Part shown: positions 1 through 64,000 of the stretch, in pieces | Layout of the letters: each line of letters begins with the position of its first letter | How positions within the stretch are numbered: the first letter of the stretch is position 1 | From: Candidatus Rifleibacteriota bacterium | GTDB taxonomy: Bacteria > Muiribacteriota > Ozemobacteria > Ozemobacterales > Ozemobacteraceae | Reading direction: 5' to 3' | Assembly: GCA_012517355.1 (NCBI GenBank) | Contig: JAAYVD010000111.1 | Span: 62,001 to 126,000, forward strand | Length of the DNA: 64,000 nucleotides | Position numbers and translations under genes: made by a program | Notes under the pieces: model-generated | What the model saw: only the letters and a program-made list of their open reading frames with translations | Told to the model about the DNA's origin: nothing | Database searches by the model: none

Positions 1-2
1 AT

Positions 3-1070
3 CTGGGCCGCAAGAACCTTTCCCTGCAACACCTCCGCTATCTCGTCATCGACGAGGCCGACGAACTGCTGTCGATGGGTTTCTGGCCCGACATGCGCCG
101 CATCCGTTCCTATCTTCCCAAACAGCGGGTCTCGGCCATGTTCTCCGCCACCATCCCCGGCGGGGTCCGCATGATGGCCGAGGAGTTCCTGCGGCAGCCG
201 CAGTTCATCGGCCTGTCGGCCGACAACGTCCACGTCACCGAGATGGACCACGTCTACTACGTGGTCGACCCCATGCAGAAAGACCGCGTCCTGATGCGGA
301 TCCTCGAGATCGAGAACCCGGGCAGCGCCATCATCTTCTGCAACACCAAGAGCGAGGTCGAATACCTGTCGGCCTTCCTGCGCCGCTTCGGCTACGACGT
401 CGACCAGATCAGCGGCGACGTCAGCCAGAAGGAGCGCGAGAACGTCATGTCCCGCCTCAAGCGGCACTCGCTGCGCCTGATGGTGGCCACCGACGTGGCG
501 GCCCGCGGCATCGACGTCAGCCGCCTCGAATACGTCTTCGTCTACGACTTCCCGCCCGATTTCGAACAATACATCCACCGCGCCGGCCGCACCGCCCGCG
601 CCGGCAACCGCGGGGTCGCGGTCAGCCTGGTGTCGATGGTCCAGGAGATGGACGTCAAGCGCGCCGGCAAGCGGCACGGGGTTCCCTTCATCAAGAAGAA
701 CACCCCCTCCGAGGAGGATGTCCAGGCCCGCCTGGCCGAACGGCTGCAGGCCCGCCTCGAGGGCCGCCTGCGCGATCTCGACTCCGCCACGCGCGAGCGC
801 ATGCGCGGGTTCACCCAGCTGCTGAACGGCCTGCGCGAGCACGAGCAGGGGAACGAGATGTACCTCATGCTGCTCGACGAGATGGCCACCCGGCTCCGCC
901 TGGAGGGCCGGCCCGTTCCCGAGCCTGGCCAGGAGCCCGTCGACACCGGGGCCCTGGAAGGCCCGCCCCGCTCCTCGCGGGAGCGCGAGCGGGAGGGCCG
1001 CTACGGGGGCGGCGGGGGCGGCCGGTCGGGCGGCTTCCGGCGCGGCGGGGGTGGCGGTCGCCGCCGCTGA
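3..1070 (+). CDS. DEAD-box ATP-dependent RNA helicase, 5'-truncated
   Basis: The 5' end is cut off by the window, and the frame is open from base 3. The visible part begins just before motif II (VIDEADE). It continues with motif III (FSATIP), the second RecA-like domain with an ARGID motif, and motif VI (HRAGRTAR). ATP-dependent unwinding of RNA duplexes, as in ribosome assembly or cold adaptation, is the family role. After the helicase core comes a charged helical segment (about residues 230-300 of the visible part) and a Gly/Arg-rich tail ending in GGGGGRRR. Such tails bind RNA non-specifically in CsdA/RhlE-like proteins. No DbpA-type RNA-binding domain is apparent. The missing part should hold motifs Q, I and Ia. 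Family assignment is secure; the subfamily is not. Confidence 0.95.
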   Translation: MGRKNLSLQHLRYLVIDEADELLSMGFWPDMRRIRSYLPKQRVSAMFSATIPGGVRMMAEEFLRQPQFIGLSADNVHVTEMDHVYYVVDPMQKDRVLMRILEIENPGSAIIFCNTKSEVEYLSAFLRRFGYDVDQISGDVSQKERENVMSRLKRHSLRLMVATDVAARGIDVSRLEYVFVYDFPPDFEQYIHRAGRTARAGNRGVAVSLVSMVQEMDVKRAGKRHGVPFIKKNTPSEEDVQARLAERLQARLEGRLRDLDSATRERMRGFTQLLNGLREHEQGNEMYLMLLDEMATRLRLEGRPVPEPGQEPVDTGALEGPPRSSREREREGRYGGGGGGRSGGFRRGGGGGRRR

Positions 1071-1254
1071 TTCCCCTTCCCCTCACCCCCCGGTCGCCCC
1101 CCGGCGGCCGGGGTGGGTGCCGTGAGCGTAACCGCTGCCCACGTTCCTGCCTCCCTGGAAGCCCAGTCCAAGGAACCCCGCCGGGCGGGGTCGGGCCCCG
1201 GAGAAGAACCAGCACCGGGATGGGCGGCGACCGTGGATGGTGCCCCGGCCGGTC

Positions 1255-1848
1255 CTATCGGCCGGGGTTTGCTGGCCCGCGCCGGAGCAGGAACAGGTTG
1301 CAGTACCGCCCACGGGTGTCGGCCCAGGCTTCCTGGAACCCGTGCGCCCGGAACAGATCGCGGGTGGCTCCCAGGTCGGGGATCTCGGCAGGGGGCGGGC
1401 CCTTGTCCCGATCCTGGCGGTTCCAATCCGCGATGCCCACGGTGCCCCCCGGGCGCAGGACCCGGCCCAGATCGGTGAACAAAGCCCCGGGTTGCTCGAG
1501 TTCGTGGAAGACGAAGGCGAGCAGGGCGAAATCGACCGAATGGTCGGGGAGGGGCAGGCTCCCCTCCTCCGAACCGATCACCTCGACGTTGGACAGGCCC
1601 GCTTCCCCAACCTTCCGGGTGGCCAGGCGCACCGCATCAGGCTGCGCATCGACCGCCCAGACCATTCCCTGCGGCCCGGCCAGCCGGCTGAGCACGGGCA
1701 GGTAGAATCCTGTTCCCGTGCCGATGTCGAGCAGCACCGGGGACGGGGGAAGGGTCAGGTGGGGAAGAAAGATCTCGGGGGTGAACAGGGCCAGGCGCCC
1801 CGGGTCGTCGAGCCGCGAGGCGTGGTCGAGGTTGAACTTGTGGCTCAT
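1255..1848 (-). CDS. Class I SAM-dependent methyltransferase
   Basis: A 197-aa cytosolic protein with a Rossmann methyltransferase fold. Motif I is LLDIGTGTGFYLPVL (about residues 36-50), followed by the acidic residue that usually contacts the SAM ribose (VWAVDAQPD). Further on are the post-I region (SLPLPDHSVDFALL) and a late motif near LRPGGTVGIADWN. It looks like the UbiE/Methyltransf_11 group, but the methyl acceptor cannot be read from the sequence. The start is the ATG at 1848, preceded by GAGGAG at good spacing. Longer open frames upstream run antisense to aroF reading and are not credible. It is the last gene of the minus-strand run that begins with the ferredoxin, separated from aroF by 224 bases that contain a family A repeat, so it may be transcribed separately. 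Confidence 0.85.
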   Translation of the reverse strand: MSHKFNLDHASRLDDPGRLALFTPEIFLPHLTLPPSPVLLDIGTGTGFYLPVLSRLAGPQGMVWAVDAQPDAVRLATRKVGEAGLSNVEVIGSEEGSLPLPDHSVDFALLAFVFHELEQPGALFTDLGRVLRPGGTVGIADWNRQDRDKGPPPAEIPDLGATRDLFRAHGFQEAWADTRGRYCNLFLLRRGPANPGR

Positions 1849-1966
1849 ATGGTCTCCTCGGGCGGATGATCGTCGCCCCTCGCGGGGATTGGCGGGGCAC
1901 TTTCCGGCCGCAGGGATCGGAACCTTCCCCGGTCGGGCGGCTGGGATCGCCGCGGTGGCTCTCCGG

Positions 1967-2052
1967 TCGGCCCCGTTGCGGGGCGCGAAACCCGGGTTTC
2001 GTGCCGCCATCCGTGGCGGCAAAAGGGCGGTTCTGACATCGTGCCGATCGGG
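1967..2052 (+). repeat. Family A palindromic repeat, copy A1 (intergenic)
   Basis: Lies between aroF and the methyltransferase. It has a perfect 16-bp palindrome CGAAACCCGGGTTTCG (1986-2001), then the core hairpin GCCGCC-ATCCGT-GGCGGC (2003-2020), then a degenerate third stem around GACATCGTGCCGAT. This order is shared by the other copies. Confidence 0.8.
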
Positions 2053-2072
2053 TGTCGGATGGGGCCGCTCCC

Positions 2073-3110
2073 TCAGGCCATCGTGCGGCCGAGGACGGCC
2101 GAGATTCCCTTGATCTTCTCGAGCAGGGGAGGCAGGCGTTCGGGCTTGAGGGCCTGGCTGCCGTCGGACAGCGCGTTCTGCGGGTCGGGATGGACCTCGA
2201 CCATCACCCCGTCGGCGCCGGCGGCGATACCGGCCAGGGCCACCGGGCCGACCAGGCGCCACAGGCCGGTGGCGTGGCTGGGGTCGACGATGATGGGCAG
2301 GTGCGACAGGTGCTTGATGGCGGGGATGGCGTTGATGTCGAGGTTGAACCGGGTGTAGGTCTCGAAGGTGCGGATGCCCCGCTCGCACAGGATGACGTTG
2401 GGGTTGCCGTTGCTGAGGATGTATTCGGCGGCCATCAGGAACTCCTTGATGGTCGAACTCATGCCCCGCTTCAGCAGGACCGGCTTTTTGACCCCGCCCA
2501 GTGCCTTCAACAGGTTGAAATTGGTCATGTTGCGGGTGCCGATCTGCAGGAGGTCGGCCGTGGTGGCCACCAGGTCGAGTTCGTGGACGTCCATCACCTC
2601 GGTGACGATCAGCAGGCCGGTCTCCTGCCGCACCCGGCGCAGGATGGCCAGCCCGTCGGCCCCCAGCCCCTGGAAGGAATACGGCGAGGTGCGGGGCTTG
2701 AAGGCCCCCCCCCGGAACAACCGGCAGCCGGCCTGCTTGACCAGGTGGGCGGTCTTGAGGGTGGTCTCTTCGAACTCCACGGCGCAGGGGCCGGCGATGA
2801 CCTGGATGGCGGGGCCGCCGAACACCACCGGTTCCCGACCCTCGACGGGGGACCCGACCTCGACGAGGGAGTTCTCGCCGCGGTACTCGCGCGAGGCCAG
2901 CAGGAACGGCTGCAGCACGGGCAGGACGCGCTCGACGCCGGGCCACGACTCGAAGGGCAGCTCGACGATCGGCCGCTCCTCGCCCATGACGGCCACGATG
3001 GTGCGGAAGTTGTCTTCCAGCAGGTGGGCCTCCAGGCCCATCTTGCCGACCTGGTCGAGGATGTTCTGCTTGTGCTCTGCGGTGGCCCAGGGGGCCATGA
3101 CGATGATCAT
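2073..3110 (-). CDS. aroF: 3-deoxy-7-phosphoheptulonate (DAHP) synthase, type I-beta with N-terminal regulatory domain
   Basis: 345 aa. Condenses phosphoenolpyruvate with erythrose 4-phosphate, the first step of the shikimate pathway. Residues 1 to about 70 (starting MIIVMAPWATAEHKQNIL) match the ferredoxin-like regulatory domain of Thermotoga-type DAHP synthases, where Tyr/Phe feedback acts. The TIM-barrel carries the family signatures IAGPCAVE, FRGGAFKPRTSPYSFQG, LLKRGMSSTIKEFL, LCERGIRTFE, IIVDPSHATG and VMVEVHPDP. The His, Glu and Asp metal ligands lie in the last three. The ATG at 3110 has AAGGA eight bases upstream. It is 64 bases downstream of hutI, so possibly co-transcribed with the histidine degradation genes, although its pathway is biosynthetic. 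Confidence 0.97.
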   Translation of the reverse strand: MIIVMAPWATAEHKQNILDQVGKMGLEAHLLEDNFRTIVAVMGEERPIVELPFESWPGVERVLPVLQPFLLASREYRGENSLVEVGSPVEGREPVVFGGPAIQVIAGPCAVEFEETTLKTAHLVKQAGCRLFRGGAFKPRTSPYSFQGLGADGLAILRRVRQETGLLIVTEVMDVHELDLVATTADLLQIGTRNMTNFNLLKALGGVKKPVLLKRGMSSTIKEFLMAAEYILSNGNPNVILCERGIRTFETYTRFNLDINAIPAIKHLSHLPIIVDPSHATGLWRLVGPVALAGIAAGADGVMVEVHPDPQNALSDGSQALKPERLPPLLEKIKGISAVLGRTMA

Positions 3111-3174
3111 CGGTGTTTCCTTGTATAGCCGATTTCCCTCACCTCTTCAAGCACGGGCATTCCACGAAATTCCC

Positions 3175-4443
3175 TCACGCGCCTTGGAAGACGGGGCGAC
3201 CGCCGATGAGGACATTGCGCACGAGGTTCTGGCCGACCCGGTAGCCGACCTGCCGGTAGGAGGTGGCATCGAGCAGAACGGCGTCGAACTGCCGGCCGAC
3301 CTCGAGGGCCCCCAGCCGGTCGCCCTGGCCGAGGGCGTGGGCGGCGTGCAGGGTTCCGGCCACCAGGGCTTCGCCGGCCGACAGGCGCAGTTGGAGCATG
3401 GCCAGCGACTGGATCAGCCCCGCCCCCAGGAACTGGCAGCTGCCGGGGTTGTGATCGGAGGCGATGGCCAGGGGCAACCCGGCCTCGATCATGGCGCGGG
3501 CGGGGGCGTGGTGTTTCTCCATCAGGTAGGTCGAGGTGCCGGGCAGCACCGTGGGGATCACCCCGCTGCCGGCCAGTTTCGCGATGCCCTCGGGGCCGGT
3601 CATCAGCAGGTGGTCGGCGCTGACCGCCCCCACTTCGACGGCGAGGTCGACACCGCCCAGCACGTTGATCTCGTCGGCATGGATCTTCGGGCGCAGCCCG
3701 TGGGCCACCCCCGCCTCGAGGATCTTGCGCGACTGGGCCACCGAAAAGGCCTTGTTCTCGGTGAACACGTCGTTGAAGGCGGCCAGGCCGGTTTTCGCCA
3801 CCTCGGGAATCCAGTCCCGGCAGATCTCGTCGGTGAATCCGTCGGGGTCGGCCTTGCGGGCGGCCGGCACGGCATGCGCGCCCATGAAGGTGGCCACGAT
3901 GCGCACGGGCATCTCGCGGCGCAGCCGGTCGATGACGCGCAGCATCTTCAGCTCGGTGGGAAGGTCGAGCCCGTATCCGGTCTTGATCTCGATGGTGGTG
4001 GTCCCCCAGGCCAGGGCCTCCACCAGGCGTTGCGCGGCCTCCTGGTACAGTTCTTCCTCGGACCCCTGGCGCACTGCCTCGACGCTGCGCAGGATGCCGC
4101 CCCCGGCCGCCAGGATGTCGAGATACGGACGACCTTGTACTCTCATCTCGAATTCATCACTCCGGTCGCCGGCGTAGACCAGGTGGGTGTGGGAATCGAC
4201 GAACCCAGGCACGGCCACCAGGCCGGCGCCGTTGACGAAAACGCAGTCGGCCGCCAGGTCGACCTCGGCGCCCAGGCGGGCGGCGGGGCCCATCCAGACG
4301 ATGGCCCCGTCCTTGCCGGCGATCGACCAGGCCGGCCGTTCCTCGACCTCCCAGCCGACGGGGGTTCCCTTGCCGCGGTACGGCCGCGGAAAGAGGGTGG
4401 CGGCGGCCAGGTTGTGCAGGACGACATCGGCGACGGGTTTCAT
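3175..4443 (-). CDS. hutI: Imidazolonepropionase
   Basis: 422 aa amidohydrolase that opens 4-imidazolone-5-propionate to N-formimino-L-glutamate, the third step of histidine degradation. The metal-binding motif DSHTH is at about residues 83-87 (His85 and His87), in the family context VPGFVDSHTHLVYAG. The segment ILAAGGGILRSVEAVR, the KTGYGLD substrate-binding region and IHADEIN (another metal ligand) are all present. The product is cytosolic and of normal length. The ATG at 4443 has AAGGAG upstream and follows the stop of the 173-aa gene by two bases, so translation is probably coupled. The open frame continues upstream, but those codons overlap the preceding gene and lack family similarity. 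Confidence 0.97.
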   Translation of the reverse strand: MKPVADVVLHNLAAATLFPRPYRGKGTPVGWEVEERPAWSIAGKDGAIVWMGPAARLGAEVDLAADCVFVNGAGLVAVPGFVDSHTHLVYAGDRSDEFEMRVQGRPYLDILAAGGGILRSVEAVRQGSEEELYQEAAQRLVEALAWGTTTIEIKTGYGLDLPTELKMLRVIDRLRREMPVRIVATFMGAHAVPAARKADPDGFTDEICRDWIPEVAKTGLAAFNDVFTENKAFSVAQSRKILEAGVAHGLRPKIHADEINVLGGVDLAVEVGAVSADHLLMTGPEGIAKLAGSGVIPTVLPGTSTYLMEKHHAPARAMIEAGLPLAIASDHNPGSCQFLGAGLIQSLAMLQLRLSAGEALVAGTLHAAHALGQGDRLGALEVGRQFDAVLLDATSYRQVGYRVGQNLVRNVLIGGRPVFQGA

Positions 4444-4445
4444 GG

Positions 4446-4967
4446 CTACTCCTTCCCTTCCCGGGGACGCAGGGCCCTGGCCTGGCTCAAGACGAAGCCC
4501 AGTTGCCCGCTGAAAAAGCTTCCGATGGATTGGCATTCCGCCTGGAACTGCTTGTCGGCGGGCCGGAGGGCAGCGGCCAGGGCAGTGAGGAGCCCGGGAA
4601 GAGGCTCCTCCTGGACGGCCCGGTCGAACACCGCGGTCACCGCCGGCGCCCGGAAGGGGATCCAGGGGTTGTCGGGGAACCGTTCCCGCGCGAGGGTGGC
4701 GAGGCTGTGCAGGAGCCCGGGGTGATGGAAGACCTGGACGCGGGTGAGGACGAACAGGCGCATGAACCCGACCTTGAAGGCCGCGTGGTCGGGCGAGTCC
4801 TGTTCCAGGGCCCGGAGCAGGGCCTCGACCCGGCCCGGGTCCCCGGCGGGGTTGGCGGTGGCGAAGGCCGCCGCGAGGTCCTCCCGGGGCGGGACGGTGA
4901 ACGCCTCCGGGAAGAACCGCTCGAACGCCTCGCGCGGGCCCAGCGGCCGCGGGCAGGAGGATGACAT
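4446..4967 (-). CDS. Unknown 173-aa helical protein inside the hut operon
   Basis: I do not recognise this protein. It is predicted cytosolic and mostly helical, with Leu- and Ala-rich amphipathic segments, an aromatic cluster near its middle (VGFMRLFVLTRVQVFHHPGLL), no signal peptide and no membrane span. It contains no obvious metal or nucleotide motif. It sits between ftcD (16-base gap upstream) and hutI (two bases downstream) in a tightly packed histidine degradation operon, so a role in that pathway is likely. The operon lacks a recognisable formimino-THF cyclodeaminase (FchA), which is also all-helical. I see no sequence resemblance, so a link to that activity would be speculation. The codon usage (G/C third positions) matches the neighbours. 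Confidence 0.75.
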   Translation of the reverse strand: MSSSCPRPLGPREAFERFFPEAFTVPPREDLAAAFATANPAGDPGRVEALLRALEQDSPDHAAFKVGFMRLFVLTRVQVFHHPGLLHSLATLARERFPDNPWIPFRAPAVTAVFDRAVQEEPLPGLLTALAAALRPADKQFQAECQSIGSFFSGQLGFVLSQARALRPREGKE

Positions 4968-4983
4968 GGCGCCGTGTTCCGCC

Positions 4984-5898
4984 CTACTTGATGGCCTGGT
5001 ACAGCACCCCGTTGATCTTGTTCTCGAGGACGCAGGCGGGGGTGTAGTTCTCGCAGCGCAGGTAGAATTCGGCGGTCTCGAACAGGGCGTCCTGCGGCAG
5101 CAGGCCGATGATCTCGGAGCCGACGACCGGCACGCCGTAGCGGGCGGCCTCCGACTTGATCATCTCGAAGACGCGGAACAGCGGCGACTTCTTGTAGTTC
5201 ACCATGTTCATGGAGATCTGGACGATCTTCCGTTCCTTGAGTTCGACGCCCATCGCCTTGACGAACTGCAGCCCGCCGCCGATGCCGCGCACGTTCCTGG
5301 CGATGGTGTCGGCGATCTTGATGTCGGGGGTGCCGAGGTTGACGTTGAAGGCGACCAGGGGCATGCGGGCCCCCACCACCGAGGCGCCGGCGCTGACGTG
5401 GGGCTCGGCCGGCCCGAAGTCGGGCTTCCACTCGGGCTGTTTCATCTTGGCGGGCAGGCCCTCGAACTCGCCCTTGCGGATCTTGGCGAGGTTCTTTCGA
5501 TCGGGATTGGCCTGGCTCTCCTCATACAGGTAGACCGGCACCTTGAACTCGTTGGCGATCATCGCCCCGACCTGCTTGCTGAGGGCGATGCAGTCCTCCA
5601 TGGTGGCGTCCTGGATGGGAACGAACGGCACCACGTCGACCGCCCCCATGCGGGGGTGCTCACCCTTGTGCTGGCGCAGGTCGATCCTGTCGAGGGCCCG
5701 CTTGTACAGCTCGCGGATGGCCACCGGCAGCGACTGGCGGTTGCCGATGAAGGTGATGACGGTGCGGTTGTGGTCGGCGTCGGACGAGAAATCGAGCAGG
5801 AAACACCCCGCCGTCTGCCGCACGGCGTCGATGACGTGCTCGACGTTCTCCTTGTTCTGGCCTTCGCTGATGTTGATGATGCATTCGATGATTTCCAT
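4984..5898 (-). CDS. ftcD: Glutamate formimidoyltransferase (formiminotransferase domain only)
   Basis: 304 aa. Transfers the formimino group of N-formimino-L-glutamate to tetrahydrofolate, yielding glutamate and 5-formimino-THF. Recognised by the N-terminal start MEIIECIINISEG, the catalytic-region motif EHPRMGAVDVVPFVP, the VGARMPLVAFNVNLGT segment and ISMNMVNYKKSPL near the C-terminal subdomain. Only the two formiminotransferase subdomains are present. The cyclodeaminase half found in mammalian FTCD is absent. The ATG at 5898 has AGGAG upstream. It lies 32 bases after hutU and shows that this hut pathway ends in C1 transfer to folate rather than hydrolysis by HutG or HutF. Confidence 0.95.
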   Translation of the reverse strand: MEIIECIINISEGQNKENVEHVIDAVRQTAGCFLLDFSSDADHNRTVITFIGNRQSLPVAIRELYKRALDRIDLRQHKGEHPRMGAVDVVPFVPIQDATMEDCIALSKQVGAMIANEFKVPVYLYEESQANPDRKNLAKIRKGEFEGLPAKMKQPEWKPDFGPAEPHVSAGASVVGARMPLVAFNVNLGTPDIKIADTIARNVRGIGGGLQFVKAMGVELKERKIVQISMNMVNYKKSPLFRVFEMIKSEAARYGVPVVGSEIIGLLPQDALFETAEFYLRCENYTPACVLENKINGVLYQAIK

Positions 5899-5930
5899 GG
5901 GATTCTCCTTTCCTTGGCGGTTCTCTGGGT

Positions 5931-7569
5931 TCAGAGCATCGGCATGTCGATGCGGTGGGCGCGGGCGGTCTGCACGGCCAGATCGTAGCCGGCGTCGGCG
6001 TGCCGGATGACGCCCATGCCGGGATCGCTGGTCAGCACCCGGCGCAGGCGGCGTTCGGCTTCGGGCGTGCCGTCGGCGACGATGACCATGCCGGCGTGGA
6101 TCGAGTTCCCCATGCCGACCCCGCCGCCGTGGTGCACGCTGACCCAGGTGGCGCCGTTGACCGAGTTGATCAGGGCGTTGAGGATCGGCCAGTCGGCGAT
6201 GGCGTCGGAGCCGTCCTTCATCCCTTCCGTCTCGCGGAAGGGGGAGGCCACCGAGCCGGTGTCGAGGTGGTCGCGGCCGATGACGATGGGGGCCTTCACC
6301 TTCCCGCTCTTCACCAGGTCGTTGAACAGCACCCCGGCCTTCTCGCGCTCGCCGAACCCGAGCCAGCAGATGCGCGAGGGCAGGCCCTGGAAGTGGACCT
6401 TCTGCGAGGCCTTGTCGATCCAGCGCTTGAGCGGGGCGTTGTCGGGGAACAGCCGGACGATCTCGCGGTCGGTGACCGCGATGTCCGCCGGGTCGCCCGA
6501 CAGGGCCACCCACCGGAAGGGGCCCTTCCCCTCGCAGAACAGCGGCCGGATATAGGCGGGCACGAACCCTGGGAAGTCGAAGGCCCGCTTCAGCCCACGG
6601 TCGAGGGCCACGGTGCGGATGTTGTTGCCGTAGTCGAAGGTGACCGCTCCCTTGTCCATGAGGGCCAGCATCGCCTCGACGTGGGTGCGGATCGAATCCT
6701 TGGCCAGCTCCTGGTAGCCCCGGGGGTCTTTCTTGCGCAGCTGCAGGGCCGCCTCGAGCGACAGGCCGGCCGGCACGTAGCCGTTCAGCGGGTCGTGGGC
6801 GGAGGTCTGGTCGGTGAGCACGTCGGGCACGAAGCCCATCTGCACCATCTGCGGCAGCACCTCGGCGCAGTTGCCCAGCAGGCCGATCGACAGGGGCTTC
6901 CTCGCCTTCTTCGCCTCTTCGGCCAGTTTGATGGCCTCCTCGACCGACCGGCTCATGACGTCGCAGTATTTGTGGTCGATGCGGCGCTGGATGCGGGCCG
7001 GATCGACCTCGACGGCCAGGCAGACCCCGTCGTTCATGGTGACGGCGAGCGGCTGGGCGCCGCCCATGCCGCCCAGGCCGCCGGTCAGGGTGATGGTGCC
7101 CGCCAGCGAACCGCCGAAGTGCTTGGTCCCGACCGCGGCGAGGGTCTCGTAGGTGCCCTGCAGGATGCCCTGGGTGCCGATGTAGATCCAGGAGCCGGCG
7201 GTCATCTGGCCGTACATGATCAGGCCCTTGCGGTCGAGTTCGTGGAAATGCTCCCAGGTGGCGAACCGCGGCACCAGCATCGAGTTGACCAGCAGCACGC
7301 GGGGCGCGTCGGCGTGGCTCTTGAAGACGCCGACCGGCTTGCCCGACTGCACCAGCAGGGTCTCGTCGTCACCCAGGCGGCGGAGGGTGGCCAGGATGGC
7401 ATCGAAGCATTCCCAGGTGCGGGCGGCCTTGCCGATGCCGCCGTAGACGATGAGTTCTTCGGGTTTCTCGGCGACCTCGGGATCGAGGTTGTGCTGGATC
7501 ATGCGGTAGGCGGCCTCCTGCAGCCACCCCTTGCACGACAACTGCGTCCCCCGCGGGGGATGCACGATT

Positions 7570-7598
<29 letters not shown>
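5931..7598 (-). CDS. hutU: Urocanate hydratase
   Basis: 555 aa, NAD-dependent conversion of urocanate to imidazolonepropionate, cytosolic. Diagnostic segments are [63 protein letters not shown] (nucleotide binding) and the late block [17 protein letters not shown] with the active-site Cys. The chosen ATG at 7598 gives the usual family length. The frame is open further upstream, but that part reads inside hutH and shows no family similarity. The start lies within hutH, so the two genes overlap by 29 bases. The nearest Shine-Dalgarno (AGGAG) is 12 bases away, which is slightly long, so coupling to hutH translation is probable. Confidence 0.97.
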
Positions 7599-9087
<1,489 letters not shown>

Positions 9088-9100
9088 GGGATATGACTCC

Positions 9101-9967
9101 TCAAGGATGGGCGCCTGCCTGCCAGGCGGCTCCCACCGCCCCCAGGAAGGCTCCGTCAGGATGCAGCCGGAAAGGCAGGCCCAGGATGGCCCCCAGCTCG
9201 GCGGCCAGGCATTCGTTGGCCCCGCCCCCGACCAGGAAGGCGGGCTCGGCGAAGCCGGTGCGGCGCAACATGGCGGCCAGCCGCTCGGCCACCGCCCGGA
9301 AGACCCCTCGGGCCAGGGCACCGGGCGAGGCGCCCTCGGCAAGCCGACCGACGATCTCCGATTCGGCGAAGACCGCGCAGGTGCTGGTGACCGTCGCCGC
9401 CTCGGGAGCCTGCAAGGCCAGGGGCGACAGGGCGGCGAACTCGACGCCGAGGGTCGCCGCCAGCAGTTCGAAGAACTTGCCGGTACCGGCGGCGCAGCGG
9501 TCGTTCATCTCGAAAGCGGTCACCTGGCCGGCGGGGCCGAGCGCGATGGCCTTGGCATCCTGCCCGCCGATATCGACCAGGGTGCGGACCACGCTCGGGG
9601 TGAGGCCCGCCGGGGAAGGTCGTTCTCCGGCCGGCTCCACCTGCCCGCTGGCGGGAAGGGAAGCAGCGGATCCGGGGTGGGTGCTCTCCGACGGGGTCTG
9701 CCCCCCGGTCAGGAGCACGGCTCCCCGGCCGAAGGCGCGGATCTCGGTGATGGCGGTGGCCTGCAGGTGGGTGACGGCGGCCTGGCGCGCATACCCGGTG
9801 GCCCCCAGCCGGCCGGCGGCGGGCCGCCGCTCGGCCACCCACCGCTCGATGCGGGCCCGGTCGAAAGCCCACGCCTGGAAGACCTCCCGGTCGGCCACCC
9901 GGCCGTCCTGCCACAGGATCGCCTTGGTGCGGCGGGAGCCGAGGTCGAGACCGATTGCCGCGGTCAC
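9101..9967 (-). CDS. 2-hydroxyacyl-CoA dehydratase activase (HgdC/BadF/BcrA ATPase family)
   Basis: 288 aa of the ASKHA ATPase fold. In the family, a homodimer holds one [4Fe-4S] cluster and uses ATP to push a low-potential electron into 2-hydroxyacyl-CoA dehydratases or benzoyl-CoA reductase. The phosphate loop IGLDLGSRRTKAI, the DIGGQDAKAI block and both cluster Cys contexts (MNDRCAAGTGKF and TSTCAVFAESEIVG) are present, as is the late GGGANECL motif. An insertion of about 35 Pro/Ser/Gly-rich residues precedes DIGGQD, where relatives have only a short loop. The start is the GTG at 9967 overlapping the ferredoxin stop (GTGA). No dehydratase subunits (HgdA/B) are in the window. Location next to hutH suggests glutamate made from histidine is reduced onward, which is inference. 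Confidence 0.9.
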   Translation of the reverse strand: MTAAIGLDLGSRRTKAILWQDGRVADREVFQAWAFDRARIERWVAERRPAAGRLGATGYARQAAVTHLQATAITEIRAFGRGAVLLTGGQTPSESTHPGSAASLPASGQVEPAGERPSPAGLTPSVVRTLVDIGGQDAKAIALGPAGQVTAFEMNDRCAAGTGKFFELLAATLGVEFAALSPLALQAPEAATVTSTCAVFAESEIVGRLAEGASPGALARGVFRAVAERLAAMLRRTGFAEPAFLVGGGANECLAAELGAILGLPFRLHPDGAFLGAVGAAWQAGAHP

Positions 9968-10218
9968 GGCAGTTCCTCGCGCGGCCGGCAACGGATCGCC
10001 CCGACCTTGCAGGTCCGTTCGCAGACCTCGCAACCGCGGCAATCGTCGGGGGTGCCGATCACCACCACCCCGTCGTCGATGCGGTGCAGGACCCCGGCCG
10101 GGCAGACCTTCGAGCAGAACCCGCAGCCGGTACAGACCTGGGGGTCGAGGCTGACGATGAACCTGGGAATCCAGGTCCGGCCCCCTCGGGTCGGATTGCG
10201 GAGCGGGTTCTTGGACAT
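9964..10218 (-). CDS. Small ferredoxin with two [4Fe-4S] motifs
   Basis: 84 aa. Two cluster-binding motifs are visible, CTGCGFCSKVCP and CRGCEVCERTCK, each with the CxxCxxCxxxC spacing, inside a bacterial 2[4Fe-4S] ferredoxin layout. It has a short basic N-terminus. It overlaps the start of the activase gene by four bases (GTGA), so the two are made together. A ferredoxin is the natural electron donor to HgdC-type activases, which supports the pairing. The ATG at 10218 was chosen, but another in-frame ATG lies at 10227 inside a TATAAT-like hexamer, and no Shine-Dalgarno is evident for either. The message may be nearly leaderless. Confidence 0.88.
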   Translation of the reverse strand: MSKNPLRNPTRGGRTWIPRFIVSLDPQVCTGCGFCSKVCPAGVLHRIDDGVVVIGTPDDCRGCEVCERTCKVGAIRCRPREELP

Positions 10219-10225
10219 GGCGGGC

Positions 10226-10231
10226 ATTATA
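10226..10231 (-). promoter_or_regulatory. Possible -10 element upstream of ferredoxin-hut operon
   Basis: A perfect TATAAT on the minus strand sits seven bases upstream of the chosen ferredoxin ATG. The hexamer at -35 spacing (CATTCA) is poor, so this is only a candidate. If used, the transcript would start within a few bases of the ATG. Confidence 0.35.
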
Positions 10232-10580
10232 GCACAACGAGCAGGCTCTGAATGGCCTGCCACGAATCCCACCGGGGCGAACGCGAACCATTGGAAACCC
10301 GTTCAGAGCGGGAGAAGCTCCGCTCCTCCCGACCACCTCGCCAGGGGCCACCGGCCCATGGACCCCTGTTGTCCGCCTGCCGAACGTCCAGCGTTCGGCA
10401 GGCCGCCCGCCCGCTTCGCGGGCCGTCCAGGCCGTGCATCTCTTCATCCCCTGCCGATTTCCGGGTTGCGTTTGCCCTGGCGGCTTTCCCCGCCGGGAAA
10501 ACTTTCTGGATCTTCCGTGGTAAGATGTGGTGGTCGCCCCCTTTTGAGGTCCAGACTCTCCATGTGATGCGGAGGTTGCT
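10232..10580. other. Intergenic stretch between divergent genes, with hairpins
   Basis: No credible gene. Contains a perfect inverted repeat CTGCCGAACG-TCCAG-CGTTCGGCAG (10377-10401), followed at once by GCCCGC-TTC-GCGGGC (10409-10423). Neither is followed by a T-run. It must hold the promoter for the plus-strand gene at 10581. A TGGTAAGAT extended -10-like string at 10518-10526 is the best candidate, but no good -35 is seen. Confidence 0.5.
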
Positions 10581-11519
10581 ATGCCTTTCCCGAGCCCCGT
10601 TTCCCGGACTCCTGGGCGGCCCGCCCTCGTCACCGCCCTCCTGGTGATGCTGGCCGGTGCGCTTCTGGCGGCCACCCCGGCCCCCTCCCCCACCACCCCT
10701 TTCACCGATGGCGACGTGGTGACGAAGAAGTCCATCGGCACCCCTCTGGCCACCGGGGCGGCGGGCCTCGACGGACAGGCGGGGGGCCTGCGCCTCCGGG
10801 TGGCGGCCTACAACATCGCCCACGCCCGGGGGAACAAGTCTGGCTTCCTCCATGAGCTAGGCCGCATGAAGAACCTGCGCGGCATCGCCGACCTGCTCAT
10901 CGACCAGAAGGTCGACATCGCCTGCTTCGAGGAGATCTCGAGTCGCGACCTGCGGGCGGGTTTCCGCGACCAGCCCGAATACCTGGCCAAGAAACTCGGG
11001 TTCGCCCACCGGGTCTACGGGGAGAACGTCAGCGAACTGAAGGGCATCCTGGCCACCCAGGGGAACGCGGTGATCTCGCGTTTCCCCATCCTCTCGCACC
11101 GCAACCATTTCCTGTACCGGAAAGACAAGAAGCAGGAACAGCGCGGCTGCCTCGAGGTGCTCATCGACCTGGGGGGAGGGCGCAAGGTCCGGCTCTTCGT
11201 GACCCACCTGAGCCTCAATTCGGAAGAGAGCACCCGCCAGATCCAGGATATCTGGGCCCTGATCGAGAAGAGCGAGGAGCCGGTGATCTTCGTGGGCGAT
11301 TTCAATTCCCGCCCCGGCAGCGACCGCATCAAGTGGCTGAAACAGCGGATGACCGACACCACCTCGAACCTCACGACCACCTACCTCAACAAGCCCGACG
11401 TGAAGATCGACTACCACTTCACCAAGGGGGCCGTCACCGGCGGCACTGCCTGGATCAGGGGCTTCGACGAGGGGTATTCCGACCACGGCTGCCTGCTCAA
11501 CGACTACCTGGTGAGGTGA
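10581..11519 (+). CDS. Exported endonuclease/exonuclease/phosphatase-fold protein
   Basis: 312 aa. The N-terminus has a basic stretch and a hydrophobic core (ALVTALLVMLAGALLAAT), i.e. a signal peptide or N-terminal anchor. It is followed by a low-complexity linker. The catalytic domain (about residue 72 on) carries the EEP superfamily motifs in order: VAAYNIAHARG, the metal-binding Glu in IACFEEISSRDL, FVTHLSLN, VGDFNSRPGS and the terminal SDHGCLL. The family cleaves phosphodiester bonds in DNA, RNA, inositol phosphates or sphingolipids with Mg2+. Which substrate applies here cannot be told. The ATG at 10581 is preceded by GGAGG. It stands alone, with promoters expected on both sides. Confidence 0.9.
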   Translation: MPFPSPVSRTPGRPALVTALLVMLAGALLAATPAPSPTTPFTDGDVVTKKSIGTPLATGAAGLDGQAGGLRLRVAAYNIAHARGNKSGFLHELGRMKNLRGIADLLIDQKVDIACFEEISSRDLRAGFRDQPEYLAKKLGFAHRVYGENVSELKGILATQGNAVISRFPILSHRNHFLYRKDKKQEQRGCLEVLIDLGGGRKVRLFVTHLSLNSEESTRQIQDIWALIEKSEEPVIFVGDFNSRPGSDRIKWLKQRMTDTTSNLTTTYLNKPDVKIDYHFTKGAVTGGTAWIRGFDEGYSDHGCLLNDYLVR

Positions 11520-11748
11520 CGGCCCGCCCGGCGGCCGGGTCCGGAACGGAGACCCGTGGACGCCGGCCCGGACAGGCCCCCGGGGCGGGAAGGCCGGTCC
11601 GACCCGATAGAGCCCCGGTGCCATGCGATGCTTCCGCTCGAACCCCGATGGCCAAGGCGGGAGGGCAGGACCACCCCGGTCCCGGAACTTGTCGTCGAAG
11701 GACCCCCACCAGGTTCAAATGTTCCAGTCCTGGATAGGGGGGCGGGTG

Positions 11749-11777
11749 TTCGCAACGGCGGCAGCCTATGGTATAGT
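11749..11777 (+). promoter_or_regulatory. Candidate sigma70 promoter for the 11816 gene
   Basis: TTCGCA (11749-11754), 17-base spacer, TATAGT (11772-11777). The -35 matches consensus at 4/6 and the -10 at 5/6. It is placed about 40 bases upstream of the next start codon. The rest of 11520-11748 shows no gene. Confidence 0.55.
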
Positions 11778-11815
11778 AAGGCGACGACCGAGAAACGAGG
11801 AGTGAGAGCATCCCC

Positions 11816-12289
11816 ATGGACGACGAACTGAAGCAACTGGCCGAAGCGGCTTTCTGGAACGTTCTGACCAAAAGTGTCGGCATGGCGTTCTGGGCCCTGT
11901 TCGGACCCTTCTCCTATTTCTTCTTCGCCGTCGGTCTTTTCGCCGGGGTGGTTCCCCCGCTGTTCCAGAAGACCTGGCTGCCGCCCATGGAGCCCCCGAC
12001 CTTGTTGGCCATGACCACCTTCATCAACTTCATGATCTACGTTTTCGTCATCCAGGTGATCCTGTACGAAACCTACAACACCGAGAAGAGTGTCGAAGGA
12101 ATGCTGGAAGGGACCAAGATCCAGGTCATCCTGTTCGCCGTGGCCGACGTGTTCATCATCAACCAGGTCGGTCTCTCCCGCGAGATCCTGATGGCCTTCC
12201 TGTATTTCTGGCTCACCCTGGTGTTCACCACCGGGTCCCTGCTGGTGTACAAGGGCTTGTTTTCCCTGCCCTACGAGCACCGGCGATGA
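11816..12289 (+). CDS. Unknown multispanning membrane protein
   Basis: 157 aa with about four hydrophobic segments (roughly residues 22-45, 62-84, 100-118 and 124-146) and short hydrophilic loops, hence an inner-membrane protein. The N-terminus is acidic (MDDELKQLAEAAFWN) and the C-terminus short and basic (YEHRR). I recognise no family. It is preceded by a plausible promoter and a GAGGAG about 14 bases before the ATG, which is a little far. The next gene, a large TPR/TerB-like protein, follows after 39 bases without its own clear promoter, so the two may form an operon. Confidence 0.8.
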   Translation: MDDELKQLAEAAFWNVLTKSVGMAFWALFGPFSYFFFAVGLFAGVVPPLFQKTWLPPMEPPTLLAMTTFINFMIYVFVIQVILYETYNTEKSVEGMLEGTKIQVILFAVADVFIINQVGLSREILMAFLYFWLTLVFTTGSLLVYKGLFSLPYEHRR

Positions 12290-12328
12290 CCGGGACCGGT
12301 CCTTCCCGGTCCTGCCCCTGACCAGCCC

Positions 12329-15300
12329 ATGGCGCCCACCGAGCGCGAATTCTTCCAGACCCTGAGTTCCCTGTTCGCCCAGGATCGGGTGGCCGACATG
12401 AAGGCCCTCCTCGACGCCGAACGGGCCGCCCGCCCCGATTCGGCCGGAGCCCATTTCTGGCGCGGCCGCCTGGCCGAGAAGGCCCACGATACCGGCCTGG
12501 CGATCACCTGCTACGAAGCCGCGATCCGCGCCGCCCCCCAGAATCCGGCGTTTCACGCCTTCCTGGCCCAGGCTCTCGAACGGCAGCGCGACCTGGAGGC
12601 CCTGGGCAGCGCCGCCCCCCGCCAGGACCCCGGGCCCGCGGCCGGCCCTCCCTCGCGCGGCACGGGCTCCGGCCTCCTTGCCCGCATCGAGGCCAGCTGG
12701 CGCCAGGCGGTCGCCCTCGCCCCCCGCCAGGGCGCCTACCAAGCCCGTCTGGCGTGGTTCCTGGCCGACCAGGGCCGGACGGCGGAAGCCTTCGACCAGA
12801 TCCAGGCCGCGTTTCAGGATTTTCCCCAGGACGACGACGTCCGCACCGTCTGGATCCGGGTGAACCTCAAGCTGGGCAGCGCCCTCGCCTCGTCCCAGCC
12901 CCCCGACCTCCCCCGCGCCCTCGAACACCTGGGCCATGTCCTACGGCTCGACCCCGCCCATGGCGATGCCAACCTGTTCACCGGGCTCTGCCTGAAGAAG
13001 GCCGGCCGCCTCGACGAGGCCGTGGCCTGCCTGGAACGGAGCCTGCCCGAGCGGCCCGACGAGCAGCGGGCCTTCCTGTTCCTGCCGTTCTTCGAGCTGG
13101 CCACCATCCTCCTGGAGCGGGGCAACCGCGACCGGGCGCGGGAAATCGTCAGGCGGGGACTGGCGATCGACCCCCAGAGCCCCGCCCTGCGCGAACTGCT
13201 GGCCCGCACCGACCCCGTCCGCCCCGCCGCCCCGCCGCCGCCCCTCCCCGGCGCCGCCATGGCCCCGGTGGCCCGGCCCGCCGCCCGGCCGGTTCCCGCC
13301 GCTCCTCCCATCGCCATCCGCCAGCCCCTCACCGCCCGCCTCCAGGGCGATCTCGACGCTCTCCCCGCCCCGGTGCGGCCCGTGTTCGCCGACCTCGTGG
13401 CCGCCGTGGAAAGCGGCCAGGGGAACCGGATCGAATCCCTCGCGCGGAAGCTGCAGGGCCTGGAACCCTGGACGAACCTGGCCGGCACCGAAGCCCGCCT
13501 GGCCATGGGTGGCCTCTGCCATGCCCTCCTGCAGGAGGTCTTCGACACCCTGCCCGCCGGCGATGCCCGGGGATACCGCAGCCTGCTGACACTGACCGTC
13601 AAGGCTGGGGAGGGGCTGGGGGATGTGCCGGGCCTGCGCGACCTGGTGCCGGGCCTGTTCCGGCAGGCCGAACTCCTGGCCCGGGCCTTCGTCGACCCCG
13701 GAACGGGCGAGGAGACCCGCCACGACCAGTTGTACGAGATCGCCATCCATGGCGTCCGCGACTGGCTGGCCTCGGCCGGCCTCCGTTCCTGGCTCGCCCT
13801 GGAGGGAAGCCGCGAGATCCTGGTCTCCCAGGTGTCGCGTTGGATGAGGGACCTCGCCAACCATCTGCAGAACCGTCGCGAGGACCCGTTCTTCCACCTC
13901 CTCGACACCCTGCTGACCGCCCAGGCGGCGCTGCCCGCCTGGGCCCCCTCCTTCGGCGGCCTCGCCTTCCTGGTGCCCGCCGCCCGCAAGGCCTTCCACG
14001 ACCGTCCGCTCACCGGCGAGGACCGCTTCGGCGCCCTCTTCGCCGCCCACGCCGGCCGGGCCTCGCCCGACCTGCGGCCGGAATTCGACCGGCTGGTGCA
14101 GGCCTGGCAGCGGGGCCTGATCCCGCCGACCCCGCCGGTGCACCGGTTCACCGACTCCCCCGAACTGACGGTCGAGTTCGTCTACCGCTCCGCCCTCGAG
14201 GAGATCCTCGGCGACGGCCGCGTCACCGCCGAGGAGGAGGTGGTCCTGCAGAGCCTGCGCGACTTCCTCGAGATCCCGCCCCACGAGTTCCAGCGCATCT
14301 TCCAGGAGGTCACCGACCGCAAGCAGGCGAACCAGCTGCCGGTGCTCGACCGCGATTTCTCGGCCGAGGAGTTCCTGTTCCGCATCCTCGAGAAGATGAT
14401 GGAGGACGGCCAGATCTCGGAGGCCGAGCGCGAGATCATCCGCCGGGTCTCCAACGCCCTGCTGGTCAGCCAGGACACCCTGGCCCGCGTCTTCCGGCGC
14501 GTGAAGGAGACCGGGCAGACGGTCTCCCAGAGCCTGGGCGAGGAAACCCGCCTGGAGCGCCGCCGCGTGATCGAGGCGGCCGACCAGGTCGAGCGGGAGG
14601 GGCGGGCGCGCTCGCTCTTCTTCACCGAACAGGGCCAGCGGGTGCTGGGGCGGGTCAAGGAGATCTTCGACGCCTTCCGGGCCACCACGCGCCAGGCCGG
14701 CAAGGACAAAGAGGCCGCCCTGCTCAGCCGGTTCTCGGTGACCGCCTTCTTCTGCGAGCCCCAGGCGTTTCCGGTGCCGGTGATCGCCGTCTTCGTCGAT
14801 GGCCCCAATGTCCACCCCCTGCGTCTCCGGTTCAAGGGAGGGCGGCTCGGAACCTGGTTCGCCACCGACGCCGCGACCCTGGTCGGCGCGGGGAACCTCG
14901 ATGCCGCGGGCAAGGCGCTCGTGGTGGAAAACGAGGCCCTCGGTTTCCCGGTGGGGCTGCAGAACGTCCTTCTGGAAGAGGACCTGCTCCGTTTCCTCCG
15001 CGGGATCGACGCCGCCGGCGGGAAGTATGCCTTCCTGCTCGTCCAGCACGGCTTCCTGTCGCCGGTGGCGCTCATCCCGCGCAAGGGTTGGGTGGATGCC
15101 TCCGGCCTGACGCAGACAGGCCTGGGCCTGTTGGCCGACGGCCTGCCGGAGGAAGCCGCCGCCCTGTTCGCCGAGCTGCATCGCCGCCAGCCCCGCCTGC
15201 ACGACACCTGGACCCGCATCGGCCAGTGCCACGCCGCCCTGGCCCTCCGCGGCACCGACCCCGGCCGGCATCTCCCCCTCGCCCGCGAGGCGTTCCAGAA

Positions 15301-15655
15301 GGAACTCGAACTCGACCCCGCCGCCTGGAAGGCCATGCTCGGATTGGGCCGTCTGGCCAAACAAGCCGAACGCTGGGACGAGTCGGTCCAGTGGCTGAAG
15401 AAGGCTCTCGAGGCGGCGCCGGCCGCCATCCCGGTGCTGGGGGAACTGGTCACCACCTTGTATGATCGCGACCGCCGCGATGGCATCCGGTTCTCCGGGA
15501 TTCCCGAATACCTGCCTCTGTATCTGGGCCGGGCCCATGGCATCCTGCCCGGCCATCCCGTGGTCGTGTCGCTGCTGGAACACTTTGGGCGCATCTTCCA
15601 GGCCGACCTGCCCAGGGTGTTCCGCCAATTCCCGGCCGACACCCGGTTCCAGTGA
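12329..15655 (+). CDS. Large TPR protein with central TerB-like helical domain
   Basis: 1108 aa without signal peptide, probably cytosolic. Residues 1 to about 290 form TPR-type helical repeats (for example HFWRGRLAEKAHDTGLAITC and blocks ending in the usual A-P/D-P turns). A Pro/Ala-rich linker (about 290-330) leads to an unknown helical region. Residues about 608-730 resemble the TerB-like fold, with two acidic segments of the type ILGDGRVTAEEE and MMEDGQISEAERE. A region of mixed alpha/beta character follows to about 930, then a second TPR block to the end. The same acidic signature recurs in the protein at 17021, so the two may share a ligand or partner. The function is unknown; a scaffold or stress-sensing role is a guess. 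The ATG at 12329 has no strong Shine-Dalgarno. Confidence 0.85.
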   Translation: MAPTEREFFQTLSSLFAQDRVADMKALLDAERAARPDSAGAHFWRGRLAEKAHDTGLAITCYEAAIRAAPQNPAFHAFLAQALERQRDLEALGSAAPRQDPGPAAGPPSRGTGSGLLARIEASWRQAVALAPRQGAYQARLAWFLADQGRTAEAFDQIQAAFQDFPQDDDVRTVWIRVNLKLGSALASSQPPDLPRALEHLGHVLRLDPAHGDANLFTGLCLKKAGRLDEAVACLERSLPERPDEQRAFLFLPFFELATILLERGNRDRAREIVRRGLAIDPQSPALRELLARTDPVRPAAPPPPLPGAAMAPVARPAARPVPAAPPIAIRQPLTARLQGDLDALPAPVRPVFADLVAAVESGQGNRIESLARKLQGLEPWTNLAGTEARLAMGGLCHALLQEVFDTLPAGDARGYRSLLTLTVKAGEGLGDVPGLRDLVPGLFRQAELLARAFVDPGTGEETRHDQLYEIAIHGVRDWLASAGLRSWLALEGSREILVSQVSRWMRDLANHLQNRREDPFFHLLDTLLTAQAALPAWAPSFGGLAFLVPAARKAFHDRPLTGEDRFGALFAAHAGRASPDLRPEFDRLVQAWQRGLIPPTPPVHRFTDSPELTVEFVYRSALEEILGDGRVTAEEEVVLQSLRDFLEIPPHEFQRIFQEVTDRKQANQLPVLDRDFSAEEFLFRILEKMMEDGQISEAEREIIRRVSNALLVSQDTLARVFRRVKETGQTVSQSLGEETRLERRRVIEAADQVEREGRARSLFFTEQGQRVLGRVKEIFDAFRATTRQAGKDKEAALLSRFSVTAFFCEPQAFPVPVIAVFVDGPNVHPLRLRFKGGRLGTWFATDAATLVGAGNLDAAGKALVVENEALGFPVGLQNVLLEEDLLRFLRGIDAAGGKYAFLLVQHGFLSPVALIPRKGWVDASGLTQTGLGLLADGLPEEAAALFAELHRRQPRLHDTWTRIGQCHAALALRGTDPGRHLPLAREAFQKELELDPAAWKAMLGLGRLAKQAERWDESVQWLKKALEAAPAAIPVLGELVTTLYDRDRRDGIRFSGIPEYLPLYLGRAHGILPGHPVVVSLLEHFGRIFQADLPRVFRQFPADTRFQ

Positions 15656-15738
15656 CTGCTCTGACACCCTTCCCGGAGGCCGGCCGTCCTCCTGCCCCCA
15701 GTCCGGGCCTTCCCCTGGGCAGGATCCCTTTCCTTCCC

Positions 15739-15825
15739 GATGGCCCCCTGGCCCCGCACGCCGCAGGAGTTGCGCGCCGCCATCCTGGGCGGCAAGGATC
15801 CACGTCCGACCTCCTGAAGGTCGGG
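15739..15825 (+). repeat. Family A palindromic repeat, copy A2 (intergenic)
   Basis: Diverged copy between the TPR/TerB gene and the nuclease. The core hairpin GCCGCC-ATCCTG-GGCGGC is at 15776-15793. The third stem is rebuilt as CCGACCT-CCTGA-AGGTCGG (15806-15824), i.e. changed sequence with pairing kept. Confidence 0.7.
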
Positions 15826-15878
15826 ATGGCCGGGCCCGGTCGTTCCTGACCCCGCACCGGATCCTGACATCCCCGAAC

Positions 15879-16835
15879 ATGGCCACCGGCAACAAGCCCC
15901 CCGCCCGCTCCGCCTCCCACCCTTCCCCCCCGCCACCGGCGCGAACGCCGTCCCGGCCGCCCTCCGGGGCCCCCACCGCCCGCAAGGCCCGGTCTCCCTC
16001 GCCCTGGCCCAGACGCCTGTTGCTGCTGGTGGTTGCGGTGGTCCTGGCCATCCTGGTCTGGCGGCTGTTGGTGCCGCCGCGTTCGGCCGCACCCCCGGCC
16101 AGCCTGCGCGAGGAGTTCGCCCGCCGACAGACCCAGGCCGAACGCAACCTGGTGTATGCCGGTGTCCCGAAGTTCACCGGGCCGGGAGAACCTCCCGTGC
16201 TGTTGCGCAACCAGGCCTACACGGTCGGGTATTCCGAGACCCGGGAGAACCCGCTCTGGGTGGGATACCGTCTCGACCGGGTCCTCTCCCCGCCGCACTA
16301 CAAAAGGCCGTCCGGCTTCAAGACCGACCGCCGGACCCGGGCGCTGGTCAACACCAACGAGTATTCCCGGACCGGGTTCGACCGCGGCCACCTGGCCCCC
16401 AGTTTCGGCATCGGCAGCCGCTTCGGCCCCGAGGCCCAGGTCGAGACCTTCCTGATGTCGAACATCGTACCGCAGAAGCCCGACCTCAACCGGAAACTCT
16501 GGGAGCGCCTGGAGGAGCAGGAAGTGGGATTCGCCGACCGGTTCGGGCAGGTCTGGGTGTTCGCCGGCCCCGTGTTTGACAACCGCCGCCAGATCCTCGA
16601 GGGCGGGGTCGAGATCCCCGACTTCCTGTACAAGATCATCATCGACGAGGACGGAGAACGCCTTCGCCTCCTGCCCTTCCTGATCCCGCAGGAGGTCCAG
16701 GGAAACGAGCCCCTCACCCGGTTCCTCACCACCGTCGACGAAATCGAGAAGTCCACCGGCCTCGACTTCTTCTGGTCGTTGAGCGACCCCAACGAGGACC
16801 GTCTCGAAGCCTGGAAGCCCACCACCCTCTGGTAG
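15879..16835 (+). CDS. DNA/RNA non-specific endonuclease (NUC1 family), exported or membrane-anchored
   Basis: 318 aa. A Pro/Ser/Arg-rich N-terminus precedes one hydrophobic segment (LLLLVVAVVLAILVWRLLV, about residues 47-65), acting as signal anchor or uncleaved signal. The rest should be outside the cytoplasm. The catalytic motif is DRGHLAPS, with the general-base His at residue 171, and a downstream MSNIVPQKPDLNRKLWERLE holds the metal-binding Asn. This is the layout of Serratia/EndoG nucleases, which cut single- and double-stranded DNA and RNA using Mg2+. The ATG at 15879 gives the only start after the family A repeat that preserves the anchor. Likely roles are nutrient scavenging or clearing extracellular DNA. 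Confidence 0.9.
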   Translation: MATGNKPPARSASHPSPPPPARTPSRPPSGAPTARKARSPSPWPRRLLLLVVAVVLAILVWRLLVPPRSAAPPASLREEFARRQTQAERNLVYAGVPKFTGPGEPPVLLRNQAYTVGYSETRENPLWVGYRLDRVLSPPHYKRPSGFKTDRRTRALVNTNEYSRTGFDRGHLAPSFGIGSRFGPEAQVETFLMSNIVPQKPDLNRKLWERLEEQEVGFADRFGQVWVFAGPVFDNRRQILEGGVEIPDFLYKIIIDEDGERLRLLPFLIPQEVQGNEPLTRFLTTVDEIEKSTGLDFFWSLSDPNEDRLEAWKPTTLW

Positions 16836-16837
16836 AA

Positions 16838-16869
16838 CGGCCGGGCGATCCTCCATGGCCGCCCGGCCG
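16838..16869 (+). terminator. Hairpin after nuclease gene, possible terminator
   Basis: Perfect 10-bp stem CGGCCGGGCG / CGCCCGGCCG with a 12-base loop, two bases after the nuclease stop. It is followed loosely by T-rich GGCTTTT rather than an immediate U-tract. Confidence 0.5.
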
Positions 16870-16927
16870 GTCTGTGGCTTTGCGGCTTTTCCCACGATCA
16901 TCGCGGGTTCTGGAAGACCTTTCCGGT

Positions 16928-16956
16928 TTGCACCGGTCGGGGAATTGGGCTAGAAT
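16928..16956 (+). promoter_or_regulatory. Candidate sigma70 promoter for the TerB-like gene
   Basis: TTGCAC (16928-16933), 17-base spacer, TAGAAT (16951-16956, 5/6 match). It lies between the hairpin after the nuclease and the ATG at 17021. Confidence 0.55.
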
Positions 16957-17020
16957 GGAGCCGTGGCGCCGCCCCCCGGTCCCGGCCGGTGCCGCAGTCC
17001 AGGTCAAAGGATGGTGGCCC

Positions 17021-17773
17021 ATGGAAGCACGCGTCTGCCTGCTGAGCGATTTCGCCCGCAGCTACCTCGAGAAACCTGCCCAGCGCCCGGTCAAAAAGGG
17101 GTTCTGGTCGGGACTGGCCTCCTTCTTCGGGGGCGGCCCGGCCGGGGTTGATGCCCGCCCCACCCCGCTCGAGAACCCCTTCGAGAAGCAACTCGGCGAC
17201 GAAGGATACGAGCCGTTCTGCAAGATCGGCGAGGTCCGTTTCTTCGTCAAGGAAGAGGGCAAGACCCGTCTGCTGGCCATTCTCGAAGGGTCACAAGCCT
17301 GGGAACTGGACGACTGGGGAACCGGTTCCTCCTTCAAATCCCGCCTCGTCGCCGAATGCTTCTTCATGGTGACCAAGGACGACTTCCGCATCGACGAACA
17401 GGAAGCCGAGGTGCTGCGCGCCATCTTCTCGTTCTTCGACGTGTCACGCGACGAGATCGCCACCGCCAAGGAGCTGGTCTACTGGACCCTCGTCGAGAAC
17501 ACCATGGAGGACGGCGTCATCACCGACGAGGAGCAGGGAACGATGGCCGCCATCGTGTCGGCCCTCGAGCTCTCGGAAGAGGACCGCACCCAACTGCACC
17601 AGCGGGCCATCGATTCGCAGTTCGACGAGCTGTTCGCGCGCCCGGAAGGCGCCCCGCCCCCGACCGATGACGACCTCGAGCGGATCGCCACCATGGCCCG
17701 GCGGTTCGGGCTCGACGAGGAGTTCGTCCGGTTCAAGGTCGACGGCGCCCGCCGCCGCCTGGCCGGGAAGTGA
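17021..17773 (+). CDS. TerB-like domain protein
   Basis: 250 aa, no signal peptide. The first 100 residues are of unknown type with a Phe/Gly-rich stretch (FWSGLASFFGGG). Residues about 105-205 form a helical pair-of-acidic-hairpins region (KDDFRIDEQEAEVL ... ENTMEDGVITDEEQGTMAA) resembling the TerB/TerB-like fold, which binds metal through Asp/Glu residues in some members. This signature closely echoes the central domain of the 12329 protein. The ATG at 17021 with AAAGG ten bases before it is preferred over upstream in-frame codons, which fall in the promoter. It may be co-transcribed with the two genes that follow. Confidence 0.8.
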   Translation: MEARVCLLSDFARSYLEKPAQRPVKKGFWSGLASFFGGGPAGVDARPTPLENPFEKQLGDEGYEPFCKIGEVRFFVKEEGKTRLLAILEGSQAWELDDWGTGSSFKSRLVAECFFMVTKDDFRIDEQEAEVLRAIFSFFDVSRDEIATAKELVYWTLVENTMEDGVITDEEQGTMAAIVSALELSEEDRTQLHQRAIDSQFDELFARPEGAPPPTDDDLERIATMARRFGLDEEFVRFKVDGARRRLAGK

Positions 17774-17820
17774 GGCCGGGAACGCCGGGCGGCGCCCCGG
17801 CCAGGGACCGGTAGCCGCCC

Positions 17821-18861
17821 ATGCGGAAGCAGGAACTTGAACTGCGCGTCCTCGACATCGTCGAGCGGGTGGCCAAGGGGCAGCCGATCGAGGACGACAC
17901 CGTCGAATTGAAAGCGGAATGGCCCCAACACCACCTGAAGGCCGCCCGCCGGATCGCCGCGCACGCCAACACCGCCCGCGGAGAGCCGATCCTGTGGCTG
18001 ATCGGGGTCGACGAGAAACAGGGGGTGGTCGGGGCCGATTTCGAGGAGCTGTCGCGGTGGTATTTCCAGGTGCGGGGCTGCTTCGACGAGCATCTCGCCC
18101 CAGACCTGGTCAGCCTGGCCGTCCCCTGGGAAGGGATGACCGTGGTCGCCCTGCTGTTCGAGACCGACCGGGCTCCCTTCGTCATCCGCACCAGCGCCAT
18201 CGGGCCCATCACCCACGAGGTGCCCTGGCGGGAGGCCAACTCGACGCGGTCGGCCCGCCGTGCCGACCTGCTCAAACTGCTCGTCCCCATCCAGAAGACG
18301 CCCAAGATCGACGTCCTCGACGGGGCGGTGTCTTTGTACAAAATGCACGGACGTGACAAGCAGGCCGAGCATTTCCAGTGGCAGCTGAACGTCCGGCTCT
18401 ACATCATCACCTACAGTTCCGAGACCGTGGTCATCCCCTTCCACACCTGCAAGGTCGCCTTCCGTGGGGAGCATTCCCCCGACGAGGCCTACTTCGAGAA
18501 CATCACCATCACCCCACCCACCACCTTCCATGCCCGCGAGCTGAAAGAGAAGGTCCGCTCCCTGACCGTGAGCAGCACGGAGAGCGAGGTGCTCATCAAC
18601 ACCGCCGGCCTGGTCCACCTGCAGGGGGAGATCACCACCACCGAGCACCCGCGCCTGAACCGGGAGATCCGGATCAAGGCCATGCTGACCCCTCATCATT
18701 CCGAGCTGCCGGCCGTCATCCAGGCCGATTTCGCCCCCGTGGCGGTGGGCGAAAACGAGGGGCCCCGCCTGCTGGCCCGATGGCAGATCCGGCTCCAGTC
18801 ACGCGACCGGACCGGGCCCGGCGCCCCGGCCACCCCCGACCCCCACGAGGAGGAAATATGA
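17821..18861 (+). CDS. AlbA_2/Schlafen-like domain protein
   Basis: 346 aa, cytosolic. The N-terminal region (about residues 24-110) has the pattern of AlbA_2 (Schlafen) domains. These include an acidic ELK motif (DDTVELKAEWP), a helix with conserved Ala/Asn (AARRIAAHANTA) and a beta-strand with LWLIGVDEKQGVVG. Such domains bind nucleic acid or ATP and occur in regulators and some defence proteins. The remainder, rich in beta-strands (YIITYSSETVVIPFHTCKVAF), is not recognised. The stop overlaps the next start by four bases (ATGA), so the DsrE-like protein is translationally coupled. The start codon has no clear Shine-Dalgarno. Confidence 0.7.
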   Translation: MRKQELELRVLDIVERVAKGQPIEDDTVELKAEWPQHHLKAARRIAAHANTARGEPILWLIGVDEKQGVVGADFEELSRWYFQVRGCFDEHLAPDLVSLAVPWEGMTVVALLFETDRAPFVIRTSAIGPITHEVPWREANSTRSARRADLLKLLVPIQKTPKIDVLDGAVSLYKMHGRDKQAEHFQWQLNVRLYIITYSSETVVIPFHTCKVAFRGEHSPDEAYFENITITPPTTFHARELKEKVRSLTVSSTESEVLINTAGLVHLQGEITTTEHPRLNREIRIKAMLTPHHSELPAVIQADFAPVAVGENEGPRLLARWQIRLQSRDRTGPGAPATPDPHEEEI

Positions 18862-19202
18862 AATACCTGTTCTACGTGTATGAAGACAACGACATGTGCC
18901 TGCAGCACGTCTTCCTGTATCTCAAGGAACTGAACAAGAAGAAGATCGAGGCCCGCCTGATCCTCGAGGGGAAGGCCGCCGGCCTGCTGGCGACCCTCGG
19001 GGGCCGCCCCCGCGCCATCGGCCAGCAGCTGTTCGACGCGCGCGACAAGGGCTGGATTTTGGGCGTCTGCAAGGCCTGCGCCGTGATGGGCAAGGCGGTC
19101 GAAGCGGCCAAGAAGGAGTTCATCCCGCTGCTCGAGGATCTCGACGGCCACGCCCCCCTCGCCCGCTTCCTCGAGGAAGGCTACACGATCGTCAAGTTCT
19201 GA
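18858..19202 (+). CDS. DsrE-like small protein
   Basis: 114 aa, single alpha/beta domain starting MKYLFYVYEDNDMCLQHVFL. The overall pattern and the Cys pair in GVCKACAVMGKAV suggest the DsrE/DsrF-like fold, members of which relay sulfur or bind small ligands. The start ATG at 18858 overlaps the previous stop (ATGA) and carries a strong AGGAGG from the end of that gene. The product is probably cytosolic. Nothing else in the window belongs to sulfur metabolism, so a sulfur-relay role is not implied. Confidence 0.75.
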   Translation: MKYLFYVYEDNDMCLQHVFLYLKELNKKKIEARLILEGKAAGLLATLGGRPRAIGQQLFDARDKGWILGVCKACAVMGKAVEAAKKEFIPLLEDLDGHAPLARFLEEGYTIVKF

Positions 19203-19559
19203 TCGCGGCGGGGAAACCCCTGGGGGAAGGGCCATTCCCAGCCGGGGTCGCCGGGCCCGGGTCGAGATGATCGTGGGTGGGCGGCGAGGGAAGGGGCCAA
19301 CCGACCGTTTCCCGGGTGATTTCCCTGTCGTTGGCCACCGGTCGAGGCGGTGTGGTCGGCGAAGGTTCCCGGTCTTTCGCCCCCGGAGCGCTTTCCAGGC
19401 CAACTCCGGGATGCCGTTCCCGGAGCTGCCGGGTCTCCCTCGCCGGGGCCGGCTGGCCAGGCCGGCAACCGGGTCCTGGTCGACCTTTCCGGGCCCAATC
19501 TGGCCGGCTGGCCGGCCCTCCGGGGAGGGTGCTCTTTCTGGATAGGCTCTGGCGGCCGA
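19203..19559. other. Intergenic stretch without recognisable gene
   Basis: About 360 bases after the DsrE-like gene. I find no start codon with a Shine-Dalgarno and no repeat-family copy. Its end carries the promoter of the next gene. Confidence 0.5.
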
Positions 19560-19588
19560 TTGACGAATACCCAAACGGTTCCTATAAT
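19560..19588 (+). promoter_or_regulatory. Strong sigma70-type promoter of the IPT lipoprotein gene
   Basis: TTGACG (19560-19565, 5/6), 17-base spacer, perfect TATAAT (19583-19588). This is the best promoter in the window. The expected transcription start (about 19595) is only a few bases before the ATG at 19599, so the mRNA would be almost leaderless. Confidence 0.75.
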
Positions 19589-19598
19589 CAAGAGCATC

Positions 19599-20747
19599 AT
19601 GCGACAGTTTGTACGAACGGTCCTGGGCGCGGCCATCCTGGCGGTCATCGGCGGACTCCTGGGCTGCGGCGGCGGTTCCAGCAGCCCCACCAACCCCATC
19701 GCCACCCCCGTCATCTCCTCGATCACCCCGCAATCGGGAAGCGCGAACACCTCCGTCACCATCCGGGGCAGCAACTTCGGCCCCCTTCAGGGCACCAGCA
19801 CCGTGACCTACGACGGAGTCACGACCGGCGTCACCTCCTGGTCGAACACGGTCATCGTGGCTACGGTTCCTGCCGGAGCCCTGACCGGAGGAACATTCGT
19901 GGTCAGCGTGAACGGGTTCCTGTCCAATCCCAGCACGCCGTTCACCGTCGCCGGCGCGGCTTTTTCCGGGCTCAGCCCTACCAGCGGCATTCCGGGCAGC
20001 CAGGTGACCATCACCGGCTCCGGATTCGGGGCAACCCAGGGCTCCTCCTCCTCGTCCTACGTCGTGTTCAACGGCCAGACCGCCCCGATCACCTACTGGA
20101 GCGACACCAACATCATCTGCAAGGTGCCCACCGGGTTGCAGTCGGGTGGCGTGACCGTGGTCGTGGTTGTTGGCGGCAAACAGTCCAACTATCAAACATT
20201 CAATGTTCTTCTGCCCCAGATCAACAGCATGGTGTATGCCGATGGCGATGGGGAAAACCCCGGGGGAACCGTGACGGTTTCCGGCCAAGGGTTCGGGACC
20301 ACCAACTCCACCCCCAATACCTATGTAGCCATCGATGGCAAAACCGTGTCGACCCTGGCCTGGGGAGATACCTCCATCTCGGTGGTCCTTCCCAACAGTG
20401 GACTGACCGCCGGGTACCATTCGATCGTGGTCGTGGTCAACGGTCAGAGTTCCAACTCCAGTTCGGTAAGAGTCGCGGCTCCGGCCATTTCCGGCCAAAG
20501 CCCCACTCCCTTCGATTACGACAAGACGGCCATCCTGTCGGGGAAATTTTTCGGAACCACCCAGAGTGAAGGGAACGGAACCATCCAGGTGGAGGGCATC
20601 TCGGGAACGATCATCCCCCTGACCTGGAGCGACACCGCCATCTCCTTCAAATGGCCGGTCAACAATGCCACTTGGGGCCAACAGACCAAGACGGTCACCA
20701 TCACCGTCGGGGGCATTTCGGGAAGTTTCTCCGCCACCGCGTATTGA
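19599..20747 (+). CDS. Lipoprotein with tandem IPT/TIG domains
   Basis: 382 aa. A basic start (MRQFVRTVLG) and hydrophobic core end in the lipobox LLGC, giving lipidated Cys23, followed by Gly/Ser residues. There is no Asp at +2, so outer-membrane placement is expected if Lol rules apply. The rest is four immunoglobulin-like IPT/TIG repeats (about 36-115, 120-205, 208-295 and 298-382). Each opens with the I-x-S-I-x-P-x-S-G pattern and contains I-x-G-x-x-F-G. These domains mediate adhesion or surface assembly. No enzyme domain is present. Expression is driven by an almost ideal promoter and there is no clear Shine-Dalgarno. Confidence 0.9.
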   Translation: MRQFVRTVLGAAILAVIGGLLGCGGGSSSPTNPIATPVISSITPQSGSANTSVTIRGSNFGPLQGTSTVTYDGVTTGVTSWSNTVIVATVPAGALTGGTFVVSVNGFLSNPSTPFTVAGAAFSGLSPTSGIPGSQVTITGSGFGATQGSSSSSYVVFNGQTAPITYWSDTNIICKVPTGLQSGGVTVVVVVGGKQSNYQTFNVLLPQINSMVYADGDGENPGGTVTVSGQGFGTTNSTPNTYVAIDGKTVSTLAWGDTSISVVLPNSGLTAGYHSIVVVVNGQSSNSSSVRVAAPAISGQSPTPFDYDKTAILSGKFFGTTQSEGNGTIQVEGISGTIIPLTWSDTAISFKWPVNNATWGQQTKTVTITVGGISGSFSATAY

Positions 20748-20820
20748 CCCGTCTCCTCCCCAACCCCGATCCTGTACAATGATAAGGGTAGGGACCGATG
20801 ATATCGGAGGGGGGGGCATC

Positions 20821-21420
20821 ATGGGCTCACTGCTTCCCGTGGTCGTCGTTGTCCTCGTCCTGGTGGTCGTGGTAGGGTATTTCCGGGTCCGGCAACAGAA
20901 GCAGGACCTCGAGAGGATCATCCGGATGGGGAAGACGACCACCCCCGAAGAAGCCATCGCCAACATCCTCGAGGCGAAACGAGGTTCCACCGGCGGTGAG
21001 AAGGGGCCGGGCGGCGGCGCCGCCCTGGGAGCCCTGATCGACCAGATGCGGGTCATGAACCAGGCCATGGGCAAGGGCGGCACCACGCCCACGTTCGGCG
21101 ATGCCGACCTTGCCGAGGTCAAAAACGCCTTCGCCCGCTTCCGCGCCGAACCCGGCGAGGCCAGTGGCCAAGCCTGCTTCCAGGTCATGCGACGCCACTA
21201 CGTGCTCGACACCGAGATGGCCAGGCAGGAAGCCTACTTCCTGCAGTATGCCGCGGAAGTTCTGCGCCAGGTGCGGGAACACCCCGCCGTCCTCGATTCC
21301 CCGATGTCGATGTACATCACCTACCTGGCTGTCGACCTTGGCGACAGCGGGTCGGCCCCATTGGGGAAACTCGGCCAGGACCTGACCGCCGCCATCAAGG
21401 CCACGGGCCACTCGCTGTAA
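20821..21420 (+). CDS. Unknown N-terminally membrane-anchored protein
   Basis: 199 aa. The N-terminus is a single hydrophobic segment almost wholly of Val/Leu (LLPVVVVVLVLVVVVGY, residues 4-20), then a basic, Gln-rich stretch and a mainly helical soluble domain. No family recognised. The anchor is too short of small residues and lacks an AXA site, so it is likely uncleaved. The ATG at 20821 follows GGAGG. It is separate from the lipoprotein gene by 73 bases, which include a TACAAT hexamer without a well-placed -35. Confidence 0.75.
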   Translation: MGSLLPVVVVVLVLVVVVGYFRVRQQKQDLERIIRMGKTTTPEEAIANILEAKRGSTGGEKGPGGGAALGALIDQMRVMNQAMGKGGTTPTFGDADLAEVKNAFARFRAEPGEASGQACFQVMRRHYVLDTEMARQEAYFLQYAAEVLRQVREHPAVLDSPMSMYITYLAVDLGDSGSAPLGKLGQDLTAAIKATGHSL

Positions 21421-21461
21421 AGCGGTTCATCCCCGCTCCCGCCCGCGGTGACGTCCCCCCA

Positions 21462-21562
21462 GAAAGGGCCGGAAGCGAGGGGTTTCCCACCGCCATCCGT
21501 GGCGTTTTCCCGCCACCATCCGTGGCCGCCGAAGGGGTTTTGCCGAAATCGTGCCGGTCGGG
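21462..21562 (+). repeat. Family A palindromic repeat, copy A3 (intergenic, internal duplication)
   Basis: Lies between the convergent genes ending at 21420 and 21681. The core CCGCCATCCGTGGC motif occurs twice (about 21490-21504 and 21510-21526), as if the central hairpin was duplicated. It ends with the usual AAATCGTGCCGGTCGG third-stem sequence, which is degenerate here. Confidence 0.65.
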
Positions 21563-21680
21563 GTGGGACGGTTCCCGGCACCCGCCGGTCGCCGCCTGCC
21601 GGGCGACCGGCCGACGAAGCGGGGTCTCCACCGGGTGGGTGCCACCTGGCGGCTGGCCTGGGGAAGGGGGGAAGGCCCGG

Positions 21681-22034
21681 CTATTTCAGGCCGGTGACGG
21701 CGTCCGCCTCGGTCGGGAAGACCTTGACCAGCTTCAGGATGCCGATGACGTGGAAGACGTCCTTGTGCAGGTTGGACAACCCGACCAGGGCCAGGACGGC
21801 CTTGAAGTCATACTGCAGGTTCTCCACCAGCTCGAGGAGCTCGGTGATGCCCTGGCTGTTGATGACCGGCGCCCCTTCGAGGTTCAGGATGAACTTCCGG
21901 ACCCCCTGGCCGAGGGGCGGCTCGAAAAAGGCCCGGATCGCCTTGCCGGCCACCTGGTCGAGATAGCCGACCGGCCGGACGATGAAGCAATCGCCATCCT
22001 GGTGGGTGGTGCAGGTGAATGCGGTCGGTGACAT
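21681..22034 (-). CDS. STAS-domain anti-sigma factor antagonist
   Basis: 117 aa, single STAS domain of the SpoIIAA/RsbV type. In partner switching the unphosphorylated antagonist sequesters an anti-sigma ATPase, and phosphorylation of a conserved Ser releases it. That Ser is S60 in VINSQGITELLELV, where relatives read DSSGLG, and the flanking strand ILNLEGAP fits. The ATG at 22034 has only a G-rich stretch upstream. Possible partners in this window are the receiver-ATPase at 24748 and the SpoIIE-type phosphatase at 31124, though none is directly adjacent. Confidence 0.88.
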   Translation of the reverse strand: MSPTAFTCTTHQDGDCFIVRPVGYLDQVAGKAIRAFFEPPLGQGVRKFILNLEGAPVINSQGITELLELVENLQYDFKAVLALVGLSNLHKDVFHVIGILKLVKVFPTEADAVTGLK

Positions 22035-22173
22035 GTGATCATGATGCCGCCCCCCCCGCAGTTTGTCAATGGCCGGCCGTCACTCCATGGCCCCACGGTG
22101 CTGGAGAATCAGGGGAGGAAGCCGGGTTTCCCCTCATCCACTCGATCCCGGGTCTCTCCCCCTCCCGGCGTTC

Positions 22174-24405
22174 CTACGGCCCGCCTTCCCTGGCTCCCCC
22201 GTCCCCGGCGAAGCGGCGGCGCAGCAGCAGCGAGTTGGTGACCACCGACACCGAGGAGAAGGCCATCAACAGTCCGGCCAGTTCGGGGGTCAGGGCGGCC
22301 CGCGGGCCCAGCCAGGGGATGAGGAATCCGGTCGCCAGGGGCAGGGCGAGCGCATTGTAGACGACCGCCCAGAACAGGTTCTGCCGGATGCGGGCCAGGG
22401 TGGCCCGCGCCAGGTCGACGGCGAACGGCAGCAGGTCGAGGGAATGGCCGGGCAGCACGAGGTCGGTCGCCTCCCGGGCGGCGTCGGCGCCCGCCCCGAT
22501 GGCGATGCCCACGCTGGCCGCCGACAGGGCGGGGGCGTCGTTGATGCCGTCCCCCACGAAACAGACCGGGCCCCGTTCGCGGTATTCCCTCACCACCTGC
22601 CATTTCTCCTCCGGCCGCAGGCCCGCCCTGACTTCGGCGATGCCCACGGCGGCGGCGACCGCGCGAGCCACGGCGGCACGGTCGCCCGAGACCATGACCG
22701 GCTCGATGCCCCGTTCACGCAGGGCGGCGACCACCGCGGCCGCGCCGGGGCGGGGGGCGTCGGTCAACCCGAAGACGGCGACCACCTGTCCGTTCCGGGC
22801 GGCCAGGACTGGGGTCAGGGCCCGTTCGGCAAAGGCGGGGGGAAGCGTCGGCACGGCGATCTTCCGCTCTGTCAGCAGGTTCTCGCTGCCCAGCAGCCAG
22901 TCGGCCCCGTCGGCCGACCGCCCGGCCAGGCCGAATCCCTTCCGCTCCTCGACCGACCGCGGCGCAGCGGCCGCCACCCCCTGGTCGGCGGCCCACCGGG
23001 CCACCCCGCGCGCCAGCGGGTGCAGGGAACCGGCGGCCAGGCCCAGCAACGCCGGCAGCTCCTCGCACAGGGGACGCCCCTGCGGATCGGCCGCCCAGGC
23101 CACCACCGGCTCACCCACGGTCAGGGTGCCGGTCTTGTCGAACAGGATGAACCGGATTCCCGCCAGGGCCTCGAGAGCCGAGGGCTTCTTGACCAGCAGG
23201 CCACGGTGCAGGGCCAGCCCGCTGGCCACCACCACGGCCGTGGGCGTGGCCAGCCCCAAAGCGCAAGGACAGGCCACCACCAGCACGGTGACCGCGTGCA
23301 TCAGGGCGGCATGCCAGCCCGCCCCGGCCAGGAGCCAGCCACCCAGGGTCAGGGCCGCGAGGCCAGCCACCACGGGCACGAACACATCGGAGGCCCGATC
23401 GGCAAACCGCTGGATCTGCGGCTTGTCGGCCTGCGCCCGACGCATCGCCCGGATCAGGGTCTGCAGGGTGGAATCGCCCCCGCTGCGGGTCACCCGCACC
23501 TCGACCTCCCCCGTGAGGCTCACACTGCCCGAGATGACCGCCGCCCCGGGCGCCTTGGCCACTGGCATCGCCTCCCCGGTCAGCAGGCTCTCGTCGGCAG
23601 CCGTCTCGCCGCGCACGACCTCGCCGTCGGCGGCGAACCGTTCGCCTGGCAGCACCCGCAGACGGTCGCCGGGGCGCAAGGCTTCCACCGCGACCGCCTC
23701 CTCGGGGCCGCCGGCCGCCGGCAGGCGCCGGGCGGGCAGCTGCTGCAGACGGGTCAGCGAGCGCAGGGAGTCGGCCGCCCGATGCCGGGCCCGGGTTTCC
23801 AGCATCTTCCCGAACAGGATGAACAGCACCAGCACGGCCGCCGTCTCGAAATGGATCATGCCGCCGTGACCGAGCGAAGGGGCGATCATCACCAGCGCCG
23901 AGTAGCTCCAGGAGGCCCCGACACCGAGCGCCACCAGCACGTCCATGTTGGCGAAGCGGGCGGCCAGTGAGCGGACCGCCCCGGCGAAGAACCGGCGTCC
24001 GGTCGTGGCCAGGATCAGCCCCGACAGGATCATCTGGGTCATCCGGTTGGGCCAGGTGTCGGCCCCCAGCATGGCCAGCCCGGCCACGGGCAGGGCCAGG
24101 ATCGCGGTGAAGAGGACGGCCGCCAGCCCGGTGTCCTCCTCGGCCTGGCCTCCGATCGGTCGGGCCTCGTAGCCGAGCGCGGCGATCTGGCGGGCGATGG
24201 CCTCGGGCCCGATCTTCGCCCGATCGAACACGATCTCGGCCGACTCCTCGGCGAGGTAGACCCGCGCCAGCCGGATGCCGTCCAACCGCGCCAGGGCCTT
24301 CTCGATGCCCCGGGCGCAGTTGGCGCAGCTCATCCCCCCGATGGCCAGGAACAGGGGCTCGTCAGCCTCGGGCGGGGTTGTCTCAGACGGCAAGTTCGTA
24401 TTCAT
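22174..24405 (-). CDS. copA: Copper-translocating P1B-type ATPase
   Basis: 743 aa inner-membrane pump. One N-terminal heavy-metal-associated domain with GMSCANCARG (about residues 23-32) captures Cu(I). Membrane helices flank the actuator domain with LLTGEAMPV. The transmembrane metal site is VVACPCALGLATPT (CPC). The phosphorylation site is FDKTGTLTVG and the hinge is VGDGINDAPALS. The family exports Cu+ or Ag+ from the cytosol using ATP. Length and domain order are normal. The ATG at 24405 lacks an obvious Shine-Dalgarno. No copper regulator or chaperone gene lies next to it. The upstream region contains a family B repeat. Confidence 0.95.
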   Translation of the reverse strand: MNTNLPSETTPPEADEPLFLAIGGMSCANCARGIEKALARLDGIRLARVYLAEESAEIVFDRAKIGPEAIARQIAALGYEARPIGGQAEEDTGLAAVLFTAILALPVAGLAMLGADTWPNRMTQMILSGLILATTGRRFFAGAVRSLAARFANMDVLVALGVGASWSYSALVMIAPSLGHGGMIHFETAAVLVLFILFGKMLETRARHRAADSLRSLTRLQQLPARRLPAAGGPEEAVAVEALRPGDRLRVLPGERFAADGEVVRGETAADESLLTGEAMPVAKAPGAAVISGSVSLTGEVEVRVTRSGGDSTLQTLIRAMRRAQADKPQIQRFADRASDVFVPVVAGLAALTLGGWLLAGAGWHAALMHAVTVLVVACPCALGLATPTAVVVASGLALHRGLLVKKPSALEALAGIRFILFDKTGTLTVGEPVVAWAADPQGRPLCEELPALLGLAAGSLHPLARGVARWAADQGVAAAAPRSVEERKGFGLAGRSADGADWLLGSENLLTERKIAVPTLPPAFAERALTPVLAARNGQVVAVFGLTDAPRPGAAAVVAALRERGIEPVMVSGDRAAVARAVAAAVGIAEVRAGLRPEEKWQVVREYRERGPVCFVGDGINDAPALSAASVGIAIGAGADAAREATDLVLPGHSLDLLPFAVDLARATLARIRQNLFWAVVYNALALPLATGFLIPWLGPRAALTPELAGLLMAFSSVSVVTNSLLLRRRFAGDGGAREGGP

Positions 24406-24456
24406 CGGGAGGTCGTTCGATCCGTGTTCAGAGACCGGCGGGGCTCGTCATCCCAG

Positions 24457-24485
24457 CCGGGGGTTCGCGGCGCGCGCAACCCCGG
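24457..24485. other. GC-rich inverted repeat upstream of copA
   Basis: CCGGGGGTT ... AACCCCGG with a 12-base loop and one bulged G, 52 bases upstream of the copA start. It could be a leader hairpin or operator; nothing decides between them. Confidence 0.3.
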
Positions 24486-24540
24486 AAGCGACGGGGGCCG
24501 GTGAACGACGGGATTCGTCCCACGGGAAGACAGGATCCTC

Positions 24541-24661
24541 GAGACTTCAGCATTTCGACAGAAACCTCGAGGACGGCAGGGGAAAGGAAGACAGGGGGGA
24601 AATGGCGAAGGGATTCGCCAGCTCATAAGGCCAATCAGCATCGATGGGGAGATGAAGAACG
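24541..24661 (+). repeat. Family B dispersed repeat, copy B1
   Basis: About 120 bp shared with 36560-36682 at roughly 85% identity by eye. Conserved blocks include GCATTTCGACAGAAACCTCG, GGGGAAATGGCGAAGGGA and AATCAGCATCGATGGG. Internal stems are TTTC-GACA-GAAA and GGCGA-AGGGAT-TCGCC. It lies between the receiver-ATPase gene and copA. The rest of this 342-base gap contains no gene. Confidence 0.75.
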
Positions 24662-24747
24662 GGGATTGATGCATCAGTCGAAATGCTTGAGAGTCGGATC
24701 TTCGGCAGCCCGCCCGGAGAGACCTTTGCCCCCGTTCCTCCGGGCGT

Positions 24748-25656
24748 TCAGGCTTTGGCCGGGGCCGCCGCTTTCGGCAAGCTCTTTTTGACGCGGACCT
24801 GGTTCCCCTTGCCCAGGAACTCGACGAGGTCGAAATGGAGCCGGGCGAGGAAGATGCCGCGTCCGTTGGGATGCTCGAGGTTCTCGGGGTCGAGTGGGCT
24901 GGGCAGGGTGGTCCAGTCGAACCCGCTCCCTTCGTCGGAGATCGTCCAGATGCAGGAATCGGGATCCATCTGGAAATCGACGGTCACGCGACGGGAAGCC
25001 AGGGCGGGGTTGCCCAGCCGCTGGGCATGCAGGCTCTGGATGCCATCCAGGCTGGTGTTCATGGCCGCCATCTTCTCTTCGTAAGTGATCTCGAGGTTGC
25101 CGTGCTCGATGGCGTTGGCCACCAGCTCGACCAGGCCGATACGGATGCCCAGGCGCTGGTCGGCGGGAATCGCCTCCCCCGTCTCCTGCATGAGGCGCTG
25201 CACCACGAGGGGAACGCGGTCCATCCGGTTGTCGAGGCTCATCACGAAATTGCGGCGGACGATGAGGTTGAGCGTCTCCTGGAACCGCGACCGCGTCGCG
25301 ATGATGCCGGCGTACTTCTCGAGGAGGGGGAACAGGACCTGCTGGGTGAAGGGCTTGCGCAGGAAGTCGTTGGCCCCGCGCCGCAGCGCCTCCAGGGCGA
25401 ACTCCTCGTTGCCCAGCCCGGTGACCAGCACCACCACCGTCTCCCGGTTGCGTTCGCGGATGGCCGACAGGAAGTCGAGCCCGTCCATGCGGGGCATGCG
25501 GATGTCGGAGAACACCAGTTCGGGCGACTGGGCTTCGAACAACTGCAGCCCTTCGCAACCGTCGCCGGCGGTGAGAACCTCGAAGTTCTGGGAACGGAGC
25601 GACTCGGCGAGGTATTCCCGCAGCGAGGGCTCGTCATCCACGACCAGGATCTTCAT
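24748..25656 (-). CDS. Response regulator fused to RsbW-like HATPase
   Basis: 302 aa. Residues 1-120 are a receiver domain with the acidic pocket VVDDEP, phosphoacceptor Asp51 (LVFSDIRMP), the switch Thr in VLVTGLG and the Lys in FLRKPF. Residues about 150-290 are a GHKL ATPase of the anti-sigma kinase type, with N-box ELVANAIEHGN, G1 box SDEGSGFDW and G2 box HPNGRGIFLA. No HisKA or DNA-binding domain is present, so the output is probably Ser/Thr phosphorylation of, or binding to, a STAS antagonist or sigma factor. The ATG at 25656 has GGAG eight bases upstream. The nearest plausible partner is the STAS gene at 21681. Confidence 0.92.
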   Translation of the reverse strand: MKILVVDDEPSLREYLAESLRSQNFEVLTAGDGCEGLQLFEAQSPELVFSDIRMPRMDGLDFLSAIRERNRETVVVLVTGLGNEEFALEALRRGANDFLRKPFTQQVLFPLLEKYAGIIATRSRFQETLNLIVRRNFVMSLDNRMDRVPLVVQRLMQETGEAIPADQRLGIRIGLVELVANAIEHGNLEITYEEKMAAMNTSLDGIQSLHAQRLGNPALASRRVTVDFQMDPDSCIWTISDEGSGFDWTTLPSPLDPENLEHPNGRGIFLARLHFDLVEFLGKGNQVRVKKSLPKAAAPAKA

Positions 25657-25826
25657 CGCACGCTCCGTCCTAGAGTCGGCACCCCGCCCCAAAGGCAGGC
25701 CTGGGGTTGGCGGGCCTTCCCCTTCCGAGGATACCCATACCTGCCCGCGAAGTCAACGAAAGGGTCTTCGGCCAAGGCCCGGGAGGCCGGCCCGACGGCC
25801 CGGTACTCCGCCAGCGGCTCGCGAGC

Positions 25827-25939
25827 CTGTTGCATGAACCCCAAAAACGGCCATTTTTCCTGTACCGCTCACCAGCAAATGCACTACAGATCAAGGCCAC
25901 TTTGTTCCGCAAGTCCAAAAAGACCGATTCATGCAACAG
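25827..25939. mobile_element. MITE-like element with perfect 12-bp inverted ends
   Basis: 113 bp bounded by CTGTTGCATGAA and TTCATGCAACAG. Similarity extends outward (GAGC/GAGT before the left and inverted right end). Its GC content is 48% by count, well below its surroundings. An internal stem AAAAACGGCCATTTTT is present and there is no coding capacity. The CTGTTGCA ends recall IS-family termini, though I cannot name the family. The remaining flanks between 25657 and 26081 show no gene. Confidence 0.65.
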
Positions 25940-26081
25940 ACTCTCTCGTCATGTGGTATGAAGCGGTTTTGCGGTCCATTCCGGCCCGCTTTCTTGATGG
26001 GAAAAGGGTCTGCAGGAGTCACCGTCCATCAGGAAAGCCACGGATCGCTGAGTGGGAATTGCCGGTACCCCGCCGCGGTGA

Positions 26082-26110
26082 TTGACCGGGGGGGGATTTG
26101 TGCCTACACT
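26082..26110 (+). promoter_or_regulatory. Candidate sigma70 promoter of the GH1 gene
   Basis: TTGACC (26082-26087, 5/6), 17-base spacer, TACACT (26105-26110, 4/6), followed by the Shine-Dalgarno and ATG at 26141. Confidence 0.6.
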
Positions 26111-26140
26111 GGAGGAAAGTCCTTCGCAGGAGGCCCTGTC

Positions 26141-28228
26141 ATGTCGCCATCCCGCCGGTCCTTCCTTCCCCTCCTCGCCATCGTCCTGGGCCTGGCCGCC
26201 GCCCTCCCCCTGGCCGCCGGCGGCCCCGACCCGGAGACCGACCTGGTTCGTGCCGCCGGGCAGTTCGAGGCGATCTGGGCCCGGCACCTGGCCTGGCGGT
26301 TCCTGGCCGATCCGCGCGCCGCCGGCGACCTGCGCGGTCTCCTGGCCCGCCACCAGCCTCCCGTACGCGCCCTCATCGCCGCCCAATGGGCCGGATGCCG
26401 CCCCGCCGACCAGGCCCTGCGCGCCACCCACCGCGCCCACCGGCTGATCACCCGCCTCGCCCGCCTCGCCGCCGCCCTGCCGGCCGCCCGCCGCGGCCAG
26501 ACGCTGGCCCCCCTCCTTGCCCTGGCCGGGCAGGCCGACCGGGCCGCCCCCGAGAAATACGGATTCCTGCTCCTGCTCGACGTCCTGCGCACGCAGGAGC
26601 GCAGCGACCGCCTGCAGGACAGCCACGCCACCACCGCCCCGGAGACACAAGAAGAATCGGCCATCGCCGCCCTCCATGCCCGCCTGCGGGCCGAGGCGGG
26701 GAACCGCTCCCCCGACCGGGAGTTCCGCGACCTCCGCGCCTGGTTCCTCCAGCACTGCCGCAGCGTCGAACCGGCCCGCACCCCCGACGGCGCCCCCGTC
26801 TTCGTCATGGTCTTCGACCGCCGGCCGAACCGGGCGGCGGCCACCGGCCAGACCACCCGAACCGCCCATGGCCGCGCCCCTTCGGCTCCGCCCGCCGACG
26901 GACAGGCGAAAAGCCCCTTCCCACCCGGCTTCCTGTGGGGCGTTTCGACCTCCGGCTTCCAGTATGAAGGCGACAACCCCGAAAGCATCTGGACCTACCA
27001 CGAAAAGGCCGGCCGCACGAAGGAACCGATCCGCCGCGCCGCCGACGGGCTTCACCGCTTCGACGAGGACCTCGCCCTCGCCGCCGGCATGGGGTTGAAC
27101 GCCTTCCGCACCAGCATCGAATGGAGCCGGATCGAGCCCCGGCAGGGCCAGATCGACCCGGCCGGGGTGGCCTACTACCACCGGATGTTCGCCGGCATGC
27201 GCCGGCGCGGCCTGACCCCGGTCGTCACCCTGGTGCACTTCAGCTGGCCCCAGTGGCTCGAGCGCATCGGCGGCTGGAATTCCGAGGCGGGCGTCCGCGC
27301 CTTCATCCGGCACGTCGATTTCGTGTCGCGCGAGTTCGGCCGGGAGGTCGACTGGTGGCTGACCTTCAACGAGCCTCCGGTCGAGATCATCGCCGGCTAC
27401 GTCCTCGGCACCAACGCCCCCGGGTACAAGAACCCGCTCAGGGCCGTCGCCGTGTCGCGGGCCTGGGTGCGCTGCCACAAGCTCGCCTACCGGATCATCC
27501 ACGCCAACGACCCGGTGGCCCGCGTGTCCTGGAACAACTACACGGGCACCTACCAGTTCGGCAATCTCTTCCAGATCCACCTTTCGGTCGAGGGGATGAC
27601 CGACGCCCCGACCGCGCCGGCCACCCCCGGCGGCGGTGAGGCCTCGGGGGCGATGCAGGACGGCTCCGGCGAAGCCACCCAGGTCCAGCAGGAGATCGAG
27701 GATCACTGGCTCGCCGAGGAGGCCCGGACGGCCCGGGGCCGCCAGGATTCCACCCTCGATTTCATCGGGGTCGACTACTACGCCCGCTGGCGACTGCCGG
27801 GCGGGTTCACCGAGCCCCATCTCTGGGAGCCGCACCCCGAGGGCCTGTACGAGGTCATCAAGAACTACCACGCGTGGTTCAAGGTGCCCGTCCTGATCGT
27901 GGAGAACGGCATGGCGACCTGCAACCTCGCCCCCCGCGCCGACGGCTGGACGCGCGAAGCGTTCCTCGTCCAGCACGTCAAGCAGGTGCAGCGGGCGGTC
28001 CGGGACGGCATCCCCGTGCTCGGCTACATCCACTGGTCGATCACCGACAACTACGAGATGGGAAGCTACGATCCGCGCTTCGGCCTGTATTCGGTCGACT
28101 GCCGCAGCGAGGCCCTCACCCGCGTGCCGACGGCCGCCGCCGCGGTCTACCGGCGCCTCGTCGCCGCGGGCGGGGTGACCCCCGAGCTCGACGCCGCCTT
28201 CCCCGACCCCCGCCGCCACCGCCCCTGA
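26141..28228 (+). CDS. Exported family 1 glycoside hydrolase with extra N-terminal helical domain
   Basis: 695 aa. The signal peptide (SRRSFLPLLAIVLGLAAALP) is followed by about 240 residues of Ala/Arg-rich helices of unknown function. The GH1 (beta/alpha)8 barrel starts near KSPFPPGFLWGVSTSGFQYE (about residue 262). The acid/base is Glu411 in TFNEPPVEI and the nucleophile is Glu588 in LIVENGMA. The strand motif IEWSRIEP and the late IHWSITDNYEMGSY block are also typical. GH1 enzymes retain stereochemistry and hydrolyse beta-glucosides, beta-galactosides and similar compounds; specificity cannot be read here. An exported GH1 with a long N-terminal domain is unusual, as many are cytosolic. The ATG at 26141 has AGGAGG upstream and a promoter 31 bases before it. 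Confidence 0.93.
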   Translation: MSPSRRSFLPLLAIVLGLAAALPLAAGGPDPETDLVRAAGQFEAIWARHLAWRFLADPRAAGDLRGLLARHQPPVRALIAAQWAGCRPADQALRATHRAHRLITRLARLAAALPAARRGQTLAPLLALAGQADRAAPEKYGFLLLLDVLRTQERSDRLQDSHATTAPETQEESAIAALHARLRAEAGNRSPDREFRDLRAWFLQHCRSVEPARTPDGAPVFVMVFDRRPNRAAATGQTTRTAHGRAPSAPPADGQAKSPFPPGFLWGVSTSGFQYEGDNPESIWTYHEKAGRTKEPIRRAADGLHRFDEDLALAAGMGLNAFRTSIEWSRIEPRQGQIDPAGVAYYHRMFAGMRRRGLTPVVTLVHFSWPQWLERIGGWNSEAGVRAFIRHVDFVSREFGREVDWWLTFNEPPVEIIAGYVLGTNAPGYKNPLRAVAVSRAWVRCHKLAYRIIHANDPVARVSWNNYTGTYQFGNLFQIHLSVEGMTDAPTAPATPGGGEASGAMQDGSGEATQVQQEIEDHWLAEEARTARGRQDSTLDFIGVDYYARWRLPGGFTEPHLWEPHPEGLYEVIKNYHAWFKVPVLIVENGMATCNLAPRADGWTREAFLVQHVKQVQRAVRDGIPVLGYIHWSITDNYEMGSYDPRFGLYSVDCRSEALTRVPTAAAAVYRRLVAAGGVTPELDAAFPDPRRHRP

Positions 28229-28477
28229 GGAGAACCTACTCGACCCCGGTCCCATCGGCCGGGGAATGCTCCCCTGCCCTGTCAGCGACACTGTGGGCGA
28301 CCGTCTTGCCCCGGGGGGGCGTTTGTGGGAAAATGACGGCAGGAAGACCACCCATGGAGGTTCCATGGAGACCCGGTCGCCCGGCAACAGAGGATTCAAA
28401 GTCTCCACCCAGCAGGAATCCCCCTGAGGGATCCCTCGTCCAGGGTCCGCCCGTTCCGTCCGTTCATCGATCTTCGC

Positions 28478-28567
28478 GGACGGCCCCTTGGCGATGCGTG
28501 AATCGGGCCTTTCGCGCCGCCATCGGTGGCGGCAGTGGGGCACTTCCGACATCGTGTCGGTCGGGGC
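28478..28567 (+). repeat. Family A palindromic repeat, copy A4 (upstream of kinase gene)
   Basis: Near-consensus copy. Core hairpin GCCGCC-ATCGGT-GGCGGC (28516-28533) and third stem CCGACA-TCG-TGTCGG (28546-28560). It ends 39 bases before the hybrid kinase start, so it probably lies in its leader or promoter. The rest of the 28229-28606 gap shows no gene. Confidence 0.85.
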
Positions 28568-28606
28568 GGGGCGGCAGTCCTGTGGTCGGCGGAGGAATGG
28601 CTCGGC

Positions 28607-31003
28607 ATGAACATCAAAAACCAGCTCCTGCGGATGAATCGGCGGTCGGTCGGGGTGGCCTTCGCCCTGATCATGCTCGTGGTCATGTGCCAGAACCTGT
28701 TGACCATCTGGTCGTTGCTCTGGGGAGACCTGTATGGCAAGGCCCGGATCATCGCCAACCAGTGCGCCGGCGCCCTCGAGCGGTGCGATGCGGAGGGGGC
28801 CCAGGCAACTCTCTCCGCCCTGCAGGACATCCGAAACGTGACCGGCGCCTGGATCGTCGGGCCGGGCGGGGAAACACTGGCCCGTTTTCCCGCCGGCGGC
28901 CTTCCGCTGCCCCCTCCCGTCAAAAATCCCCTGAAGGCGGGATTGTCGCCTGACTGGACCTCCCTGACCCTCGTCGAGCCGGTGGGACAGGACGGCGGAA
29001 CTCTCGGCGCCATCATCCTGCAGGCGAACACCCGGCCCTACCTGGCCTGGCTCGGCCTCAACGGGATCATCCTGGCCACCATCGGGGTGATCGGCATCTT
29101 CGTCGCCTCGATCCTGTTCTCCCGCTTCCAACGCACCATTTCCGGCCCCATCTCCCACCTGGTGGAGACCATGCAGGTGGTGTCGCGCGACAAGGATTAT
29201 TCGCACCGGGTGCCGGTCACCGGCCAGGAGGAACTGGCGATCCTCGCCCGCCGGTTCAACGAGATGCTCGAGACCACCCAGAGCTGGAACCACGAGATCC
29301 TGGCCCACCGCCAGAACCTCGAACGCATGGTTGTGGAGCGGACCCAGCAATGGCAGGAGGCCAACCAGAGCCTGGCCGGCGAATTGGAGGTCCGTCGCCG
29401 GACGGAAGAGGAACTCCGCCGCAAGAGCAACGAACTGGGAAAGGTGTCCGAAGACCTGCGACGCGCCCTCTCCGCGGAAAAGCGGTTCCTGGCCACCATG
29501 AGCCACGAGATGCGCACCCCCCTCAACGCGGTGATCGGGTTTCTCGAAGTGCTGCTGACCACCACGCTTGACGAGCACCAGCGCAAGCTGGTGGCGGCGG
29601 TCCGGTCGAGTTCCCAGCATCTTCTCGCCCTGATCTGCGACGTTCTCGACGTCAGCAAGATCGATTCCGGCCAGATGCAGCTGTTTCTCGAGCCGATCGA
29701 CCTCGGGAAGGTGCTGCAGGAATGCGCCACCCTCGTCGGTTCCCGGATCAAGCCGGGGGTCCGGTTCCGCTACGAGGTGCCCCCCTTCCCGTTCTCGGTG
29801 CGGGGGGATGCCCTGCGTCTGAAGCAGGTCTTTCTGAACCTCCTGGGCAACGCCGCCAAGTTCACCGACCAGGGGGAGATCGCCCTCACCCTGGTCGCCC
29901 AAAACGACCTGCCCGACCACCGGGTGGCCCTGGCCATCCGCGTGACCGACACGGGCATCGGCATCCCCGAGGAGGAGATTCCCAAACTGTTCCAGCCGTT
30001 CCGACAACTCAACTCGTCGAAGTACGAAGGCACGGGGCTGGGTCTGTACATTTCCGCCGCCCTGGTCCGCATGATGGGGGGAACGCTCGAACTGCAGAGC
30101 CGGGAAGGCGTGGGAACAACCATCACCGCGTCACTGGTCCTGGAGAAGGGGCCTCCCCTCCAGGTCGACCGTCCCCCGACGAGCCTTCCCGCCGACCTGG
30201 CCGACCTCACCCGGCTCCGGATCCTCATCGTCGAGGACCTCGAGCTCAACGTGCTGGTGCTGAAGGAGTTGCTGGCCACCTTTTTCCACATCACCGCCCC
30301 CACGGTGGCCAACAACGGAGAGCAAGCCCTCGACCTGCTCGGGAAGGAATCCTTCGACCTGGTCTTCATGGACGTCCAGATGCCGGTGATGGACGGCATC
30401 ACCGCCACGCGGGAGATCCGTCGCCGGGGCTTGCAGGTTCCGATCATCGCGATGTCGGCCCACGCCTTTCTCGACGAGATCGACCAGGCCCGGCAGGCGG
30501 GCATGACCGACTACCTGACCAAGCCCGCGCAGAAAGAGAAACTGGCGAGCCTGTTCCGGACCCTGTTCCCCGCCCCCGCCCCCGCCCCAGCCGCCTCAGC
30601 CCCAGCCGCCGCCGGAGCGGAAGCCGGCCCACCCCGCCTGAAAGACCGGATCTTCCGACAGTTTCTGGGAACGTTCGGAAACCAGCAGACCGCCGAGCGG
30701 CTGCTCAGGCTGTCGGTCGAGTCGCTCCAGGCCTGCGCCGGGGCCCTCGAGGCGGGGCTGCGGGACGGGAACCCCAAGGCCCTCGAAGGCACCCTGCACA
30801 AACTGCACGGGGCGCTGCTGAACTGCGGCATCGGAGACCTTGCCGAGACCACCGCCGAGCTCCACGCCCTGGCCAGAGCCCGGCAGATGGGGGAATTGCA
30901 AGCCAGACTTCCCGCCCTCATGACCCACTTCGCCGACCTGCCCGGCGGCAACGCTGAACCATCGTCTGTTCCCGGGCCGGGAACCGCCATCACCGCCGGG
31001 TGA
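28607..31003 (+). CDS. Hybrid sensor histidine kinase with receiver and HPt domains
   Basis: 798 aa inner-membrane protein. One transmembrane helix (about residues 14-36), a periplasmic sensor of about 115 residues without a recognised fold, a second helix (about 155-178), HAMP linker and long coiled coil (about 240-300) precede the kinase core. HisKA has His300 in TMSHEMRTPLNAVIGF. The GHKL domain has LLGNAAKFTDQG, VTDTGIGIP and GTGLGLYIS. The receiver carries Asp589 in FMDVQMPVMDG. A Pro/Ala-rich linker leads to an HPt domain with His731 in LHKLHGALLNCG. This is a complete His-Asp-His relay; the final Asp acceptor is not identified. GGAGG lies 11 bases before the ATG. Confidence 0.93.
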   Translation: MNIKNQLLRMNRRSVGVAFALIMLVVMCQNLLTIWSLLWGDLYGKARIIANQCAGALERCDAEGAQATLSALQDIRNVTGAWIVGPGGETLARFPAGGLPLPPPVKNPLKAGLSPDWTSLTLVEPVGQDGGTLGAIILQANTRPYLAWLGLNGIILATIGVIGIFVASILFSRFQRTISGPISHLVETMQVVSRDKDYSHRVPVTGQEELAILARRFNEMLETTQSWNHEILAHRQNLERMVVERTQQWQEANQSLAGELEVRRRTEEELRRKSNELGKVSEDLRRALSAEKRFLATMSHEMRTPLNAVIGFLEVLLTTTLDEHQRKLVAAVRSSSQHLLALICDVLDVSKIDSGQMQLFLEPIDLGKVLQECATLVGSRIKPGVRFRYEVPPFPFSVRGDALRLKQVFLNLLGNAAKFTDQGEIALTLVAQNDLPDHRVALAIRVTDTGIGIPEEEIPKLFQPFRQLNSSKYEGTGLGLYISAALVRMMGGTLELQSREGVGTTITASLVLEKGPPLQVDRPPTSLPADLADLTRLRILIVEDLELNVLVLKELLATFFHITAPTVANNGEQALDLLGKESFDLVFMDVQMPVMDGITATREIRRRGLQVPIIAMSAHAFLDEIDQARQAGMTDYLTKPAQKEKLASLFRTLFPAPAPAPAASAPAAAGAEAGPPRLKDRIFRQFLGTFGNQQTAERLLRLSVESLQACAGALEAGLRDGNPKALEGTLHKLHGALLNCGIGDLAETTAELHALARARQMGELQARLPALMTHFADLPGGNAEPSSVPGPGTAITAG

Positions 31004-31123
31004 ACCGGCAACCCTGCCGCGGGCCGCAGGGAAGGGAGGACGGCCGACACGGGGCAGGCAAAGCTCTCTTGTTGCCCACCTCCGGCGACGCGAAGGGCCC
31101 GTTCCGCCCCGGGCAGGCGCCCG

Positions 31124-33232
31124 TCAGACCTTCATCGCGGGGAGGATCCCGGTGCTGCCCCGGGTGATGGCGACCGCGAGCAGGCTGAGGTCGTCGGAGG
31201 GCTCCACCTCATGTGAGAAGGCCAGCACGGTGGCCACCACGCGGTCGATGAACCCCTGCAGGGTCTCCTCGGCCGCTTCGTATTCCTCCAGCATCTTCTG
31301 CAACCGGGGAACCCCGAAGAACTCCCCTGCGGGGCTGCGGGAGTCAGTCACCCCGTCGGAGTAGAAGAGGAACACGTCGCCGGCCTGGAAGGGAACGAAC
31401 GTGGGCCGATAGGTTTCGCGGGCGTTGAGGCCGATGGGGGCCTGTCCCGTTTCGATGAGCGAACAGGCGCCGGTCGATCCGTGCCGGTGCAGGGGGTAGG
31501 TGTGGCCACAGTTGATCAACTCGAGGCCGCGCCGCCGCTGGTCGAACCGGGCGAAATGCAGGCTGAGGAACCGTTCAAGCTTCTCGAGGTTGGGGGTCAT
31601 CTCCGCATGGACGCGGCCGACCACCTCCTCGAGGGCGGGCAGCTGTCCCGGCAGCCGCTGCGCGGTCAGGCGCAGGAGGGAGCGCTGGAACTGGCTCTTG
31701 GCCGCCGCGCCGACCAGGGCGGCGGGGATCCCCTTTCCCATGACGTCCCCGAACAGCAGGTCGAACGTGGTGCGGCGGTGGACGAAGAAGTCGTAGAAGT
31801 CGCCGTCGATGCCGAGCGTGGGGATGGTGGTGGCCGCCACCTTGGCCCAGCCGAGCTTGCGGGGCGGGGTACCGAGCAGCAGGATTTTCTGGATCTCGAA
31901 CCCGGTCCGGATCTCCAATTGCCGGGCCTCGGCCAGCTCGCGGGCAAGTCGCTCCAGCTCTTCGTTGGCGGTCTGCAACTGGATGGTGCGATCCCTGACC
32001 CGTCGCTCGAGCTCGGCGTTCATCTGCAGGATCTGCTCACTGGCCCGCTTGCGGTCGGTGATGTCGGCCACGAGGCCGGCATACTGCGTGATGACCCCGT
32101 CCGGTCCGCGGTGGACGACAGGGGTGTTGCGGACCCAGCGCGTCTCGCCACACTTGTGCAGGAGCCGGTGTTCGACCGGCTGGATGGTGCGGCCGGCCAG
32201 GACATTCTGAGCATGGGCCAGCACCTCGTCCCGGTCTTCCGGGTGTACCATCTTGATCCACAGCAGGGGATCGGCGTGGAGTTCCTCCGGGCTGTAGCCG
32301 GTCACCGTCAGGCAACCGGCCCCGTGGGAGGTCTGGACCGGCTTCCCCCTCTCCAGGTGGACGGTGAAGATATAGCTGGTCAGCGACTCCACCATCCGCT
32401 GGAAACGGAGATCGCTCTGCCGCAACTGTTCCTCGGTCGCCCGCAGGGCGGTGCAATCCTGGAACACCATCACCACTCCCGTGATCTGGCTGCCGTGCCG
32501 GAGGGGGGCGGCCACCACCTCGACCGGAAGTGGGGTTCCCGGGCGGCTGGTGAAGAAGGTGCAGAGGTGCAGGCTGCGGCCGGTGCGGGCGACATCCAGG
32601 ATGGGGCAGGCGGTGTCGGCCGGCGCCGGGCCGGACAATCCCCCGCGGTGGAACGCCAGGTGCCACAGCTGGCCGAGCAGTTCGCCATGAGCGAACCCCA
32701 ACAGGGTCTCCGCCGCCGCGTTCAGGAAGGTCACCTTCCCCTCGCGGTCGAAGCTGACCACGCCTTCCTCGATCGATTCGAGGATCTGGTCGTGCTGATG
32801 CCGCATGCGATCGAGGGTTTCCTCGACCGACTTGCGTTCGGTCAAATCGAGGAAGCATTCGACCAGGTAGCACACCCCACCGACCCGGCATTCCGAAACG
32901 CTCTTGAGGATGGGAATGCGCTCCCCGCGTGGGGTGATCAGAATCCGCTCCGAGCGGTCGACCGACTGGCCCAGGTCGGTGATCGGGCAGCAGCCCATCT
33001 CGGTCGGGCAGATGAACTGATGGCACCGGCGGCCGACCAGCTCGCTTTTGGCGATGCCGATCAGGTCGAGGGCCAGGCGGTTGGCCTCGACGATGACGTG
33101 GGAATCGCGGTGGATGATGACGATGCCCATGTGGGCGGCATCCATGATGGCCCGCATGGCTCCGTCGGTTTCGATGCTGGCGGCGACTTTCTCCCAGACC
33201 GCCCCCGGCAGATGGTTTCCCCCCGTTTCCAC
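31124..33232 (-). CDS. Multi-PAS SpoIIE-type Ser/Thr phosphatase
   Basis: 702 aa, soluble. Three PAS-type sensor regions in a row (about residues 25-145, 150-275 and 280-420) are joined by helical linkers. The first has a Cys-rich insert CHQFICPTEMGCCP, seen in some PAS domains and possibly metal-binding. A coiled coil (about 420-465) leads to the PP2C/SpoIIE domain, with metal ligands in GIDGDFYDFF and LLFGDVMGKG and the late FYSDGVTDSRS and EPSDDLSLLAV motifs. SpoIIE-type phosphatases dephosphorylate STAS antagonists. The GTG at 33232, with AAAGGA nine bases upstream, was preferred over an in-frame codon 66 bases earlier that lacks a ribosome site. It converges with the hybrid kinase gene. 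Confidence 0.92.
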   Translation of the reverse strand: METGGNHLPGAVWEKVAASIETDGAMRAIMDAAHMGIVIIHRDSHVIVEANRLALDLIGIAKSELVGRRCHQFICPTEMGCCPITDLGQSVDRSERILITPRGERIPILKSVSECRVGGVCYLVECFLDLTERKSVEETLDRMRHQHDQILESIEEGVVSFDREGKVTFLNAAAETLLGFAHGELLGQLWHLAFHRGGLSGPAPADTACPILDVARTGRSLHLCTFFTSRPGTPLPVEVVAAPLRHGSQITGVVMVFQDCTALRATEEQLRQSDLRFQRMVESLTSYIFTVHLERGKPVQTSHGAGCLTVTGYSPEELHADPLLWIKMVHPEDRDEVLAHAQNVLAGRTIQPVEHRLLHKCGETRWVRNTPVVHRGPDGVITQYAGLVADITDRKRASEQILQMNAELERRVRDRTIQLQTANEELERLARELAEARQLEIRTGFEIQKILLLGTPPRKLGWAKVAATTIPTLGIDGDFYDFFVHRRTTFDLLFGDVMGKGIPAALVGAAAKSQFQRSLLRLTAQRLPGQLPALEEVVGRVHAEMTPNLEKLERFLSLHFARFDQRRRGLELINCGHTYPLHRHGSTGACSLIETGQAPIGLNARETYRPTFVPFQAGDVFLFYSDGVTDSRSPAGEFFGVPRLQKMLEEYEAAEETLQGFIDRVVATVLAFSHEVEPSDDLSLLAVAITRGSTGILPAMKV

Positions 33233-33377
33233 GTTGTGCTTTCCTTTCGGAAGCCTCCCCGAGCGCAGTACAAACCGGATCCCACCCACCCGCCCCACGT
33301 GGTGGAGCCGGGGTCGGTGCGGGTATCGGGATCAGGATCGAGGCCCAAAAGATCTCTCTGGAACTGCTTCTACTACG

Positions 33378-33406
33378 ATTGTATTCGGGAAACCAGGGAA
33401 AGACAA
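33378..33406 (-). promoter_or_regulatory. Candidate sigma70 promoter of the SpoIIE-type gene
   Basis: On the minus strand TTGTCT (33406-33401, 4/6), 17-base spacer, TACAAT (33383-33378, 5/6), about 145 bases upstream of the GTG. The rest of the 33233-33657 gap has no recognisable gene or repeat. Confidence 0.5.
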
Positions 33407-33657
33407 GCCCCCTTCCCCTCTGGCTTCCTGGGGAAGGAATGCCGTTTCCGCCGGGGGCCGGGCGGTCGAGACTCCATCGCCGGAGCCACCCGGAGGTTGG
33501 CCGGAGGGTGATCCCGAACCCGCCCCGTGCTCATCTGTGTTCCGGCGTGATTCGACCCGTTGTCCGCCGGCCAACCGGTGGAGTCCCGGAATGGATGCCT
33601 CCTCCCCGGGGGAAGGGTCGGGAGGGACGGGAAGAACCCGTGCGGACCGGCCGGGGC

Positions 33658-34152
33658 TCAGAACCCGATCGGTTCGGAAGAACTGGCGGGCGGGGGCACC
33701 CGCCCTTCGGCCACCGCTTTGATGGCTTCCTTCACCTCGTCGAGGGTGATGCCCGTTCCCATACCGGTCGGGGCATGGTCGCGCCCCAGCGGCCACCACC
33801 CCTGCACGAGGTTGTTCACCTCGTAGCGGTCATCCCCGGCCTTCTTCAGGAACAGCACGCCCTGTTGCCGGGGGGCGAAGACCACCTCGTCCTCGAACCC
33901 GCCGAGGGTGGCCACGGTCAATTCGACGCCGGGTTTGACCCCGCCTTTCAGCACCTCGGCGACCACCAGGACATTCTCGACGGTGGACAGTCCTTCGGGA
34001 GTCTTGCCGGTCTCGGAACTCCGCTTGAGGGAGGCCAGGACGATCAGGTCGGAACCGGCCACCAGGTCGGTCAGGGAAAGGGTCTGGATCATCGCGTGGA
34101 TTCCTCCGCACAGGATCAGGGTCAGGACGAGGGCGCTCAGGATGCGTCGCAT
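33658..34152 (-). CDS. Unknown small secreted protein
   Basis: 164 aa. The signal peptide MRRILSALVLTLILCGGIHA is well formed with an Ala at the likely cleavage site. The mature part begins MIQTLSLTDLVAGSDLIVLA and is beta-rich, with VENVLVVAEVLKGGVKPG and FAPRQQGVLFLKKAGD. This pattern resembles small exported proteins annotated only as hypothetical, and I assign no function. The start ATG at 34152 has a strong AAGGAGG, which decides against an in-frame codon further upstream. It stands divergent from the fused glycosyltransferase gene. Confidence 0.85.
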   Translation of the reverse strand: MRRILSALVLTLILCGGIHAMIQTLSLTDLVAGSDLIVLASLKRSSETGKTPEGLSTVENVLVVAEVLKGGVKPGVELTVATLGGFEDEVVFAPRQQGVLFLKKAGDDRYEVNNLVQGWWPLGRDHAPTGMGTGITLDEVKEAIKAVAEGRVPPPASSSEPIGF

Positions 34153-34310
34153 GGGGGGGGGACCTCCTTGGTGGCGGGACGGGATTGCCGCCGGTCGGGC
34201 TTTTCCGGAAAAACGCCGGGGAACGGGAATAGATTGCAATTTTCCGGGAATTATCTACCATGGTGCGGGTGGGAGGGGCAAATCCAGGCCCGGTCCCGTC
34301 TGCCATCCGG

Positions 34311-36467
34311 ATGAAGATCCTGCAAGCCATCAACGCCCTGACCTGGGGAGGCGCCCAGACCCTGCTCCTCGACCTGTGCCGCTTCCTGGCGGCGCAGGGC
34401 CACGAGGTGCGGGTGGCCGCCTTCCGCGACGGGCCGGTGGGCGAAGCCCTGCGGCGGCACGGCCATGGGGTGGAGATCCTGGGCGAGGTCTGCTTCGACC
34501 TGGTGGCGTTCGCCCGACTGCGGCGGCTGGTGGCCGTCTGGCAGCCCGACGTCGTCCATTCCCACCTGGGGCGGGCCACCTTCTGGGCCCGGCTGGTCAC
34601 CGGCCGGCCGGCGGGGCCGCCCCTGGTGACCTCGGTCCACGGATTCGAGGCCGACGGCTTCCATCGCCTCGAGCGGCGCATGGCGTGCCATTCAGGCCAC
34701 CTGGTCTTCCCCAGCCGGTTCCTCGCCGGCTGGTATGCGGAGCACCTGCACCCGCTGCCGGCCCACCGCTGGTCGGTCATCCCGCCGGGGGCGGCCATCC
34801 AGCCGCTGCCGCCGGCCTGGGAACACCCGGCGGGAGGGGGGCCCGCAGGGGGCCCGGGAGGGAGTCCACCGGTGATGGGGGCGCTGGCCCGGCTGCATCC
34901 GGTCAAGGGTCTCGACACGCTGATCGCGGCGGCGGGCCTGTTGCACCAGGAAGGGCTGCCGTTCCGGCTCGTCATCGGCGGGGATGGCCGCGAGCTGGCA
35001 CGGCTGCGGGGGCTGATCGAACGGCACCACCTGGCCCACCGGACGACGCTCGGCGGGCCGGTGGCGACCCGGGCCTCGTTCCTGGAAAGCCTCGACCTGT
35101 TCGTTGCCCCTTCCCGCGAGGAGGCTTTCGGCATCAGCATCTGCGAGGCCATGGAACGGGGCGTTCCGGTGGTGGCCACGGCCGTGGGCGGCATTCCCGA
35201 GATCGTCCGCGACGGGGTGGATGGCCGGCTGGTGCCGCCGGACGACCCGCCCGCGCTGGCCGCCGCCCTCCGGCCCCTGCTGCAGGACGGGGAGAGCCGG
35301 CGACGGGCGGGGGCGGCGGGGCGGCTCCGCGTGGAGAGCGTATTTCCGCGGGAGCGGGCCCTGGAAGCGCACCTTGCCCTGTATTCCCGGCTGGCCGCGG
35401 GGAGTCTCCCGCCCCGGCGCTTGCACCTGGCCATCTCATCGCCGGAGCTGGGCGGCGGGGAACGGGTGGCGCTGGCGGTGGGGGAAGCCCTTCACCGGCG
35501 GGGTTGGACGGTCACCTCCACCTGCGGCGGGGAACCCCTGGCCGGCCGTCTGCGGGCGGCGGGTCTCGCCGGGCGGGCCGCTTCCCTGAAGGCGGGGGGC
35601 CTGTTCTTCGCCCTGCGCCTGTGGAGCGACTTGCGCCGCACCGGGGCCGGCCTCGTCAGCGCCCACCTGAACCGGGCCGCGCTCGTCGCCGCGTTGGTCG
35701 CCCGCCTGGAAGGCGCCCTGGGCCGGGATCGTCAGGTGGTCGCCCACGTGCACGGGCTCAACCGGGCGGTCTATTACCGGTCCTGCCGGCACCTGGTGGC
35801 GGTCTCGGCCGCGGTGCGCGACCACCTGCTGGCGCAGGGGGTTCCCGCCGGGCAGGTCACCCTGCTTCCCAACTGCATTCCCGCCCCGGCCATGGCGAGG
35901 GAGCGTGCCCCCGGCCCGCCATGGACGATCGGCATCGTCGCCAAGCTGCACGTCAACAAAGGCCACCTCTGGGCCCTGGAAGCATTGGAACAGGGCCGCG
36001 ACCGGTTGCCGGAATTCCGGGTCTGGATCCTCGGCGACGGTCCGGAGCGGCAGTCGCTCGAGAACCGCTTCGGCAGCGGCCCCCTGGCTTCGCGGCTGAC
36101 CTTCTGGGGGTTCCGGGACGACCTCGACCGGTTCTACCCCGACCTCCATCTCGTGCTGCTCCCGTCGCACGGGGAGGGCATTCCCCTGTCGCTGCTCGAG
36201 GCCATGCGGTGGGGCATTCCCTGCGTGGCCACCCGGGTCGGGGGGATTCCCGAGATCGTCACCGACGGTGCCAACGGCCTCCTGGTGGAACCCGGACGGC
36301 CCCAGGCCCTGGTGGAGGCCATCGTCCGGGCCACCACGCCCGGGGAATGGAGCCGGCTGGCCGCCGGGGCCCGGGCCCACTTCGCCGCCGTCAACCGGTT
36401 CGGGGAGATGATCGACCGGTTCGAGGCCATCCTCCAGACCCTCGCCACGGAAGAGAGGAAGGGGTGA
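34311..36467 (+). CDS. Fused tandem GT4-type glycosyltransferase
   Basis: 718 aa made of two complete GT-B glycosyltransferases joined head to tail. Domain 1 (about residues 1-370) starts MKILQAINALTWGGAQTLL and has the donor-site E-x7-E in EEAFGISICEAME and the GGIPEIVRDG motif. Domain 2 (about 380-718) starts LHLAISSPELGGGERVAL and has its own E-x7-E (GEGIPLSLLEAM) and GGIPEIVTDG. Each should use a nucleotide-sugar donor with retention, so one polypeptide could add two sugars in turn to a cell-surface glycan. There is no signal peptide, so it is cytosolic or peripheral at the inner membrane. The ATG at 34311 fits the family N-terminus; the Shine-Dalgarno is weak, and an in-frame ATG at 34260 is possible. 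Confidence 0.92.
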   Translation: MKILQAINALTWGGAQTLLLDLCRFLAAQGHEVRVAAFRDGPVGEALRRHGHGVEILGEVCFDLVAFARLRRLVAVWQPDVVHSHLGRATFWARLVTGRPAGPPLVTSVHGFEADGFHRLERRMACHSGHLVFPSRFLAGWYAEHLHPLPAHRWSVIPPGAAIQPLPPAWEHPAGGGPAGGPGGSPPVMGALARLHPVKGLDTLIAAAGLLHQEGLPFRLVIGGDGRELARLRGLIERHHLAHRTTLGGPVATRASFLESLDLFVAPSREEAFGISICEAMERGVPVVATAVGGIPEIVRDGVDGRLVPPDDPPALAAALRPLLQDGESRRRAGAAGRLRVESVFPRERALEAHLALYSRLAAGSLPPRRLHLAISSPELGGGERVALAVGEALHRRGWTVTSTCGGEPLAGRLRAAGLAGRAASLKAGGLFFALRLWSDLRRTGAGLVSAHLNRAALVAALVARLEGALGRDRQVVAHVHGLNRAVYYRSCRHLVAVSAAVRDHLLAQGVPAGQVTLLPNCIPAPAMARERAPGPPWTIGIVAKLHVNKGHLWALEALEQGRDRLPEFRVWILGDGPERQSLENRFGSGPLASRLTFWGFRDDLDRFYPDLHLVLLPSHGEGIPLSLLEAMRWGIPCVATRVGGIPEIVTDGANGLLVEPGRPQALVEAIVRATTPGEWSRLAAGARAHFAAVNRFGEMIDRFEAILQTLATEERKG

Positions 36468-36559
36468 ACCACCACCGGGACGCAGAAACACGAGGATTGA
36501 GGGCCATGAGAGAGGAAGGAAGAGGCGCGGGAAGCCAAGGAAGGAAAGAACCCAAGAAG

Positions 36560-36682
36560 GGAGACTTCCGCATTTCGACAGAAACCTCGAGGGAGGCAGG
36601 GGAAGGGGAGAAAGGGGGGGAAATGGCGAAGGGAGTCGCCAGCACGATCTGCGCAATCAGCATCGATGGGTGGATGAAGAAC
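36560..36682 (+). repeat. Family B dispersed repeat, copy B2
   Basis: Second strong copy of the 24541-24661 element, in the gap between two glycosyltransferase genes. It retains GCATTTCGACAGAAACCTCG and the stem GGCGA-AGGGAG-TCGCC. Just before it, 36468-36520 contains an ACCACCACCGGGACGCAGA-type string reminiscent of the CACAGAG repeat near 48.9 kb. Confidence 0.75.
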
Positions 36683-36734
36683 GTGAAAACCCCCACCGGG
36701 AGAATGAGGCGCGGGGAATGAGAGACGGAGAAGC

Positions 36735-37943
36735 ATGAAACGGTCGTCAGCCGGGCTCCGGCCGCCGGTCCTGTTCGTGGCGCCGGTGGCCTGGGATGGC
36801 CTGCGACAGCGGCACCAGGCGCTGGCCGAAGAACTGGCCAGGGCCGGTTACCGGGTGGCCTATCTCAACCCCCTCATCGGAGGCGGGTTCGGCCTCACCA
36901 CCACCTTCGCCATCCTTGATGAAAGCCCGGGACAGGGAAGCCAACCCCTCGACCATGCTCCCGGAATCCGTGTGCTCGACCTGCGCGTCCCCTTCCGGGC
37001 GGCCGCTTGGCCTGGATTGCAGCGGATCGCCGCCCGCCTGGCGGCCGGGCTGCTCGGCCGGGCTGGCCACCTCACCCCCCGCCACCTGGTCTGGATCGCC
37101 GATCCAGCCATGGCCGGCCTGGTCTGCCGCCCCCACCGGGGAGCTGACCGACACGTTATCGACAGGGCTTCCCCCTTGCCGCCCCGGATGGCCGCGCGCA
37201 CCGCGGGGTTCGCGCCGGGCACGGGGGCCCTCGTCTACGACCGGTGCGACCGACATGGGACCTTCCCCGGCCAAAGGCCAGGGCCGTGGCAGGCCTACGA
37301 ACGGCTGTTGCTGGCGCGGGCCGGGCTGGTCCTGGCCACGACCGAAGACCTGCTGCCGGCGGCCGCGGCCACCCCCGCCCGCCGGCTGCTGGTGCCCAAC
37401 GCCGCCGCTCCCGACCTGCTCCGCGAACCCATCCCCGCCCGCCCCCCGCCCCCGCCCCTGCGGGTGGTCTCGGCCGGCGCCCACTACGAATGGGTCGATA
37501 TCGGCTGGCTCGACCGCCTCGCCGGGCTGCCGGGAATCGAGCTGCACCTGGCCGGGCCCGGCCGGGGGGAGGCCTTCGCCAGACTGGTTCGCCGCCCCGA
37601 CGTGACCGGCCACGGGGTGCTCGACCGCGCCGGCCTCCGGAGCCTGCTGGACCGCTGCCACGTAGGAGTGGTCCCCTTCCGCGACCTGCCCCTGACCCGG
37701 GCGGTCGATCCCGTCAAGGCCTACGAATACGCCGCCCGGGGCCTGCAGGTGTGGGGAACCGACCTGCCCTCGTTGCGCCGCCACCCTTTCGTCGACCGGT
37801 GCCTGGACCTGGACGCCCTCGGGCCCGACCTCGTCGCCAACACGATCCGGGGCTGGGAAGGCCGCCGCCCCCCTCCGCCGCCTCCCACCTGGACCGACCG
37901 CATGGCGGGCCTGCTGCCGCACCTCGAGGCCTTGTCGGCATGA
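36735..37943 (+). CDS. Glycosyltransferase (GT4-like) carrying an in-frame family A repeat
   Basis: 402 aa, GT-B type. The N-terminal domain begins with VLFVAPVAWDGLRQRHQALA, and the C-terminal domain has VVSAGAHYEWVDIGWLDRLA and the donor-site region DPVKAYEYAARGLQVWGTDL. This resembles the TuaH/WcaI-like transferases of surface polysaccharide synthesis. Between PHRGA and LVYDRCDRHG lies an extra segment of about 30 residues (with SPLPPRMAARTAGFAPGTGA) that is exactly the translation of family A copy A5. Removing it restores the usual strand that leads to the conserved YDRCD. GGAG precedes the ATG. Its stop overlaps the next start (ATGA). Confidence 0.85.
   Translation: MKRSSAGLRPPVLFVAPVAWDGLRQRHQALAEELARAGYRVAYLNPLIGGGFGLTTTFAILDESPGQGSQPLDHAPGIRVLDLRVPFRAAAWPGLQRIAARLAAGLLGRAGHLTPRHLVWIADPAMAGLVCRPHRGADRHVIDRASPLPPRMAARTAGFAPGTGALVYDRCDRHGTFPGQRPGPWQAYERLLLARAGLVLATTEDLLPAAAATPARRLLVPNAAAPDLLREPIPARPPPPPLRVVSAGAHYEWVDIGWLDRLAGLPGIELHLAGPGRGEAFARLVRRPDVTGHGVLDRAGLRSLLDRCHVGVVPFRDLPLTRAVDPVKAYEYAARGLQVWGTDLPSLRRHPFVDRCLDLDALGPDLVANTIRGWEGRRPPPPPPTWTDRMAGLLPHLEALSA
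37146..37235 (-). repeat. Family A palindromic repeat, copy A5 (inside glycosyltransferase gene)
   Basis: Reverse-oriented copy of 90 bases, i.e. 30 codons, so the frame is kept. Reverse complement reads GCGCGCGGCCATCCGGGGCG at the core, then GATAACGTGTCGGTC in the third stem. Confidence 0.8.
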
Positions 37944-39289
37944 GCATCCTCGCGGTCGGCTTCTTCGGCGAGGGCAACCTCGGAGATGAGGCGATCCTCG
38001 AAGGCCTCGCCGCCAGCCTGCCCGCCGGGTTCACCCTGACGGTGACCGCCGGGTCCCGACCCCTGGGGGCCCCGGCCGCCCGCATGCCGCGGCGGGGCCT
38101 GACCGCCTGGCCGGCCTTCCTGCGGGCGTTGCGGGGAACCCGCCAGGTCGTCTTCACCGGGGGCATGCTGCAGGACTGGTCGTTCGACGGGGTGGTTTTC
38201 TACGCACTGCGGATGCTGGCTTCCTCCCTCGCCGGCCGGCGGCCCGGCCTGTGGGGGGTCGGCCTCGGGCCTTTGCGGCATCCCGCCGCCCGCGGTATCG
38301 CGGCCCGCCTGCTTCGCCACGCCGGCCCGGTCTGGGTGCGAAACGAGGGGTCGGCCCGCCTGTTCCGGGAACTGACCGGCCGACCGGCCCGCCTGGGGTG
38401 CGACTGGTCGTGGGCCATCCCCGACCCGTCGCCCGACCAGGCCTCACCTGCCGGGGAACCGGGTGGCCGACCACCGCCGCCCGCGGGCGCCGATGACCGC
38501 CCAGTCCCTCCCCTCACCCCGCCGCCCGCCTCATCCCCGGTGGCGGCTGGGCACGACGGCCCAGGGGTCTGCCACCGGCGCGGGAATGTCCTTCCAGATT
38601 TGGCAGGAGCGGTCTCCCAAGCACGCCCCGGGCGGCCCGATGGCGAGGGTTCCCTCCTGCCGCCACCGATGGCGGCGCGCAATCCCAGGTTCACCCATGG
38701 CCAGGGGGCCACCCGGCCCGCCGGCGGAAGGATCGGCCTGAATCTCCGCCCCTGGATGGATGGACGCTTCCTCGAGCAGGCGCGCCAGGCCTTCGGAGGC
38801 CGGCCACCCAGGGACCTGTTGGGGGTCGCCGCCCGGACGGAAGATGCCCGCCTGCTGCGCGCCACGTTTTCCGATCTCGAGGTGCGGGAACCAGCGTCCT
38901 TCACCGAACTGATGAGGCTGGGGCGCGGGCTGTCGGAAGGCTGGGCCATGCGGTTCCACGTCGTGCTGGCCTGGCTGCGCGCGGGCCTCCCGGTCGTGCC
39001 GCTGGCCTACGACGACAAGGTCGACGGCCTGTGTCGCGAGATCCGGCCCGCCGGCCCCGGCCAGCCACCCGCGCCCGCCTACGCCGCGGAGCCCACCACC
39101 ATCGCAGGACCCACCACCAACGCCAAGACCGCCACCCCAGGAAGGCCCACCGCCGTTGCCAGGACCGCCACCCCCGCGGCCCAAGCTGCCGCCGGCCACG
39201 TCCGTGCCTCCGAAGCCTGGGTCTCCGAAGCCGGCCGGCGCCTTCTCACCATGCGGGCCGCCCTGTGGGAAACCTGCCAGGCGGGATGA
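37940..39289 (+). CDS. CsaB-like polysaccharide pyruvyltransferase family protein
   Basis: 449 aa, GT-B-like fold. The N-terminus MSILAVGFFGEGNLGDEAIL has the family GN-x-GDEA motif. It is followed by VVFTGGMLQDWSF, where CsaB has GGGSLLQD, and the second domain starts at GGRIGLNLRPW. The motif SEGWAMRFHVVLAWLRAGLP, with the family His, is present. CsaB adds ketal pyruvate to cell-wall glycans from PEP. Between the domains (about residues 165-255) is a long Pro/Gly-rich insertion that includes family A copy A6. A second low-complexity Thr/Ala/Pro stretch lies near the C-terminus. The start overlaps the preceding glycosyltransferase stop by four bases. Confidence 0.85.
   Translation: MSILAVGFFGEGNLGDEAILEGLAASLPAGFTLTVTAGSRPLGAPAARMPRRGLTAWPAFLRALRGTRQVVFTGGMLQDWSFDGVVFYALRMLASSLAGRRPGLWGVGLGPLRHPAARGIAARLLRHAGPVWVRNEGSARLFRELTGRPARLGCDWSWAIPDPSPDQASPAGEPGGRPPPPAGADDRPVPPLTPPPASSPVAAGHDGPGVCHRRGNVLPDLAGAVSQARPGRPDGEGSLLPPPMAARNPRFTHGQGATRPAGGRIGLNLRPWMDGRFLEQARQAFGGRPPRDLLGVAARTEDARLLRATFSDLEVREPASFTELMRLGRGLSEGWAMRFHVVLAWLRAGLPVVPLAYDDKVDGLCREIRPAGPGQPPAPAYAAEPTTIAGPTTNAKTATPGRPTAVARTATPAAQAAAGHVRASEAWVSEAGRRLLTMRAALWETCQAG
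38634..38715 (-). repeat. Family A palindromic repeat, copy A6 (inside CsaB-like gene)
   Basis: Reverse-oriented. The core GCCGCC-ACCGAT-GGCGGC reads on the plus strand near 38660-38677; the third stem is degenerate. Read in the same frame as A5, giving SLLPPPMAARNPRF against SPLPPRMAARTAGF. Confidence 0.7.
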
Positions 39290-39578
39290 CCCACGGCCGG
39301 TCCGAGGATTGCGCCTCTTTGACGAGGCGGGAGCCGCCCTGCCCAATCGAGGTTTCGCGCAGCCGGGGAAATCTCGCGTTGCGCAGACCGCCATGGATCG
39401 CAGAGGCCGCCCAGGCTGTCTGCGGGGTTCGGACGCTGATCGGGCGGCCGGCCCGGGCCGACCCGAGGCAACCGGGGTGGGCTGACGGATAGGGGGCTGA
39501 AGGTGGCCCCGTTCCAGGCGCCATCCATCGTCCGAAGCCGCCGGGGATCAGACGCCCTGGATTCGGGGGAGGCGGGGA
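39290..39578. other. Intergenic stretch without recognisable gene
   Basis: About 290 bases between the CsaB-like gene and the lpxK promoter region. No convincing gene, repeat copy or terminator seen. Confidence 0.5.
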
Positions 39579-39607
39579 TTGATCATCCGGCCGGTTTGGC
39601 GGAGAAT
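39579..39607 (+). promoter_or_regulatory. Possible promoter upstream of lpxK
   Basis: TTGATC (39579-39584), 17-base spacer, GAGAAT (39602-39607). Each hexamer matches consensus at 4/6. It is 48 bases upstream of the ATG. Confidence 0.4.
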
Positions 39608-39654
39608 GCTGGGAACCCGGCTCTCCCGGGAAATCCCTGCCAAGGACGGTTGTG

Positions 39655-40701
39655 ATGCTGCCGCCCGCCCGGCCCGGCCTCTCCGCGCTGCTCGCCCCCC
39701 TGGCCCGCCTCTACGGTGGCGTGGCGGCGCTGGAACGCCGTTTTTTCGGCGCCTTCCCCTTCCTGGTCGGCCGGCCCGCCGCCACCGTCGTCTCGATCGG
39801 CAACCTGTCGATGGGCGGCACCGGCAAGACCCCCCTTCTGCTCGAACTGCTCGCCGACCCGGCGCGGCCGGCCGCCACAGCGGTTCTCACCAGGGGCTAC
39901 CGCAGCCCCTGGGAGCGGGGGTTCTACCTGCTGCGCGGGCCCGGCCCGCACCCGGCGGGGCTGACCGACGAGGCCCTGCTGGTCAACGCCGCCTTCCCCG
40001 ACGTCCCGCTGCTGATCGGCAAGAACCGCGCCCACGCAGCCGCCATGGCGGAACGTTGGTTCCGTCCCCGCCTGCTGCTGCTCGACGACGGCTTCCAGTA
40101 CCGGCGGCTGCGGCACGACCGCGACCTGGTGCTGTGGGACGCCACCATGGACCCCGCGGCGGCCGGGCTGCTGCCGCTGGGCCGGTTGCGGGAATCGCCG
40201 GCGCGCCTCGCCGCCGCCACCGCCCTGTTGCTGACCCGCTGTGAGAGCGCCACGCCGGAGCAGGTCGAAGGCTGGCGCCGCCGGCTGCACGCATGGGCTC
40301 CCGGCGTGCGGCAACTGGAACTGGCGACCGTGCCGACCGGCTGGACCGACCCGCACGGCCAGTCGGTGCCGCTGGGGGAAGGGCCGCGGCGGGCGTTGGC
40401 CTTCGCCGCGCTGGCCAATCCCCTTCCCTTCTTCTCGCTGTTGGAGCGCCTCGGCTGCCAGACCACCGACCGGCAGGCCTTCCGCGACCACGACCGCCTG
40501 CCCGCCGACACCCTGGCCACCCTGGGCCGGCAGGCGGCGGGCGCTCAGGCGGTGCTGGCCTGCACCGAAAAGGACCGCGTGAAGATCGACCCCGCCACGG
40601 CCACCCGGCTGGGAGTCTGGACCCTCGTCACCCGCCTGCGGACGACGACGGGGGAAGCGGTTCCCGCGGCCCTGCGGCGGCTGGGCTGTCTTCCCTGGTA
40701 G
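39655..40701 (+). CDS. lpxK: Tetraacyldisaccharide 4'-kinase
   Basis: 348 aa. Phosphorylates the 4' position of the lipid A disaccharide precursor at the inner membrane. The N-terminal hydrophobic/amphipathic helix (LLAPLARLYGGVAALERRFF) is followed by VVSIGNLSMGGTGKTP, the LpxK Walker A. TRGYRS, the DEALLV block, and LLLDDGFQYRRLRHD, with the LpxK-specific DDGFQ motif, also fit. The late CTEKDRVKI matches the usual TEKDAVK. The ATG at 39655 has AAGGA eight bases upstream; the GTG immediately before it is an alternative. Its presence shows that the organism makes lipid A. No other lpx gene is in view. The 3' end overlaps the convergent PAP2 gene by 74 bases. Confidence 0.95.
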   Translation: MLPPARPGLSALLAPLARLYGGVAALERRFFGAFPFLVGRPAATVVSIGNLSMGGTGKTPLLLELLADPARPAATAVLTRGYRSPWERGFYLLRGPGPHPAGLTDEALLVNAAFPDVPLLIGKNRAHAAAMAERWFRPRLLLLDDGFQYRRLRHDRDLVLWDATMDPAAAGLLPLGRLRESPARLAAATALLLTRCESATPEQVEGWRRRLHAWAPGVRQLELATVPTGWTDPHGQSVPLGEGPRRALAFAALANPLPFFSLLERLGCQTTDRQAFRDHDRLPADTLATLGRQAAGAQAVLACTEKDRVKIDPATATRLGVWTLVTRLRTTTGEAVPAALRRLGCLPW

Positions 40702-41281
40702 GGGCGCCGGACGGCGGGTCAGCCGCCGCCGCCCCGCCGGGCCCGGGGACGGGAATCGGCCACCATCGCCGGCGCAGCAGGATGACGATCCGGGCGATGG
40801 CCAGCCCGAGACACAGTCCGGCGACCACGTCGACCGGATAGTGGACCCCGACGTAGACCCGCGACCAGCTGACCGCCAGGGCCAGCAGCAGCACCGGCAG
40901 GCCGGCCGCCCATCCCGCTTCGGCCCAGACGACGGTGGCCGCCGCCCCGGCGTTGGTGGCATGCGACGAGGGATAGGAACGGCTGCTCGTGCGGGAGACC
41001 AGCAGCCTCCCCGCCGGCTCGGCGATGCAGGGGCGATCGCGACCGGCGAGCGGCTTGACGACGCGGGCCGAGACCAGGTCGGACAGCCCGATGGCCACCA
41101 GCAGGCACAGGGCCAGCGGCCGCCGCCGCCCTCCCGCCCCCAGCAGCAGCCAGAGCCAGACGACGGCCAGGAACGGAGCCCACAGCTTCGCGTTGGTGAC
41201 GAGAGGCATCGCCTCATCGAGCCAGGGGGTCGTCCAGACGCCATTGATCAGGGCGAACAGGGAACGGTCGAGCTCGAGCAT
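40628..41281 (-). CDS. PAP2-family membrane phosphatase
   Basis: 217 aa with about five to six membrane helices. The three phosphatase motifs are KPLAGRDRP (K-x6-RP), YPSSHATN (PSGH-like) and SRVYVGVHYPVDV (SR-x5-H-x3-D), in the right order, so it should be active. The family removes phosphate from undecaprenyl pyrophosphate, phosphatidate or lipid A. Its location beside lpxK suggests an envelope lipid substrate, which is inference. A Pro/Ala-rich cytosolic tail follows the last helix. GGAG lies 11 bases before the ATG at 41281. Confidence 0.92.
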   Translation of the reverse strand: MLELDRSLFALINGVWTTPWLDEAMPLVTNAKLWAPFLAVVWLWLLLGAGGRRRPLALCLLVAIGLSDLVSARVVKPLAGRDRPCIAEPAGRLLVSRTSSRSYPSSHATNAGAAATVVWAEAGWAAGLPVLLLALAVSWSRVYVGVHYPVDVVAGLCLGLAIARIVILLRRRWWPIPVPGPGGAAAADPPSGAPTREDSPAAAGPREPLPPSSSAGG

Positions 41282-41425
41282 GGTGATCGTGTCTCCAGAC
41301 CTCAGGAGGAATTCCTAGTCCCTTGTCACAGATGATACCCACCCGCCCTCATCCGCGTCCTTCCGCGTCCATCGGCGGCGGCCTTTTTCCCGTCTGTCCC
41401 CTTCAAAGCCAAAGCGGCCCAGGGA

Positions 41426-42775
41426 CTAATACTCCGTGTGAACCGTCTCGAGGTTCTCGAACTTGGCGAACTCCGAGAAGAAGGCCAGTTCGAGCGACCC
41501 GACGGGCCCGTTGCGCTGCTTGGCGATGATGACCTCGGCCTTGTTGCGCGATTCCTCTTTCTTCGGGTTGTAGTAGATGTCGCGGTAGAGGAACAGGACG
41601 ACGTCGGCATCCTGCTCGATGGCACCCGACTCGCGCAGGTCCGACAGCATCGGCCGCTTGTCGGTGCGGGACTCGACGGCGCGCGACAGCTGCGACAGGC
41701 AGATGACCGGCACGTTCAGTTCGCGGGCCAGTCCCTTCAGGCCGCGCGAGATGGCCGAGACCTCCTGCTGGCGGTTGTCCTGGTTGCCCGAGCCGGGCAT
41801 GGTGATCAGCTGCAGGTAGTCGATGATGATCAGCTTGATCTTCTCCTGGCTCGCCGCGCGGCGCGCCTTGCTGCGGATCTCGAGCAGCGTGGCGCCGGGG
41901 GTGTCGTCGATGAACAGCGGGGTGTTCTCGAGGACGCCGGCGGTCAGGGTGATCTTCGACCAGTCCTCGTCGCCGAGGAAGCCGCGCCGCACCTTCTGGC
42001 CGTCGATGCGGGCTTCCGAGCACATCAGGCGGGTGGCCAGCTGGCTCTTCGACATCTCGAGCGAGAAGACCAGGGCCGGCATCTGGCACTGGTGGGCGGC
42101 ATACTGGGCGATGTTGAGACAGAACGCCGTCTTGCCCATCGAGGGGCGCGCCGCCACGATGATCAGGTCGCTCGGCTGGAACCCGGCGGTGAACTCGTCG
42201 AGCTTGGCGAACCCCGACGGCACGCCGGTGATGGCCTGCTTGTGCTCGTAGAGGCGCTCGAGGGCGGTGAACGTCTCGGCCACCAGGTCCTTGATCCGCA
42301 CGTAGGGCCGGGTCATGCGGAACTGGCTGAGCGACAGCACCTTCTGCTCGGCCATGTCGAGTTGCACCTCGGCCACGGCCTGCGGGTCGCTGGCGTCGCG
42401 GCCCACCTCGCCCGACACCTGGATCAGCCGGCGCAACAGGGCCTTCTCCTTGACGATCTTGGCGTGGTAGGCGGCGTTGGCGGTGCTGACGACCGAGTTC
42501 AGCAGCTGCGACAGGTAGGCCGCCCCGCCGCAGTCGTTCAGGCGGCCCTTCGACCGCAGTTCCTCCTGCAAGGTGACGGGGTCGCAGGGTTTCTGTGCCT
42601 GGTACAGGTCGAGCAGGGCCTGGTAGATGAACCGGTGCGAGGCCTGGAAGAAGTCGGAGGCATCGACGATCTCCGTCGCGGCCGAGGTGGCCTCTTCGCT
42701 GAGCATCATGGCCCCGAGCAGGCTCTGCTCGGCTTCGAGGTTGTTGGGGGGGACGCGGGCGAAGGTCTCGGTCAT
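41426..42775 (-). CDS. dnaB: Replicative DNA helicase
   Basis: 449 aa. The N-terminal helical collar domain (from PPNNLEAEQSLLGAMMLS) and RecA-like C-terminal domain are both complete. Walker A is ARPSMGKTAFCLN, Walker B is IKLIIIDYLQL, and the DnaB-specific SQLSRAVESR and LRESGAIEQDAD blocks follow. The hexamer unwinds DNA 5' to 3' at the fork. The ATG at 42775 has GGGAGG nine bases upstream. It is last in the rpsF-ssb-rpsR-DUF2232-rplI-dnaB set, 223 bases after rplI. No intein is present. Confidence 0.97.
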   Translation of the reverse strand: MTETFARVPPNNLEAEQSLLGAMMLSEEATSAATEIVDASDFFQASHRFIYQALLDLYQAQKPCDPVTLQEELRSKGRLNDCGGAAYLSQLLNSVVSTANAAYHAKIVKEKALLRRLIQVSGEVGRDASDPQAVAEVQLDMAEQKVLSLSQFRMTRPYVRIKDLVAETFTALERLYEHKQAITGVPSGFAKLDEFTAGFQPSDLIIVAARPSMGKTAFCLNIAQYAAHQCQMPALVFSLEMSKSQLATRLMCSEARIDGQKVRRGFLGDEDWSKITLTAGVLENTPLFIDDTPGATLLEIRSKARRAASQEKIKLIIIDYLQLITMPGSGNQDNRQQEVSAISRGLKGLARELNVPVICLSQLSRAVESRTDKRPMLSDLRESGAIEQDADVVLFLYRDIYYNPKKEESRNKAEVIIAKQRNGPVGSLELAFFSEFAKFENLETVHTEY

Positions 42776-42906
42776 GGAACGCACCTCCCGGGGCGGTCGG
42801 CAAACCCCTCCGGTCATCCCCGGAAAAGGCGGGGAAGCGCCGGTGGCGGTGAGGGGGGGAAGGGAAAGGGAAGACGGAGGCGGAGCGGGCCGGCAGGGGC
42901 CCCAAC

Positions 42907-42942
42907 CCACGTAGGGACGCGATGTTCTGCGTCCCTACGTGG
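42907..42942. repeat. REP-like palindrome between rplI and dnaB
   Basis: Perfect 14-bp inverted repeat CCACGTAGGGACGC / GCGTCCCTACGTGG with an 8-base loop. The GTAGGGACGC...GCGTCCCTAC type recalls dispersed GTAGGGGCG palindromes known from many bacteria. There is no U-tract, so terminator function is uncertain. Confidence 0.7.
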
Positions 42943-42998
42943 TCGAACAGGTTGTCAACGGGGGCGGATCACCGGCCGCACTGGCCGGCGTCAGTGGC

Positions 42999-43469
42999 TC
43001 AGGAAGCCTGGGGAGCGGGGGTCTCCTCTTCCGGCAGGACGACGACCTTGACGGTCGCCTTGACCTCGCCAGAGAAGCGGACCACGACGTCGTGCTGGCC
43101 CAGTTCCTTGATGTGATCGGTGACGATGGACTTCTTGTCGATCTCCACCTTGGCCTCGGCGTTGATGGCGTCGGCGATCTCGGCGCTGGTGACCGAGCCG
43201 AACAGGCGGCCCTTCTCGCCCGACTTCTTGGTGATGCGCAGGGTCAGGCCTTCGATCTTCTGGGCCAGCGCCTGGGCGGCGTCGCGCTCCTTGGCTTCCT
43301 GGCGTTTCCAGGAGGCTTCGAGCAGCTTCACGTTCTTCTTGGAACCTTCGGTCAAAGGGACCGCCAGGTTGCGGGGGAACAGGAAATTGCGGGCATAGCC
43401 TTCGGTGACGCGCTTGGTGTCACCTTTCTTGCCGACGCGATCGATGTCCTTGATCAACAACACTTGCAT
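42999..43469 (-). CDS. rplI: Ribosomal protein bL9
   Basis: 156 aa. The N-terminal domain MQVLLIKDIDRVGKKGDTKRV, with the GYARNFLFPRNLAVP RNA-binding region, is followed by the long connecting helix and a C-terminal domain (LTLRITKKSGEKGRLFGSVT). Binds 23S rRNA domain V at the base of the L1 stalk. A C-terminal extension ends EEETPAPQAS. Strong GAAGGAGG precedes the ATG at 43469. It lies 21 bases after the DUF2232 gene. Confidence 0.98.
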   Translation of the reverse strand: MQVLLIKDIDRVGKKGDTKRVTEGYARNFLFPRNLAVPLTEGSKKNVKLLEASWKRQEAKERDAAQALAQKIEGLTLRITKKSGEKGRLFGSVTSAEIADAINAEAKVEIDKKSIVTDHIKELGQHDVVVRFSGEVKATVKVVVLPEEETPAPQAS

Positions 43470-43490
43470 GGGAATTCCTCCTTCGGGGAA

Positions 43491-44510
43491 TCAGTCGAAG
43501 AATGAGTCCTCCTCGTCCGACCGGTCACGGGCGGGCGGGGCCGGGGCCTTGGGGGCCCGGAAATCCGCCCACACGTCGAGGATGCCCAGCCACACCAGCA
43601 GGTTGGTGACGAGCAGGGCCAGGAAGGACAGGCCGAGACGGTTGGGAGAACTGATTTTGTACGTGTCGAAGTAGAAGTAGACGATGGACAGCCCGACGAT
43701 GAAGTAGAGGATCTTGCTGATGGCCAGGCAGTTGGCCCCGATCTGCCGGAAGAAATCCTGGGCCGCGGCCGGCTCCACGAGGTCGGCGCCGTGGAACAGG
43801 AACCAGCCGGCCACGAACAGCCAGATCAGGTTCCAGTCGAACCGCCAGGCCGGGAAGGGCGGCAGCGGAGCCAGCGTGAAGCCGAAGCGCGAGGCCAGGG
43901 CCAGGGCGCCCAGGTAGATGACCCCCACCGAGATGAGGTGCCAGGTGAAGATGAAGGTCACCGGCACCAGCAGCAGGAAGAAGTCCATCCAGCCCTGGAA
44001 ATGCTCGAGCAGCAGCTCGGAAGCCATCGGGTCGGCCTCGTTCTTGCGCTGGAACTCGCGGACCTGCCGGGTCAGCTCCAGTTTCTGGCTGATGACCACC
44101 CGCCGGATCGACCACAGTTCGAGCGCACCCTCTCCCAGGAAGGGGAGCACCCCCCACCACGCCACCGAGGACACCGTGGCGATCAGGAGGGTGGCGGCGA
44201 TGGCCCGCATGGGGGGCTGGCCGGCCTGCAACAGCCCCGCCAGGACGGCGGCGGGCAGCAACAGGAGCGGGATGAGCAGCAGGGCGAAGCCGCCACCGCC
44301 CAGCCAGGTGGACAGCGCCAGGGTCAGACCGCTATAGAACAGGAACCAGGTTCCGCCCCAGGTCAGCCCCACCAGCAGGGCGGGCAGCCCCGCCAGGGCC
44401 ATCAGCAGGGCTCCCACGGGCGGCAGGCGGCCGGCCAGGAACAGCGCCAGCAGCGTCCACCCTGCCATCAGGGTGGTGCCGATGGTGCGCTGGCCGATGG
44501 TCTGTGGCAT
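43491..44510 (-). CDS. DUF2232 (YybS-like) membrane protein
   Basis: 339 aa with about eight hydrophobic segments, which match the YybS/DUF2232 family by topology and by its characteristic position between rpsR and rplI. The C-terminus is hydrophilic and acidic (ARDRSDEEDSFFD). The function of the family is unknown. The large hydrophilic loop after the fourth segment (RRVVISQKLELTRQVREFQR) is charged and helical. The ATG at 44510 has no strong Shine-Dalgarno, although the gene follows rpsR after 44 bases. Confidence 0.85.
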   Translation of the reverse strand: MPQTIGQRTIGTTLMAGWTLLALFLAGRLPPVGALLMALAGLPALLVGLTWGGTWFLFYSGLTLALSTWLGGGGFALLLIPLLLLPAAVLAGLLQAGQPPMRAIAATLLIATVSSVAWWGVLPFLGEGALELWSIRRVVISQKLELTRQVREFQRKNEADPMASELLLEHFQGWMDFFLLLVPVTFIFTWHLISVGVIYLGALALASRFGFTLAPLPPFPAWRFDWNLIWLFVAGWFLFHGADLVEPAAAQDFFRQIGANCLAISKILYFIVGLSIVYFYFDTYKISSPNRLGLSFLALLVTNLLVWLGILDVWADFRAPKAPAPPARDRSDEEDSFFD

Positions 44511-44554
44511 GGTTGCCGCCGGGCTCGTCGGTCGTCGGATCGTTCCCTCTTCCC

Positions 44555-44803
44555 TTACGCCGCGGTGAAGGGCAGGAGGGCGATGTTGCGGGCCTTCTTG
44601 ATGGCCGTGGTCAGCAGCTTCTGGTGACCGCAGCAGGTGCCGGTGGTGCGGCGGCTGATGATCTTGCCGCGATCGTTGATGAACCGGCGCAGGCGGTTGG
44701 TGTCTTTGTAATCGATGAACGCCACCTTGTCCTTGCAGAACTGGCAGACCTTCCGGTGCCGGGGGCGCTTGTAGTCGGGGCGGGGGGAAGATTCAGTAGC
44801 CAT
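44555..44803 (-). CDS. rpsR: Ribosomal protein bS18, zinc-binding type
   Basis: 82 aa. The sequence has [17 protein letters not shown] and [20 protein letters not shown], so the CxxC and CC pairs of the zinc-ribbon (C+) form of bS18 are present. The [12 protein letters not shown] block contacts bS6 and 16S rRNA. AAGGAG is eight bases before the ATG. It is co-transcribed with ssb upstream and DUF2232 downstream. Confidence 0.98.
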
Positions 44804-44847
44804 GGAATGCTCCTTGTTTTTCTCGTTATGCGTTCAGAGGTGGTGGC

Positions 44848-45306
44848 TTAGAACGGGACGTCGCCGTCGCCGCCGGTGCCACCGCCAGCCTCAGGGGGGA
44901 AGCCGTCGCCGTCGCTGAATTCGGGGGTTCCGGTGTCGGAACCGCCCTCTTCGCTGCGACCGCCGCCGCCGCCCGGGCCGCCCAGGAACTGGACGTTGTC
45001 GGCCACGATCTCGGTGACCGTGCGTTTCTGCTTGTCCTGGGTCTCGTAGGTGCGGTTCTGCAGCCGGCCTTCGACGTGGACCGCCCGGCCCTTCGTCAAA
45101 AACTTGCTGCAGTTCTCACCCGACTTGCCCCAGACGATGATGTTGAAGAAGTTGGTCTCCTTCTTGAACTCGCCGTCGGAGCCCTTGTACTGGCGGTTCA
45201 CGGCGATGCCGAACTTGGCGATGGCCGTCCCCTGGGGGGTGAACCGCAGCTCGGGATCCCGGGTCAGGTTCCCGATCAGAAAGACCTTGTTCAGGTTGGC
45301 TGCCAT
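44848..45306 (-). CDS. ssb: Single-stranded DNA-binding protein
   Basis: 152 aa. The OB fold (MAANLNKVFLIGNLTRDPEL ... FFNIIVWGKSGENCSKFL) comes first. A Gly/Asp/Glu-rich disordered tail ends in GDVPF, the partner-binding tip (usually DDDIPF). It forms tetramers that protect ssDNA and recruit repair and replication proteins. It is placed between rpsF and rpsR as in many bacteria, 12 bases after the rpsF stop. The Shine-Dalgarno is weak, so coupling to rpsF is likely. Confidence 0.97.
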   Translation of the reverse strand: MAANLNKVFLIGNLTRDPELRFTPQGTAIAKFGIAVNRQYKGSDGEFKKETNFFNIIVWGKSGENCSKFLTKGRAVHVEGRLQNRTYETQDKQKRTVTEIVADNVQFLGGPGGGGGRSEEGGSDTGTPEFSDGDGFPPEAGGGTGGDGDVPF

Positions 45307-45318
45307 GCGGGTCGCCGG

Positions 45319-45606
45319 TTACTGGACGCGGGTGGTGGTGAGGAACCGCAGGACCGCCTGGTTGATCAGGTAGAACCGCTCGAGCTCGCGCAGGTCGTTG
45401 CCCGTGGCCTTGAACTCGACCAGGACGTAGTAGCCCTCGCTCTGCTTCTCGACCTTGTAGGCCAGGGGCCGCTTGCCCCAGCGGTTGACCCGCTCGACCT
45501 GGCCGCCGTAGCGGGTGATGGCGCCTTCGACCTTGGCGATCAGGGCGTCAAGAGCCTCATCGGAAATGTTGGGCTCGGTGAAGAAAAGGGTCTCATATGG
45601 TCTCAC
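45319..45606 (-). CDS. rpsF: Ribosomal protein bS6
   Basis: 95 aa, starting at the GTG at 45606: RPYETLFFTEPNISDEAL, the family N-terminus, then GGQVERVNRWGKRPLAYKVE and FKATGNDLRELERFYLIN. Length is normal for bS6, which pairs with bS18 on the platform of the 30S subunit. GGGAG is ten bases upstream of the GTG. Longer upstream reading runs through the promoter and is excluded. First gene of the operon. Confidence 0.97.
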   Translation of the reverse strand: MRPYETLFFTEPNISDEALDALIAKVEGAITRYGGQVERVNRWGKRPLAYKVEKQSEGYYVLVEFKATGNDLRELERFYLINQAVLRFLTTTRVQ

Positions 45607-45678
45607 GTGTAGGTGTCTCCCTTCGGCTTTGAAATTCAGCCCGCACCTGACCAGGGCGCGAGCAGGGTTGTACCCCAC

Positions 45679-45707
45679 AGGATAGCACGACTCCGACGGC
45701 GATTCAA
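45679..45707 (-). promoter_or_regulatory. Sigma70-type promoter of the rpsF operon
   Basis: On the minus strand TTGAAT (45707-45702), 17-base spacer, TATCCT (45684-45679). Both hexamers match consensus at 4/6 with ideal spacing. It is about 70 bases upstream of the rpsF GTG, which leaves a leader long enough for regulation by bS6:bS18. Confidence 0.65.
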
Positions 45708-45860
45708 GAGTTCTTGCCCGATCGCAGCGATTCCAGGCGGGGACTGGGCGGCGCGTTTCTTCTTCACGAATCTGCGACTTCGGCCGATCCTTCGGTGGCA
45801 CCGGGTCACCGACCCGGCGGTTGTCGTCGCCCGGCGACCGGCGATGGGAAGGAGAACAGC

Positions 45861-47651
45861 ATGTCGAGAGTGGGAATCCGAGAGGTTGTCCGCGAACAGG
45901 CGCGGCCGCGAGGCGGCCGCCTGGGTATTGCCCTGGTCATCATCACCTGGCTCGCCTGCCCCGCCCCGGGACTGGCCGCCCCGACCGGCGGTTCCCGGGC
46001 CCACCGTGGCCCGGACGCCATCCTCGCCCTCCAGGGAGAGGGCGATTTCGACGGGGCCATCGCTGAAGTCCGGCGGCAGATACCTGTTCAGAAGAGCGTC
46101 AAGGCGGCCAATGCCCTGCGCTTCTACCTCGCCGACCTGCTGCAACGCGTCGGCCGGCACGAGGAGGCCCGGCAGGCCTTCTCCGAGGTGTTCGACACCC
46201 GCCTCGCCCCCGACCTGGCCGCCGCCCTCTACGGCATCGCCCAGACCTCCCTGGCGATCGAGGACACCGACCGCGCCCGCTTCGCCGCCGCCGAACTGGC
46301 CAGGGTGGCGCCCGACGCCCCGGTGATCGAGTTCGCCCGGTTCATGTTCGAAACCGATCCCCTCTCCATCGACGGCCGCCTGGGCGGCTTCTTCACCGCC
46401 CTCGCCCAAGCCCGGACCCAGGCTGGGGAAGGAACCACCCGCCCCGCCCCGGCTCCGGCCACGCCCGGCTCCCCCACCGTCGGCACCACGTCGCCGCCGG
46501 CTGTTCCGGCCCCCGCCACCACGGCCCGGCCAGGGAAAGAGACCACCCGGCCATCCGTCGGGCCGGGCGCCGAAACCACGCCGCCCGCCATCAGAGCTGG
46601 CACGGCGACCCCCGCCCATGCCACGCCGGACCCCGCGGAGCATCCGACCGACACGACGTCGGAAGTGCCCCCTCGCCACGGAGGGCGGCGCGAAACGCCC
46701 GTTTCGCGCACCGCAAGGGGGCCGTCCGCCCCCGCGGCCATCCCCGGCTCCGCGTCGGGCGTCCCGGCGGCACCGGCAGCCCACGGGCCGTCCCTTCCCG
46801 GCCGCGACGAGGATGTCCCGACTTCGGGCCCGGCACCCGGCCAGGACGGGCGATCCCTCCCCGCCCCGCTCCCCGGCGAGCCGCTTCCGCTCTATTCCGA
46901 AACCTCCCGCCCCCCGACCGCCACCGGCGATCAGGGCTCCGAGACCCGCGACACCCGCATCCAGGGCTTCGCCCGGGTCTGGAACAGCGACCTGCAAGGT
47001 TCCATCGTCGCCAAGGGCCTGGACCTCGACCTGGGGGGCGGCACCGACACCGGCTCGCAGAACCGCGGCCAGGCCGATCTGCAGGTCTTCTTCGGCCGGG
47101 GGAACCACCTGGGGGTGTCGTATCTCAGCTTCGATCACCAGGGGCGGCCGACCGGCACCATCACCTTCGACCGGTCCACCTATTCCCCCCTGTCCGCCTT
47201 CCGTCTGCACACGCGCTATTACGAGTGGTTCGTCGGCCGCCGGTTCAGCCGCACCGATCGGGGCGAATGGTCCGCCCGCCTCGGATACCTGTGGTCCAAG
47301 GCCGAAATGACGCTCACCCAGCGGTTCACCACGGGAGAGCGGGTCGGCACCCTCAACCAGCACCTGTCCATGCCCTTCCTGGGCATCGAGGGCGAAACCC
47401 GCCTGGGTGGCTCGCTCCGGCTGCACGGGTTCGCCAACGTCTCCTCCACGGACGGGGGCAACGCCGGCGGGACCTTCCACGACATCGCCCTGGAAATCCT
47501 GATCGGAGGCCGATCTGGCGAGCACGAGGGAAAACTCGACCTCGCCGGGGCCCTCGGCTTCCGCCATTTCGCCCTCGACGGCGAGGTCAATCACCACACC
47601 ATCGACGTTCGCTTCGCCGGCCCGACCTTCGGCCTGACGGGGAGGTTCTGA
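45861..47651 (+). CDS. Exported TPR protein with C-terminal outer-membrane beta-barrel-like domain
   Basis: 596 aa. The signal peptide spans about residues 1-40 (hydrophobic core LGIALVIITWLACPAPGLAA). Residues about 48-150 are TPR-like helices (DAILALQGEGDFDGAIAEVR). A long Pro/Thr/Ala-rich linker (about 185-350) contains family A copy A7. From about residue 365 to the C-terminal Phe, alternating amphipathic strands with aromatic girdles (LHTRYYEWFVGRRFSRTDRG; final residue F) suggest an outer-membrane beta-barrel inserted by BAM. Function unknown; a periplasm-facing TPR coupled to a barrel is seen in secretion or adhesin systems. AAGGAG precedes the ATG. Divergent from the rpsF operon. Confidence 0.8.
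   Translation: MSRVGIREVVREQARPRGGRLGIALVIITWLACPAPGLAAPTGGSRAHRGPDAILALQGEGDFDGAIAEVRRQIPVQKSVKAANALRFYLADLLQRVGRHEEARQAFSEVFDTRLAPDLAAALYGIAQTSLAIEDTDRARFAAAELARVAPDAPVIEFARFMFETDPLSIDGRLGGFFTALAQARTQAGEGTTRPAPAPATPGSPTVGTTSPPAVPAPATTARPGKETTRPSVGPGAETTPPAIRAGTATPAHATPDPAEHPTDTTSEVPPRHGGRRETPVSRTARGPSAPAAIPGSASGVPAAPAAHGPSLPGRDEDVPTSGPAPGQDGRSLPAPLPGEPLPLYSETSRPPTATGDQGSETRDTRIQGFARVWNSDLQGSIVAKGLDLDLGGGTDTGSQNRGQADLQVFFGRGNHLGVSYLSFDHQGRPTGTITFDRSTYSPLSAFRLHTRYYEWFVGRRFSRTDRGEWSARLGYLWSKAEMTLTQRFTTGERVGTLNQHLSMPFLGIEGETRLGGSLRLHGFANVSSTDGGNAGGTFHDIALEILIGGRSGEHEGKLDLAGALGFRHFALDGEVNHHTIDVRFAGPTFGLTGRF
46644..46729 (-). repeat. Family A palindromic repeat, copy A7 (inside TPR/barrel gene)
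   Basis: Reverse-oriented, near full length. It shows CCGACACGACGTCGG, then CGCCACGGAGGGCGGCGCG, then GAAACGCCCGTTTCGCG on the plus strand. It encodes part of the disordered linker (TDTTSEVPPRHGGRRETPVS). Confidence 0.85.
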
Positions 47652-47800
47652 GGCGAGGCGCCGTCAACCCACGTCTTGGATCCTGTCAGGAACCAGCCAG
47701 GGAGACCCGACCCCATGACCGGTGATGGGAGCCGGTCGGGCGGCTCGTGATCGGGGCCTGCCCGCGGGAACGGGCCGTTGTTCAGGCAGGAATCCATTGG

Positions 47801-47900
47801 GCGCGCCCGACCGACACGATGTCGGGAGGGCTTCCCCTTTGCCGCACGGATGGCCGCGCGAAACGTGAGGTTCGCGCGTCGCCAAAGGGCCGTCCAGCGG
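47801..47900 (-). repeat. Family A palindromic repeat, copy A8 (intergenic)
   Basis: Reverse-oriented full-length copy beginning GCGCGCCCGACCGACACGAT and ending with GGGCCGTCCAGC, in the 406-base gap between the TPR/barrel gene and the next gene. That gap holds no gene. Confidence 0.85.
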
Positions 47901-47929
47901 CAGGGGCTGCCGTTTTTCGGAAGCACGGG

Positions 47930-48002
47930 CAGGCGGGCAGAAACCCTGGGTCGCCGGAAACCGGAGAACGTGGGGAAATGGCCGAAGGTGCCAGATCCTC
48001 GA
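47930..48002 (+). repeat. Probable diverged family B repeat, copy B3
   Basis: Shares GGCAGAAACC, GGGGAAATGGC and the GAAGG...GCCAG block with B1 and B2 in the same order, but is shorter and more diverged. Confidence 0.45.
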
Positions 48003-48057
48003 ACCGTGGCCTCCGCTCTTGCCATGTCCGGTGGATTCTTGATACGGTTTCCTCATC

Positions 48058-48810
48058 ATGAGCGACCATCAAAAGGGCAGGGGGGACCCCACCCCGATGC
48101 CCCTCACGTCCAGGAAGAACCGGTTGGGCCTGCTGCTGCTCCTGGAGGTGATGGTTGGAAGCGCCTTCGCGATCGGCGCCCTCAATGTCTCGTCCGCGGG
48201 CCACGAACAGGCCCGCAGCAAAGCCTGCTTCGCCAGCCAGCGGGTGCTGGAAGCCGCCCTCGACATCTGGAAATACGATCGTCCCGCGTCCTTCAGCCTG
48301 CCCGCCGGCCCGTTTTCCCCAGCCACCGAGGAGGATTTGCTCCGGATGGGATACCTGGAGCACCCGACCCTTGGCTCCCTGCCGAGCCCGGAGTGTGCCT
48401 TCCACGTTGCCCAAAACGCCCCCGCCGACTCGCGCCCGCCCTTGTACTGCGCCGATCACGGCAACAGCGACCTCGATCTCGAACGGGGATCCCCGGACTG
48501 CCCGGCCTACGTTCCCCCCGCGCGCCGCCCCTGGCGGTTGTGGAAACCGGGCGACGCATCGGGCCTGGTGGTGGCCCTGGGGCTGCTCCTGCCGATCGGG
48601 TTCTTGTATCACCGCGTCCATGGCCGCCTGCCCTGGACCTACCACCTCCGGATCGGCTTGTGCCTGTTGATGGCGATGACCATCGGGGGACGGGCCGGAC
48701 CGTTTTTCGTCGGCCTCCTCTTCCTCGGGGCGACCGCGATGGCCCTCCTGGGGTTGTTGTGGGAGGCCTTCAGCCTGATGAGAGCCGGCCCTGAACCCCC
48801 AGAAAGGTGA
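48058..48810 (+). CDS. Membrane protein with GspG-like central region but no prepilin leader
   Basis: 250 aa. One N-terminal hydrophobic helix (about residues 24-45) is not preceded by a G-F-x5-E prepilin site. After it comes a soluble stretch (KACFASQRVLEAALDIWKYD ... LLRMGYLEHP ... PPLYCADHGNSD). Its order of features resembles pseudopilin-like proteins: a Cys, helix, GYL motif and Cys-x-x-HG end. The C-terminal third has two or three more membrane helices (VVALGLLLPIGFLY, IGLCLLMAMTIGGR). I do not recognise a function. The only usable start is the ATG at 48058, with no strong Shine-Dalgarno. It is preceded by repeats of families A and B. Confidence 0.75.
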   Translation: MSDHQKGRGDPTPMPLTSRKNRLGLLLLLEVMVGSAFAIGALNVSSAGHEQARSKACFASQRVLEAALDIWKYDRPASFSLPAGPFSPATEEDLLRMGYLEHPTLGSLPSPECAFHVAQNAPADSRPPLYCADHGNSDLDLERGSPDCPAYVPPARRPWRLWKPGDASGLVVALGLLLPIGFLYHRVHGRLPWTYHLRIGLCLLMAMTIGGRAGPFFVGLLFLGATAMALLGLLWEAFSLMRAGPEPPER

Positions 48811-48852
48811 GGCCTCGCCGCCCCAGTTCCCGCCTCTCCCTCGTTCCTACGG

Positions 48853-48958
48853 TCTCTGTGCCTTTGTGCCTGGTGGTGAATCCTCCTCACCCTTCCCTGG
48901 CCTTTCCAGCCCCTTTCGTCTCTTCCAGGGCCTCTGTGCCTTTGTGGTGAATCCTCGG
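48853..48958 (-). repeat. CACAGAG-type dispersed repeat, two units
   Basis: On the plus strand CTCTGTGCCTTTGTG occurs at about 48854-48868 and again at about 48932-48946, each followed by GGTGAATCCTC. On the minus strand this reads TTCACCAC...CACAGAG, a motif type known from many intergenic regions. The 48811-49063 gap has no gene. Confidence 0.6.
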
Positions 48959-49063
48959 TCCCCAAAATGACGAAACCCCCGGATGGAGCAGATCTCCACC
49001 CAGGGGTCGGAATCGCGATCGGGAGCGGGGGGCCGGTGCGGCCCCCCGCCTCGGATCAGAGTC

Positions 49064-52000
49064 TCAGCACGGCTCCACCGACCACCGCCGGCGCAGCCGC
49101 AGCAGGGCGAAGGTCGCGCCCGCCAGGGCCAGGCCCAGCAGCAGCAGGAACATGGTGCCGCCGACGGCGAACAGCAGCCGCACCATCCAGACCATCGGCA
49201 GCAGGGCGATGCGCACCGCGGTCCGCAGCCATTCGCGCTCGGCGATGAACCGGGCGATCGGCGGGCTGACGCGGTAGTAGGTCGCCGTGAACCACCGGCC
49301 GGGCGCATTGGTCAGCAGATACCGGTCGCGGAACTGCCGGAACATGATGACCTGCGGATGCATCGGGCTGCCGTAGGTCGCGGTCCAGATGAAGCACAGC
49401 TTCGAACCGCCACCGCCGTCATCGGAGACCATGCCGCCGGTCGTGGTGCCATCCGTTCCGGTCGTTCCGGACGTCCCGGTGGTGCCGGTGGTCCCCGTCG
49501 TTCCGGTAGTCCCGGTCGTGCCGGTGGTGGTATCAGCCGCCACCACCGCGAACTGGGTCAGGTGGCTCACCTTGAAGGTCACGTAGCCGACCGAGGGCGT
49601 GTTCCACTGGATGGACCCCGGGGTGATGCCGACGTTCGACCAGGTTCCCTTCGCGGTGTCGAACCAGCGCGGTTCGAGCTTGGAGATGTCAGTGCCGGTG
49701 AACTTGATGGTAACCTCGAACAGATACTGTTCGACGCTGCCCGTGGTCTGGCCGAGGTTGACCCCGCCGAAAGACAGGTCGAAGACCGGCCCTGCCAGTG
49801 TCGTTTCGACCCCGCTGTCGAGTTTGCCGGTGGGGGTCCCGATGAATTCCATGAAGGTGAACGACCCGACGGCGTCGGAGGCCAGCATGCCCTCGGGAAC
49901 CTTGATGCCTTCGGGCGCCTGGGTGCCGTCGGTCATGGTCGGCCGGAACACGAAGTCGCCCTCGGCGAACGGATCGAGGGTTACCTCCTGCAACCGGGTG
50001 ACCTGGCCGGGAATCTCAAAGCGGCCGATCACGACGCCGTTGGACTGAACCTCGATGCCGTGACCAAGGGTGGTCTGGAAGGTCTCGGTGCCGCTGGAGA
50101 CCAGCACGCTCACCGTGGCCACCCCATCGCCTTCGGGGAAGAGGACTTCGGAGGTCTTGTTCAGCAGGGGCGACCCGAGGGGGCCGGCCATGAACTGCAA
50201 GGAGCTGCGGTTGACCGGCAGCGAGAGCAGGCACTTGACATGCAGCTTCCCGTTCTCGATCCGGCTTTCGAACACCACGCTCTGGGGTTGGGAGGCCAGC
50301 TTGATATCGGGAACGGTGGTCGTCTGGCCGGGGAGGACGTTGGCGGTGGCGGTGGCCAGCTTATAGCCGGCCGCCTGCACCTGCACCAACAGGGAATTGG
50401 TCGCCGGCACGCCGGTGAAGGTGTAGGCCCCATCCCCGTCGGTCGAGATCTCACCGACCCGGGTGTAGGGAGCGGTCGGCAGGGGCCGGAAGAGCACCCG
50501 GACGTTGGCGCCCACGACGGGAGCGTTGGTGTCGAGGGAGAGGACCTTCCCTGCCAGGTTGCCGATGTCGGCGGACAGGGCGATGGAGCCGAGGTCTTTG
50601 GCGGTTCCACCGGTGGCCGCGCCGATGTTGACGGTGACCCTCTTCGAGGCGAAGCCGGGCTTGCCGGCCCAGACATTCGCCACGAAGCCGGTCTGGGAAG
50701 CGACGTAGAACTCGAACGAACCGATCTTGTCGGCGGTGGCGCTGGCCAGCGAGGTCGTGACCAGCTGGTCGTTGAGGATGACCTTGACATCGCCCAGGCC
50801 GTTCGTGCCATCGGTGATCCGGCCGAAGAGCCGGCAGGAGGCCTCCGTGATGCTGACGTTCTGGGTGGTGGCACCGCTGACGGTGAGGGCGCCGGACAGT
50901 TCGTAGCGGGGGAACTTCTGGCCAAGGACATACAGTTTGTACAGACCGGCGGGCAGTTTGTCGATGCGGTAGAACCCGTTGACCGGCACGGCCATGGCGG
51001 CCGGCAGCGGGGTGAGGATGGCGCGGCTGCCCGTCGCGTCAGCGGAGGGGAACAGGACCACCAGAGCCTCACCGGGGTTGAACGCGACGTCGGGTCGCGA
51101 GTGGGTCAGCGAACCGCTCAGGCTGCCCCAGGTCACGGGGGCGGTGAGCGTGCCCACGCTGACCGGGTCGGAGGTGGTCAGCAACGACGGGTCGGGCAGG
51201 GGAACGTCGCCCTTCCAGCCGAAGAAGGTCCGCCACAGGCTGCCGTCGGAGTTCATGGCCTGGAGCATGCCGGCGAAGTCGGTGCGGCCGCTCAGGAAGT
51301 ACCCCTTGAACATCTGGGCGTCGGGAATGCTGGCCGGGTTGGCGGTATCCCAGAACAGGTTGGCCCGCCCGGTCAGCTTGTCGAAGGCACGTTCGTTCAG
51401 GAAGTCGATCTCGTTGATCGCCTCGCCGGTGCGCACCCCGATCACCTGGAAAGCGGCACTGGCCGGCAATCCAGACGGGAAGAGGCTGGTGACGAGCGTC
51501 CTGAAGGGTTGCAGGGTGCCGGCCACGGGCACGCCGGCAGGAATCACGAGGGAACCGAGGTCGGTGACCTTCCCGGGATACACGGCCACCTGGGGTTTCG
51601 AGATCGGCGGCCGCCCCGGAATGCCCTCGATGCTCACGAGGTAATCGGGAGCCGGCGGGATGTTGCCCACCGAGAAGGCGCCGGAGGCGACCTGGACGCG
51701 GAGTTCCACCTCGGGCCGCCGGACGACGACCAGGCCGGTGTTCAGAGGCTGGCCGCTGCCGTCCACGACTTTTCCGACGATGGTGCCGCCGCTGAGGAGG
51801 ACGACATCGGTCGCCACGTCGGCGGTGAGCCTGAAGGGAAGAGTGCGGCCGAGGCCGTAGTTCACCCCTTCATAGGTGGCGCCGGTGGTGGTCTGCAGGA
51901 AGTTCGAGTCGGAAGCCGTCAGGTCGGGCGGGATCTGCCGGAAGGTGAAGGCTCCTTCCGCGCTGGTGGTGGTCCAGTATCCGAAGGGCACCCCGTTGCG

Positions 52001-55000
52001 CATCGTGGCGAGGTTCACGCCCACGCCGGCCACCGGCAGGGGCCCGGTGGAAGAGAGCAGGCGGCCGGTCACGGTGACGCCCTTGACCAGGTCGAAGGTC
52101 GAAGGATACGGCGGATTGAAGACCCGCTGCGCGTAGGACGTGTCGATCGGCGTGACGATCAACGTGTAGGAAAGGTTCGGATCGATGCCACCCACCGTGA
52201 ACGGATATCTGTCGGCCACCGGGATGTCGTCGGTCCGGGTGAAGATCGAGGGGACCGTTCCCAGAGCCGAGGTAAGGGTGTTCTGGGTCAGCGGCCGCGC
52301 TTCGATGATGGCGGGGACGTTGACCGAGCCGGAAAGGCCGGCGCTCACGATCGGGGTCACCGGGATGTCGAGGGAAACGTCGGCGGTCACCACCGCCACG
52401 CGCACCGGCACCGGCGTCGGATAGCCGGGAGGCAGCACGGGCAGCACGTAGTAGACCACATTCGGCTCGACGGGAACCTTGAACCGGCCGTCGGGCCCGG
52501 GCACGATCTCGTTGTTGGCGGCCACGGCCGGGTAGGGCAGGAACGGCTGGCCGTCGGTCAGGTCGCTCATCGCGGTGCGTTTGCGATACAGCAGCAGCTT
52601 TCCGCCGAGAACGACGTCGGTGCCGCTGGCCAGGGTGACGGTGAGATACCGGGCGGCCGGAACGACGAAGTCGGCCACGGTGTCGGTGCCGACCAGGGCC
52701 TGGACGAAGGTGACCGCCAGGCTGGTGGTCGCGGGCGCCGCATAGCCGACGTAGGGCCCGGGGGCCAGGAACATCTGGTAGACGCCACCCGAGGCCACCC
52801 CGACCATCGGGGTGATCCCTTCGGCGGCACCGTCGGGAACGAGCAGGATCTTGCCGTCGCGCAGGACGTTGGCGGAATCCTTCAGGGTTCCCCGCAGCAC
52901 GCTCTGGGTGCGGAGAGCCATGAGATGGGTCTTGGACGGGGCCGTCACCAGGACGTTTTCATCCACCCGCGGCAACAGGGCCAGGTCAGCGGGGGGCAGG
53001 TAGGTCACCCGGTAGACGCGGCCCGCGGGCAGGGCGACCGCGGCTGCACCACCGGTCAGATCGTAGGTCACGACGCCAGGGGCCACCGGTTCGGCCGGCA
53101 GGCCCGGGGTCACGGCGGGATCGAGGGTGAACTGGACGAGCACCTTGCCCAGGGCGGGCAGACCGGCGGGATCGGTGACCTGGACGTTGAGGAGGCCCAG
53201 CATGGGCATGGCGATCGCCCGGTTCTTCTGGGTTTCGTTGACCGCGAAGGGGGCGGGGGAGATATAGCGCAGCACTCCGGCAAAGGTGGTCGGAATGCTG
53301 GCGGGATCGATGGCGACGGGGGTTTCGTAGATCGCCAGCCGATAGCCGTCGCCGGGGGCGACGTTGGGGAAGGACAAGCCGAGGTCGTTGGCCACGCTCA
53401 GGTAGGTGTTCGGCGCGACCAGACCGGGCTCCTGATAGGTGCCAGTGGCGACGGGGCTGGCCGGCGGCTGCATGAACGCCTCCGCCTTGAACAGGCGGCC
53501 GATGAACCGGCCCCGGGCATCGGTCACGGGCGGGTCGAAGGTCACCTGGAACTGGACGGGAGCCGTCCAGACCAGAGAGATCGTCTGACCCTGCGTCGTC
53601 AGATCGACCACCAGCGGCGCGGGAGGCACCAGCATGTCGAAGCCGGTGGCATACCCGTGCATCGGGGTCAGCAGGTAACGGCCGGGGGGAAGCTTGAAGA
53701 CGGCCTTCCCCGTCGCATCGGCGCTCATCCAGGCGAAGGACAAGCGGGGCCCGTTGACATCGGCGGTCAGAAGCTGGGCGACCTGGATGCCGGCGTAGGT
53801 GAGAGGCTGGCTCGCCACCGTGCAGAAGGCGGTGAGATCTTTCAGGGTGGCCGGGTCGAGATTCGCCGTCACGGTGATGGACTCGCTGGCGGGCATGGTG
53901 AAGTCATGCGTGAGGAAGGCCGCCGGCGAAGCATTGTAGTCGGTCAAGACGGAGCGGTAGGTGCCAGCGGGAAGCCCCGCCGTCAGGACCGCCTGCCCGT
54001 CACTTCCGAAGTAGGCATAGCCGGCCTCTCCCTGGGTGGCCAGGTTGTAGAGAGCACAACCGGTGTTGACGATGGGGCTGCCGGCCCGGGTATACCGGAA
54101 GGTCACCTGATACTGCCGCCCCAGGACGACCTTCACCGGGGTGATGCGGCCCTGCAGGATGGCGAAGGGCTGCGCGTTCTGGTTGTAGCCGGCGATGTTG
54201 TAGGTGAAGGAAGCGGGAAGGGTCGGGGTCATCGTGGAAACCGCCCCGCCGACCGACATCACTTCCAGTTTGTAGCCATCACCGGCTTCGCCCCAGATCA
54301 GTTCAGGATAGGAGGTCGTGTTGGGCCGGAAGAACCTGCCCTGGGCATCGGTCGAGAAATGGAAGACAGGCATGCCGTCAGCCCGCTTCAGCACGAGGTT
54401 GGCGCTGGCGATGACGGCGCCGGCATTGTCGGTCACCGTGCCCTGGATGGAACCGACCTGGGTGGAGTTGAAGGCGACGTCGAACGGAAGTTCTCCGGCA
54501 TCCTGATCGACAACGATCTGCCGGACGACCAGCGGCTGGGTCTGCTGGAAGGGGACGGTCGGGTTGGGAAGGTTCTCGAAGTCGACCACCACTTCCCAGG
54601 TGCCGCGGGTCAGGCCGCTGATGCGGTATTCGCCACCGGTCACCAGGCCCTGCTTTGAGGCATAGGTGTCACGGTTCCGCAGGGTCATCAGGGTCGTGTT
54701 GGGATACAGGGTTCCGTTGTAGGTGATCTTCCCGGCCAGGATCACCCCGGCATCCACGTAGATGTCCTTGACGAAGGAGGTCGCGGTCGCGGCCACCGGC
54801 AGGGGGACATCGGTGGGCAGGAAGGAGCCGAACAGGGCGGAAGTGCCGTAGGAAGAATCGGGCCCGGTCACCTGCAGCCGGTATTCCCGGCCCTTTTCGA
54901 CCCAGAAGTTGTAGGTGCCGGCGCCGGCGAGGTCGGGCAGCAGGCTGTCTTCCTGCAACTGGAAAGGGGTGTTCCACAGGATGTTGGTCCAGACGAGGTT

Positions 55001-56860
55001 TGGAAGGATATGGTTCAGATACACACGCCCCTGGGAAACCGTCGTGGCCGTCCCGGAGGTGGGCTGAGGACCGTAGAACACGGTGCCGGACACCTTCACG
55101 AAGGTGGCCGGATCGAGGCGGGCCGCCGCGGTGACCAGGGTGTCGGTCGCCGTGACCGTGACGGGCGGCTGCAGGTGCTGATACACCTTGGTCGGATCGA
55201 GGGGATCCTGGTAGTCGAGGCGGGCGACCACGGTGGTGCCCGGCTTCAAAAAGCCGAGGAAATACTGGCCGGACGCGAGCTGATAATCGACGAAGTCGAT
55301 GTAGGGATAGAACTGGGTTTCCGGCCGGGCTACCGCCCCGAACAGGACGGGCCGGGTGTAACTGCCGATCATGGGCAGCGGCTGGTCGGGGGTGCCCGCC
55401 AGCAGCGCCTGCCCCTGCAGGGCGGCGGTGCGTTCCATCACCAGGGTGCCGGCCCCGGAGCCGGAGGTCACGGTCAGATCGATGCCGGCCTGGTTGTCGA
55501 GATAGGACCGCCAGACGGCCTGGCGCTGATCGACGAATCCGGGAAGGTTGCCCCAATTCTGGGAGATGACGTGGTAGACGCCGGGTTCCCCTCGCACGAT
55601 CGCCTTGCCGCTGTTGTCGGTGGGCTGTCCGAGGGTGTTCATCCAGACGGCTTTCCCATCAACCGTCATCTGCCGGAAGAACTGCAGGTTGTAGTACCAG
55701 GGAACCGTCGCCCCGTCGGAGGTCTGCAGCGTGACCTCGACCTGGACCGCGTTCTGGAGGGCGGGGTTCACGGTCACCGGGTCGGCCACCAGCTCGAAGG
55801 GAGAAAGGGCCGGAGCAACGCTGGTCAGGCTCGGCGCCGAGGTTTCCATCAGGTATTTCCCGGCGGGCAGATACAGCTTGAAGGTGGGGGATGCGGCGGT
55901 GAAAGAGTAGCCGAGGTAGCTCCAGCGCATCTCGTTGGGAACCGGGTAGTTGGAGATGTACGGATACCCGCGGAAGCTGAGCTGGAACGAGCTTCCCAGG
56001 GGGAGAGTCACCCCGGACGGAAGCGCGATGGTGCCGTTCAGTTCGACCTTCGTGCGTTTCTGCAGAATCAGGTTGACATCGGTCGGATCGGCGTCGGCCT
56101 TGAAGGAGGCCCAGGCCGACTCGTAGTAGTTCTGCTGGGTGAGGTCATTCTGACTGCCGCCGCTGTAGGCAGCAACGTTGCCGTCGACGCCGGGGGCCCA
56201 GGAGACATCCATGCCCGTTCCGGTGAAATTGAAGCGGTAGACCCAATACGGAACGCCGGGGATGTCGATCACGCCACCAAAGCCGATTTCGACGCCGGTC
56301 GAATCCTTGACCCGGACGCGCACGAGCTTGGAGGCCGGCACCTGGATGACCTGAAGCTGGGCGACCGCCGGGTTCAGGGGGTCGGTGGCCGGATAGAAGA
56401 AGGTGGTCATCGTGGCCACGAACCCGTAGGGGGAGGTGGCGACGGTGGAGATGGCCGGCAGGATGGCGGCATCGAACGAGTTCGTCGGCAGGGTAGAGGT
56501 GGCCGGCGGGGTGTAGGTGGCCGGCGGCGGGGTATAGGTGGCCGGAGGAACGGAGGTGCCCGCCCCTGGAAGGACGAAGATGCCGATGTTGGGCGCGGGG
56601 TTGTCCTTCCCCAGGATCGTCTGGGAAAGGGTCAGATTGAGCGTGACTTTCCCCTGGGCATCGGTGAAACCGGAAGCTTTAGACCAGGTGGAATAGGTGT
56701 CCCACACGAATACCTGGGCGTTGGGGACCACGGCGTTGGCCGGGTCACGGACCTCGACCGGCACTTGCACGTAATACTGCGCAAAACCGGCCGCCGGCCA
56801 CAGACAAGCCAGCAGCAACAGGAACGGCAGAACGGACCCGACACGCGAACGACAACCCAT
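49064..56860 (-). CDS. Giant exported multidomain protein with CFI-box C-terminus
   Basis: 2598 aa. The signal peptide (VLPFLLLLACLWPAAGFAQ) is followed by a very long array of beta-sandwich domains of the carboxypeptidase-regulatory or transthyretin-like type. Repeated signatures include GTVTDNAGAVIASANLVLKR, GRITDGTNGLGDVKVILND and TDGDGAYTFTGVP. Near the end a domain closing with YVTFKVSHLTQFAVVA leads to a Thr/Gly repeat linker. Then comes CFIWTATYGSPMHPQVIMFR, the CFI-box (family form CFIATAAYGS). A hydrophobic helix (VWMVRLLFAVGGTMFLLLLG) and Arg-rich tail follow, so the protein is probably anchored by its C-terminus. The ATG at 56860 with GGAGGAGG was preferred over a TTG six codons upstream. 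It is directly downstream of the gsp operon. Role unknown; surface or structural protein likely. Confidence 0.92.
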   Translation of the reverse strand: MGCRSRVGSVLPFLLLLACLWPAAGFAQYYVQVPVEVRDPANAVVPNAQVFVWDTYSTWSKASGFTDAQGKVTLNLTLSQTILGKDNPAPNIGIFVLPGAGTSVPPATYTPPPATYTPPATSTLPTNSFDAAILPAISTVATSPYGFVATMTTFFYPATDPLNPAVAQLQVIQVPASKLVRVRVKDSTGVEIGFGGVIDIPGVPYWVYRFNFTGTGMDVSWAPGVDGNVAAYSGGSQNDLTQQNYYESAWASFKADADPTDVNLILQKRTKVELNGTIALPSGVTLPLGSSFQLSFRGYPYISNYPVPNEMRWSYLGYSFTAASPTFKLYLPAGKYLMETSAPSLTSVAPALSPFELVADPVTVNPALQNAVQVEVTLQTSDGATVPWYYNLQFFRQMTVDGKAVWMNTLGQPTDNSGKAIVRGEPGVYHVISQNWGNLPGFVDQRQAVWRSYLDNQAGIDLTVTSGSGAGTLVMERTAALQGQALLAGTPDQPLPMIGSYTRPVLFGAVARPETQFYPYIDFVDYQLASGQYFLGFLKPGTTVVARLDYQDPLDPTKVYQHLQPPVTVTATDTLVTAAARLDPATFVKVSGTVFYGPQPTSGTATTVSQGRVYLNHILPNLVWTNILWNTPFQLQEDSLLPDLAGAGTYNFWVEKGREYRLQVTGPDSSYGTSALFGSFLPTDVPLPVAATATSFVKDIYVDAGVILAGKITYNGTLYPNTTLMTLRNRDTYASKQGLVTGGEYRISGLTRGTWEVVVDFENLPNPTVPFQQTQPLVVRQIVVDQDAGELPFDVAFNSTQVGSIQGTVTDNAGAVIASANLVLKRADGMPVFHFSTDAQGRFFRPNTTSYPELIWGEAGDGYKLEVMSVGGAVSTMTPTLPASFTYNIAGYNQNAQPFAILQGRITPVKVVLGRQYQVTFRYTRAGSPIVNTGCALYNLATQGEAGYAYFGSDGQAVLTAGLPAGTYRSVLTDYNASPAAFLTHDFTMPASESITVTANLDPATLKDLTAFCTVASQPLTYAGIQVAQLLTADVNGPRLSFAWMSADATGKAVFKLPPGRYLLTPMHGYATGFDMLVPPAPLVVDLTTQGQTISLVWTAPVQFQVTFDPPVTDARGRFIGRLFKAEAFMQPPASPVATGTYQEPGLVAPNTYLSVANDLGLSFPNVAPGDGYRLAIYETPVAIDPASIPTTFAGVLRYISPAPFAVNETQKNRAIAMPMLGLLNVQVTDPAGLPALGKVLVQFTLDPAVTPGLPAEPVAPGVVTYDLTGGAAAVALPAGRVYRVTYLPPADLALLPRVDENVLVTAPSKTHLMALRTQSVLRGTLKDSANVLRDGKILLVPDGAAEGITPMVGVASGGVYQMFLAPGPYVGYAAPATTSLAVTFVQALVGTDTVADFVVPAARYLTVTLASGTDVVLGGKLLLYRKRTAMSDLTDGQPFLPYPAVAANNEIVPGPDGRFKVPVEPNVVYYVLPVLPPGYPTPVPVRVAVVTADVSLDIPVTPIVSAGLSGSVNVPAIIEARPLTQNTLTSALGTVPSIFTRTDDIPVADRYPFTVGGIDPNLSYTLIVTPIDTSYAQRVFNPPYPSTFDLVKGVTVTGRLLSSTGPLPVAGVGVNLATMRNGVPFGYWTTTSAEGAFTFRQIPPDLTASDSNFLQTTTGATYEGVNYGLGRTLPFRLTADVATDVVLLSGGTIVGKVVDGSGQPLNTGLVVVRRPEVELRVQVASGAFSVGNIPPAPDYLVSIEGIPGRPPISKPQVAVYPGKVTDLGSLVIPAGVPVAGTLQPFRTLVTSLFPSGLPASAAFQVIGVRTGEAINEIDFLNERAFDKLTGRANLFWDTANPASIPDAQMFKGYFLSGRTDFAGMLQAMNSDGSLWRTFFGWKGDVPLPDPSLLTTSDPVSVGTLTAPVTWGSLSGSLTHSRPDVAFNPGEALVVLFPSADATGSRAILTPLPAAMAVPVNGFYRIDKLPAGLYKLYVLGQKFPRYELSGALTVSGATTQNVSITEASCRLFGRITDGTNGLGDVKVILNDQLVTTSLASATADKIGSFEFYVASQTGFVANVWAGKPGFASKRVTVNIGAATGGTAKDLGSIALSADIGNLAGKVLSLDTNAPVVGANVRVLFRPLPTAPYTRVGEISTDGDGAYTFTGVPATNSLLVQVQAAGYKLATATANVLPGQTTTVPDIKLASQPQSVVFESRIENGKLHVKCLLSLPVNRSSLQFMAGPLGSPLLNKTSEVLFPEGDGVATVSVLVSSGTETFQTTLGHGIEVQSNGVVIGRFEIPGQVTRLQEVTLDPFAEGDFVFRPTMTDGTQAPEGIKVPEGMLASDAVGSFTFMEFIGTPTGKLDSGVETTLAGPVFDLSFGGVNLGQTTGSVEQYLFEVTIKFTGTDISKLEPRWFDTAKGTWSNVGITPGSIQWNTPSVGYVTFKVSHLTQFAVVAADTTTGTTGTTGTTGTTGTTGTSGTTGTDGTTTGGMVSDDGGGGSKLCFIWTATYGSPMHPQVIMFRQFRDRYLLTNAPGRWFTATYYRVSPPIARFIAEREWLRTAVRIALLPMVWMVRLLFAVGGTMFLLLLGLALAGATFALLRLRRRWSVEPC
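49455..49529 (-). repeat. 9-bp tandem repeat encoding Thr/Gly linker
   Basis: Eight degenerate units of GTNCCGGTN on the plus strand, encoding Thr-Thr-Gly repeats on the minus strand just before the CFI-box. A length change by whole units would keep the frame. Confidence 0.85.
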
Positions 56861-56954
56861 GGATGCTTCCTCCTCCAACAGTTTCCGGGCGCAACCTGCC
56901 CCAAGTCTGGCGGGCGGTGGCGACCTCTACGAGAGCCTCATGACCAGAAGAACG

Positions 56955-56975
56955 ACCGGCCTCTCTTCGGCCGGT
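56955..56975 (-). terminator. Hairpin between gspM and the giant gene
   Basis: ACCGGCC-7-GGCCGGT, followed on the minus strand by CGTTCTTCT. A weak intrinsic terminator or attenuator between the gsp operon and the giant gene. The 214-base gap also contains the latter's Shine-Dalgarno. Confidence 0.45.
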
Positions 56976-57074
56976 TCAGGTGAACCTCTGAAAAATACTA
57001 CCACTCCGTGCAGCCGGCGGCAAGGAGGAAAATCGGCACCCCCCAGATCCATGGCCTGGAGGTCCTCCGGCCGT

Positions 57075-57593
57075 TCAGGGCCGGTTCCGGCACCAGATCA
57101 GCAGGAAGCCGGCGAACCCCTGACCGGTGGGGTCCTTCGACAGTTCGAACCCGGCCACCGGCAGGCCGGCGGAGGCGACCGCGCCAAGCACCGCCCACAG
57201 GTCCCCGCCCGGCATGTCGCGCAGGCGCAGGTCGGCGAAGATCTGCCGCCCCTCGCCCACCACCTGCTCGCGTCGATGGATGGCCGGGCGCCCGACGCCG
57301 GCCGGCAGACCGGCCAGCAAGGTCTCCAGCCGGGTGAAGACCTGCTCCGAGGTCCGCGACGGGGCGCCACCTGTCCGGGCCTGGCGTTGCCGCGCCTCGG
57401 CCAGCAGTGGCCTCAGCTCCACGGCCTGGCGGGCCAGCCCGTCCACCGCCCGGCGCAGGGCGGCCCGGCGGTCGAGCAGCGGCACCGTGACCCCCCACCA
57501 GAGCAACACCGCCGGCCCCACGACGGCCAGCACCAACAACGCCCGGCGCTCGCGCGGTTGCAACCCGTTCCACCAGGCCCTCAGGGTTCCCAT
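57075..57593 (-). CDS. gspM: Type II secretion protein GspM-like
   Basis: 172 aa. A short basic cytosolic start (WNGLQPRERRALL) precedes one membrane helix (LVLAVVGPAVLLWWGVTVPL, about residues 20-39). A coiled segment (RRAALRRAVDGLARQAVELR) and a small periplasmic alpha/beta domain follow. The layout and the position after gspL match GspM, the GspL partner in the assembly platform. Sequence conservation in this family is low, so the call rests largely on context. It starts 13 bases inside gspL. Confidence 0.8.
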   Translation of the reverse strand: MGTLRAWWNGLQPRERRALLVLAVVGPAVLLWWGVTVPLLDRRAALRRAVDGLARQAVELRPLLAEARQRQARTGGAPSRTSEQVFTRLETLLAGLPAGVGRPAIHRREQVVGEGRQIFADLRLRDMPGGDLWAVLGAVASAGLPVAGFELSKDPTGQGFAGFLLIWCRNRP

Positions 57594-59065
57594 GTGCCCT
57601 CCACCTCGAAACGCAGTCCTGACGCCTTTCCGCTCCGATCGGTGTCCGGTTGCGAATCGGCGATCCGGAGGCGGCGGCGGGGGAAGGCTGTCTGCAAACC
57701 GGCCACCAGGGCTTCGAGCCGGGCATACCCGTCGGCCACCCCCCGCACGCGCCAGGCCGCCCCGTTCCCCGCCACCACGTCCAGCCGGGTCACCGTGGAA
57801 GCCTGGCGGACCACGGCGTCGAGCACCTCGAGCCAGGGCAGGTCGGGAACCACGGCCGTCGGGCCGGCCGGACGGGCCCCATCCCGCAGGAAACGGCGGG
57901 TCTGGGCCACCGGCTCGACGGCCCGGTCGCGCGGGAAGACCCCGGTGTAGGCGCTGGCCATCGCCGCCGTGAGGTCTTGGCGTTGCCGGGTGAGACGCCG
58001 GCATTCCCACCACAGGACGCCGTGGAAGACCAGAATGCCGGCCAGCACCGCGGCGATGGCCGCCTGCCAGGCGGCCCGCCGCCCTTCCTGCCGCCGGATC
58101 TCCCGCCAGGCGGCCAGGTCGGCGCCACCGGGTTCCCCGAGCAACCGCTCCAGGGCCCCATACACCGCACCGCCTTCCTCGAGCAGGCGGCAAGCCACCG
58201 GTTCTGCGGTGGCCCAACCGCGGGCGATCAGCGGCAGGGGCAACCCCCGGCCCTCGAGGGCGATCCGGCCCAACCGGCCATCGTCGTCGAAACAGGCCAG
58301 CCCGGCCGATCCCGGGGCGGTGAAGCGCACCACGGCCCGGCCGGACGGGGCCGGCACCAGAAAGGCGTCGGGCACCACCAGCCGCCAGCGCTCCGCGGCG
58401 AGGTTCCAGGCAGCCGTCTCGCTGCCGGGAAAGGCCAGGCCGGTGGCCCGCCACTGGTCCCCGGCCGGCTGCACCAGCCAGGCGAAGCGCCAGCCGGCAT
58501 CGATCCCCACGAACACGTCGCGCAGCAGTTCCGGCAGCACCCGCCGCACCTTCACCGGGTCGCCGAAGGGCAGGGGGACGGCGAACGGCAGGCCGCGGGA
58601 AGCCGGCACCACCAGCACCTCGACCGGTTCCTCGTCCGGTTCGGGGCCGGTCCCTTGGGCAATGGTCGCGGCGGGCGCCCCGCCGCTGGCCGCCTTCGAT
58701 TCACCGGCGGGTTCCCCTCTGTTGGTGACCCCGGCTCCAACTGCGCCTGGAACCGCGGGTTGGAGGCCTTCCCTGTCGCCGGCCGGCACGGGGTTGGTCA
58801 CACCACTCCGCCCCACCGGAGGGCGGGGAGAACCGCCGGGTTTGCCAGGTGAAGGAGGGCCATCTGGGGAATCGGGGATTCGGGCGGGGGGCGAGCCCTC
58901 GGGAAGTGACAGGAAAGGCTCCCGGGCATCCCCGGGCCTGGCGACTCCCTGGCTGGTCGCGGGAGTGGCCGGTGGGGTGACGGGATGCAGCCCGCCGTCT
59001 CCGCCGAGCAGGAAGACCCGCTCCCCGTCGGGGGTCGGGAAGGTCAGGCGAAAGACGGTCGTCAC
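57581..59065 (-). CDS. gspL: Type II secretion protein GspL-like with Pro-rich insertion
   Basis: 494 aa. The start MTTVFRLTFPTPDGERVFLL is followed by a Pro/Gly/Ala-rich stretch of roughly 100 residues. A cytosolic actin-like region follows (from about residue 135, EEPVEVLVVPASRGLPFAVP). One membrane helix (AIAAVLAGILVFHGVLWW, about residues 335-352) and a periplasmic ferredoxin-like domain complete it. GspL links the ATPase GspE to the inner-membrane platform. The low-complexity insertion near the N-terminus is unusual. The start is the GTG at 59065, overlapping the gspK stop (GTGA). Confidence 0.88.
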   Translation of the reverse strand: MTTVFRLTFPTPDGERVFLLGGDGGLHPVTPPATPATSQGVARPGDAREPFLSLPEGSPPARIPDSPDGPPSPGKPGGSPRPPVGRSGVTNPVPAGDREGLQPAVPGAVGAGVTNRGEPAGESKAASGGAPAATIAQGTGPEPDEEPVEVLVVPASRGLPFAVPLPFGDPVKVRRVLPELLRDVFVGIDAGWRFAWLVQPAGDQWRATGLAFPGSETAAWNLAAERWRLVVPDAFLVPAPSGRAVVRFTAPGSAGLACFDDDGRLGRIALEGRGLPLPLIARGWATAEPVACRLLEEGGAVYGALERLLGEPGGADLAAWREIRRQEGRRAAWQAAIAAVLAGILVFHGVLWWECRRLTRQRQDLTAAMASAYTGVFPRDRAVEPVAQTRRFLRDGARPAGPTAVVPDLPWLEVLDAVVRQASTVTRLDVVAGNGAAWRVRGVADGYARLEALVAGLQTAFPRRRLRIADSQPDTDRSGKASGLRFEVEGTWEP

Positions 59066-60060
59066 GGCACCTCCGCGAACCGCACCACCCGGCAGTGACC
59101 GTACCGGTCCCGCCGCACCAGGGCCGACAGCCGCCGCTCGACCTCGCCGACCCGCCCCACCGCCTCGACCCGGAAGCAGGTCGAGAAGACCACGAACTGC
59201 TCCCCGTACTTCCGGGGCAGCCGCGGGTCATAGGTTACCAGAAAGTCGCGCAGTTCACCCACCTTCCGGATCGGGACGCGGGCGAGCAGGGTGTCGAAGA
59301 AGGCGCGGCGACGCTCCTCGTCGTAGCCCGGCGGACCGGGCACCGCCTCGACGATCTCGCGGCGCGCGGTGTTGAGGTTGACCAGCCCGTCGCCGTGGAC
59401 GGTCAGCAGGTCCTGCAGCCCGGGGCGGCCGCCTTCCCCCTCGAACAGGCCCGGGGTAATGCCGGGGACGTCGAGCAGTTCCCGCAGGTCCAGCAGGCGC
59501 CCGTTGCGGGGCCGCCGGCCGCCGTAGGATTCGAACTCGGCCCCGAAGGGCCGGGGCAGGTCGTCCTCGTCGACGTAGTCGAGGATGCGCTGGGCCAGGC
59601 AGAGCGGGCCGTCGACGGTGAGGTCCTCCCCGAGGAGGGTGCCGGTGGCGGTGATGCCCAGGCCGAGCCGGCGGAAGAGATACACCAGCGACTCCTCGCG
59701 GGCGGTGTTGACGTTGAGCCGGCCGGCCTCGTCGATGATCCTGACGCTGAACGACCCCCCGCCCACCGGCACCTGGGTGAAGGCGGTCATCTCGGTGTAG
59801 CGGTACCAGTCCTCGGTGAGATCGTCGCTGTCGTTGCGGTCGCGGAACAGCAGGAACAGGGCCATCGACAGGCCGGAGCGGGCGGTCAGCCGGGCCTGCA
59901 TCGCCTGGTCGAGCCGGGCGTCGAGGCGGGCCTGCAGCCCGGCGGTCCGCAGCCAGGAGTAGAACAGGCCAACCAGCAGGGCCAGCAGCAGCACCGCGGC
60001 CGCCAGCGCCATGCCCCCCCGCGGCCGGGCCGGACCCCGAAAAGGTTTCGACCGGCTCAC
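59062..60060 (-). CDS. gspK: Type II secretion minor pseudopilin GspK
   Basis: 332 aa. The basic leader ends in RPRGG, followed by the hydrophobic pilin helix MALAAAVLLLALLVGLFYSW. GspK lacks the usual Glu5, and here too it is absent. The large periplasmic domain has the GspK signatures IIDEAGRLNVNTA, RILDYVDEDDLPRPFGAE and GLVNLNTARREIVEAVPG (helix-hairpin-helix-like). GspK caps the GspI-GspJ-GspK tip. Start is the GTG at 60060, four bases after the gspJ stop. Confidence 0.95.
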   Translation of the reverse strand: MSRSKPFRGPARPRGGMALAAAVLLLALLVGLFYSWLRTAGLQARLDARLDQAMQARLTARSGLSMALFLLFRDRNDSDDLTEDWYRYTEMTAFTQVPVGGGSFSVRIIDEAGRLNVNTAREESLVYLFRRLGLGITATGTLLGEDLTVDGPLCLAQRILDYVDEDDLPRPFGAEFESYGGRRPRNGRLLDLRELLDVPGITPGLFEGEGGRPGLQDLLTVHGDGLVNLNTARREIVEAVPGPPGYDEERRRAFFDTLLARVPIRKVGELRDFLVTYDPRLPRKYGEQFVVFSTCFRVEAVGRVGEVERRLSALVRRDRYGHCRVVRFAEVP

Positions 60061-60064
60061 GGCC

Positions 60065-60961
60065 TCACCATTCCGCGGGCAGGAGGGCGGCGGCGGGCAG
60101 CACCCGGCGTTCCCTGACGTCCTCGCCCAGGACCTGGACCACCTCCATGCCCAGGGCCCGGCCCGGTTCGAGGGGGCCCACCCCGCCGGACAGGGCCACC
60201 CATTGCCGGCCGTCGTGTCGCAGGAACCGGACCTCGGCCACCCCGTTCAGCAGGACCTGCGACCGCGGGGCCTCCACCGTGGCCACGCCGTGGGCGAGCT
60301 GGCTGACGGTGCGGACCAGAACGTGGCGGGCCGGGTCGAACCGCCATTCCACGCGGTTGAACCCGCGGGGCATGTCGTCGCGGGCGATGATCTCCCGGCG
60401 CGACGTTGAATAGGCCAGCATCCCCGATCCGCCCAGGATGGTGAAGGAGGGATCGGCCGGGTCGTGCCGGATCTCCCCGACCTCCTTGCGGAAGACCTCG
60501 AGACAGAATTCCGCCTCCCGCGCCGTGCGGCCGGCCGTGCGCGCCGCCCGATCGAGGCGCGCCATCCCGTACAGCAGGCCGTTGGCGAGGGCGAACAGCA
60601 CCGCGGTGAGAGCCAGGGCCACCCAGAGTTCGACCAGGGTGAACCCCGACCGCCCGCCCACGGCCGGCCACCAGCCGGAAGGGAAAGGCGGAGCGGCCCG
60701 ACCACGGCAGACCCCTGGTGCGTTTCGGAGAAACGCGGCTTTCAGGGGACGGCCCCCTTGCGACGCGCGAAACCGGCGTTTCGCGCCGCCATCCGTGGCG
60801 GCAAGGGGGCACTTCCGACGTCGTGTCGGTCGGGCAGGCCCTCCCCTCGCCCAGGCGTGAACCGGGGGTTTCGCGCCGCCATCGATGACGGCCAGCGAAG
60901 GTGTCCCGTCCCGACGCGGCCGGAAGCCGTTCGGGGTGGTGTGAGGATGGGGAGGGTTCAT
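60065..60961 (-). CDS. gspJ: Type II secretion minor pseudopilin GspJ with repeat-filled presequence
   Basis: 298 aa. The prepilin motif is GRSGFTLVELWVALALTAV, with cleavage after Gly106 and Glu at +5. The mature part (ARDDMPRGFNRVEWRFD and later strands) fits GspJ. The gene starts at the ATG at 60961, overlapping the gspI stop (ATGA), which supports that start by coupling. The resulting presequence is 106 residues, whereas normal ones are under about 30. Most of it is translated from two family A repeats (DGGAKRRFRASQGGRP and DGGAKPPVHAWARGGP). A downstream in-frame GTG six codons before the site lacks a Shine-Dalgarno. The presequence would be removed by the prepilin peptidase. Confidence 0.88.
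   Translation of the reverse strand: MNPPHPHTTPNGFRPRRDGTPSLAVIDGGAKPPVHAWARGGPARPTRRRKCPLAATDGGAKRRFRASQGGRPLKAAFLRNAPGVCRGRAAPPFPSGWWPAVGGRSGFTLVELWVALALTAVLFALANGLLYGMARLDRAARTAGRTAREAEFCLEVFRKEVGEIRHDPADPSFTILGGSGMLAYSTSRREIIARDDMPRGFNRVEWRFDPARHVLVRTVSQLAHGVATVEAPRSQVLLNGVAEVRFLRHDGRQWVALSGGVGPLEPGRALGMEVVQVLGEDVRERRVLPAAALLPAEW
60745..60835 (+). repeat. Family A palindromic repeat, copy A9 (in gspJ presequence)
   Basis: Near-consensus. It shows CGCGAAACCGGCGTTTCGCG, core GCCGCC-ATCCGT-GGCGGC and third stem CCGACG-TCG-TGTCGG. It is antisense to gspJ. A separate small stem CGTTTC-GGA-GAAACG adjoins at 60721-60735. Confidence 0.9.
60847..60915 (+). repeat. Family A palindromic repeat, copy A10 (shorter, in gspJ presequence)
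   Basis: Tandem neighbour of A9 with GCGTGAACCGGGGGTTTCGC and core GCCGCC-ATCGAT-GACGGC; the third stem is lost. It is read in the same frame as A9 (DGGAK in both peptides). Confidence 0.8.
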
Positions 60962-61335
60962 GTCTCGGGATACTCCGCCAAGTAGGTCTCCAGCATGATC
61001 CGGTCGCGATCGTAGACCGAGAACCACTCGACGGTCACATTCACCTTGTACAAACCGACGAACCGTGTCTTCTGAAACTCGACGGGTTCGAGGGAGACCC
61101 GGTAGTTGAAATTCGGAAAATCGCTTCCGAAGCCGCCCACCTGGTGTCCGGCCCGCAGGGGGCCGGTTTCCAGTTCCACGAGTTTCCGCTGGGCGAGGGC
61201 CCGCGCCGTACGGGCCAGGTCGGCCTGGGTCTGCCGCCGGCCAACCGCGGTCACGCCCCCGGCCAGGACGGCCGCCACCAGCGCCAGCAACCCCAGGGCG
61301 AGCAGCACCTCGACCAGGGTGACCCCCCGTCTCAT
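60958..61335 (-). CDS. gspI: Type II secretion minor pseudopilin GspI
   Basis: 125 aa. Very short leader MRRG, then VTLVEVLLALGLLALVAAVL with Glu at +5. The mature domain contains RTARALAQRKLVELETG (helix) and VNVTVEW. GspI nucleates the pseudopilus tip with GspJ and GspK. Its start overlaps the gspH stop (ATGA) and its stop overlaps the gspJ start (ATGA), so it is tightly coupled on both sides. This short leader contrasts with those of gspH and gspJ. Confidence 0.93.
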   Translation of the reverse strand: MRRGVTLVEVLLALGLLALVAAVLAGGVTAVGRRQTQADLARTARALAQRKLVELETGPLRAGHQVGGFGSDFPNFNYRVSLEPVEFQKTRFVGLYKVNVTVEWFSVYDRDRIMLETYLAEYPET

Positions 61336-62051
61336 TCGGGTTCGACCTCCCCGTCGTAGGGCCGGAACCGGATCCGGTGCCGTTCCCCGGTCTCGCGGTC
61401 CCGCACCTCCAGGGGTCCGGGGTCGCAGAATCCTTCCGGGGCGGCCCACCAGCCGGCGTCCAGGCCGGTCACCTCGCACCAGCCGGGCAGGGGGTGGGGT
61501 TCGAGGAACAGGCGGTCGACCGTCGGACCGGAGGGTCCCCCATCGCGCACCTCGAGGCGGCCGTCGACGAGGCGGACGACCCGGGACCGGCCGGAGAAGA
61601 CGGCCGAGGACCAGCTTTCCCGGCAGAGGAGTTCGAGGCGACGGGTTTCCCGATCCAGGCGGGTGCGGCCGATCCAGCCGGCGAGTTCCGGCAGGAGAAG
61701 CCCGGCTCCCATGGCCAGCAGGGCCATCACCACGACCAGTTCGACCAGGGTGAAACCGGAGCGGACGCAGGAATAAGGGGAAGGAAGGGGCGCAGGAGAA
61801 TGGGAGAAAAGGGGGAAGGGGCGAGCGGTGACCTGGCTTCGAAGGGGAAGCGAGCCTTCGGCGGAAGAAGGAAGATGGGAATGCGTGAGGGAAAAAGAAG
61901 AAAGAGGAAATGAAGGGCAAGGAAGGGGCGCAGGAGAATGGGAGAAAAGGGGGAAGGGGCGAGCGGTGACCTGGCTTCGAAGGGGAAGTTTCCCGCCCCA
62001 AGAGACTGGGAGGGAAGTCTTTCGGGGTTGGCCCCGGGGCGGGTGAGGCAT
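61332..62051 (-). CDS. gspH: Type II secretion minor pseudopilin GspH with duplicated long presequence
   Basis: 239 aa. The prepilin motif CVRSGFTLVELVVVMALLAM is followed by a GspH-like domain (LLCRESWSSAVFSGRSRVVR). Cleavage is expected after Gly99. No ATG, GTG or TTG occurs in frame between the site and the ATG at 62051, so the presequence must be about 99 residues or start at a non-standard codon. It contains the peptide LRSQVTARPFPLFSHSPAPL twice, encoded by the 70-bp direct repeat. The ATG at 62051 lacks a Shine-Dalgarno but lies 17 bases after the gspG stop. Confidence 0.82.
   Translation of the reverse strand: MPHPPRGQPRKTSLPVSWGGKLPLRSQVTARPFPLFSHSPAPLPCPSFPLSSFSLTHSHLPSSAEGSLPLRSQVTARPFPLFSHSPAPLPSPYSCVRSGFTLVELVVVMALLAMGAGLLLPELAGWIGRTRLDRETRRLELLCRESWSSAVFSGRSRVVRLVDGRLEVRDGGPSGPTVDRLFLEPHPLPGWCEVTGLDAGWWAAPEGFCDPGPLEVRDRETGERHRIRFRPYDGEVEPE
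61781..61988. repeat. 70-bp exact direct repeat in gspH presequence
   Basis: Copies at 61781-61850 and 61919-61988 are identical, at a period of 138 bases (46 codons), so the frame is kept. Purine-rich on the plus strand. Confidence 0.92.
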
Positions 62052-62068
62052 CGTGAGACGGGGTGCGG

Positions 62069-62515
62069 TCAGCGGCGGCCGAGGTTCCAGTTCTCGATGT
62101 CGGCGAACTCGCCTTCGCCGCCCTGGACACCGTCCTTGCCGTGGCTGACGAGGTCGAACTCCTTCAGGTGGATGCCGGGGGAGAGGTAGACGAACTCGTG
62201 GTCCCAGGCGTCCTTGGGCAGGATGCCCTTCTCCAGGTAGGGGCCCTTCCATTTGGCGGGTGCGGGGTCGGTGGACGGCTTCTCGACGAGGGCGGCCAGC
62301 CCCTGCTCGGTGGTGGGGTAAAACCCGTTGTCGGCGTAGTAGAGGGCCAGCGCGTTCTCGAGCACGCGCATCTGCACCTCGGTGGTCTGGCGGCGGGCCT
62401 CCTCGGTGCGGCCCATCAGGCGGGGCAGGACCAGCCCGGCCAGCAGGCTGAGGATCACCAACACCACCAGCATCTCGATCAGGGTGAAACCACGGGTCAG
62501 CACGGGTCGTTGCAT
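62069..62515 (-). CDS. gspG: Type II secretion major pseudopilin GspG
   Basis: 148 aa. Leader MQRPVLTRG is cut before FTLIEMLVVLVILSLLAGLV, with Glu at +5. The mature part has the GspG pattern VLENALALYYADNGFYPTTE, DAWDHEFVYLSPG and the C-terminal Ca-site region HGKDGVQGGEGEFADI. It is the main fibre subunit of the pseudopilus. AAGGAG is nine bases before the ATG. The leader is of normal length. Confidence 0.97.
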   Translation of the reverse strand: MQRPVLTRGFTLIEMLVVLVILSLLAGLVLPRLMGRTEEARRQTTEVQMRVLENALALYYADNGFYPTTEQGLAALVEKPSTDPAPAKWKGPYLEKGILPKDAWDHEFVYLSPGIHLKEFDLVSHGKDGVQGGEGEFADIENWNLGRR

Positions 62516-62532
62516 CTTGCGTTCTCCTTGGG

Positions 62533-63729
62533 TCAGAACAGCCTGTTCATCTCGTAGACGGGCAGCAGCACGCCGACCATGATCCCCCCCACGACCACGC
62601 CCAGAACCACGATCAGCAGAGGTTCGAGCAGGGTGAGGAAGAGGTCGGTGCGCGTGCGGTTTTCGGCCTCCAGTTCGCCGGCCACCGTAGCCAGCAGGCC
62701 CCCGAGGTCCCCCGCCGTCTCGCCGGCCTCGACCATCTGCACCACGAAGCGGGGAAAGGCGGCCGAGCGGGTCAGGGCGGCGGCGAACGGCTCGCCCTTC
62801 TCGAGCGCCCCCTCGACGAGGGTCAGGGCTTCGCGCTCCAGTTCCGAATCGGACGAGTCACGGGCCACCCGGACCACCTCGAGCAGCGACACCCCGCAGC
62901 GCAGCATCATGCCGGTGTTGCGGGCCCAGGCCTCGAGCCGCCACCCGTCAAGGAAGGGGCCCCACAGGGGAAGGGCCTGCTGGCAGCGTTCCCAGGTCCG
63001 GCGCCAGGCCGGCCTGGCGAGGGCTGCGCGGCCGGCCACCCAGCCGGCCAGCGCCACGGCGAGGGCGGGCAGCCCCCACCCCTTCAGCAGCGCGCCGCCC
63101 TGGATCAGCAGGCGGGTCGGCCAGGGCAGGCGGCCGTGCAGGTCGGCGAACACCTGGGCCACGACCGGGACCAGGTAGCCCAGCAGGAAGGCCACCACCC
63201 CCGCTGCCACCACGAAGGTCACGGCCGGGTAGGCGATGGCCGACAGGAACCGGCGCCGGTGCTCCTGCTGGCGGGCCAGGTGGTCGGCCAGTTCCCCGAA
63301 CGCGGTGTCGAGCCGGCCGGTGGTCTCCCCCACCCGCACCACCGCCAGGGACCAGGCGTCGAGCACACCGCCGAGGCCGGTCAACACGGCCGACAGGTCG
63401 CGCCCCTTCTCGATGCCCTCGCGGATGGCCTGCAGCACCGGGCGGCGGCCGGACCAGCCGTCCTGGACCTCGAGGCTGGCCAGGGCGCGGGCGAGCGGGA
63501 TGCCGCCGCGCAGCAGGGCGGCCAGCTGCCGGGAGAACCGGGCGGCCTCGCCGAGGGAGAACGCCGGAAAAGACGCCGGGGCCGCCCCCGCCTCGCCCGC
63601 GGTCAGCTCGAACGGGGTCAGGCCCTGCGCCTGCAGGCGGGCCCTGGCCTCGCCGGGTTCGGCGGCCTCGACCACCCCGTCGCACTCGGCGCCGGACCGG
63701 TCGTAAGCCTTGTAGGTGAACGACGGCAT
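62533..63729 (-). CDS. gspF: Type II secretion inner-membrane protein GspF
   Basis: 398 aa. N-terminus MPSFTYKAYDRSGAECDGVV, then two homologous cytosolic helical domains (ARFSRQLAALLRGGIPLARA and ARNTGMMLRCGVSLLEVVRV). Three membrane helices complete the fold, the last being LLEPLLIVVLGVVVGGIMVG. GspF is the platform core that contacts GspE and the pseudopilins. It follows gspE by five bases and precedes gspG by 17. Complete and of normal length. Confidence 0.97.
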   Translation of the reverse strand: MPSFTYKAYDRSGAECDGVVEAAEPGEARARLQAQGLTPFELTAGEAGAAPASFPAFSLGEAARFSRQLAALLRGGIPLARALASLEVQDGWSGRRPVLQAIREGIEKGRDLSAVLTGLGGVLDAWSLAVVRVGETTGRLDTAFGELADHLARQQEHRRRFLSAIAYPAVTFVVAAGVVAFLLGYLVPVVAQVFADLHGRLPWPTRLLIQGGALLKGWGLPALAVALAGWVAGRAALARPAWRRTWERCQQALPLWGPFLDGWRLEAWARNTGMMLRCGVSLLEVVRVARDSSDSELEREALTLVEGALEKGEPFAAALTRSAAFPRFVVQMVEAGETAGDLGGLLATVAGELEAENRTRTDLFLTLLEPLLIVVLGVVVGGIMVGVLLPVYEMNRLF

Positions 63730-63734
63730 CGCGA

Positions 63735-64000
63735 TTACCCGGCCTCGCCCCCGGCGCAGACCCGGTCGACCTCTTCGCGGGTGGTCAGGCCGGCCTGCAC
63801 CTTCCGGCGGCCGTCGTCGGCCAGCACCGGCAACCCACGGGAGCGGACGGCCGCCCGGATGCCGTCGAGGGAGGCCTGGCGGCCGATCAGGGCCGACAGT
63901 TCGTCGTCGATCTCGAGCAGCTCGAACAACCCGATCCGCCCGGCATACCCGGACCGGCCGCAGCGGTCGCAGCCGGGGGCGGTCCAGGAGCCGTCGGGGC
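63735..64000 (-). CDS. gspE: Type II secretion ATPase GspE, C-terminal fragment (cut by window end)
   Basis: Only the last 88 codons or so are visible. They begin in the zinc-finger region (CDRCGRSGYAGRIGLFELL, one CxxC pair), followed by the C-terminal helical domain (IDDELSALIGRQASLDGIRA). GspE hydrolyses ATP to drive pseudopilus assembly. Stop codon TAA at 63735. The rest of the gene, and probably gspD, lies beyond base 64000. Confidence 0.92.
   Translation of the reverse strand, partial: PDGSWTAPGCDRCGRSGYAGRIGLFELLEIDDELSALIGRQASLDGIRAAVRSRGLPVLADDGRRKVQAGLTTREEVDRVCAGGEAG

What the first reader, a model, noticed from the sequence alone, without database searches (positions are those of the whole stretch)
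37146..37235. Clean in-frame family A insertion in a glycosyltransferase
Copy A5 is 90 bases (30 codons). It separates PHRGA from LVYDRCDRHG, i.e. it lies just before a strand expected to be contiguous in related transferases. The peptide SPLPPRMAARTAGFAPGTGA is pure repeat translation. This is a natural test of how an active enzyme tolerates a mobile palindrome.
Basis: partly seen in the sequence, partly recalled or inferred. Interest (0 to 1): 0.68.

Follow-up and report, generated by a model that had tools for sequence, protein, structure and literature searches.

The report
Dispersed repeat inside a glycosyltransferase loop
A short DNA element that is scattered through one bacterial genome has landed in frame inside a sugar-transfer enzyme gene, adding about 29 amino acids to what is predicted to be a floppy surface loop; it is a real and clean example of a kind of event already known from other bacteria.

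Summary
Window 37146-37229 is one 84-nt (28-codon) unit of a dispersed palindromic repeat. At least 150 copies match in this 7.1-Mb Ozemobacteraceae (Riflebacteria) genome, and I estimate 300-400 well-preserved ones. It lies in frame in a GT-B glycosyltransferase gene (36735-37943). From WxxDP to YDRCD, 15 homologues from other genera of the family all have 14 residues; this protein has 43, a net gain of 29 (one unit plus a codon). The listed end, 37235, is one or two codons too far. AlphaFold gives an otherwise folded GT-B model in which the longest unreliable stretch (133-162) is the repeat-coded loop. Two further genes carry the repeat where relatives lack it: the neighbouring pyruvyl transferase and a distant epimerase. 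Most copies are intergenic; 12 of 164 lie in clearly continuous coding sequence. Two same-genus relatives have long, unrelated inserts at the same position, so this loop is permissive and not a strict test. It behaves like Rickettsia palindromic elements and intragenic REPs, for which an active decorated enzyme is already described. It lacks the tags and transposase association of REPs; no mobilising enzyme was found.

The parts
36735..37943 (+). GT-B (GT4-like) glycosyltransferase gene, 402 aa, host of the insertion
   Evidence: ORF; fold matches to MshA, BshA, GumK, sucrose-phosphate synthase in PDB; homologues
37146..37229 (+). Family A unit (copy A5), 84 nt, codes residues 138-165 in phase 0
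   Evidence: boundaries; R1 match 37141-37235, 79.4 bits; empty in out-of-genus homologues
37230..37235 (+).
   Evidence: 3' flank nnCC not conserved beyond C C
37940..39289 (+). Polysaccharide pyruvyl transferase-like gene directly downstream, with its own insert
   Evidence: PF04230; relatives match 1-166 and 263-391 but not between
38630..38710 (+). Second in-frame family A unit (81 nt), residues about 231-257 of the pyruvyl transferase
   Evidence: R1 68.8 bits; translation; gap in relatives
60745..60836 (-). Well-preserved intergenic family A copy (model match; unit inside), reference for the folded form
   Evidence: 105 bits; three-way-junction fold z -2.95
28476..28567 (-). Intergenic family A copy
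   Evidence: 94.7 bits
47804..47897 (+). Intergenic family A copy
   Evidence: 91.6 bits
1963..2054 (-). Intergenic family A copy
   Evidence: 84.6 bits
46641..46729 (+). Family A copy (78-nt unit) inside a called gene, but not passing the strict test
   Evidence: 83.7 bits
15736..15827 (-). Intergenic, decayed family A copy
   Evidence: 71.9 bits

Best explanation
A5 is an old, partly decayed copy of a non-autonomous, structure-forming interspersed repeat that multiplied in this Ozemobacteraceae lineage. It inserted between two codons in a surface loop that joins a helix to a beta strand in the N-terminal Rossmann half of a GT-B glycosyltransferase. The unit is 84 nt (a multiple of three) and open in the frame used, so the gene stays in frame and gains about 29 residues. 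They most likely form an unstructured loop on the side of the domain away from the active-site cleft. The copy persists because it does little harm, not because it is useful. Shown: the repeat, its dispersal, the in-frame position, its absence in out-of-genus homologues, the low-confidence loop in the model. Inferred: translation, enzyme activity, position away from the cleft (from general knowledge of the GT-B fold), neutrality, and movement by some transposition-like process.
For: Dispersal: 150 of 150 scored candidates in G000; 18 copies of 60 bits or more in 400 kb of G000 and 8 in the 64-kb window; none at E <= 0.001 in 17 of 18 relatives, 3 in G002; no dispersed repeat of the tested kind in 338 kb of G001. 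Empty site: linker of 14 residues in 15 of 15 out-of-genus homologues measured, 43 here. Structure: pLDDT below 50 in residues 133-162, pTM 0.80 overall; GT-B matches. Same event elsewhere: NAD-epimerase L179, relatives match to 172-176 and again from 216-219 around the unit at 183-209; pyruvyl transferase next door. Gene kept: pN 0.32-0.36 against pS 0.50-0.69 to four homologues. Age: 78.6% identity to consensus; only 3 of 137 other copies are further off.
Against: Same-genus relatives have long inserts at the same spot that are not repeats, so the ancestral loop of the genus may already have been extended and the net gain of 29 could be a coincidence of several events. No target-site duplication, terminal inverted repeat or mobilising enzyme was found. 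A5 itself no longer folds better than shuffled sequence (z 0.59). Staying open after 18 substitutions is expected about 80% of the time anyway, so it is not evidence of translation.
Confidence: 0.87

Rival explanations
1. The loop was already long in the genus ancestor, and the repeat later landed in, or replaced part of, that expanded loop. The repeat is then a secondary guest of a hypervariable loop, not the cause of its growth. (This overlaps with the best explanation: it changes the history, not what A5 is.)
For: G001 and G002 have 77 and 119 residues where others have 14; the neighbouring pyruvyl transferase also has about 97 extra residues, only 27 of them repeat.
Against: In the glycosyltransferase the gain is 29 residues, almost exactly one 28-codon unit, leaving an ordinary linker once it is set aside.
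Confidence: 0.25
2. The inserted peptide has been co-opted, for instance as an interaction or membrane-contact loop, and is kept by selection.
For: 8 residue changes for 18 base changes, against 11.4 expected in simulation, P 0.037; the same loop is enlarged in all three genomes of the genus that were compared.
Against: The P value is marginal and not corrected for codon bias; the model gives no confident fold for the segment; inserts at this site in the relatives share no sequence with it.
Confidence: 0.06
3. The gene is a pseudogene and the insertion is tolerated because the enzyme is no longer needed.
For: The protein reaches no Pfam family at E <= 1, although two of the four relatives scanned in that call stay below the curated cut-offs too.
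Against: Full-length open frame, GC pattern by codon position kept on both sides, conserved residues such as YDRCD and DPVKAYEY intact, folded GT-B model.
Confidence: 0.05
4. The repeat family originated from this gene and spread outwards.
For: None found.
Against: Out-of-genus homologues lack the segment and A5 is among the copies furthest from consensus.
Confidence: 0.01

Closest known systems
Rickettsia palindromic elements (RPE), including RPE-1 and the CGTC-tagged RPE-4 and RPE-6
   Same: Lineage-restricted palindromic repeats, some inserted in frame in conserved protein genes and adding a few dozen residues; described as neutral or slightly harmful, with an active decorated enzyme (Gmk) (PMC2229807 and PMC10969869, passages read).
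   Different: Here a different phylum, G+C-rich, unit 81 or 84 nt rather than 105-146, no 12-bp terminal inverted repeat at the unit ends, consensus open in all six frames, and a minority of copies in genes (12 of 164 strict) against nearly half for RPE as described in PMC10969869.
Intragenic REP elements (GTAG and CGTC super-families)
   Same: High-copy palindromic repeats, mostly intergenic, with some inside ORFs coding 20-30 residues, thought tolerable in loops or linkers (PMC3733652, passages read).
   Different: No GTAG or CGTC tag in the unit consensus, unit about twice as long with a predicted three-way junction, and no copy near the single Y1 transposase gene found.
Bacterial MITEs such as ERIC, Correia/NEMIS, YPAL
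   Same: Small, non-autonomous repeats with stable hairpin structure whose open frames can fuse in frame with genes (PMC2229807, passages read).
   Different: No terminal inverted repeat or clear target-site duplication seen here.

Membership tests
Rickettsia palindromic elements (works like) | Repeat copies in frame inside unrelated protein genes | tested here: met
   Glycosyltransferase, pyruvyl transferase, epimerase; 12 of 164 copies in continuous coding sequence
Rickettsia palindromic elements | Terminal inverted repeat of about 12 bp | tested here: not met
   Unit ends GACCGACACG and GCAAAGGGGCC are not inverted repeats of each other (by eye)
Rickettsia palindromic elements | Sequence kinship to a named RPE family | not tested
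   No RPE sequence was fetched; host phylum differs
GTAG/CGTC REP elements | Terminal GTAG or CGTC tetranucleotide next to a short hairpin | tested here: not met
   By eye, neither tetranucleotide occurs on either strand of the 81- and 84-nt consensus printed
REP/RAYT system | Y1 transposase gene flanked by the repeat | tested here: not met
   One Y1_Tnp gene, C109:4387-4713; no R1 match in L112 or in L251 = C109:1-9548
MITE | Small dispersed non-autonomous repeat with stable secondary structure | tested here: met
   (consensus fold -49 kcal/mol)
MITE | Terminal inverted repeats and target-site duplication | tested here: inconclusive
   No inverted termini; flanks CC|unit|nnCC are semi-conserved but the two sides do not match copy by copy (by eye)
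Known Rfam RNA families | Match at the gathering score | tested here: not met
   No match around A5; only a sub-threshold hya hit, E 0.077, at a good copy

The most novel reading that the evidence does not exclude
The family is coding-compatible by its sequence: units of 81 or 84 nt, open in all six frames, that enter between codons, so that it can lodge in surface loops of Rossmann-type enzymes on either strand and, as copies decay, supply the long Pro/Ala-rich loop expansions seen in proteins of this genus. That would make small palindromic repeats a recurrent source of new protein loops.
Probability: 0.1. Interest if true: 0.6.

Novelty: new member of a known kind. Interest (0 to 1): 0.36.

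Why it matters
It extends in-frame palindromic insertions, best known from Rickettsia and some other bacteria, to a G+C-rich member of Riflebacteria, with a clean empty-site comparison and three separate host genes. Because relatives carry unrelated inserts at the same spot, the site is better used as an example of a permissive loop than as a strict test of enzyme tolerance. The practical use is annotation: such repeats explain odd, poorly conserved segments in predicted proteins of this genome.

Tried and rejected
Rejected: the idea that the G001 and G002 inserts at the same site are their own dispersed repeats. The G001 insert has no second match longer than about 40 nt and the G002 insert none at all in G000, G001 or G002, and R1 finds nothing in the G002 region.

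Rejected: a RAYT-type mobiliser next to the repeat.

Rejected as proof of selection: openness of the frame after 18 changes (about 80% by simulation). The six-frame openness of the consensus is unusual but not extreme (2.3-2.5% of single-base shuffles). The codon-phase preference (11 of 12 in phase 0) shrinks once target composition is allowed for (phase 0 expected 0.42-0.56 for CC..CC sites; P 0.003 at 0.5, 0.02 at 0.6).

Weak: covariation. Only one pair of the outer stem clearly covaries (TA 61, CG 20 of 99); the RNAalifold covariation term on 16 copies was unfavourable (+0.83). So the predicted three-way junction rests on sequence conservation and energy, not on much covariation.

Led nowhere: two literature searches with the host group's names listed nothing on such repeats in Riflebacteria or Ozemobacteraceae; this is a statement about those listings only. 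The 2002 RPE paper is not held. A sequence search of solved structures gave no real relative.

Rows left out: searches used score cut-offs (42 rows, dropping the 7 of 40 sample matches weaker than E 0.0005 and the 10 of 19 window matches weaker than E 0.001: 167 copies of 60 bits or more, of which 3 were too near an edge). L028 and L029 (weak matches from other families) were not put in the homologue alignment, and L027 was not caught by the linker pattern (by eye it also lacks the insert). The copies added were mostly the best-scoring ones, so the in-gene fraction is biased towards well-preserved copies. My gene caller is home-made; a looser count put 37 of 167 inside called genes.

Full report
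Observation. The window lies in contig C7 of a 7.1-Mb, 184-contig genome. Named records that coincide with members of its family are Candidatus Ozemobacteraceae and Riflebacteria bacteria, so the host is placed in that group by its relatives. The ORF at 36735-37943 codes 402 aa. The 90-nt query of the finding has 42 matches at E <= 1e-9 in the same genome, itself included. From 16 copies I aligned the element and built a covariance model, R1; in G000 150 of 150 scored candidates matched at E <= 0.001, which is a cap, not a total.

Size of the family. In 400 kb of G000 taken without regard to the repeat (contigs C34 and C10), 18 copies score 60 bits or more and 40 reach E 0.01; the window has 8 copies of 60 bits or more. 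That extrapolates to about 300-400 well-preserved copies. Among 18 relatives searched with R1, only G002 (same genus) has matches, 3 of them; the other 17, including G001 of the same genus, have none at E <= 0.001. A self-comparison finds 31 repeat segments in 464 kb of G000 (the 25 printed are family A by eye) and 0 in 338 kb of G001. The expansion is therefore specific to the G000 lineage.

Anatomy. In 50 copies the conserved unit runs from CC|GACCGACACG to GGGGCC|nnCC, with sharp loss of conservation outside. Unit length is 81 nt in 99 and 84 nt in 51 of 167 copies, and 152 of 167 are multiples of three. Several places hold head-to-tail units at 81- or 84-nt spacing (coordinates). The consensus folds alone into a 5' hairpin plus a three-way junction (-49 kcal/mol); a good copy folds better than its shuffles (z -2.95), while A5 does not (z 0.59). 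Covariation support is thin: one outer-stem pair, TA 61 and CG 20 of 99 copies. The consensus has no stop in any of six frames (2.3-2.5% of single-base shuffles do as well).

Where copies lie. With a simple codon-usage gene caller, 31 of 42 copies in the window and the 400-kb sample are intergenic, 8 inside called genes and 3 overlap gene ends, although genes cover about 86% of the sequence. With a stricter test that asks for coding signal in one frame on both sides, 12 of 164 testable copies are inside genes, 7 in sense and 5 in antisense, 11 of them with codons starting exactly at the unit edge. Part of that phase preference comes from base composition. Copies outside genes show no preference for gene starts or ends (62 to 62).

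The glycosyltransferase. Of 36 genomes searched (35 relatives and G000 itself), 21 have a match, G000 included. In the corrected alignment of 18 homologues, all 16 from outside the genus lack the segment; in the 15 that fit the linker pattern, WxxDP to YDRCD is 14 residues long without exception, against 43 here. The net gain of 29 is one 28-codon unit plus one codon. The two same-genus homologues, G002 and G001, have 119 and 77 residues there, Pro/Ala-rich, not related to the repeat and not dispersed in their genomes. This is a permissive loop.

Structure. AlphaFold2 with a shallow seven-sequence alignment gives mean pLDDT 76 and pTM 0.80. Three stretches fall below 50: 1-6, 59-73 and 133-162; the last is the repeat-coded segment (unit = residues 138-165) between helix 124-130 and strand 166-170 (a short low-confidence helix, 150-156, is drawn inside it). 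Foldseek against the PDB gives GT-B glycosyltransferases such as sucrose-phosphate synthase, MshA, BshA and GumK (TM-scores about 0.5-0.6). By general knowledge of the fold, the start of a strand lies on the face away from the nucleotide-sugar cleft; the model itself was not measured for this.

Other host genes. The next gene, a polysaccharide pyruvyl transferase (PF04230), matches relatives at residues 1-166 and 263-391 but not between (the two same-genus relatives reach 185-199 and resume at 238-253), and that extra stretch holds a second in-frame unit at 38630-38710. A distant NAD-dependent epimerase (L179, PF01370) has an antisense unit at residues 183-209; relatives match up to 172-176 and again from 216-219. 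Other strict in-gene copies sit in ankyrin, GAF/histidine-kinase and PQQ-repeat proteins, where I did not check relatives.

Mechanism. Best reading: an interspersed, structure-forming, non-autonomous repeat that mostly settles between genes and now and then survives inside one when unit length and frame leave the gene readable and the site is a loop. A5 is old: 78.6% identity to consensus, with only 3 of 137 other copies lower. The gene as a whole has been under constraint (pN 0.32-0.36, pS 0.50-0.69). Nothing shows that the added peptide is useful; the deficit of residue changes is marginal (P 0.037). How the repeat moves is unknown: no inverted ends, no clear target duplication, and the only Y1 transposase gene found has no copy beside it.

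Comparison with print. From passages read: Rickettsia palindromic elements insert in frame in protein genes and an RPE-bearing guanylate kinase is active (PMC2229807; PMC10969869); REPs of the GTAG and CGTC kinds are found inside ORFs of many bacteria, often coding 20-30 residues, and their authors suggest loops and linkers as tolerant sites (PMC3733652). The present family works like these but lacks the tags and the RAYT association of REPs and the inverted termini of RPEs. I file it as a new member of the general kind, in-frame palindromic repeats, and not as an RPE or a REP.

Noticed in passing
window 36561-36685 (and 24541-24661): A second, unrelated dispersed repeat of about 125 nt, A/G-rich at one end, directly upstream of the glycosyltransferase gene; 39 other places at 86-95% identity in the genome plus two weaker ones (capped; the 24541 copy is not even among them). 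No Rfam match.
   Followed up: partly
window 37940-39286, residues about 167-262: The neighbouring pyruvyl transferase has about 97 residues that out-of-genus relatives lack, only 27 of them from a family A unit; the rest is Pro-rich and unexplained.
   Followed up: partly
L012 and L013 (G002 and G001), glycosyltransferase loop: Same-genus homologues carry 105 and 63 extra Pro/Ala-rich residues, with little likeness to each other, at exactly the position of A5.
   Followed up: yes
window 61775-61850 and 61913-61988: Two direct repeats of 76 nt, 99% identical, 138 nt apart, A/G-rich (family D5).
   Followed up: no
G000 contigs C30, C61, C77, C48, C158 and others: Head-to-tail arrays of two or three family A units with 81- or 84-nt period, sharing the CCGACC junction.
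   Followed up: no
family A copies outside the strict in-gene set: Differences from consensus are uneven over the three positions of the phase-0 frame (312, 267, 422) even in these copies; may reflect a few variable columns, not tested further.
   Followed up: no
L112 (G000 C109:4387-4713): The only Y1-type transposase gene found in the genome (about 263 aa), without family A copies in C109:1-9548.
   Followed up: partly

Follow-up and report, generated by a model that had tools for sequence, protein, structure and literature searches.

The window, a 64,000-nucleotide stretch of contig JAAYVD010000111.1 from a Candidatus Rifleibacteriota bacterium, carries at about 59-64 kb a minus-strand T2SS operon with the gene order F-G-H-I-J-K (Table 1). 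Its gspJ gene has an unusually long open presequence region, within which a sequence-only reading of the same DNA had placed 2 tandem copies of a dispersed palindromic repeat (family A); both copies are indeed present there. The leader of the nearby gspH gene contains 2 copies of a different repeat (family B), whereas gspG has an ordinary leader.

Table 1. Genes, candidate starts, and repeat copies of the T2SS operon (positions are those of the window).
Feature	Position	Strand	Remarks
gspK	59062..60060	-	NF037980, E 9e-30, under curated cut-off
gspJ, T2SS minor pseudopilin	60065..60961	-	298 codons counted from the coupled ATG
gspJ presequence region	60647..60961	-	105 codons ahead of the Gly codon (60644-60646)
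Alternative in-frame GTG start, MGGRS/G	60659..60661	-	GGTG 7 nt upstream
Family A palindromic repeat, near-complete copy	60747..60834	+ (reverse to gspJ)	88% to reference copy
Family A repeat, diverged copy	60837..60924	+	64% to reference copy; 90 nt apart, same reading frame
ATGA, gspI stop/gspJ start overlap	60958..60961	-	First in-frame ATG after gspI
gspI	60958..61335	-	Weak gspI/XpsI NCBIfam matches under cut-off, and operon position
gspH	61332..62051	-	Weak NCBIfam gspH match; 98 codons from ATG 62051 to Gly
Family B repeat copy (pyrimidine-rich on coding strand), gspH leader	61775..61850		
Second family B copy, gspH leader	61913..61988		138 nt away, same frame
gspG	62069..62515	-	TIGR01710, E 7e-51; ordinary leader, 8 codons ahead of Gly
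gspF	62533..63729	-	TIGR02120, E 1e-86, under curated cut-off

The GspJ protein matches the N-terminal methylation motif G/FTLVE, including Glu5, narrowly above threshold (PF07963, 21.5 bits versus a cut-off of 21.2), and does not reach the curated GspJ models (TIGR01711, E.003, 17.4 versus 64.85 bits; PF11612, 14.5 versus 28 bits). When its AlphaFold2 model, built together with eight relatives, was used for a structure search, the 13 best PDB matches were EpsI:EpsJ, XcpV:XcpW, and GspK-I-J entries (E 3e-6 to 3e-4). Predicted fold and gene order, not the curated models, make GspJ the best name for the protein. Two Peptidase_A24 (prepilin peptidase) genes are present in the genome.

From the ATG at 60961, which overlaps the gspI stop, 105 codons without a stop lead up to the prepilin Gly (GFTLVELW) as residue 106, confirming the coordinates of the sequence-only reading. 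The sole other candidate start is GTG 60661, in frame and 5 codons ahead of Gly. Including Gly, the leader would thus comprise 106 residues from the ATG or 6 from the GTG, compared with the 6-51 residues published for class III signal peptides (PMC6916266), a range that agrees with the earlier remark that leaders of this length are not typical. The further claim that the ATGA overlap fixes the start holds in part: a similar overlap occurs in all relatives examined, but the GTG is also in frame. GC content at the 3 codon positions is flat across the presequence (.73/.73/.71 versus.77/.50/.91 in the body of the gene), and its codon use, judged by a score that was trained on the window itself and also underlies the gene-border calls, resembles that of non-coding DNA (-0.42 bits per codon, neighbouring genes scoring +0.5 to +0.9). 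Codon statistics were dropped as the arbiter of the start site, because the gspH leader scores equally badly and yet has no other start. The length of the open frame was dropped as stand-alone evidence as well, since 19% of composition shuffles keep a frame as long as the gspJ leader open and length alone is not significant. Residues 1-100 are disordered in the AlphaFold2 model (pLDDT about 40-50), a strong fold is predicted for the repeat region between gspI and gspJ (z -2.4), and an Rfam search over 60000-62600 matched no family.

The family A unit is 81 nt long, palindromic, multi-armed, and often tandem, and its consensus is free of stop codons in all six frames and net basic in each (charge +2 to +7). 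Allowing up to 3 mismatches, its core matches 289 times in the 7.1-Mb genome (0 in a reversed control); within the genus, the family is nearly confined to this genome, a second genome having ten mostly diverged matches and the third none. Profile searches delimit the copies in the gspJ leader to 60751-60826 (E 1.5e-21) and 60847-60895 (E 1e-6). In the 88-nt alignments the 2 copies together span 56% of the leader, and their profile cores span 40%, so that the earlier statement that they encode most of the extra residues goes slightly too far. Among 69 sampled family A clusters, the majority are extragenic or at gene edges according to a simple codon score, and 6 lie in frame within apparent genes. 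One of these genes (L003:38-2587, minus strand) is an 849-residue open reading frame (ORF) with a GlcNAc 2-epimerase domain match and three tandem in-frame family A units (VDGPLAVRETGV...SDLEPVG). Other copies lie at 37151-37229, in frame in an ORF (36735-37943) without a Pfam match (SPLPPRMAARTAGF), and at 38637-38710, within the frame of a polysaccharide pyruvyl transferase domain (37244-39289). A direct-repeat pair located 12 kb apart (24541-24661 and 36561-36683), consisting of a 62-nt plus a 30-nt segment with 89-93% identity, is a possible third dispersed element.

At least 107 matches to the PF07963 prepilin motif were found in the genome, from which L066 was left out as the same gene as L132; a series of closely similar prepilin genes lies on contig C149. 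The distance from Gly to the nearest start has a median of 8 codons, and family A lies in or adjoins the leader of 10 of the 106 prepilin genes. Besides gspJ, in which the nearer copy stops 104 nt short of Gly, nine genes carry family A within 120 nt of Gly, and in eight genes the copy ends just 5-16 nt ahead of the Gly codon. No family A copy lies as close as 120 nt to any of 64 response-regulator domains (Fisher p.0075), a positional control that covers one family only; many of the comparisons made in this analysis were picked post hoc. Family A density is 0.67 hits/kb in the prepilin leader zone, while the prepilin bodies, 30.7 kb in all, have none. Two of these genes, L050 (ATG 33 codons before Gly) and L188 (GTG 55 codons before Gly), contain no ATG, GTG, or TTG between repeat and Gly; the remaining prepilins with family A have a further start within or after the repeat and are each ambiguous singly. 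Good ribosome sites lie ahead of the repeat in L170, L175, and L165.

For prepilin genes with a recognisable upstream gene, we compared the three frames for a start near the upstream stop that remains open to Gly. Such a start was present in the Gly frame of 7 of the nine repeat-bearing genes and in neither of the other frames (0 and 0); the corresponding counts for other prepilins in which stop and Gly are separated by over 60 nt were eight, zero, and zero. As untranslated regions would give like counts in the three frames, the 7:0:0 distribution supports translation of the repeat-bearing leaders as a class. The gspJ gene is one of the seven, and the test by itself is therefore no proof of the gspJ start.

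Family B, defined by a genome search and reading of the leaders, has 54 matches across the genome, many of them short. Between ATG 62051 and the Gly codon, gspH contains no ATG, GTG, TTG, CTG, ATT, ATC, or ATA, leaving ATG 62051 as the only possible start, although the codon score of the intervening leader is as poor as that of gspJ. The L165 leader, which starts at an ATG 32 codons ahead of Gly behind a GGAGGTG site and has no nearer ATG, GTG, or TTG, also holds family B, and the repeat is read in the identical frame in both leaders (ARPFPLFS-SPAP). In a relative, the gspH gene of L091 (Gly at 4578) has 39 open codons before Gly without ATG, GTG, or TTG, and may use a non-standard start.

The sequence-only reading had looked to sister genomes without repeats for comparison. 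The two same-genus genomes have no recognisable gspJ, and no sister genome with gspJ but without the repeats was found; a search of the named genome contigs with the GspJ protein as query retrieved no relative, and one with query A2 retrieved four, two listed as Candidatus Riflebacteria and two under different names. Among Riflebacteria relatives, each of the 7 in which the gspI-gspJ junction is complete has a gspI-overlapping ATG in the GspJ frame, open over 9 to 76 codons before Gly. In G010, G022, and G014, which have the three longest leaders among the relatives (58, 76, and 29 such codons), the leader frame stays open in.007,.025, and.081 of shuffles, respectively, less often than would be expected were it open by chance, and the proposed frame scores highest among the three sense frames. 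Most relatives lack a good nearer gspJ start, and L034 is the only one with a GTG 5 codons ahead of Gly. The long leader of G022 contains no dispersed repeat, and that of G010 just a short motif. Given its recurrence in 7 of 7 relatives at such different distances from Gly, the coupled start looks ancestral, with a leader length that appears free to vary.

Prepilin leaders remain cytoplasmic and are then removed (PMC10191384; PMC6916266). We propose, with a probability of roughly 0.7, that gspJ is translated from the gspI-coupled ATG and that its leader was enlarged by in-frame repeats and is removed by the peptidase. Two in-frame 81-nt palindromic copies would largely account for a class III leader of 105 residues before Gly, which would form a cytoplasmic, disordered, basic tail until the prepilin peptidase cuts after residue 106. 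The mature pseudopilin would stay unchanged and the insertion would be selectively neutral; other prepilin genes of the genome would have undergone like insertions. The repeat suits a leader because its unit consists of whole codons, is stop-free in every frame, and is net positive throughout. The anatomy, recurrence, positional clustering, and reading-frame bias of the repeats are established here from the sequence data of one draft genome. The earlier suggestion that the presequence is a tolerated landing site fits these data, as in-frame repeats recur in other prepilin leaders at a precise position and with a clean frame test; for gspJ itself, it presupposes the predicted start and processing, and it leaves room for an active benefit of the repeats.

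The principal alternative is that the repeats occupy an untranslated gspI-gspJ gap, that gspJ starts at GTG 60661 (MGGRSG), and that any effect of the hairpin is on the mRNA, through its stability or the relative expression of gspI and gspJ. The GTG, with GGTG 7 nt upstream, would give a normal leader, and the non-coding-like composition, the strong predicted fold, and the mostly extragenic location of family A clusters are all in keeping with such a gap. We consider it unlikely in view of the overlapping in-frame ATG in all 7 relatives, mostly without a good nearer start, and of the 7:0:0 frame bias; moreover, it offers no explanation for gspH, L050, L188, and L165. Improbable, too, is the use of both starts, the coupled ATG for a long form and the GTG for a short one: the two share a frame, and PilA of Geobacter sulfurreducens provides a precedent with its 10- and 29-residue leaders (PMC6201914), but the nearby start is not conserved in the relatives apart from L034. 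An assembly artefact around a high-copy repeat, conceivable in a draft genome of 184 contigs with hundreds of repeat copies, is hardly credible given that the T2SS gene order and frames are unbroken on both flanks, that the copies are diverged and non-identical, and that many independent loci share the architecture.

REP sequences, associated with RAYT transposases, are high-copy short palindromes that are mostly extragenic. Family A is likewise high-copy, palindromic, and mostly extragenic, but its unit is larger and multi-armed; mobilisation of the REP/RAYT kind was set aside, as no family A match occurs in the 3.3 kb around the sole Y1_Tnp gene (within about 1.5 kb). A closer parallel is offered by the Rickettsia palindromic elements, which lie in frame within protein-coding genes (PMC10969869). 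Like these in architecture, family A is dispersed and palindromic, in part adding peptides in frame and in part extragenic; unlike them, it has an 81-nt unit that is often tandem and open in all six frames, and it recurs just ahead of the prepilin cleavage site, in the part that is removed. GspJ and GspH resemble proteins with class III signal peptides in their basic N-terminus, the Gly or Ala that precedes a hydrophobic stretch containing Glu5, and the A24 peptidases in the genome, but would differ from known leaders in their predicted 105 and 98 residues before Gly, composed partly of genomic repeats. Geobacter PilA is also a long-leader prepilin and is still processed, as is predicted for GspJ, although its leader is far shorter and no repeats are reported there. 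A short search of the open-licence literature found no description of palindromic repeats concentrated in cleaved leaders.

Collectively, the best reading of family A is that of a Rickettsia-palindromic-element-like repeat apparently tolerated in cleaved class III leaders, which suggests that proteins can take up selfish DNA in such a leader without harm. The broader idea that cleaved prepilin leaders are a genome-wide safe harbour, with an element that evolved to be harmless to proteins and two unrelated families accumulating independently before the cleavage site, is tentative, and we rate it somewhat below even odds. One warning for annotation is that the starts of repeat-adjoining prepilin genes cannot rest on codon statistics. 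If the proposed account of gspJ is true, it would roughly double the known length of prepilin leaders, provide a natural test of the N-terminal tail that SRP/Sec targeting and the prepilin peptidase accept, and show where selfish palindromic DNA can sit in genes while leaving the mature protein unharmed.
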